NCBI GenBank assembly: GCA_002731015.1
Contig: PBZM01000029.1
Span: forward strand, 1 to 33,304
Source: Gammaproteobacteria bacterium
Lineage (GTDB): Bacteria; Pseudomonadota; Gammaproteobacteria; Pseudomonadales; Litorivicinaceae
DNA: 33,304 nucleotides
Reading direction: 5' to 3'
Shown here: piece by piece, positions 1 to 33,304 of the stretch
Position numbering within the stretch: the stretch's first letter is position 1
Layout of the letters: each line of letters opens with the position of its first letter
Program-made: the position numbers and the translations under genes
The notes under the pieces: model-generated
Told to the model about the DNA's origin: nothing
Databases searched by the model: none
What the model saw: only the letters and a program-made list of their open reading frames with translations

Positions 1-1
1 A

Positions 2-451
2 GCTGATGATACGACCCTAGAGCTTGCTGCGGTACCAAATATTGCGGGCATAAAAGATGCGACCGGCGATTTAAACCGCGCTAAATATATCCTAGCGCAT
101 CGGCCTGACGGTTTCGCTGTATATTCCGGTGATGATCCAACGGCCATGGAATTATGCTTGTTGGGCGGAGATGGAGACATTTCTGTTACGGCGAATGTGG
201 CACCGCGGCTAATGGCGTCCATGATCGAATCCGCATTAGCCGGAAAAGTCGAGGAAGCGGAGGCCGCAAATAACCAACTGCGTGGTCTGCATTCAGAACT
301 ATTTATCGAACCAAATCCAATACCTAGTAAATGGGTGCTTTCTGAGATGGGGATTATGCGCTCAGACTGCAGATTGCCACTGGTTCCCTTGACGGACTCG
401 GGCAGAACCGCTGTTCGCGAGGCTTGTGGAATGGCCGGTATTAATCTGTGA
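2..451 (+). CDS. dapA: 4-hydroxy-tetrahydrodipicolinate synthase, C-terminal part (5' truncated by window edge)
   Basis: Frame 2 translation ADDTTLELAAVPNIAGIKDATGDLNRAKY...YSGDDPTAMELCLLGGDGDISVTANVAP; the GIKDATGD segment holds the catalytic Lys of the DapA family. Confidence 0.9.
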   Translation, partial: ADDTTLELAAVPNIAGIKDATGDLNRAKYILAHRPDGFAVYSGDDPTAMELCLLGGDGDISVTANVAPRLMASMIESALAGKVEEAEAANNQLRGLHSELFIEPNPIPSKWVLSEMGIMRSDCRLPLVPLTDSGRTAVREACGMAGINL

Positions 452-1491
452 AAAATAATTATCATGTCTTGTGGCTGATCTTCTTAGTCGGCTGCTCTGA
501 GCCGAATCAGCAGAGTGCAATTCGTGATCGACAACTCGACTACCAAGTGGCATATGTCGAACCGAAGTTGAAAGTTCCTGAAGGGCTATCCAATGAACGG
601 GTGAACGAATCTTTACGTATCCCCGGAGTCAGCGAGCCCACCGCTGGTTTGTATGGTGGATCTTTCGAGGCCCCGAGAGCGGATGGTTCTCTGCGAACTC
701 AAACGTTGAATGTGATTCGGCGCCACCAGCTGGGTGAACTACGCTGGCTTTCTATTCCCGAGGATCCCTCAGTGGTCTGGCCTGAACTTGAGAGATTTGT
801 TTCTGAAAATAAACTCACTGTTTTTTATTCGCGAGTTGAAAAAGGAACACAAGTGCTCGAGTCCGACCCCTTCAGGGGGACAGAAAATTATTCGGGTAGC
901 CGCATAATTCGACACTTTTCGCCAGCGTTGGGCTCTATTGTCTTAAGATTTTCTTTGGAGTCTGGATTACGAAATAGTACGAGTGAGGTTCGCATAGATA
1001 TCCCTGCCGGACGGGTTGACGGTGCGTACATCGACCGAATCCTTGATGAATTCAAATCTTATCTTGAGCAAGGTAAGAATAGAGGAAGAGCGGTGTCGCG
1101 CGCAATTTCCCTTGTAGAGACCGGAAATCGCATGAAACTTCGTCGCGTTGATGGCTCGGATGAGTTGGTTATACAGGCTCAGATTCCACGCGTTTTTGGT
1201 GTGATTGTTGAGGTAGTTAAAGATATTGGGGCCACGATAGATGGCGGTGACCTCGACCAAGGGCTTCTCAACATCCGTTACGTCCGAAAGGTCACAGAGC
1301 AACGACTGGCGGCTATGAGTACCTTAAATAGAGCCATCGCTACCACGATGGAGGATCCTGTTGGTAGCTATCAGATCGTAATGCAAGAGAATGCGGACGG
1401 GTTGGTGCTGAAGGCGGTTCCCACCGGATTGAACGCATCTGTCGGTGGCGCAACTGAGCTTATCCGAGAGTTCCGAGAGCGTCTTTACTAG
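448..1491 (+). CDS. bamC: BamC/NlpB-like outer membrane assembly lipoprotein
   Basis: GTG start overlapping the dapA stop (GTGA); lipobox-like LIFLVGC; DYQVAYVEPKLKVPEGL resembles the BamC N-terminus; dapA-bamC-purC context. Confidence 0.7.
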   Translation: MKNNYHVLWLIFLVGCSEPNQQSAIRDRQLDYQVAYVEPKLKVPEGLSNERVNESLRIPGVSEPTAGLYGGSFEAPRADGSLRTQTLNVIRRHQLGELRWLSIPEDPSVVWPELERFVSENKLTVFYSRVEKGTQVLESDPFRGTENYSGSRIIRHFSPALGSIVLRFSLESGLRNSTSEVRIDIPAGRVDGAYIDRILDEFKSYLEQGKNRGRAVSRAISLVETGNRMKLRRVDGSDELVIQAQIPRVFGVIVEVVKDIGATIDGGDLDQGLLNIRYVRKVTEQRLAAMSTLNRAIATTMEDPVGSYQIVMQENADGLVLKAVPTGLNASVGGATELIREFRERLY

Positions 1492-2252
1492 TGCGTTTCG
1501 CGTCGCTTGGTAGCGGTAGTAAAGGAAATTGCTCCGTTGTAGCTTCTGACTCAATCTCGATAATGGTGGATTGTGGATTCAGTTACAAAGATGTGATAGC
1601 ACGAATGAAGCGGTTGGATCTCGACCCTGATGCCTTAACCGGGATAATAGTCACACACGAGCATAGCGATCACGTTAGCGGTGTAGAGGCGCTCTCAAAT
1701 CGACACGCTATTCCTGTTTATGCGTCACGCGGCACATGGATTGAGATCGGTGCTGATAATTATAAATTTAGCAACTATATCAGTGGTTTATTCACTATTG
1801 GGGATATTGATATTACGCCAATACCGGTGCCGCATGATGCACGAGAGCCACTCCAATTTGTATTTGGGTCTGCTGGAAAGCGATTGGGAATACTCAGCGA
1901 TGCAGGCAGTTTATCAGGTCGTATTTTGAACGCTTTTACAGAGCTCGACGCACTTTCTATCGAATTCAATCACGATATTTCTTTACTGCAACGAGGTCCG
2001 TACCCCTCTTATTTGAAAACTCGCATCTCCGGCGATTATGGTCATCTAAATAACGATCAGGCCGCGAGGTTGATCGAGACGACTGTGAGTGATCGATTGT
2101 GTACGGTCGTGGCTTGCCACATCAGCGAAATAAATAATGAGGTTGCTCTGATTGAAAAGGCGCTGGAGAGCGTTTTAAAAAATCGCGATATTCAATACCT
2201 GGTCGCGTCGCAGTCGGATGGATTTGATTGGATAAGCGTAGAGAGAAGATGA
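1491..2252 (+). CDS. MBL-fold metallo-hydrolase (YycJ-like)
   Basis: [14 protein letters not shown] and THEHSDH metal-binding motif; start overlaps the upstream stop. Confidence 0.85.
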
Positions 2253-2965
2253 TTGCATTGGAATTGTTGTATCAAGGGAAAGCTAAGTCAGCATATGTTA
2301 CGGAGGACCATGATTTATTAGTCCTGAGGTTTCGAGATGACACGTCAGCTTTTGATGGTGAGATTATAGAGAAGCTCTCAGAAAAAGGCGCCATAAATAA
2401 CCAATTTAACGCTCTTATTATGAATAAGTTAGCGGAGAATGGTATTCCTACTCACTTCGTAGAACGGCTAAGTGCAACCGATATGCTAGTTAAACGACTC
2501 GATATGATTCCAGTCGAGTGTGTAGTGCGTAATAAGGCGGCAGGATCAATAGTCCGTCGTCTGGGTATTGAGAAGGGTATGGCATTCGACCAACCTCTGT
2601 TTGAGTTGTTTTTTAAAAACGATAATTTACATGATCCTATGGTCTCGGAGCATCATGTCGAGGCGTTTGGTTGGGCTACTCGTCATGAAATTTCACGTAT
2701 GTACGAATTGACACTCGAAGCCAACACGATTCTAAGGGATATGTTCGATCAAGCAGGACTTGACCTTGTCGATTTCAAGCTCGAATTTGGTCGTTTTTAT
2801 GGAGAAATTGTTCTAGGTGACGAATTTAGTCCAGATAATTGTCGTCTCTGGGATAAGGTGACAGGAGAGAGCAAAGACAAAGATCGCTTCAGACAAAATC
2901 TCGGTGGCGTTCTTGAGGCCTATCGTGACGTAGCGGGCCGTTTGGGTATTGTGTTTGATAACTAG
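2249..2965 (+). CDS. purC: Phosphoribosylaminoimidazole-succinocarboxamide synthase
   Basis: [44 protein letters not shown] motifs; ATG at 2249 overlaps the MBL stop (ATGA), preferred over the ORF-track TTG at 2228. Confidence 0.93.
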
Positions 2966-3060
2966 TACTAAGTGGCTCGATTTGCGACTGGCTGTCGCTC
3001 TTATCGTAGCATTATTGATTTACAGATTAGTCTGTATCCACACTAATTTAGTACTAGTTA
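2959..3060. repeat. 102-bp element with 13-bp perfect terminal inverted repeats (TAACTAGTACTAA / TTAGTACTAGTTA)
   Basis: Arms at 2959-2971 and 3048-3060; internal hairpin TACAGA-TTAG-TCTGTA at 3021-3036; the left arm contains the purC stop codon. Confidence 0.6.
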
Positions 3061-3185
3061 GACATTTGCTGAGTCTCCGATATAACCCTTATTAGGCTTG
3101 ACTTGTTGCCTAACGGGGAATCAGACTTGCATCAGAGGTAGTGTTAGCCTGACAATAGGTTATTCCCGCTTTGACGGGCATCAAT

Positions 3186-3301
3186 GGTGACTCTTGTCGG
3201 TCCCCTCGCAATCGAATATTTGTAAATCCCGTCAGGCCCGGAAGGGAGCAGCGGCAGCAGATGTTTGGTGTGCCGGGGTGTGGCTGACAGGGGTTGCTTC
3301 C
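3186..3301 (+). ncRNA. ffs: 4.5S / signal recognition particle RNA (bacterial small type)
   Basis: GTCAGGCCCGGAAGGGAGCAGC...GTGTGCCGGGGTGTGGCTGACAGGGG matches the conserved GGAA-tetraloop domain of E. coli 4.5S RNA; ends are approximate. Confidence 0.88.
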
Positions 3302-3318
3302 AATCTGAAGAGGCATGC

Positions 3319-5163
3319 ATGAGTCAGCAGGTCTTGGCCAGAAAATGGCGGCCGACTACATTTGATGAACTAATCGGTCAAGAACACGTCCGTAAGGCAC
3401 TTACGCATGCGTTGGATTCCGGGCGGTTACACCATGCGTATCTATTTAGTGGTACCAGAGGCGTCGGAAAGACCACCATCGCTAGAATCCTTGCACGATG
3501 TCTGAATTGTGAACGTGGCATATCATCAAAACCTTGTGGAGAGTGCGGTACTTGTAGCGCAATCTCAGAGAATCGATTTGTCGATCTTCTTGAAGTTGAC
3601 GCGGCTAGTCGTACCAAGGTAGAGGATACTCGCGATTTATTAGAAAATGTAAGCTATGCGCCGAGCCAAGGGCGCTTCAAGGTATACCTCATTGACGAAG
3701 TCCACATGCTATCGACGCATTCGTTCAATGCATTGCTGAAAACACTTGAAGAACCTCCCGCTCATGTTGTGTTTCTATTGGCAACAACTGACCCTCAAAA
3801 ACTACTCCCGACTGTTTTGTCACGATGTTTGCAGTTCCATTTGAGGGATCTCAGCCCAAATAGTTTGGAATCTCACCTTGAATATGTTCTCAACGAAGAA
3901 AATTTGACGTTTGAAAAAGATGCGCTGTGGCATCTTGCTAAGGCCGGTAGGGGGTCTGTGCGCGACTCGATGACACTACTAGATCAGGCCATTGCGCACG
4001 GAGCTGGATCAGTTCTAACCGATAACGTTGTGGAAATGCTTGGCACGCAGGGTGTTTCTGAGATTCCGATGTTATTGTCTGAAATTGCTAGAGGTGAGGC
4101 TTCACAAGCGATTGCACGTGTTGATCAATTATCGAGTGAATCGCCTGATTGGATGGTACTAGTTAGCGGCATGCAAGAGACACTTCATCAGGTTGCAATC
4201 GCGCAAGTGGCAGATCACGGTATTAATCATCTCTCCCCCAATGAAAAAAAAGCAGTACGCGATTTGGCTAATTTAATGTCACCTGAGTTCATTCAGCTTG
4301 CATATCAGTTTTCATTAACTGGGTATCGAGATCTGCCACTCGCGTCTGATGGTCGATCAGCCTTCGAAATGCTTGTGTTGCGGATGATTGCATTTCGGCC
4401 AGCGAAGACGGGAGAAATGATAAGCGCTTCCCATTTGCCGCAAGCTGATTCGGATTGCGATCAAAACCCTGAGCCTGAGCCGAGCAAGTTAGATAACATC
4501 ATTCAAAAACATACGCTAGATCCCACGGAATCAGATGCACAGTCGAGGTTGATAAATGAGACCTCCAGCCCCGGGCCTCGTATCGATGAGAACTCGATAC
4601 CTTTCTCGAATTATCATGGCGAGGGTGATGGATTAGTGTTGGCTTCGGCGCAAAATATTTCTGAGGTTGGTTCAACGATATCGTCCAAAAAGGAGAAAAC
4701 ACTAGATAGTGATTCTTTTACGGACGACTCAGATAAACAATCTGAGGTACAGCCCAAATTATCGCTTGCCCCAGAATCATGGATCGTTGAGACTCAATTT
4801 CTCGATCTAAAGGGGATGACAGCCTCTTTGGTAAATCAAACAGAACTCGTCTCGGTGAACGACGATGAGGTGGTACTGGCTTCAACCTCACATACAGAGT
4901 CGCTGCTCAATGAGTTGCACCGTCAAAGGCTATCTGAGGCTTTTGCAATGCACTTAGGCTACGCGCCGCAGATCGTGATAGAGATCCGCGAGACTTTGGG
5001 CGAGACACCGGAATCATACCGTGCTCGTATCAAAAAAGAGAGTCTTGAACTAGCGAAGAAACAATTTGGGGAAGACTCTTTTGTAAGAGCTTTAACTGAT
5101 AGATTTGATGCATCGATACCCTTAGAAACGATTCAACCAAGAGATGGAGATAGCCATGTTTGA
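3319..5163 (+). CDS. dnaX: DNA polymerase III subunit gamma/tau
   Basis: MSQQVLARKWRPTTFDELIGQEHV, Walker A GTRGVGKTTIAR, zinc-binding Cys cluster, LIDEVHML; the ORF-track start at 3265 lies inside the SRP RNA. Confidence 0.95.
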   Translation: MSQQVLARKWRPTTFDELIGQEHVRKALTHALDSGRLHHAYLFSGTRGVGKTTIARILARCLNCERGISSKPCGECGTCSAISENRFVDLLEVDAASRTKVEDTRDLLENVSYAPSQGRFKVYLIDEVHMLSTHSFNALLKTLEEPPAHVVFLLATTDPQKLLPTVLSRCLQFHLRDLSPNSLESHLEYVLNEENLTFEKDALWHLAKAGRGSVRDSMTLLDQAIAHGAGSVLTDNVVEMLGTQGVSEIPMLLSEIARGEASQAIARVDQLSSESPDWMVLVSGMQETLHQVAIAQVADHGINHLSPNEKKAVRDLANLMSPEFIQLAYQFSLTGYRDLPLASDGRSAFEMLVLRMIAFRPAKTGEMISASHLPQADSDCDQNPEPEPSKLDNIIQKHTLDPTESDAQSRLINETSSPGPRIDENSIPFSNYHGEGDGLVLASAQNISEVGSTISSKKEKTLDSDSFTDDSDKQSEVQPKLSLAPESWIVETQFLDLKGMTASLVNQTELVSVNDDEVVLASTSHTESLLNELHRQRLSEAFAMHLGYAPQIVIEIRETLGETPESYRARIKKESLELAKKQFGEDSFVRALTDRFDASIPLETIQPRDGDSHV

Positions 5164-5485
5164 CGGTCCATTACAGGAGATGATGAAGCAGGCTCAGAAA
5201 GTTGCCGATCAGATGAAGGAAGCACAATCTAAGCTGTCGGAGCAGGAAGTCCGTGGCGAATCGGGCGCGGGTCTAGTATCCGTGATCCTCAACGGGCAAG
5301 GTGACTGCAAGTGCGTAGATATTAATCCCAACGTACTCGCGGATGAGCCCTCCATTGTTGGCGAATTGGTGGCCTCTGCAATAAACGATGCAAATAAGAA
5401 ATTAGAGACAATGAAGCAAGAATCTTTGGGTAATCTAACCCAAGGTCTTAACTTACCCCCGGGTTTTAAATTCCCATTCTCATGA
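5156..5485 (+). CDS. ybaB: YbaB/EbfC family nucleoid-associated protein
   Basis: MFDGPLQEMMKQAQKVADQMKEAQ; position between dnaX and recR. Confidence 0.92.
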   Translation: MFDGPLQEMMKQAQKVADQMKEAQSKLSEQEVRGESGAGLVSVILNGQGDCKCVDINPNVLADEPSIVGELVASAINDANKKLETMKQESLGNLTQGLNLPPGFKFPFS

Positions 5486-6081
5486 GCATTTCGCCACTTT
5501 TACAAGATCTTGAGAGTGCCCTCCGGTGCTTACCAGGCGTCGGTCCGCGATCAGCCGCCCGCATGGCACTTCATTTACTGGAGAGAGATCGCAATAGAGG
5601 GCTTAGTCTGGCAGAAACTCTTAGAAAAGCGCTCGTAGAAATTGAGCACTGCGAGTGTTGTCGTAACTTGACTGAAATTCAGCCGTGCCGGATTTGTCAG
5701 GATGAGTCTAGAGATCAAAACTTACTATGTGTCGTCGCATCCCCGAGTGATATTCTTGCAATCGAGCAGTCAGGTTTGTTTGGAGGCCTCTACCACTGCC
5801 TTGCCGGTTTGTTAAGTCCTCTTGAGGGTCTTGGTCCGCAGGAAATTGGTTTGGCAACGTTGTTTGAACGAGTGCAAAGAGAAAAGCCTTACGAATGTTT
5901 AGTGGCCCTGGCGTCCACCGTCGAAGGCGAAGCAACCACACATCAAATAGTGGCGGGGCTCGGTGACTCTATTTGCGTTACCCGCCTCGCACAGGGGGTC
6001 CCTGTCGGTGGTGAATTGAATCATATAGACATCTCAACACTCTCTCAGGCGCTGTCTTCGCGCACTGAGGTTCAGCGTTGA
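5482..6081 (+). CDS. recR: Recombination mediator RecR
   Basis: LPGVGPRSAARMALHLL, CECCRNLTEIQPCRIC zinc finger, Toprim region; ATGA overlap with ybaB. Confidence 0.95.
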   Translation: MSISPLLQDLESALRCLPGVGPRSAARMALHLLERDRNRGLSLAETLRKALVEIEHCECCRNLTEIQPCRICQDESRDQNLLCVVASPSDILAIEQSGLFGGLYHCLAGLLSPLEGLGPQEIGLATLFERVQREKPYECLVALASTVEGEATTHQIVAGLGDSICVTRLAQGVPVGGELNHIDISTLSQALSSRTEVQR

Positions 6082-7166
6082 CGGTTTTAAATTGGATTGA
6101 TCAACAGACTGCGCTAGATAATCTGATAGCCGTTATTTCAGAGTCGCCTGCAATCACTTTAGATACAGAATTTGTGCGCGTCTCAACTTTTCATCCCAAG
6201 CCGGGTCTGATTCAAATAGGCGTGAAGTCGAAAGCTTTTTTAATTGATCCGCTCGTTGGTTTAGATCTACAGCAATTGGGTAATCGCCTGAGTAACGGTG
6301 TTACATCGATATTGCACGCCGCTCAAGAAGACTATGAGGTGTTATTTCGACTTACGGGACAGCTTCCTAGACTTGTGTTTGATACTCAGATTGCTTACGC
6401 GCTGCTCAACACAAAAATCTCAACGAGCTTATCCTCCCTTGCGTCAGACCTTCTGGGTAAGCAGATTTCTAAACAAGAAACTCGTTCAGATTGGACGCGT
6501 CGTCCGTTATCGAATGCGCAACGTCAATACGCTGAGGAAGACGTGTTAGTGCTCGAGCCACTGTATGAGATTCTATCGGAGCAACTCGAGAAGGCCGGTC
6601 GACTGGACTGGATGCGCGAGGAAATGCAATCGATTATGGATCGGAACACGTCTATTCTGGTAAATGGCGATCTTGAAACGCAAATCCATAAATTTGGTAA
6701 TGCATGGCGATTGAGTCCGACAGGAATGTCGAGGTTGGTGCATCTTATTAAATGGCGTGAAAGGGTAGCCCGCCGATTTGATAAACCAAGGAAGCAGATC
6801 TTGAGCGATCAATCAGTGTTTTCGTTAGCGGCCTCTGGCGATATCGGTCGCCACCATCAATTAGTTGGTCAGCATGGTTTGAGTAACAAACAAGCGGGTC
6901 GATACGGTGAGGAATTAAAATCGGTGATTCAATATGCTATGGGTGTTGACGCTATTGAGCCACCGCCACCACCCCTGTCAAAGCATTTAAAGGAGGTGTT
7001 TAAGGAGCGACAATCTAAGGTGCAAGGTATTGCTAATGAGTTGGGAATTGCTCCGGAAATGCTAGTGAAAAAGCGACAAATTGTGGCTTCACTGGATGGT
7101 CGTGAATGGAAGCCATCAGGATGGCGTAAAGCAGTTCTGGAGGATGTGTTTCGTGCGCATGGTTGA
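6078..7166 (+). CDS. rnd: Ribonuclease D
   Basis: ITLDTEFVR exonuclease I motif, LHAAQEDYEVL, YAEEDVLVL; HRDC-like C-terminus. Confidence 0.9.
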   Translation: MTVLNWIDQQTALDNLIAVISESPAITLDTEFVRVSTFHPKPGLIQIGVKSKAFLIDPLVGLDLQQLGNRLSNGVTSILHAAQEDYEVLFRLTGQLPRLVFDTQIAYALLNTKISTSLSSLASDLLGKQISKQETRSDWTRRPLSNAQRQYAEEDVLVLEPLYEILSEQLEKAGRLDWMREEMQSIMDRNTSILVNGDLETQIHKFGNAWRLSPTGMSRLVHLIKWRERVARRFDKPRKQILSDQSVFSLAASGDIGRHHQLVGQHGLSNKQAGRYGEELKSVIQYAMGVDAIEPPPPPLSKHLKEVFKERQSKVQGIANELGIAPEMLVKKRQIVASLDGREWKPSGWRKAVLEDVFRAHG

Positions 7167-7479
7167 AATTTTCAAAGGCAACAAACGTGAAGAGATGTAT
7201 CTTTTTGTAGACCAAAAAGAGGGCTTGAAATCAGTTCCTGAGGACTTGCTAGCCGCGTTTGGTCAACCGGAATCAGTGATGATTCTTCCACTTACCGATT
7301 CCAGAAAGTTGGCACGCGTTACAGCGTCCGAAGTTCTTGAGTCGATTGAGAAACAGGGCTATTTCCTGCAGATGCCTCCAAAGCCGGAAGCATTAGCTGA
7401 GACTCAAATTAGTGCGATGGTAAAGGCAGAGGAGGAGTTGGCCAATGCTCAAAATGAGCAACCAGATCACCAAAGGTAG
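7159..7479 (+). CDS. ycgL: YcgL domain protein
   Basis: VEIFKGNKREEMYLFVDQKEGLKSVPEDLLAAFGQPESVMILPL...GYFLQMPPKPE resembles E. coli YcgL; start uncertain (GTG 7153 has a better SD spacing). Confidence 0.85.
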   Translation: MVEIFKGNKREEMYLFVDQKEGLKSVPEDLLAAFGQPESVMILPLTDSRKLARVTASEVLESIEKQGYFLQMPPKPEALAETQISAMVKAEEELANAQNEQPDHQR

Positions 7480-8580
7480 GCCGAGAAGCCCCACGAAAAG
7501 AATCGATGTAATCGCTGCTAGGACAATCATGTAGGCGTTTGCTATGTTATTCACTGCGATCCTGTTTGCGACAACTGTTAGGTCGTCCTGTAGCAGTGTG
7601 TATAGAGGTAAAGCAAGAAAACCGCCACCAGCACTCGTCAATATTAGGCCTATGGAAGCAGCTGTGTGGTTTGATACTTGAATCAAAAGGCTGCCTATCA
7701 CCATTGCGAGAGCACCAAAAAAGATTCTTCGAACTAGAATTTGCTGCTCCAACAAAACACCACCAATCGCTCCAAATATGATTCCGAGGACGAAATAAGT
7801 CAGTAATATTCCAATAGACTGTGGTGGTAATTGCCAGATATCTACAGCCAAGATTGGCAGATGTGTCAGCCACACAGAGCCAACTCCCCAAAAACCGCTC
7901 AGACACCAAATCGCGGACATTGACCGTTGATCTTTTCTTTGTTGATTAATTAGCTCAACCAAGGACTGTTGTTCAATTTGGGAGCGGCCTTGAAGAGCGG
8001 GCAAGAAGAGAATTCCAAAGCAACCTGTGACTGCTAAGACAAGTATTAAACAGATTAATAGGTAGGGCGATGACACGATCCAATCGGCGGCCAAAATGGT
8101 CCCGGCAAGTATCGCAATAAAGGTCGCTGTCTCCATCCATGCGTTACGGTCCAAGATTTTGCTAGGATTGCTCAATCGGGGAATGAGGGCATATTTCAAT
8201 GGCCCAATGAGCGCCGATTGGATACCAAACCCCGCAACGCAAATAAGTAAAATCCAACCAATTTGATTTGCAATTGCAAAACAGGCGATCAATGCAATCA
8301 CAAGTTCTATAAGTTTTAAGGTAAATAACCACTGTTTGGGGGGTTGTTTATTTGCTTTGAATGCTGCAAGACCCGCGAAAAGAACAAAAGGTAAAATAAA
8401 ACAGAGGGCAGCAATATTGGCTAAAACAACCGGGTCGAGTCCAAACAAATCCCAGGATAGCGCTGTTATTGCTACCACAAATGCTGTTTTTACCAAGTTA
8501 TCGTTGGTAGCTCCGGCGGCCATAGTCAGCAGAAGACCGGCAAAACCCAAATCAATCTTCAGGTTGGAGCCTCTATGCAT
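7393..8580 (-). CDS. lplT: MFS transporter, LplT-like (lysophospholipid transporter family)
   Basis: IQSALIGPLKYALIPRLSNPSKILDRNAWMETATFIAILAGTIL is characteristic of LplT; about 12 hydrophobic segments. Confidence 0.78.
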   Translation of the reverse strand: MHRGSNLKIDLGFAGLLLTMAAGATNDNLVKTAFVVAITALSWDLFGLDPVVLANIAALCFILPFVLFAGLAAFKANKQPPKQWLFTLKLIELVIALIACFAIANQIGWILLICVAGFGIQSALIGPLKYALIPRLSNPSKILDRNAWMETATFIAILAGTILAADWIVSSPYLLICLILVLAVTGCFGILFLPALQGRSQIEQQSLVELINQQRKDQRSMSAIWCLSGFWGVGSVWLTHLPILAVDIWQLPPQSIGILLTYFVLGIIFGAIGGVLLEQQILVRRIFFGALAMVIGSLLIQVSNHTAASIGLILTSAGGGFLALPLYTLLQDDLTVVANRIAVNNIANAYMIVLAAITSILFVGLLGLPLVIWLLILSIGQLLLCLYHRTNLSLS

Positions 8581-9010
8581 TTGAGAGCGCGATAGAAAAT
8601 TCCGTAAAAGTGTGACCCGTGATCACAACGTTCCTATTACGGTTTGAAGATGCGAGTTTTTGGTTTGATTTCAAGAACCATTCTCTTGTTTAAACGATCT
8701 GTTATTTTGACAAACCTCTCATGCAGGTCAAGCGGTTGATTTTTGTTGTATTGCACAATATTTTTTTTTTTGACCTAAGACGCTTTCCGATGAAAAATAG
8801 AGATGGCTCCAGTTTTTATGTACCAAACGGATACGTCCCTAAACTGCTAAACGTTTAGGCAGATTGAGGCAATGTTCGCTCAGTCGAAGGTTTTATGTGC
8901 AACAGTGATTGATAACACTGTTGCGGTTAACCAAGTTACCCTGAAATTCGAGCCGCTTGCCCCGACACCTGACGTTTCCTGAATGGATGTTTTCAATCCT
9001 TCAAATCGCT

Positions 9011-9276
9011 ATTCAAAAGAGCGAAACGAAAAAGCCAGAGGTTGTTCATTCGTTGAGTTTGATAGCAGAGGTACCCGCGCGCAAACACGATGCAAAAATT
9101 AATTAAAGTAGTCGGTCCCGGACTTAAGAAGAAATCGCACGAGGTTGGGATCACATCATTAAACCAAGTCTCGCGGTCTGCAAATTGCAGATCTCGAGAC
9201 GAATATCGTACATTTCACTGGTCACTCAAAGCGTGATGACTGGATCGGTCAAGCCAAGCAGTTGATGAAGAAATGA
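9011..9276 (+). pseudogene. Remnant of a helix-hairpin-helix (GxGPxLxxxLxxxGIxS type) domain protein, frameshifted
   Basis: Fragments in different frames: IQKSETKKPEVVHSLSLIAEVPARKHDAKIN* (frame of 9011), LIKVVGPGLKKKSHEVGITSLNQV (frame of 9090), LQIADLETNIVHFTGHSKRDDWIGQAKQLMKK* (frame of 9178). Confidence 0.7.
9168..9200. repeat. 33-nt quasi-palindrome GTCTCGCGGTCTGCAA-A-TTGCAGATCTCGAGAC
   Basis: 16-nt arms with 14/16 complementarity around a single central base. Confidence 0.8.
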
Positions 9277-9349
9277 CGTGACAGTGCTCTTCCCAAACAT
9301 AGAATTACCAGGGCATAGCCGCTGCATTTTTGATCTTGGTCTTATTGGA

Positions 9350-10570
9350 TCACGGTACGGTCGCGAGAGATTTGTCCGGCAGTGCTTTCTTTAACACAAT
9401 GAATCCAGCAACAGCTGAGATAATTGATCCTGTTAAAATACCGAGCCTATCCAACCCCGCCAATGGATTGCCCATTCCACCGAATGCAAGGGACCCTATG
9501 AAAAGCGACATGGTGAAGCCAATACCACACAGGAAGGCGACTCCAAATAGTTGTCCCCAGTTAACGTGTCTGGGCATGCTTGCAATACCAAATTTAAGGA
9601 TAAAGTAGCAGAAGATCATGACGCCGACTGGTTTACCAATGAGCAAGCCGGCCGCGATTCCTAACGGGACAGGATGTCCTAAAATTGAGAGCCCCTGCTC
9701 GCCAATCGCAACACCTGCATTTGCGAAAGCAAACAGCGGTAAAACAAGATAACTGGAGAAGCCATGGAGCTCATGTTCTAGTTTAACCACGGGTGAAGTT
9801 TCCTGTTTGGGTAGCGAATATGGGATGCAGAAACCGAGAGCTACGCCTGCAAGTGTTGCGTGTACCCCAGACTTCAGTACAGCTACCCACATAATGAATC
9901 CAATGAAAAGGTATGCGGACTGGTTACCCACATTGAGGCGGTTCATCAATATTAGAACGCCAAGCGCGGCAAATGCTAATCCGAGTGCCCCAACGCTTAA
10001 TTGATCAGTATAGAACAGAGCGATGATGACAATCGCACCTAAGTCGTCAGCGACCGCGAGAGTCAATAGAAAAACTTTTAGAGCGACGGGAACGCGAGGC
10101 CCCAAAAGAGCTAAAACACCAACGGCAAATGCAATATCGGTAGCCGCTGGAATTGCCCAACCGTTTACTGCACCCTCAACACCGTGAGTAACGATCAAAT
10201 ATATCAATGCCGGTGCCGCCATCCCACCAACAGCGGCGCCCAAGGGAAGAAGCGCTTGACGGATGTCTGAAAGGTGCCCAACCATAAGCTCACGTTTTAT
10301 TTCGAGGCCGATTAAGAAGAAGAATATTGCCATCAAGCCGTCGTTTACCCACAGTAGAAAAGGTTTATCTATGATGATGGGTCCGACACCAAGGACTACT
10401 TTAGTGGAAAATATATCTTCGTAGTGGGATGCCATTGGCGAATTCATGATTGTCATCGCCAAGATGGCCATAATCAGGAGCAGAATGCCTGGACCAACTT
10501 CTGAGTGAAGAACAGCTTTGAGTTTTTTTATTGGTCCTAAACTTTGATTTGGGGAATCCATATGCGTCAA
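9350..10570 (-). CDS. nhaA: Na+/H+ antiporter NhaA
   Basis: PLFAFANAGV, AVADDLGAIVIIALFYT, WAIPAATDIAFAVGVLALLG motifs of NhaA. Confidence 0.95.
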   Translation of the reverse strand: MTHMDSPNQSLGPIKKLKAVLHSEVGPGILLLIMAILAMTIMNSPMASHYEDIFSTKVVLGVGPIIIDKPFLLWVNDGLMAIFFFLIGLEIKRELMVGHLSDIRQALLPLGAAVGGMAAPALIYLIVTHGVEGAVNGWAIPAATDIAFAVGVLALLGPRVPVALKVFLLTLAVADDLGAIVIIALFYTDQLSVGALGLAFAALGVLILMNRLNVGNQSAYLFIGFIMWVAVLKSGVHATLAGVALGFCIPYSLPKQETSPVVKLEHELHGFSSYLVLPLFAFANAGVAIGEQGLSILGHPVPLGIAAGLLIGKPVGVMIFCYFILKFGIASMPRHVNWGQLFGVAFLCGIGFTMSLFIGSLAFGGMGNPLAGLDRLGILTGSIISAVAGFIVLKKALPDKSLATVP

Positions 10571-10661
10571 TGTCTCCTCACTATGCGAACTTTAAGCTAT
10601 GAGCCCAAAAATTTATACGCGTATCAGATTTCAATGATGCGAACGCAGAAGCCCAATCGCA

Positions 10662-11131
10662 AGTATTGCCATCACCAAAAGTCAAAAAGGTATAACTCGT
10701 ATTCAGGCTGAGGCTATTGGTTTGAAACTGAGAACACAGAACTGGGCTAATCATTCACGAACTCCAACTACAATTCGACGTTGTGCTTGATTCTATCGAT
10801 GCGGGCTATTTCAATAAAGACCTCAGCCTGTTTGCTAACCCCGCTCGAATAGCCGTTATTAGTCTTCTAGGCGGAAAAACAATAGATTGCAATCTTCTAA
10901 AGGTTCTGTCAAAAAACGTTACGTTACTCGACCAAAAACTCAGAATACAATCGAACTTTGTAATAAAGATGATTACTGGCTGAGTCAGAGCCAATATTTT
11001 AGCCGACTATTGCCTATGGGAAAGTACATCACGGTGTCGAGTAGATCGTCTTGCCAGACGAGCTTGTTGAGGCATTTCAGGCGATGCGGCATGGCGAACA
11101 GATCGGTAAAGCGATCGTGTTAATGAAATGA
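10662..11131 (+). pseudogene. Remnant of a PIG3-type NAD(P)H:quinone oxidoreductase (MDR family)
   Basis: Frames: ITRIQAEAIGLKLRTQNWA, then FDVVLDSIDAGYFNKDLSLFANPARIAVISLLGGKTIDCNLLKVLSKNVTLLDQKLRIQS, then PTIAYGKVHHGVE*IVLPDELVEAFQAMRHGEQIGKAIVLMK*; ordered as in an MDR C-terminal half but broken by frameshifts and an in-frame TAG. Confidence 0.75.
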
Positions 11132-11138
11132 GGACATA

Positions 11139-12506
11139 ATGAGTCAATACGATTTAGTCGTTATCGGTGCCGGTAGTGGTGGTGTCCGTGCTGCTCGTAT
11201 GGCGGCCGATTTTGGCGCCCGAGTCGCAGTCATCGAAGACCGCTATCTAGGAGGAACATGTGTCAACGTGGGTTGTGTTCCGAAAAAATTGTATGTCTAT
11301 GGTTCGAGCTTCTCTGAGGCGATAACAGATGCCTCAGGCTACGGATGGGATCTAAAACATAATGGCTTCAACTGGTCGAAGCTCCGTGATAAAAAAATAA
11401 ATGAAATCAATCGTTTGAATATTATTTATGATCAATTACTGAGTAATTCAGGGGCTGAGCTGTTTTGTGGTCGAGGAAAAATAATCGATCCACATACCGT
11501 GAGTGTGGGTACTCATAACCTAACCACGCAGAGAATTTTGATCGCTACAGGGGGATGGCCACGAATTTCTGAAATGCCGGGGAAAGAGTTAACTAAAACT
11601 AGCAACGAAATTTTTGACCTGCAAGAATTACCTGACCGAATTCTCGTTGTTGGTGGAGGCTATATCGCGGTCGAATTTGCTGGGATTTTTGCGGGTCTCG
11701 GCGTTGAAACTACATTATCGTATCGCGGCCCCAACTTGCTAAAAGATTTTGATCGAGAGATCGTAAATCAATTAATTGAAGAAATGAAAAACAAGGGCGT
11801 GGATGTTCGACTGAATCATCGTGTTTTCGGTTTTGAGCAAGTGGCGGATGGCATACGGGTAGATCACTCTGATAATCAGGATGACGACCTTCTTGTTGAT
11901 GATGTGTTGATGGCGGTTGGTCGTGTCCCAAACACATCAAATCTTGGTCTCGAAAATACAGCAATAACAACCCGTCTGAACGGATCTATAGAAGTGTTCG
12001 ATAATTTTCAAACGAGAGAATCTTCGATTTATGCGGTTGGTGATGTGACTGGCACCATGGCACTGACTCCCGTGGCTCTGGCAGAAGGCATGGCACTCGC
12101 TAAGTATCTTTTTGCTGACGAGCCAGCTGCGGTAGTCGATTACGACCTGATTCCGACCACAATTTTTAGTCAGCCAAATATCGGAGCTATTGGTCTTTCA
12201 GAAGAAGAGGTAATATCAAAAGGGCATCACGCGAAGGTCTTTGTGAGTCGCTTTAGGCCCATGAAGCATACTTTAAGTGGCCGGCAAGAGCAGAGCATAT
12301 TTAAACTGATCGTTGATGCTGAGTCCGATAGAATTCTTGGTCTTCACATGCTTTCACCAGATGCCGGTGAGATACTCCAGGGGTTTGGTGTCGCCTTGAA
12401 AGCAGGCGCAACAAAATCAGATTTTGATCGAACTATCGGGATCCATCCGACGGCAGCGGAAGAATTAGTCACCATGCGTGAACCTGTGCGGATAATTGGT
12501 GGATAA
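11139..12506 (+). CDS. gor: Glutathione-disulfide reductase
   Basis: GAGSGGVRAARMAA, GGTCVNVGCVPKKL redox motif, GIHPTAAEELVTM C-terminus. Confidence 0.93.
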   Translation: MSQYDLVVIGAGSGGVRAARMAADFGARVAVIEDRYLGGTCVNVGCVPKKLYVYGSSFSEAITDASGYGWDLKHNGFNWSKLRDKKINEINRLNIIYDQLLSNSGAELFCGRGKIIDPHTVSVGTHNLTTQRILIATGGWPRISEMPGKELTKTSNEIFDLQELPDRILVVGGGYIAVEFAGIFAGLGVETTLSYRGPNLLKDFDREIVNQLIEEMKNKGVDVRLNHRVFGFEQVADGIRVDHSDNQDDDLLVDDVLMAVGRVPNTSNLGLENTAITTRLNGSIEVFDNFQTRESSIYAVGDVTGTMALTPVALAEGMALAKYLFADEPAAVVDYDLIPTTIFSQPNIGAIGLSEEEVISKGHHAKVFVSRFRPMKHTLSGRQEQSIFKLIVDAESDRILGLHMLSPDAGEILQGFGVALKAGATKSDFDRTIGIHPTAAEELVTMREPVRIIGG

Positions 12507-14577
12507 GTCGATTCAAAAACCCACCCAGACGCTGGTATTAGTCGGAGCGGGGCATGCAAATATTGCGTTGATTCGACGATTCATTAAGGATCCACTTCCT
12601 GATGTTCGGTTGGTGGTTATCAATCCCGAGTCAACGACACCATATTCCGGAATGCTACCCGGCTTTCTCTCCCATCATTATACTGAAGAAGAGCTATTTA
12701 TTGATGTTGCAGCCTTGTGTTCTCAAGCTGGTGCTCGATTCATCAGAGCGTCTTTATGTGCAGTTGATTCGATAAAACAAACATTGACTGTTCATCACCA
12801 AGCCGTTTCGTCAACTCCGCTGACTTTGAAATTCGATAATTGTGTACTGAATACTGGGGCGTCTCCTGCTGACAGTTTTCCGAGTCGACACCCACATTGT
12901 TATTACGTGAAACCTATTAGGGATCTGTTGCGAGTGTTACCGTTCCTTGATCAGGCAATTAAGGTCCCTAATCCATCACTGGCCATTGTTGGTGGCGGGG
13001 CGGCGGGAATAGAGCTCGCTTTCTCTTTTCGTGAACGTTATGGACGGGATTGTGAAATCACGGTTATTTCGAAGTATCGCTTTGAGGACGATCCCTCACT
13101 TAAGGCAGGAGCGGATCAGATAAGGCGCTCACTCGCGCAGCGGGATATCAACCTGATTGATGAACGGTCCGTAGTCGAAGTGAGCAAAACCGGAGTGTTA
13201 CTTGATAGCGGTCAGACGATTCCTGCAAACGCTATTTGTGTTGCCACACCGGTTAGCCCCCCATCATGGATCGCCCAGTCGTCATTGCCAACGAATGACG
13301 GTTTTCTGCAAGTCGATCAAATGTTGCGCGTGCAAGGCTCGCATCATCTGTATGCTGCAGGTGATATTGTGAGCCTTGAGACACCGCGCGGTCGCTCGGG
13401 AGTAATGGCCGTGCGAGCTGGAGAATATTTAGCAGACACTATTTGGGCCAAATTAAGAGGGCTGACACAAAGAGCGTTTAGTCCGCAAAAACATTGGTTG
13501 ACGCTGTTGAATCTTGGCGATGGGAAAGCGATAGGAATTCGAGGCCCGTTTGTCGCAGAAGGTCGACTAATGTTCCGCGTTAAGGACGTAATAGATCGTC
13601 GATTCATGCGCCGATTTAGCCCTCAAGCCATTTTAAAAGGCGGAGTTATGCGCTGTGAAGGCTGTGCTGCCAAACTACCTGGAGGGATATTGCAGACGGC
13701 CTTTTCGGAACACTTTGAGGATGCAGCCATAGAAGTGCAAGGTAATCGCATACGCTTCCGATCAATTGATGCGCTGACGTATCTTGTTAACGATCCGTAC
13801 CTGATGGGATTTCTAACAGTTCGTCACGCTGTCAGTGATATTTGGGCGATGGGTGGTTCCCCTACCTCCTGTTTATCACTGATTGCTGTCCAACGCGCGG
13901 ATAACGAGAATCTGGAATCGGAGGAGTTTGCCGAGGCCATTCGAGGTATTAAGGACGGGGCCGCTAAATATGAAACTATTCTGGTTGGGGGGCATAGTTT
14001 CTCACTGGATCAGCCGATGATTGGCGTCTCGATCGAAGGAGAAGGATTGTTGTCTTTTTCCAAACAAAGCGTAAAGCAGGATGATGAGTTATGGTTAACT
14101 GGTCCTATCGGTTCGGGCATTCTTTTCGCGGCCTTATCTGCTGGAGAAAGCGTAGGAAACTCCATCGATTGCTGGATCAAACAGGCAACTCGGTCATTAT
14201 CGAATGCGAGCCGTCTTGCTGTGGAGCATGGCGTAAATGCAATGACAGATGTCACAGGTTTTGGCTTAGCTGGTCACATCAAGGAAATGCTCGGCACCGC
14301 AGGTTTTTCAATAGAATGGACCGACGAAATTGATGTCTTTGATGACGTTGCACGTTGCACACGGCGTGGTATTCATTCAACGGCATATGAATCGAATCAA
14401 CTTTATGCTGGCTCAGTTGGTATGGGGGCACCTGACCCGGTTGTATTTGATCCACAGACGTGTGGTCCGCTTTTGGTCGCAATCCAACCGGCAGGTGCAC
14501 GCGACCTCATAAAAGCGTGGAGAGAACTCGGTTTGAGTCCTCAGCGGGTTGGCCGAGTTACCACCGAAACGTCGTAA
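12496..14577 (+). CDS. selD: Fusion: NADH-dehydrogenase-like FAD oxidoreductase + selenide, water dikinase (SelD)
   Basis: N-terminal VLVGAGHANIALIRRF...GGGAAGIELAFSFRER; C-terminal MRCEGCAAKLPGG...GGHSF...DVTGFGLAGHIKEM...DPQTCGPLLVA typical of SelD. Confidence 0.93.
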   Translation: MVDKSIQKPTQTLVLVGAGHANIALIRRFIKDPLPDVRLVVINPESTTPYSGMLPGFLSHHYTEEELFIDVAALCSQAGARFIRASLCAVDSIKQTLTVHHQAVSSTPLTLKFDNCVLNTGASPADSFPSRHPHCYYVKPIRDLLRVLPFLDQAIKVPNPSLAIVGGGAAGIELAFSFRERYGRDCEITVISKYRFEDDPSLKAGADQIRRSLAQRDINLIDERSVVEVSKTGVLLDSGQTIPANAICVATPVSPPSWIAQSSLPTNDGFLQVDQMLRVQGSHHLYAAGDIVSLETPRGRSGVMAVRAGEYLADTIWAKLRGLTQRAFSPQKHWLTLLNLGDGKAIGIRGPFVAEGRLMFRVKDVIDRRFMRRFSPQAILKGGVMRCEGCAAKLPGGILQTAFSEHFEDAAIEVQGNRIRFRSIDALTYLVNDPYLMGFLTVRHAVSDIWAMGGSPTSCLSLIAVQRADNENLESEEFAEAIRGIKDGAAKYETILVGGHSFSLDQPMIGVSIEGEGLLSFSKQSVKQDDELWLTGPIGSGILFAALSAGESVGNSIDCWIKQATRSLSNASRLAVEHGVNAMTDVTGFGLAGHIKEMLGTAGFSIEWTDEIDVFDDVARCTRRGIHSTAYESNQLYAGSVGMGAPDPVVFDPQTCGPLLVAIQPAGARDLIKAWRELGLSPQRVGRVTTETS

Positions 14578-14646
14578 AGACATTTCGCGTGTTTTCATTA
14601 ACATCCTTCAGGTAAAAATAATAGAAACACATAGTAGGCATGTTTC

Positions 14647-16515
14647 ATGAGCTATCAAAGCGAATACGATCGATCCATTATTGATCCACAGGGATTCTGG
14701 CTAGATAAAATCGACCTTATTGAATGGGTGCAGAAACCACAAGTTGCGCTCGCAGATGACATAAACGGGATCGAACGATGGTACCCCGATGGCATTCTCA
14801 ACACCTGTCACAATGCAATCGATCGCCACGTTGAGGCAGGCCAAGGTGACCGGGTTGCTATTTACTACGATTCACCGGTCACCGACACCAAAAAATCAAT
14901 TACATACTCACAGTTGCAAGAGCAAGTGGCTCGATTCGCGGGCGGTCTGGCCTCGCTTGGCGTTATCGCAGGCGATAGGGTCGTTATTTACATGCCGATG
15001 GTTCCTGAAGCTGTCACAGCGATGCTGGCATGCGCCCGCATTGGTGCAATCCATTCGGTAGTGTTTGGTGGTTTCGCGCCCAATGAATTAGCGTCGCGTT
15101 TGTCAGACGCAGCACCAAAAGTAATTGTTACGTCGACTTGTGGCATCGAGATCAATAAGGTCCTTGAGTACATGCCCATCGTGAATGAAGCAATCGACCT
15201 ATCTGAAAAGAAGCCTGATCATGTCGTTGTACTGGAGCGTTCACAGGCCAAATTCGAGCCGACAATTGATCGAGATATCACGTGGTCTGAACTAATGGAG
15301 ACTGCTCAAGCTGTAGAATGTGTTGCGGTGAGTGCCACGCACCCGCTTTATATTTTGTATACGTCGGGCACCACTGGTAAACCCAAGGGAGTGGTCCGCG
15401 ACAATGGTGGACACGCTGTAGCCATGTGTTACTCCATGAGTGCGGTTTACGATATGAATCCGGGCGAGGTTTTCTGGGCTGCAAGCGACGTGGGTTGGGT
15501 TGTAGGGCATTCTTATATCGTCTACGCCCCCTTATTGTTCGGATGTTCGACCGTATTGTACGAAGGCAAGCCCGTAAAGACGCCAGACGCGGGAGCTTTT
15601 TGGCGGGTTGTCGAAGAATATAGTGTCAAAATTTTATTCTCTGCACCGACTGCGTTCCGGGCTGTTCGTAAAGAGGACCCTCTCGGCGACCACTTTAAAA
15701 ATTACAAGCTTGACTCGCTAAAGGCCCTTTACCTAGCAGGCGAACGACTTGATCCACCAACCTATCACTGGTTACACGACCTTTCTGGCCTACCTGTTGT
15801 CGATCATTGGTGGCAAACAGAAACAGGTTGGGCAATAGCCTCTAACCCGAGAGGGCTGGAGTCGTTCAAGCCAAAAGCAGGTTCTGCGACAATGCCGACC
15901 CCAGGTTTCAAGGTCGAGATCTTAGACGAAAAAGGTGAAAAAGTTCCCCCTGGTGAGCAGGGCAGTGTGGTCGTTAAACGACCACTTCCACCAAGTTGTT
16001 TACCGACGATTTGGGGTGATCAAACTCGGTTCGAAGATGGTTATCTCCGCACATATCCGGGCTACTATCTATCGGGCGATGGTGGCTTTATTGATGAAGG
16101 GGGGTATGTGTTCATCATGGGTCGGACGGATGACGTCATCAATATCGCAGGTCATCGTCTGTCGACTGGTGAAATGGAGGAAATCGTGGCAGCCCATCCA
16201 TCGGTGGCGGAATGCGCAGTCATCGGTGTGGCCGATGACTTAAAAGGTCAACTGCCATTGGGTCTGGTGGTGCTCAAAGATGGCACTACGCAGTCCAACG
16301 CCGAAGTGGAAAAGGAATTAATCGCATCAGTTCGGAAATCGATTGGTGCTGTAGCATCATTTAACAGGGCAATAATTGTCAATCGATTACCAAAAACTCG
16401 TTCTGGAAAGATATTGCGGGGCACTCTCCGTAAAATCGCCGACGGTGACGTCTACACGATGCCCTCAACGATAGAAGATCCAACGGTCTTATCCGAGATC
16501 GAAGAGTATTTCTAG
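14647..16515 (+). CDS. prpE: Propionyl-CoA synthetase (acyl-CoA synthetase, AMP-forming)
   Basis: YTSGTTGKPKGVVRDNGGHAVAM, FWAASDVGWVVGHSYIVYAPLL, KTRSGKILRGTLRKIADG. Confidence 0.9.
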   Translation: MSYQSEYDRSIIDPQGFWLDKIDLIEWVQKPQVALADDINGIERWYPDGILNTCHNAIDRHVEAGQGDRVAIYYDSPVTDTKKSITYSQLQEQVARFAGGLASLGVIAGDRVVIYMPMVPEAVTAMLACARIGAIHSVVFGGFAPNELASRLSDAAPKVIVTSTCGIEINKVLEYMPIVNEAIDLSEKKPDHVVVLERSQAKFEPTIDRDITWSELMETAQAVECVAVSATHPLYILYTSGTTGKPKGVVRDNGGHAVAMCYSMSAVYDMNPGEVFWAASDVGWVVGHSYIVYAPLLFGCSTVLYEGKPVKTPDAGAFWRVVEEYSVKILFSAPTAFRAVRKEDPLGDHFKNYKLDSLKALYLAGERLDPPTYHWLHDLSGLPVVDHWWQTETGWAIASNPRGLESFKPKAGSATMPTPGFKVEILDEKGEKVPPGEQGSVVVKRPLPPSCLPTIWGDQTRFEDGYLRTYPGYYLSGDGGFIDEGGYVFIMGRTDDVINIAGHRLSTGEMEEIVAAHPSVAECAVIGVADDLKGQLPLGLVVLKDGTTQSNAEVEKELIASVRKSIGAVASFNRAIIVNRLPKTRSGKILRGTLRKIADGDVYTMPSTIEDPTVLSEIEEYF

Positions 16516-16605
16516 GTATAGAACAAAAGAAGATCAATAATTAAATCAAAAAAGAGTTACGTTCGCGCCATAACTTCTCCCAGCATTTCTCTAATATCGC
16601 CGTGG

Positions 16606-17682
16606 CTATGTGTGTTTTGATATAAATAAATCCAGTGCAGAGCCGTCTACCAAAAGTCCTGGCGATTTAAGTTCCAAGAGTTGTTCAACCTGAAAACGCC
16701 TCTGAGAGTGTTTGTAGGCTGGGTCATAATGATGTTCTAAGAGGCTTTCTGCGAGTTCTGTCCATTGTTTTTTGGCAATAAACTGAACCCATTCCTCTAT
16801 TTGTCGCTTTCCGTGACGAAATCTTAGTTGTTTGATTAATGACTCAGTATTTTCCGAAGCCTCGGTCAGGTGACTGTATCGCTCTACAGAGTACTGGGCT
16901 CTTTTTGCACGTTCACAGTCTACCGCGATCGCCCTCGCGTCGATGAGGCTTTGAAAAAGTTGTTTTGGTAAATGAATGTCTCCGATTTTTGATGACTCAG
17001 ACTCAATAAACACAGGCTTTGTTTGGTCAACATTTCTGAGTGCGTCGTAAAGACGCGTTTCAAAAAGTTTTTGTGAGGGTTGGTTTTTTTCTGGTTCCGC
17101 ACCGAGTATTGAACCCCGATGACATGCCAACGCTTCTAGATCGAGAACCTGTTGGCCTTTCCGTGCTATTTCGGCTAAGAGGTCGGTTTTTCCGCAGCCC
17201 GTCGGACCTGTGATCACGATGAACTCGGTGTTTAGAATCATTTGGTTTAAACCGTTTTGTATCTCTTTACGGTAAGCTTTATAGCCTCCTCGAAGTAATG
17301 TAACTGGCCACCCGATTTCGTGCATGACCAGAGCCATAGATGTCGAGCGTTGCCCTCCACGCCAGCAGTAGATCAAAGGTCTCCAGTCCTTTGATTTTTC
17401 GATAAATGTATCAATGTGTTTTGCAATATTGTGGCTGATGAGAACGGCACCCTTTTTTCGCGCAATAAAAGGATCTATCTGTTTAAACAGGGTACCAACT
17501 TCGGATCGCTCGACGTCGTCGAGTACGGGTAGATTTATTGAGCCAGGAAGATGGTCTTCCGCAAATTCAGATGGGGACCGAACATCAATTATGGAATCAA
17601 ATGGTCGATCAGTACTTAAAACTTCTTCGATTTCCGCGACTTCAATCTTACGTTGCATGTTGACTTGACGCGCCCGCTTCAT
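16606..17682 (-). CDS. mnmH: tRNA 2-selenouridine synthase (rhodanese + P-loop)
   Basis: IIDVRSPSEFAEDHLPGSINLPV, IYCWRGGQRSTSMA, ITGPTGCGKTDLL. Start set at 17682 (or 17658); the ORF-track extension to 17757 is antisense tRNA. Confidence 0.93.
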   Translation of the reverse strand: MKRARQVNMQRKIEVAEIEEVLSTDRPFDSIIDVRSPSEFAEDHLPGSINLPVLDDVERSEVGTLFKQIDPFIARKKGAVLISHNIAKHIDTFIEKSKDWRPLIYCWRGGQRSTSMALVMHEIGWPVTLLRGGYKAYRKEIQNGLNQMILNTEFIVITGPTGCGKTDLLAEIARKGQQVLDLEALACHRGSILGAEPEKNQPSQKLFETRLYDALRNVDQTKPVFIESESSKIGDIHLPKQLFQSLIDARAIAVDCERAKRAQYSVERYSHLTEASENTESLIKQLRFRHGKRQIEEWVQFIAKKQWTELAESLLEHHYDPAYKHSQRRFQVEQLLELKSPGLLVDGSALDLFISKHT

Positions 17683-17687
17683 AATAC
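17660..17687 (+). promoter_or_regulatory. Possible sigma70-like promoter for tRNA-Thr (TTGACT ... CATAATAC)
   Basis: TTGACT at 17660-17665 and CATAAT at 17680-17685 (14-nt spacer) or TAATAC at 17682 (16-nt spacer), just upstream of the tRNA. Confidence 0.35.
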
Positions 17688-17699
17688 TTCTCGACCGTT

Positions 17700-17775
17700 G
17701 CAGGTGTGGCTCAGCTGGTAGAGCACCCCCTTGGTAAGGGGGAGGTCGCGGGTTCAAGTCCCGCCACTTGCACCA
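17700..17775 (+). tRNA. tRNA-Thr (anticodon GGT), CCA encoded
   Basis: GCAGGTG acceptor pairing with CACTTGC, CCCCC-TTGGTAA-GGGGG anticodon arm, GCGGG-TTCAAGT-CCCGC T arm, terminal ACCA. Confidence 0.95.
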
Positions 17776-17923
17776 GTTAAATCAATAGTTTGCGTGAATC
17801 TCGCTGTCATCATCAAAGAATTGCACCTGGATCTTCCAAAATTCTTCAGGCTAAAGCCGCACATGGAACTGTAACAAAAAATCTCCGCCGAAACGGATTT
17901 TGATTACCTAAGTTGCTTCTTGG

Positions 17924-18250
17924 TTAAGAGTTTGCTGGTTTGTATGCTCCGGTGGTCGATCCTGCTAGCTTCATCCATCCTACCTGCTCTTCTGCTGTGA
18001 ATACTTCCACTGCAGAAGTGTTCTCGACGCTTCCGGTGGACCCGACGACCAAAGCCATGGCTCCAACATCGACGTTGCTCCCTGTGATCACCATGAAAAT
18101 ATGTCCTGTGGCTGAAACGTAAAAACAGTCAAGGGTGATGTTCATTTTTTCGAGTAACCTTTTGATGGCCTCTTCTCTATTGTGTGGATTTTCTATCATT
18201 CCCTTCATTGCAGAACTCGTATAGTTCGCTGTTACGAAGTACTTCGACAT
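17924..18250 (-). CDS. GYD domain-containing protein
   Basis: MSKYFVTANYTSSAMKGMIENPHNREEAIKRLLEKMNITLDCFYVSATGHIFMVITG; SD AGGAG 7 nt upstream of ATG at 18250. Confidence 0.82.
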   Translation of the reverse strand: MSKYFVTANYTSSAMKGMIENPHNREEAIKRLLEKMNITLDCFYVSATGHIFMVITGSNVDVGAMALVVGSTGSVENTSAVEVFTAEEQVGWMKLAGSTTGAYKPANS

Positions 18251-18264
18251 AAGACATCTCCTAT

Positions 18265-18462
18265 TCACCTAAATAAATTTAGAGCGATTGATAAAACAAT
18301 ACTAATTACAATGCAGGTGACGATGGGAAAGAAAAACGAGGTATCACCAGACTTGAATGCAATGTCACCCGGCAAGCGGCCAAAAGGTAACAGCTTCAGA
18401 TAGGGGTACAACAATCCCGCAACTACCAAAACTATCCCGGTACCAATGAGAAGGTTTTGCAT
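18265..18462 (-). CDS. DUF2905-type small membrane protein
   Basis: GIVLVVAGLLYPYLKLLPFGRLPGDIAFKSGDTSFFFPIVTCIVISIVLSI. Confidence 0.85.
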   Translation of the reverse strand: MQNLLIGTGIVLVVAGLLYPYLKLLPFGRLPGDIAFKSGDTSFFFPIVTCIVISIVLSIALNLFR

Positions 18463-18495
18463 TATCTGCCTCTTAAAACGAATTTACCTGTGTCT

Positions 18496-18693
18496 TCACT
18501 CTTTTATGGGCACACATCTAAAAACAGTTGTCCCGCCTAGTTTCTCAAGATCACCATCATCGTCTACGGAGTATGGTGGAATATGCCCATAAGAGCCACC
18601 TGCTTCGACGCATGCCTTCTGTGTATCAAATGTAACCCCCGATATGACTACTCCACCGTTTAGGATTTGCCATATCAGCATCCACTTAATCAA
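18496..18693 (-). CDS. Small hypothetical protein with hydrophobic N-terminus
   Basis: 65 aa, co-oriented just upstream of the DUF2905 gene; conserved-looking FDTQKACVEAG...FRCVP pattern. Confidence 0.5.
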   Translation of the reverse strand: MIKWMLIWQILNGGVVISGVTFDTQKACVEAGGSYGHIPPYSVDDDGDLEKLGGTTVFRCVPIKE

Positions 18694-19156
18694 CGTATTC
18701 GCCTCGATTAATCTTTCGTGAAACGATATCAGGGATCAGCAACAGTTCAAATTCTTGCAGGTTCGGTACCGCTCGCGCAAATCGCTTACGATGTGTCGAA
18801 TCAAACGTGAGGTACGTCTTCACCTAATATAATTAATTGCAAATAAAACATTAGGATATTTGAATATTATAAATGAGTATGCCGAGATCGAATCCATGTA
18901 CATGGGTTTGCAATCCGCTGCATAGCCACGCCGCCAATGCGCCTTTGATCGCCATTTAAATGGTATCTCCTCAAGCTCTGAATTCATCGGTCTTATAAGT
19001 TGGTACTTTTGCACATAGGTGGGGTCCTCGTTAGAACTGAAACCACCTAGCCTGCTCTTTCATAAATTGATGGTCTAGCCTCCAGTGTATTGGAACTCTG
19101 CAAAGCCAACAGAGCACCAGAGACGATCAAGCACAGTTCGCGTTGGAGGAACTTTT

Positions 19157-20290
19157 TCATTGCCTCAGAAGCTCTTTACACGATTTTCGATCTAATCCAA
19201 GTCCCTTAGCTTTTTCAATCCATTTATCACCTTCCTTGCCTCTCATCCACCCAATGCTTGCGTTGGTACATACAGCTTTCGCATTGGACGGACGTTTGTT
19301 CACCTCAGGTTTCGTATCTACTAGTTCGAATCTTGGCTTACCAAGCTTTTCTCGGCTATCCGCTATCTCCCAATCTGTGAAGTAGATTGTTTGTTTAGGC
19401 AGCTTTATGGGCCAATCAAATTCAAACGGAGTGCCCAATTTTGAACTGACCGCACCGTTACTTTGGCCTTTTGAATCTTGGTGGTAAGCGGCAAAAGAGA
19501 TATTATTCCTTTGTATCCAATCCAAATTCTCAGGTTGCAATAGTAGCCAACGTGAAGGGAAGGTGTTGTAGATTCCGAACTTCAACTGGAGTTTCTTCCT
19601 ACCTCCGTCCTTCAATCCTCGCTCGGTAATCAACGGCGTTTTAATAGAGCAAACATTTCTGCCGTTAATGCGATAAAGAAAGAATGGCTCATCTCTCTTG
19701 ATACGCTCCTTACCCTTTGTATAGTCGGCAAATATTTCAACTTCGATCCACTTCCCACGAGGAACATATTTTTTATTTACGAAACAAGCACCGCCTCGGG
19801 CAGTGTCTGTGGAAATTTTTAACCCCTCCTTATGGTAATGGATCATCCAGATCGGTTGATTTTTTTGATGCAACTTCACTTGATGAATCATCTGTGTCAT
19901 CGGAGACGTATCTGGAAATTGGCTTTCGTCAGGTATAAAAATATTGGTGCGATAATAGCGTCGTATCTGTTTTGTCTTTGAGCCAAAACTTTGAAGACCG
20001 ACTTTGTATCCATCTTTCAACTCGACCCGTTGACGATCATTGTCGCAATCTGACCAACTCTGATCCCCACCACAGCCCCCATGCTCAATTTCGAACTTGT
20101 AAACAGTCATATCTAACAACTGTTTTTCTGGTGGATTTTTGGTGATTACAGATAAACTCGGGTGCTTATTTGAATCAATCTTCCATCGATCAATGCTCTG
20201 TGCAAAGACCTCTGGCGCAAATGAGCATGTCACTGCGAAGCAAGTAACAGCTAGTGAAGCTAATGAGTCTCCAAATGGCCTGCGAGTCAT
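19157..20290 (-). CDS. Secreted heparin-lyase-I-like / polysaccharide-lyase-like protein
   Basis: Signal peptide-like MTRRPFGDSLASLAVTCFAVTCSFAPEVFAQ; jelly-roll lyase-like RQRVELK, MTQMIHQVKLH, PIWMIHYHKEG, GKWIEVEIFADY, LKFGIYN. ATG at 20290 has GGAG SD; the ORF-track extension reads antisense through a tRNA remnant. Confidence 0.65.
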   Translation of the reverse strand: MTRRPFGDSLASLAVTCFAVTCSFAPEVFAQSIDRWKIDSNKHPSLSVITKNPPEKQLLDMTVYKFEIEHGGCGGDQSWSDCDNDRQRVELKDGYKVGLQSFGSKTKQIRRYYRTNIFIPDESQFPDTSPMTQMIHQVKLHQKNQPIWMIHYHKEGLKISTDTARGGACFVNKKYVPRGKWIEVEIFADYTKGKERIKRDEPFFLYRINGRNVCSIKTPLITERGLKDGGRKKLQLKFGIYNTFPSRWLLLQPENLDWIQRNNISFAAYHQDSKGQSNGAVSSKLGTPFEFDWPIKLPKQTIYFTDWEIADSREKLGKPRFELVDTKPEVNKRPSNAKAVCTNASIGWMRGKEGDKWIEKAKGLGLDRKSCKELLRQ

Positions 20291-20332
20291 ATGATCTCCA
20301 AGTCGGTTATATGATCGAACTACCTTAAAAAC

Positions 20333-20367
20333 GGGGATTGCGGATTCAAGTCCCGCCATTGGCACCA
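20333..20367 (+). repeat. tRNA 3'-end remnant (T arm, acceptor strand and CCA)
   Basis: GGGGATTGCGGATTCAAGTCCCGCCATTGGCACCA; shares a 14-nt identical core TTCAAGTCCCGCCA and GCACCAG with tRNA-Thr at 17700-17775, same orientation; no tRNA 5' half upstream. Confidence 0.75.
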
Positions 20368-20470
20368 GCACACAACCCTAAAAATTAAGTTTTCTGACTG
20401 TTTCCTTAGCTATATTTTGTATCTGCCGAGTACCTTCGCCCTCGATTTCGTGCTTAACGTGCCCAATTCT

Positions 20471-20493
20471 TGCATCGTCCGATGCATTTTTTT
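20471..20493 (+). terminator. Rho-independent terminator
   Basis: TGCATCG-TC-CGATGCA followed by TTTTTTT. Confidence 0.75.
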
Positions 20494-20716
20494 GGTTGGT
20501 GAGCGATAGGTATATGCGCATCACGATAGCATCAGCGAAGCCTGTTTGCACAATTCCCCTTACTTAAGGTCCGGGGGAAGGGTTACAAGGCTCATTACAC
20601 AAAGAACTATTGGCCGGATATGAGATAAACTGGTGGAGTAGTAATATCAGATCTATGGGTAGAAGAAGACTACCGACGCCCCTGGATGTTTATCAGCGCC
20701 GGAGTAAGAATTAAAT

Positions 20717-21157
20717 TTGTCGTCCAAGCAAAAAAAATTCAACACCTTCGAAGATTTCCTCGTGCCAGACCGCAGGACATGGGTAATCGAATGGAGCAGC
20801 CCGCAGGATGATTCTGGGGGTGGTTATGATCTTACGATCGAAGGCAAATACGTAGGTCGAAATGTTACGGGAAAGGGCGGTCAACTAAAGGCTAAACCCA
20901 ACCAGATTGCTTCGGTTTGGCTTTACTCTGGTGCGACCGTGGGATTCGCAAATCAAGGTGTCGCTGACTCGGCAAAATTAGAGGTCTACGCCGACACTGT
21001 TAAACCACCGTTTAAATTGCCCGATTGGTTCACCCCCGTGGCAGTAGCCCTTACTATCATTTTTTCGGTAGTCTTAATGGTGAGGGATGCCTTAACCGAA
21101 AACACCCACGAGTATTGGGAAAACGCCGCCGAAGAATTGAAACGACCGGAAAAGTGA
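20717..21157 (+). CDS. Hypothetical protein with one C-terminal transmembrane segment
   Basis: 146-aa ORF from TTG; hydrophobic segment WFTPVAVALTIIFSVVLMV; no family recognised. Confidence 0.6.
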   Translation: MSSKQKKFNTFEDFLVPDRRTWVIEWSSPQDDSGGGYDLTIEGKYVGRNVTGKGGQLKAKPNQIASVWLYSGATVGFANQGVADSAKLEVYADTVKPPFKLPDWFTPVAVALTIIFSVVLMVRDALTENTHEYWENAAEELKRPEK

Positions 21158-21258
21158 CGTGATGACGTCAAGACAGACATCCTGTCAGGGGTACTCGAGT
21201 TATTTACTCGGTTTCCAATTATTGACACACTTTATTGTAGTGGGAACAAGTAGCGCAG

Positions 21259-22905
21259 ATGTTAGTAGACCCAATCCTTCAACTTGAGAAACAAAATCCC
21301 CGAGCGCCATGTCTGTATCGGTTGCAAGGTGACCAGTGGATCTCTTTTAGTCGAGCGGACGTGATCGATGCGGTACATCGGCTCTGCACCCAATGGCAGA
21401 CTGACGGGCTCAAATCAGGCCAACGTATCTTGGTTCTGATGGAAAATCGCCCTGAATGGGCAGTAACCGCCGTCGCTTGCAATCGTTATGGGCTCGTTCT
21501 AGTGCCGGCATACACAACCCATCAAGAACATGAGATCGAATATTTGTTGGATAGGTCTCAGGCATCGGCAGTGGTCACATCAGTTGGGGAGTTGAGTGAT
21601 CGATTAAAGTCTATTGACTCCGCGAGTCAGATTTTGTGGTACACGGCTGACGATCAATCAAAGATTTTGTTTCCCAACCTTACGCAGCGAAACGATAAAT
21701 TAGTTCCTAATCAAGATCCAGACAGTCTCTACGCGCTTATTCCGACATCTGGTACTAACGGACAGCCCAAACTGGTTGAACTTACTCAGAATAATATTTT
21801 TGCAAATGTTACGAGCATTTTGACAGTTCTTCGCGATGCGGAAATCGACCAACCACATCGGTTTTTGTCTTTTCTGCCGCTGGCCCACGCCTATGAGCAT
21901 ATGGCAGGCCTTTATCTGCCGCTTCATTTAGGTGGCGAGATATTTTACTGCGAAAGGCTGGATAAGCTTGCGACCTTGATGGCCGATATTAAACCAACCT
22001 TAATGACTGCGGTTCCAAGGCTCTACGAATTGCTTTACGGCAGGATCACGGCGCAGGTTACTAAAAGCGGACGCTTGAAACAGAAAATTTTTCAAACCGC
22101 GATCAATCTTGGTAATCAATCAAAATTAACTTTAAAGGATCATTGTACTAATTGGATTTGTGAGCGCTTGGTACGAAATAAAGTCCGAAAACGCTTTGGT
22201 GGTCGTTTGCAGTATTTCGTTTCGGGCGGGGCAGCACTCAACCCGGAAATCTCCAGATTTTTTAGAGGTCTCGGGGTTGGTATTCTTCAGGGGTACGGGC
22301 AGACCGAGGCGTCACCAGTAATTAGCGTGAATCGGCCTGGCTCTGCGAGGGCAGAAACTGTTGGACCTGCGCTACCCGAGGTAGAAGTGCGCCTCACTGA
22401 CGAGGGCGAATTGCTCGTCCGCGGTGAAAATGTTATGCGCGGTTATTGGCAAGACCCCGAGGCTACCGAAGCGACTATACGAGACGGATGGTTATATACT
22501 GGAGATCTAGCTGAGATTGATCCTGATGGACATATTCGTATTGTCGGCAGACTTAAGGATCTTATCGTGAATTCAGGCGGTGACAATGTCGCGCCAGCCC
22601 CGATTGAACAAGAGATCACAATTTACCCTGAAGTAGACCAAGTGATTGTTGTCGGAGATGGAAAGCCTTCACTGAGCGCGCTTATCTGCCTTAACAGTGA
22701 GTTTGAGACAGACGATCCTGATACTACTATCGCAAGTGTACTCAAGCGTTACAACAGTAACAAACCACCTTTACTGCAAGTCCGTAAGGGCCTGCTGTTA
22801 GATGAGCCGTGTACAATTGAAAATGGTTTACTAACACCTACCCAGAAAATCAAACGATCCTTAGTGGTTAAACATTACCAAGAAGCGATCGATGCTTTGT
22901 ATTGA
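21259..22905 (+). CDS. Long-chain acyl-CoA synthetase (AMP-binding)
   Basis: IPTSGTNGQPKLVELTQNNI, LPLAHAYEHMAG, GYGQTEASPVIS, YTGDLAEIDPDGHIRIVGRLKDLIV. Confidence 0.9.
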   Translation: MLVDPILQLEKQNPRAPCLYRLQGDQWISFSRADVIDAVHRLCTQWQTDGLKSGQRILVLMENRPEWAVTAVACNRYGLVLVPAYTTHQEHEIEYLLDRSQASAVVTSVGELSDRLKSIDSASQILWYTADDQSKILFPNLTQRNDKLVPNQDPDSLYALIPTSGTNGQPKLVELTQNNIFANVTSILTVLRDAEIDQPHRFLSFLPLAHAYEHMAGLYLPLHLGGEIFYCERLDKLATLMADIKPTLMTAVPRLYELLYGRITAQVTKSGRLKQKIFQTAINLGNQSKLTLKDHCTNWICERLVRNKVRKRFGGRLQYFVSGGAALNPEISRFFRGLGVGILQGYGQTEASPVISVNRPGSARAETVGPALPEVEVRLTDEGELLVRGENVMRGYWQDPEATEATIRDGWLYTGDLAEIDPDGHIRIVGRLKDLIVNSGGDNVAPAPIEQEITIYPEVDQVIVVGDGKPSLSALICLNSEFETDDPDTTIASVLKRYNSNKPPLLQVRKGLLLDEPCTIENGLLTPTQKIKRSLVVKHYQEAIDALY

Positions 22906-22955
22906 AATGGCCAGACTGATTTCGCAGATTAATTTCTGATGAATTGGTAGATTCC

Positions 22956-24134
22956 ATGAAAGGTCTTGCGTCAGTGCATTGGTTTAAAATCTTCACTAGA
23001 TTTCTGAGGCTTGGCTGTACGTCTTTCGGTGGACCCGTCGCGCACATCGGGATATTTCGACGCGAATTCGTAGAAAAAGACAAGCTCATGGTTGATGAGC
23101 ACTATGCCTCTTTGGTCGCACTGAGCCAAGTCATTCCTGGGCCCACATCATCGCAGGTAGGAATGGCGCTCGGTTTCAGTCTCGGAGGCACCAAAGGTGC
23201 TATCGCGGCGTGGAGTGGGTTTACGCTGCCGAGCGTCATTATCATGGTTATCGCTGCTTTATGGGTGTTACAGGGTGGCTCCTTCACCGCTGGCTGGTTG
23301 ATAGCGGCAATGAAGATTGTCGCAGTCGGAGTCGTGACCCAAGCGTTGCTTAGCATGTGGTATCAGCTTTGCGTTGACCGTGAAACAAAAATTACCGCTT
23401 TAATTGCCGCGATTACGTTTTTTGCTTTCCCAATTGTGTTGACCCAAGTGGCTCTTATCGGGCTCGCCTTGATTATAGGATTCGCATTGAAAGGCACCGT
23501 TAAAAATGATGCTTTCAATTTCGATCGATCCAAGTCGAAAGTTACTGGGATTATAAGTTTCGCGATTTGGATTGTGCTGATGTCGATAGCTGTCTTCTTC
23601 GAGTCCGATTCGCAATGGATAGCACTTTTGACGGGTAACATTTTGAGTGGTGGGCTTGTGTTTGGGGGTGGTCATGTGGTCCTCCCATTCTTGCAGGCTG
23701 AATTTGTGCCCTCGATCGACATAACTTCTTTTTTGGCGGGTTACGGCGTCGCTCAAGCTGTTCCAGGACCGTTATTTTCGGTCGCCGCGTTTATTGGAAC
23801 TATTTTGTTGCCCGAATCGCTTGGTTTAGCGGCTCTAGTCGCTGTAATTGCAATTTTTTTACCGGGTATGGTTCTCATGGTTGCGGCAGTTAGCTTGGGT
23901 CAATCTATGATTGGATTCAAAAAACAAATGATGTTTGTGAATGCGGTTGTGGTAGGTCTATTGCTTACTGTTTTAGTAAATCCGATCTTCACCCAGTCAG
24001 TTTATTCCGGTTTTACTACATGTCTTGCATTGCTGAGCTTGCTGATGAGTGTCGTTTTTAAGAGATCACCACTCGAGCTCGTTCTTGTAATAACGATGAC
24101 GAGTTACGCCGGTCATCTTGCGGGGTACCTCTAG
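22956..24134 (+). CDS. chrA: Chromate transporter ChrA family
   Basis: FTRFLRLGCTSFGGPVAHIG, LSQVIPGPTSSQVGMALGF, second repeat FGGGHVVLPFLQAEF, AQAVPGPLFSVAAFIG. Confidence 0.93.
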   Translation: MKGLASVHWFKIFTRFLRLGCTSFGGPVAHIGIFRREFVEKDKLMVDEHYASLVALSQVIPGPTSSQVGMALGFSLGGTKGAIAAWSGFTLPSVIIMVIAALWVLQGGSFTAGWLIAAMKIVAVGVVTQALLSMWYQLCVDRETKITALIAAITFFAFPIVLTQVALIGLALIIGFALKGTVKNDAFNFDRSKSKVTGIISFAIWIVLMSIAVFFESDSQWIALLTGNILSGGLVFGGGHVVLPFLQAEFVPSIDITSFLAGYGVAQAVPGPLFSVAAFIGTILLPESLGLAALVAVIAIFLPGMVLMVAAVSLGQSMIGFKKQMMFVNAVVVGLLLTVLVNPIFTQSVYSGFTTCLALLSLLMSVVFKRSPLELVLVITMTSYAGHLAGYL

Positions 24135-24362
24135 CCAAAATCCATCTTGTCACACTTACAGTTATCGCTTTTTGACCGCCGTTGAGCGATCTCAGTCCAA
24201 CCACTCGTCAGGACCTCTCAGGATCAAAAAGTTGTGATTGAAACGAAAAAACCGTGTTATCAATCGGGGCGTGGTGGGGTCTCGTTATCAAATATTTATC
24301 AGATGCGACTAGACTCGTTTTCGTTGCATTTAGCTCAAGTGACGCGACTCGTCAGGACGGTT

Positions 24363-25139
24363 TTATTGCGCTGTCCAGCCACCATCCACTGGTAGGTTGG
24401 TACCGGTAATCTGTGATGCTGCTTCAGTACAAAGAAACCGAACCAGTTCCCCCAGCTGGTCTGTTGTAACAAATTGTTTAGAAGGTTGCTTTTCAGACAA
24501 TAATGCTCGACCACCTTCTTCTTCGCTGACGCTCAAATCGAATGCACGTTGTTCGATTTGCGTTTGAATGAGCGGTGTATGTGTCCATCCCGGACAAATT
24601 GCATTACATGTAATATTCAGCTCTGCAGTCTCGAGGGCTGTTACCTTAGTAAGACCGACCAAACCATGCTTAGCCGCTACATACGCTGGTTTGTTTATAG
24701 AGGCGACTAGCCCATGAACACTTGCGATGTTGATGATGCGTCCATAGTTCTGTTCCTTCATGGCGGGCAAGCACAATCTTGTTGTATGGAATGAGGCGCT
24801 CAAATTTAACGCGATAATTTGATCCCATTTCTCGACAGGAAATTTATCTATCGGGGCGATGTGTTGCATGCCAGCATTATTAACTAAAATGCTGACAGTT
24901 CCTTCGCTAGATAAGAGCTCACTGATCGCCTTCTCAATCGAAAAAACGTTCGTTAGATCTGTTCCGATGTAGATTGGTTCTGATGAACTCAACGACCCAA
25001 TATCAGAGAGTACCGAATCGATTGCGTCCGGCGTCCCGAACCCGTTAAGAACCAAGCGGTACCCAGCTTCGGCAAGTGAACGCGCAATTCCAAGGCCGAT
25101 GCCACTCGTGCTGCCAGTTACGAGAGCTAGTTTTTCCAT
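24363..25139 (-). CDS. 3-hydroxybutyrate dehydrogenase-type SDR
   Basis: LVTGSTSGIGLGIA, LVNNAGMQHIAPIDKFP, SVHGLVASINKPAYVAAKHGLVGLTKV, NAICPGWTHTPL. Confidence 0.87.
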   Translation of the reverse strand: MEKLALVTGSTSGIGLGIARSLAEAGYRLVLNGFGTPDAIDSVLSDIGSLSSSEPIYIGTDLTNVFSIEKAISELLSSEGTVSILVNNAGMQHIAPIDKFPVEKWDQIIALNLSASFHTTRLCLPAMKEQNYGRIINIASVHGLVASINKPAYVAAKHGLVGLTKVTALETAELNITCNAICPGWTHTPLIQTQIEQRAFDLSVSEEEGGRALLSEKQPSKQFVTTDQLGELVRFLCTEAASQITGTNLPVDGGWTAQ

Positions 25140-25210
25140 CCATCGTCTCTCTTCGGCGTTTCAAAAGCGTCGGTGCTCAGGTGAAACGCATAATGAATCG
25201 GGAGCAAGAA

Positions 25211-26203
25211 CTAGGTCCGCAATGCGCCCGTCTCAGATTCATGAATACGTCTCTCAAATTCTCTTAAACGCTTGTAAACGCTTAATAATTCGATAATTGT
25301 AGGCCAAGCCTTTAACAAATACTGCATAGAACCTTCGACACGCCCGAATGCTCTAATAATCTGCTGCATAACACCCAGGGTTACGACACCTGCCACGATC
25401 GCAGGAGCCAATAAGACGTATGCGCTCAGCACATTCGCTTGCAGATACGCGATGCGCCCGATATTGAAATACAAGTAGCGAAGATAGCTTAAATAATGAA
25501 TGCTCCTCACGCCCTCAAATAACTCCCCAATTGTTTTTGGCCTCACTGTCTCGTCGTCTTCGGCGATTACCAATATTTTTCTGTAGGCGGCTTCCTTCTT
25601 CTGGAGGTCGTATTCGATACCGACCAACCGGAGTAGCCACCCCAATCCGATTAAAAATAACGTACCACCAACACTCCAGACTAATGCACCTGTTAGCAGA
25701 CCGTATTGCCAGTCACCGAAAAAGAAGATAGGGATGCCCATCGATAAGCCAAAAAGTATCGGTATGAATTGAATCAGAACCATGATCGCTTCAATCAGAC
25801 TGGTACCAAGCTGCTCCATGATACGCGAGAATTTTATTGTATCTTCCTGGACACGTTGGGCAGCCCCCTCGATCGCTCTCGCCCTATCGTAGACCGCGTG
25901 ATACCACTCAACCATCGATGCGCGCCATCGAAACAAATAGTGCGAGGTGAAATAACTAACCACAACAGCAATTGCTACATATATGCCTGCGAGATAGATG
26001 AAACTAAACAAGCTTGCCCAATATTCCTCGATTGTGATCGCGTTTGGCGTTGCGAGTGCCTTTTGAATCATGTCGTAAAATTCGCCAAACCACTCATTGA
26101 TTTCAACATCAATTTTTACTTGTACCCACAGGGACGATAAAATAAGTGCGGAGCCAAGCCACGCCCATAATATCCATTTACGATCAGAGAAAAATCTGAA
26201 CAT
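25211..26203 (-). CDS. SbmA/BacA-family transporter, N-terminally short
   Basis: EINEWFGEFYDMIQKAL, HYLFRWRASMVEWY, IEGAAQRVQEDTIKFSRIMEQLG, LSVYKRLREFE align with E. coli SbmA from about residue 85 on; ATG 26203 preceded by GGAAG. Confidence 0.87.
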   Translation of the reverse strand: MFRFFSDRKWILWAWLGSALILSSLWVQVKIDVEINEWFGEFYDMIQKALATPNAITIEEYWASLFSFIYLAGIYVAIAVVVSYFTSHYLFRWRASMVEWYHAVYDRARAIEGAAQRVQEDTIKFSRIMEQLGTSLIEAIMVLIQFIPILFGLSMGIPIFFFGDWQYGLLTGALVWSVGGTLFLIGLGWLLRLVGIEYDLQKKEAAYRKILVIAEDDETVRPKTIGELFEGVRSIHYLSYLRYLYFNIGRIAYLQANVLSAYVLLAPAIVAGVVTLGVMQQIIRAFGRVEGSMQYLLKAWPTIIELLSVYKRLREFERRIHESETGALRT

Positions 26204-26348
26204 ATTCACTTCCTATCTTTTTCAGAGAAACCTAGTAGCATCCAAGTGTATTCCGGATCGAAACAACAGTGCGTTTTTTTTTAATCTGCCCTATCGTCTC
26301 GATCAACTAACTACACGGTTATGGTGCTGAATTTAGAAGGATCCAAGA

Positions 26349-27065
26349 TTGCAAGCATTCGAACTCTTTGATGATGTTCCACATACTGAACACGCGGTCA
26401 CGTTGTTCAATCAGGACTTTCATCACGCCGGTCAGACAGATGACCTCACTATATTCCAGGCAGAATATGCGTTGAAAGCCCCGGACCTTGAGTGCTTGCA
26501 TTGTCTGTTGGCTGATCAATTGGTTGGAGAAGATAACGAAACGCCATGGTTAAGTGCCCCAGTGATGGCCGCCTATGTATCGCTTGTGGAGCGGGAGGAC
26601 GGTGTACCTGTAAGGTTAGATGATGCCCTTTGTATTCTCGAAAACCGCCAGCGGCTGTATTTGGTGCGTATGATACTGCGACAACCAACACTCGAACCGT
26701 GGAGTGACGATGCTGACCTGAGCATCACTGTGTATCGTGCGGAATCGCAAGATGGAGTGCATCAGGGTTTCTATGACCAGGTTGCGAATGAGGCGCATGA
26801 TGCCATGGCAGCCTGTCTTTATTGGCACGGACAGATGGATATCGAAGATGACGCGATACGCGAGAATCATCAAATTGCGGTCGAGGCACTGCAAACGGTC
26901 GTGCGTGATTTAATTGAAGAATTCAATCAGCAGATGCCGGAAGGACTGGTCGCAAATCTTGAACAGGCGGGTATGTTTGATGATGATTTAGAGGAAGAAC
27001 TAGAAGAAATCGAAGATGATGACACCGATAATTCGTCAGACCCTGGGCCACCTATTATTCACTGA
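26349..27065 (+). CDS. Hypothetical protein with highly acidic C-terminus
   Basis: 238-aa ORF (TTG start), 2-nt gap to pgi; tail FDDDLEEELEEIEDDDTDNSSDPG; family not recognised. Confidence 0.75.
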   Translation: MQAFELFDDVPHTEHAVTLFNQDFHHAGQTDDLTIFQAEYALKAPDLECLHCLLADQLVGEDNETPWLSAPVMAAYVSLVEREDGVPVRLDDALCILENRQRLYLVRMILRQPTLEPWSDDADLSITVYRAESQDGVHQGFYDQVANEAHDAMAACLYWHGQMDIEDDAIRENHQIAVEALQTVVRDLIEEFNQQMPEGLVANLEQAGMFDDDLEEELEEIEDDDTDNSSDPGPPIIH

Positions 27066-27067
27066 GT

Positions 27068-28681
27068 ATGATTTTGATTGACGAGATTTCATCCATATCA
27101 AGACATTGGGATCAGACACTTACCACCCTTTTTAAAAACGATCCGGGGCGAGCGTCGCGTTTCGTTGCCGAGGGCGCAGGGTTACGACTTGATTATTCCA
27201 AGCACTGGCTCGATTGTGCGGTTCTTTCCAAGTTAGTTGATTTATTGTGCACCTCTGATTTCCTAGAGACGCGTGCGTCGATGTTTGCTGGCGATCGCAT
27301 AAATACCACCGAAAATCGGGCGGTACTTCATGTCGGCCTGCGTGGCAAATCCACAGATAACTTTACAGTTGATGGTGCTCCGGTCACGCCATCCGTGATT
27401 CAAGCACGTAATCAAGCCTATGGCTTCGCTGAAGATATTCGAAAAGGTATATTTGTTGGTGCCACAGGTGAAGCTTTTACAGACGTGGTCAATATTGGGA
27501 TTGGTGGCTCAGGTTTAGGACCTTTGACGGTCGCTGAAGCTCTCAAGCCGATGATTGATGGGCCGAAACTTCATTACGTATCCAACGTAGATGGTGCCCA
27601 TTTGCATGACGTATTAGTCACCCTCGATCCGCGTACCACCCTGATATTAATTGCATCAAAGACTTTCACGACACAGGAAACAATGCACAACGCTGCCAAA
27701 GCTAAACAATGGATATCTAATGTGTTAGGCGAGACCGCTATTGCAGAACATTTCGCAGCTTTATCAATTAATGTCGAAGCCATGCGGTCTTTTGGTATTG
27801 CAGATACGCGGATGTTTAGATTCTGGGATTGGGTTGGTGGCCGCTACTCTGTTTGGTCGACAATAGGGCTGTCCCTGATGATCGCAATGGGCCCCGAGGT
27901 GTTTGATCGCTTGCTTTCTGGTGCAAGAGAGATGGATCGACATTTTCAAAACGCGCCTGCTGATCATAATATTCCGATATTAATGGCGCTGATCGGGATC
28001 TGGTATAGAAATGGATTTGGCTTAGACACTCATGCGATCTTGCCATACGAACAACGTTTGCACCGCTTTCCAGCATACCTACAACAAATGGAAATGGAGT
28101 CTAATGGCAAGAGGGTAGATCGGGCTGGCGAGCCTTTAGACTATGATACGTGTCCGGTGATATGGGGCGAACCCGGTACCAATGGCCAACATGCATTCCA
28201 CCAACTGCTACATCAAGGCACCATGGTCTGCCCGGTTGATTTTATTTTGACCGCAAATCCGATCAATACAGACCATGAATCGCACTCTTTGCTGAATGCG
28301 AATTGTCTGGCACAGGCCGAGGCTTTGGCGTTCGGAATGTCGACAGATAAGGTTCTTGAAAAGATGCTCGCTGACGGATGGTCTAGATCGGATGCGATAC
28401 GACTCGCATCCCATCGAACTTTTCCGGGTAACAGACCTAGCTCACTAATTATGATGGATGCGCTGACGCCAGAGAACTTGGGTGCTTTAATTGCGGCTTA
28501 TGAGCACAAGGTTTTTACTCAAGGGATCCTGTGGAATATCAATTCCTACGATCAGTGGGGCGTGGAGTTAGGAAAAGCGCAATGTAATGCGCTTAGGCTT
28601 GGTTTCGAGTCGGGCGATGCATCTAAATTTTCAACTTCTACGCAGGAGTCGCTGAAATGGCTGTTAGAAAAAAAATATTAA
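27068..28681 (+). CDS. pgi: Glucose-6-phosphate isomerase
   Basis: NIGIGGSGLGPLTVAEAL, VSNVDGAHLHDVL, GGRYSVWSTIGLSLMIA, EQWGVELGK-like DQWGVELGKAQ. Confidence 0.96.
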   Translation: MILIDEISSISRHWDQTLTTLFKNDPGRASRFVAEGAGLRLDYSKHWLDCAVLSKLVDLLCTSDFLETRASMFAGDRINTTENRAVLHVGLRGKSTDNFTVDGAPVTPSVIQARNQAYGFAEDIRKGIFVGATGEAFTDVVNIGIGGSGLGPLTVAEALKPMIDGPKLHYVSNVDGAHLHDVLVTLDPRTTLILIASKTFTTQETMHNAAKAKQWISNVLGETAIAEHFAALSINVEAMRSFGIADTRMFRFWDWVGGRYSVWSTIGLSLMIAMGPEVFDRLLSGAREMDRHFQNAPADHNIPILMALIGIWYRNGFGLDTHAILPYEQRLHRFPAYLQQMEMESNGKRVDRAGEPLDYDTCPVIWGEPGTNGQHAFHQLLHQGTMVCPVDFILTANPINTDHESHSLLNANCLAQAEALAFGMSTDKVLEKMLADGWSRSDAIRLASHRTFPGNRPSSLIMMDALTPENLGALIAAYEHKVFTQGILWNINSYDQWGVELGKAQCNALRLGFESGDASKFSTSTQESLKWLLEKKY

Positions 28682-28920
28682 CAGTCGATGAAATTAGCCG
28701 AATTATCGAAATGGCTTGGGAAGATAGGACCCCGTTTGAGGCCATCGAGTCATCGTTCGAACTCAAGGAGGCTGAAGTGATCCGTCTCATGAGGCAGAAA
28801 ATGAAGCCATCGAGTTTTAAGATTTGGAGGGCGCGTGTCTCTGGTCGCAAAACGAAACATGTGGCAAGGCGGGGTTTTCTATTGGGGCGTCACGTGTGTC
28901 CCACGCAAAGAAACCGTTAA
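28657..28920 (+). CDS. TIGR03643-type small protein
   Basis: ISRIIEMAWEDRTPFEAIESSFELKEAEVIRLMRQKMKPSSFKIWRARVSGRKTKH. Confidence 0.85.
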   Translation: MAVRKKILTVDEISRIIEMAWEDRTPFEAIESSFELKEAEVIRLMRQKMKPSSFKIWRARVSGRKTKHVARRGFLLGRHVCPTQRNR

Positions 28921-29013
28921 AATAAAAGGTTATAAGCATTAATCAAATTATTCTTTTAAGATCTAACAAAAAATGATTAACCTATTACAGGTAGGGTTAA
29001 GGAAATAAGCGCA

Positions 29014-29964
29014 ATGAACTTATGCAAAATACTGACGGCGATTGCCGGCCTAATAATTACAGGTATCGCAAACGCAGCCTCGATCGGTCCGATTATTGGT
29101 AGTTTTGAATTGATCGATCTTCTAGAAGCCGAGCGCGCGACGGTTCTCGAAATTCGCAGTGATAAGAAGGCGTATTTAGACCAGCATATTCCGGGATCGG
29201 TACATATACCCTACGCAGAATTTCGTGGCCCAGACAAGAATCCAGGCAAAGTTCCTGATGTTACGCAGCTCGCAAATGTTCTGGGTGCACGCGGAATCGA
29301 TACCAACAAGACGGTCGTTATCGTGCATGACGGAGTGACTCCCACCGACTTCGGCGCTGCGGCTAGAGTTTACTGGACGCTCAAAAGCGTTGGATTCGGA
29401 TCGCTGGCCATTTTGAACGGGGGATTCAGAGGTTATCAGAAAGATGGCTTCGAGATTGCCTCCGGCGGGACAGATATTGATCGAACTTCACCGATCCTTA
29501 GGTTCGACCCGGCTTGGTATGCAGACACGGCTGAAGTCGAAAGACAAGTTTCTGGGCAGGGCAGGGCCCGCTTATTGGATGCTCGTTCGGATGATTTCTA
29601 CGCTGGTGAGGCATGGCACGATTCAGCTGCGAGACCCGGTATCCTTCCGGGCGCTGACCAATTTTCATTTGAGTCATTTTTCGACAAAAATACACCACTT
29701 CTGAAGCATAGCGATGAATTGCAAATGGTTGTTACTGCGAATCAATTGGACCAAGCTGGTACGATTTCATATTGCAATACCGGTCACTGGGCGGCTACAA
29801 ATTGGTTCGTTCTGAGCGAGGTGGTCGGAATTAAAGATATGAAGCTCTACGCGGAATCGATGGTTGAATGGTCAGCTCTCAATAAACCCATGGAAAACGT
29901 TCCCACGTCTGTACAATTCGCTATTCTTAAAACAAAGAAATGGTTTAACAATTTGGTGAATTAG
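29014..29964 (+). CDS. Periplasmic two-domain rhodanese / thiosulfate sulfurtransferase
   Basis: Signal peptide MNLCKILTAIAGLIITGIANA; ATVLEIRSDKKAYLDQHIPGSVHIPYAEF; active-site loop YCNTGHWAATNWF. Confidence 0.88.
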   Translation: MNLCKILTAIAGLIITGIANAASIGPIIGSFELIDLLEAERATVLEIRSDKKAYLDQHIPGSVHIPYAEFRGPDKNPGKVPDVTQLANVLGARGIDTNKTVVIVHDGVTPTDFGAAARVYWTLKSVGFGSLAILNGGFRGYQKDGFEIASGGTDIDRTSPILRFDPAWYADTAEVERQVSGQGRARLLDARSDDFYAGEAWHDSAARPGILPGADQFSFESFFDKNTPLLKHSDELQMVVTANQLDQAGTISYCNTGHWAATNWFVLSEVVGIKDMKLYAESMVEWSALNKPMENVPTSVQFAILKTKKWFNNLVN

Positions 29965-29967
29965 CGT

Positions 29968-31059
29968 TTGGTCACACGAACATCGCTTGTCATTATTCTC
30001 CTTCTTACGCTCGCTGTAATAGCGGGCGTTCGTTTTTCCCTTCTGCTTGGTCTCGGTATTACTATTGGATTTGTCCTAGAACGCTACGGGTTCGGGTTTG
30101 CTGGACCTTGGAGACGTTTCATTCGGGACCGAGACGCGCAAGGTATAATAGCTCAACTAATCGCGATTGGACTGACCGCCTTAGCGATACAGCCTTTGAT
30201 AGCGTATGCGCCGGGAACACTGATAGGAGCCATAGCTCCCGTTTCACTCACTATGATCATCGCCGCAGCTGTTTTTGGCCTGTCGATGCAAATGATCCTA
30301 GGGTGCGGTTCGGGGACACTCGTTAACGCTGGTTCTGGCAACCCTCTTGCGTTAGCGGCGCTTCCATTCTTCGGCTTGGGTAGCTTCCTTGGATCGCTAC
30401 TGATCCCTGTCGCTATCCAATCTACGCCCCACATTCCATTAAGTCTCACAAAACTGCTTGGCGTCGAGCGGAGTGTGGTTATCACACTGGCCGGGTTACT
30501 AATCATTGGATTGGTCGTCCGCGGCTTTAGTCAGGGCCCGATTTGGAATAGAAGATTTCTCACAGCGGCCATATTATTGGCTGCGCTCGCTATTCTGCAC
30601 GTGCTTATCGCTGGCCAACCTTGGGGAGTGGTCTATGGTCTTGGGCTTTGGGCTGCAAAAGCCGCGCAGGGAATTGGCTGGGACCCAAATACGGCGCAAT
30701 TTTGGGTTCATCCAATTAATGCATCAGCGCTCAAGGGGTCAATACTCACGGATACTACTTCTCTAACCAATATTGGCCTTGTCATGGGATCTGCCCTGGC
30801 AGCTTGGATAGATTCCGTTAACAGACCATTCAAGCAGCCTATCGCTATTTGGTATTACCTCATCGCGGCTCTTTTTGGCCTGCTTCTGGGTATCTCCTCA
30901 CGACTTGCATTTGGGTGTAACGTTGGTGGTCTTTTTAGTGGAATCGCATCAGGTTCGGTGCATGGTTGGGCGTGGCTGGTAGCGGGTTTCATCGGAAGTA
31001 TTGCTGGTGTTTACCTGAGAGACAATCTCTGGCTTCTTGCCAGTCGAGAAGCCAAATGA
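29968..31059 (+). CDS. YeeE/YedE-family sulfur-compound transporter
   Basis: Duplicated Cys/Gly motifs LGCGSGTLVNAGSGNPLALAAL and FGCNVGGLFSGIASGSVHGWAW typical of YeeE/YedE (TsuA-like). Confidence 0.88.
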   Translation: MVTRTSLVIILLLTLAVIAGVRFSLLLGLGITIGFVLERYGFGFAGPWRRFIRDRDAQGIIAQLIAIGLTALAIQPLIAYAPGTLIGAIAPVSLTMIIAAAVFGLSMQMILGCGSGTLVNAGSGNPLALAALPFFGLGSFLGSLLIPVAIQSTPHIPLSLTKLLGVERSVVITLAGLLIIGLVVRGFSQGPIWNRRFLTAAILLAALAILHVLIAGQPWGVVYGLGLWAAKAAQGIGWDPNTAQFWVHPINASALKGSILTDTTSLTNIGLVMGSALAAWIDSVNRPFKQPIAIWYYLIAALFGLLLGISSRLAFGCNVGGLFSGIASGSVHGWAWLVAGFIGSIAGVYLRDNLWLLASREAK

Positions 31060-31232
31060 CGAGGCGGGTTGGAATCATTATCGCAGTGTCCGCTGTCGTT
31101 TTTATCGTTGTCTTTGATTGGTTATTGGGCACACCTCCTGATCCCTACCGAGCGCCTGATCCGATGGCGTTCGGATCAACTTCTGGGGCGTCGGGAGCTA
31201 TTTGTTCGTTCGCTCCTGGGGCCGAAGAATGA
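31056..31232 (+). CDS. 58-aa single-pass small membrane protein
   Basis: MTRRVGIIIAVSAVVFIVVFDWLLGTPPDPYRAPDPMAFGSTSGASGAICSFAPGAEE; ATGA overlap with the yedE stop and again with the ogt start. Confidence 0.6.
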   Translation: MTRRVGIIIAVSAVVFIVVFDWLLGTPPDPYRAPDPMAFGSTSGASGAICSFAPGAEE

Positions 31233-31699
31233 CGCAAAAAACCGTCATTGAAACTGAGTTTGGTTACGTTAAATTAATATTTGATGGAGCCGAGTTATTG
31301 AGCGTAACCAAAGTCGCTGCAAAAGAACCAAGCGATGCCATTGACTCGTCTATTCTCGGCCCTGTCACTGATTGTATTGCGGGCAAACGCGATGGACGCG
31401 AAATTCCAATCCAATTCAACGGCTCAGTATTTCAAGTCAGCGCATGGAATGCGATACGCTCCGTAAAGGCCGGGGAGGTAATAAGCTACGCGGAGCTAGC
31501 AAGAAGAGCGGGAAATATCCGCGCAACAAGGGCTGTAGCTGCAGCTTGCGGCAAGAATCCCTGCGCAATTGTTGTTCCGTGTCACCGAATCATTCGGCGT
31601 GATAATGGCCTAGGCGGGTTTTTCTGGGGTCTTGATGTCAAGCGTGCTTTATTGAAAAGAGAAGGGCTCGGAGTCAGCGAAGATTGTCGTATTGTTTGA
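31229..31699 (+). CDS. ogt: Methylated-DNA--protein-cysteine methyltransferase
   Basis: AVAAACGKNPCAIVVPCHRIIRRDNGLGGFFWGLDVKRALLKREG; ATG at 31229 preferred over the ORF-track start 31202. Confidence 0.93.
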   Translation: MTQKTVIETEFGYVKLIFDGAELLSVTKVAAKEPSDAIDSSILGPVTDCIAGKRDGREIPIQFNGSVFQVSAWNAIRSVKAGEVISYAELARRAGNIRATRAVAAACGKNPCAIVVPCHRIIRRDNGLGGFFWGLDVKRALLKREGLGVSEDCRIV

Positions 31700-31705
31700 C
31701 AGGTC

Positions 31706-32308
31706 TTATACCTTCATTTTTTTATCATTAAAGCGCCAACAATAAAGAGCAAAATAGGAACGGAAGGGTGCGGCGTTTTCGATTAGCTTGTACCTATCCA
31801 GCTGTGCATCCGTGGCGAATTCTGTGCTGATTCTTTTCAAAATAAGATCATTATCTGCCCATTGATCAGAGCTCCGAAGAACAAATAGTTCCCACATCGA
31901 TACTGTCCAAGGGCCCAATCCTTTAATAGCTAACATCGCTTTCTTTCGTTCATCTTCTGGGATTTGACTGAGGTGATAAATCCAGGATTCACCAAGAGTT
32001 AAGACCGTCGCTAACGTTCGTTTTTTAGACGCAGATAATCCCGTATCTGGTGTTTCGATATCTGATAGAGCTTTTATGAGTTCTGATCGTTCCGCGAATC
32101 GCATCTGTAGACGATCCCAGATCGAACGAGCAGCCTGATTCGATAATTGTTGACTGATAACGATTCGAGCGAGTCCCAGCAACTGATCCCCGCCATACCG
32201 GTTTGGAATTTCCACAATTCCAGTTTCTTCAACAAATTCAGATAGCTTTTTCGAACCTATCTTGGTTATATGTCGCTGAGCGATTAAAGCTGTTTCACAT
32301 AGAGCCAT
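31706..32308 (-). CDS. DNA-3-methyladenine glycosylase II-like (HhH-GPD)
   Basis: ARIVISQQLSNQAARSIWDRL, AIKGLGPWTVSMWELFVLRSSDQWADNDLILKR. Confidence 0.85.
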   Translation of the reverse strand: MALCETALIAQRHITKIGSKKLSEFVEETGIVEIPNRYGGDQLLGLARIVISQQLSNQAARSIWDRLQMRFAERSELIKALSDIETPDTGLSASKKRTLATVLTLGESWIYHLSQIPEDERKKAMLAIKGLGPWTVSMWELFVLRSSDQWADNDLILKRISTEFATDAQLDRYKLIENAAPFRSYFALYCWRFNDKKMKV

Positions 32309-32331
32309 ACAAAACGAAAGGAGTCCTGAAG

Positions 32332-32625
32332 ATGAGTCTTATGATTGCACTAATTCGGGTCAATAGTCTTGTCGATTTCGAGAGTTATCGGGCGAAAGTT
32401 CCAGCTACTCTGGAGCCATATGGAGGCGAGATAAAATTCCGGGCGAAAAATATCACAACACTCGTTGACGAAAATGAGCTTGGAGGCTTTTCGCAGATCG
32501 CGTTATTAAGATTCCCGAGTCAAGATGATATGAACGATTGGTATGCTTCGGATGCATATCAAAATCTCACAAAACTTCGTACGAGCGCTGGTAGTTTCAC
32601 CATGCTCGGTTTTAACTCATGCTAA
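32332..32625 (+). CDS. DUF1330-type protein
   Basis: ATG 32332 with AAAGGAG SD; IALIRVNSLVDFESYRAKVPATLEPYGGEIKFRAKNITTL...ALLRFPSQDDMNDWYASDAYQNL. Confidence 0.8.
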   Translation: MSLMIALIRVNSLVDFESYRAKVPATLEPYGGEIKFRAKNITTLVDENELGGFSQIALLRFPSQDDMNDWYASDAYQNLTKLRTSAGSFTMLGFNSC

Positions 32626-32698
32626 TATAGCGCATAATCATTATTATGTTAAATTAATTAAACACGATCAAAGGCAGTGCCTTAAGGAATTGCTATCA

Positions 32699-32977
32699 AT
32701 GAAAGTTAATCACTTCTTCGATGACCAAGTTCTGTCGCTTAGCTTTGATAATTCAAATGGGTTAAGTTCTGTCGGTGTTATGGAACCTGGTAATTACGAT
32801 TTCTCAACATCTCAAAATGAAAGAATGGTTGTGATCAGTGGTGCACTTTTAGTCCAACGTCAGGACGATCCGGAACCACAACTATATTCCGACGGTGAAG
32901 AATTTCATGTTCCGAGCGATCAAACCTTCAATGTCGAGGTTACTGAACCCACAGCATATTTGTGTGAATACAGCTGA
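32699..32977 (+). CDS. ppnP: Pyrimidine/purine nucleoside phosphorylase (YaiE/PpnP)
   Basis: VGVMEPGNYDFSTSQNERMVVISGALLVQ...YSDGEEFHVPSDQTFNVEVTEPTAYLCEY; ATG at 32699, ORF-track start 32543 is an extension. Confidence 0.88.
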   Translation: MKVNHFFDDQVLSLSFDNSNGLSSVGVMEPGNYDFSTSQNERMVVISGALLVQRQDDPEPQLYSDGEEFHVPSDQTFNVEVTEPTAYLCEYS

Positions 32978-33294
32978 GTTCGCGACGTCATCCATATTGG
33001 ATCTTGAATTCATAGAACACCTAATCACCATCCTGAATTCTTGTGTTTGTGAAGACTTTTGGAATACCGTGTGATACGGCTATTCTGTACTAGCACGGAT
33101 TCGCGAGGAATATTTCAGATTCTTTGGTAATTGCCAGCTTTTACGCATATTTTTCTAATCAGATCAAATACACTTACCTCCACGTGAAAAAGCGGCCCCA
33201 AACGAATCTCTTTAAGTCTTAATTTTAATTAGTTGCGACGAGTTTAACTAAAAATTTTCATATGATTTAGAAACTTAACAAAATTGGGAGAAGT

Positions 33295-33304
33295 ATGAGT
33301 AAAA
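33295..33304 (+). CDS. Start of a further CDS (3' truncated by window edge)
   Basis: GGGAG AAGT ATG AGT AAA A; only MSK visible. Confidence 0.4.

Follow-up and report, generated by a model that had tools for sequence, protein, structure and literature searches.

Several kinds of integrated elements are known to be anchored at tRNA genes. In 'Ca. Actinomarinales', additive flexible genomic islands (fGIs) are fed by tRNA-targeted gene cassettes (PMC7771536), and in 'Ca. Methylopumilus' repeats of a tRNA-Lys end stand ahead of fGI-2 (PMC10872708). CIMEs have no integrase and keep their att sites (PMC5704250). Tycheposons, described from Prochlorococcus and with examples in Methylophilaceae (PMC10872708), are tRNA-anchored cargo islands of marine bacteria that carry a tyrosine recombinase. 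Partial tRNAs at integrated elements are in fact pervasive (PMC9897764).

The locus described here is most likely a further, decayed example of this already known type of tRNA island. It lies in a contig of 33,304 nucleotides (C29), the whole of which was analysed and is called the window, from a 1.52-Mb metagenome-assembled genome of 94 contigs that is 82% complete. This assembly is labelled G000 among the genomes compared. Its congeners have other G-numbers, G008 being Gamma proteobacterium HIMB30 and G001 being LSUCC0096, and counts are given over 22 genomes. The host genus is Litorivicinus/Litoricola, which we take to belong to the OM252-type marine gammaproteobacteria. A literature search for islands in this genus returned no paper. 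The window also contains a bacterial small SRP RNA at 3195-3292.

As in the additive fGIs, the tRNA-Thr locus of the window has variable content at a conserved position. It differs from them in that its repeat is decayed, its right junction is presumed, and the cargo consists of secreted polysaccharide lyases, a GYD protein and other small proteins. With CIMEs it shares tRNA 3' repeats on both sides and the lack of an integrase, and like them it may be mobilised by an integrase that is in tandem or co-resident. In contrast to CIMEs, neither a conjugative relative nor an intact att pair was seen, the right repeat being decayed, and no conjugative genes were seen in the region. The likeness to tycheposons is that of a tRNA-anchored cargo island in a marine bacterium, but no tyrosine recombinase was seen between the repeats, either at this locus or in the islands of G004 and HIMB30 described below. 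Insertion at tRNA genes is a known route of gene gain in ocean bacteria, and the relatives show fresher cases with related cargo.

The segment between tRNA-Thr and the 3' fragment

The features of the locus are listed in Table 1. An initial annotation had placed an intact tRNA-Thr(GGT) ending at 17775, a tRNA 3' fragment of the same orientation without a 5' half, and a terminator at 20471. All three were recovered. Of the cargo that it named, the GYD protein, the DUF2905 protein and the secreted lyase were borne out by Pfam matches; the small ORF, of 65 aa, had none.

Table 1. Features of the tRNA-Thr locus, with positions in the window
Feature	Coordinates	Strand	Evidence and remarks
Intact tRNA-Thr(GGT)	17700..17775	+	ARAGORN and Rfam; presumed attB/attL side
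Conserved block GTTAAATCAATAGTTTGCGTGAATCTCGC directly after tRNA-Thr	17776..17804	+	Common to G017, G009 and G012; native flank or left end of the element
GYD-domain protein, 108 aa	17924..18250	-	Pfam PF08734; the HIMB30 tRNA(CAT) island has a homologue with 46% identity
DUF2905 membrane protein, 65 aa	18265..18462	-	Pfam PF11146
65-aa ORF	18496..18693	-	ORF list and Pfam; no Pfam match
Decayed full-length tRNA-Cys-like sequence	18870..18943	-	blastn to the intact G003 tRNA-Cys, 85% over 61 nt
3' end of a decayed gene, intact in G005	18960..19015	-	82% over 56 nt; putatively DUF2007-like, by motifs
Remnant of a second secreted protein, N-terminal 37 codons (MKKFLQREL...)	19047..19160	-	Sequence comparison
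Secreted polysaccharide lyase, about 377 aa	19157..20290	-	Pfam PF14099, E=2.7e-8
Decayed tRNA-Thr 3' fragment (T arm, acceptor, CCA)	20333..20367	+	Presumed attR
Intrinsic-terminator-like hairpin and T run	20471..20493	+	TGCATCGTCCGATGCA-TTTTTTT
Resumed homology to G017 and G005; 146-aa ORF of the sub-clade	20585..21157	+	Comparison with G017 and G005

The segment had also been described as lacking an integrase, and none was found in 17776-20367 from the ORFs or with Pfam. The G000 assembly has a Phage_integrase match in one place only, on contig C63. Tyrosine recombinases were found in all 22 genomes, and from their size and score most of the strong matches look like two conserved Xer enzymes. 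When solved structures were searched with a profile of the five lyases, no relative in sequence came up. A nucleotide search of phage genomes returned matches to the tRNA only, and the cargo was not found there.

Between the genes lie several relics. Signal-peptide starts like that of the 37-codon remnant precede lyase-cluster genes in relatives. A tRNA-Cys-like stretch also occurs in G009, about 0.35 kb after tRNA-Thr (L053 near 6933-6985), on the strand opposite to that of the G000 copy.

With moderate confidence, 17776-20367 is read as the partly decayed remains of an old additive island at the tRNA-Thr(GGT) 3' end, the outcome of a tyrosine-integrase-type event in which the enzyme acted in trans or was later lost. 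In such an event a tyrosine integrase, from a prophage or other element or since deleted, would insert DNA at the 3' end of tRNA-Thr. Insertion would bring in the cargo downstream of the tRNA and displace a copy of its 3' end to 20333-20367, where it would persist as the right att remnant. The fragment would then be the attR of the present cargo, and an integrase would have done the insertion. Repeated gain and loss at the hotspot would turn the segment into a mosaic in which the GYD, DUF2905 and lyase genes survive among scraps of pseudogenes. The mosaic character is deduced from the tRNA-Cys-like relic, the 3' end of the gene that is intact in G005, and the truncated start of the secreted protein.

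Insertions behind tRNA-Thr in the genus

Within the reach of the contigs, the order prpE - mnmH - tRNA-Thr - gap - AMP-ligase - chrA is conserved. The gap between tRNA-Thr and the AMP-ligase is tight, 0.2-0.3 kb, in G001, G007, G008, G013, G015 and G020, and it is expanded to 1.6 kb in G009, 3.5 kb in G000 and 14 kb in G021. The AMP-ligase of HIMB30 (L060 2843-4485) was matched by tblastn as two overlapping pieces with one in-frame TGA, due to a frameshift or a sequencing error.

The content downstream of tRNA-Thr varies among G000, G017, G009, G018/G021 and G003. The 14-kb insert of G021 (L088 1967-15978) and the corresponding region of G018 (L092) carry a sugar-ABC-transporter-like cluster, as seen from the inspected translations. 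G017 and G005 have a 129-aa membrane protein ahead of the 146-aa ORF, with further genes in G005, whose assembly did not yield the context of tRNA-Thr. Different cassettes thus stand behind the same tRNA in different strains, the mark of a hotspot. Aligned to the tight site of G008, the G021 sequence ceases to be homologous at the last base of tRNA-Thr and the G018 sequence one base later. The tRNA-Thr 3' end is therefore an insertion point in this genus.

A relative in which tRNA-Thr runs directly into the sequence from 20368 onward had been proposed as support for an insertion. Tight sites exist in six relatives, but no relative has tRNA-Thr joined straight to 20368. In a simple tRNA island the native flank is expected after the 3' fragment. 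When 20300-20590 was compared with the genus, no homologue was found apart from the tRNA-like bases, and since 20368-20575 matches nothing, the right junction is only presumed.

The left side gives a different picture. Immediately behind the intact tRNA-Thr, 29-40 bases (to 17814) align with G017, G009 and G012 and with nothing else in the 22 genomes, and weaker similarity continues past 17804 to about 17905. The 29-nt block is unusually well conserved among four genomes that are otherwise unlike at this place, and G012 and G017 are closer to each other than G000 is to G017. The original proposal of a tRNA-bracketed island holds up partly: the tight sites, the stop at the CCA in G021 and G018 and the lyase islands at other tRNAs speak for it, and the flank shared with G017, G009 and G012 and the unmatched sequence after the fragment speak against it.

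This shared flank is what one would see if the post-tRNA sequence were native and the lyase segment, with the tRNA fragment as a passenger, had come from another tRNA-integrated island by homologous recombination or rearrangement. Such a history is possible, though rather unlikely. It would suit the comparison with G005, where the replaced segment spans the decayed gene end (18960-19015) to 20575, inside the region and away from the tRNA, and it would suit the tRNA-Cys-like and truncated secreted-protein relics that mark the stretch as mosaic. It would however leave to coincidence that the best parent of the fragment is the tRNA-Thr 2.6 kb upstream in the same orientation. It also has to account for the block itself, which is missing at the six tight sites and present only where the region is expanded. 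Against the island reading, in turn, no right-end fragment was found in G017, G009 or G012.

If the segment is an additive island, as preferred here, the block could be its left end. Viral contigs of seven groups bear 3' halves of tRNA-Thr(GGT) without 5' halves. In one of them, L269 (IMGVR_UViG_3300017914_001735), 45 nt of the tRNA-Thr 3' end adjoin a tyrosine-recombinase-like ORF, and the L269 phage probably integrates at tRNA-Thr(GGT). In comparisons made post hoc, the viral sequence following the core resembled the block, L287 matching G009 at 15/19 positions (p 0.0006) and L269 matching G009 and G012 at 12/19 (p 0.0014). The similarity was weaker for the block of the window itself (p 0.008 and 0.06 for two contigs). 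The tight-site flanks gave nothing below p 0.01 against the viral post-core sequence. The other five of the seven groups had no post-core similarity to the block, and an exact-pattern search of the viral contigs for the block found none. In the clade of G012 the flank is otherwise of a different kind and similar from one member to the next. On account of the L287 and L269 likeness and this odd flank of G012 within its clade, the block is possibly derived from an element.

Parentage of the 3' fragment

The fragment is real and tRNA-Thr-like. Its core, TTCAAGTCCCGCCATTGGCACCA, occupies 20345-20367 on the same strand as tRNA-Thr, and the distance from repeat to repeat is 2592 bp. Positions 20340-20367 are identical to the last 28 nt of tRNA-Thr at 25 of 28 bases. 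Allowing up to three mismatches, TTCAAGTCCCGCCATTGGCACCA occurs elsewhere in the 1.52-Mb assembly only in tRNA-Thr (two mismatches) and tRNA-Leu(GAG) (three). Among 17 tRNAs of the assembly, each with a contig stretch of up to 20 kb, tRNA-Thr alone has such a fragment. Rfam at loose thresholds called no RNA at this position. The fragment is considered decayed because it has no 5' half and because the T stem (GCGGA/CCCGC) and the acceptor pair only partly.

It had been suggested that the fragment was either decayed or came from another tRNA, perhaps of Leu type. Decay is what was found. Alignment to 56 distinct tRNA sequences gave as best parent the GGGGGA allele of tRNA-Thr, carried by G000 and G017, with a local score of 26. 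The runners-up were elongator tRNA-Met (22), tRNA-Leu(TAG) (20) and tRNA-Leu(GAG) (19), and a Leu origin is thus not upheld. An origin from elongator tRNA-Met or tRNA-Leu, with no relation to tRNA-Thr, is very unlikely. tRNA-Met does match at 24/28 and ties with tRNA-Thr over the last 38 nt, at 29/38 each, but the tRNA-Thr of the lineage leads in local score and has the best 28-nt match. Chance likeness to a tRNA 3' end, which could be imagined given a T-arm core common to many tRNAs, is rejected, since 150 dinucleotide shuffles of the 10 kb downstream gave best matches of only 15-19/28 and the whole assembly of 1.52 Mb holds no further non-tRNA match.

Lyase islands at other tRNA genes

Lyase homologues are present in 6 of the 22 genomes of the genus and at different tRNAs, as expected of patchy cargo. 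At six of the seven loci of the lyase family a tRNA is no more than about 3.5 kb away; a rough binomial estimate, with 28 tRNA loci assumed in 1.9 Mb, puts p at about 8e-6.

The island of G004 (L097 3111-7010) is a 3,821-bp repeat-to-repeat insertion at tRNA-Arg(CCT), with the exact 17-mer TGTTCGGGACACCATTG on both sides. It encodes two proteins, one secreted and of 272 aa, the other of 607 aa and with a lyase domain. Beyond the right repeat the sequence passes into the flank that in G008 and G018 adjoins tRNA-Arg directly, and about 8 kb of it is colinear in G008. This is a textbook lyase insertion at tRNA-Arg, free of an integrase, and its empty sites are proven in G008 and G018. G016 has, relative to G000, an insertion of about 7.5 kb with a lyase directly after tRNA-Arg; a right tRNA fragment is not visible at this insertion. 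In HIMB30 (L096 7852-13139), tRNA(CAT) and a 3' fragment of 48 nt on the same strand enclose an interval of 5,211 bp with a lyase and a GYD protein. The T arm of this fragment matches the tRNA of G001 and G015 better than does the intact copy of HIMB30, which is the pattern left when an integrating element replaces the 3' end. No integrase was found by ORF inspection in the G004, HIMB30 and G016 intervals, and the Phage_integrase matches all fall outside them.

These cases suggest that the secreted polysaccharide lyase genes of small-genome pelagic gammaproteobacteria travel as small, integrase-free, tRNA-anchored cassettes. The lyase repertoires of close relatives, and with them the algal or microbial polymers that can be used, may then differ by single insertions. 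A broader proposal is that Litorivicinus has a family of minimal integrase-free lyase cassettes, which integrases acting in trans would carry from one tRNA isotype to another (Thr, Arg and the CAT tRNA, and perhaps also Ser and Asn). The window would then hold an old member of the family, with the post-tRNA block as its left end. In this full form the proposal is unlikely. The G004 tRNA-Arg site offers a clean case for asking which integrase moves the lyase cassettes. The tRNA(CAT) of HIMB30 was called as Met by ARAGORN and is perhaps a tRNA-Ile2.
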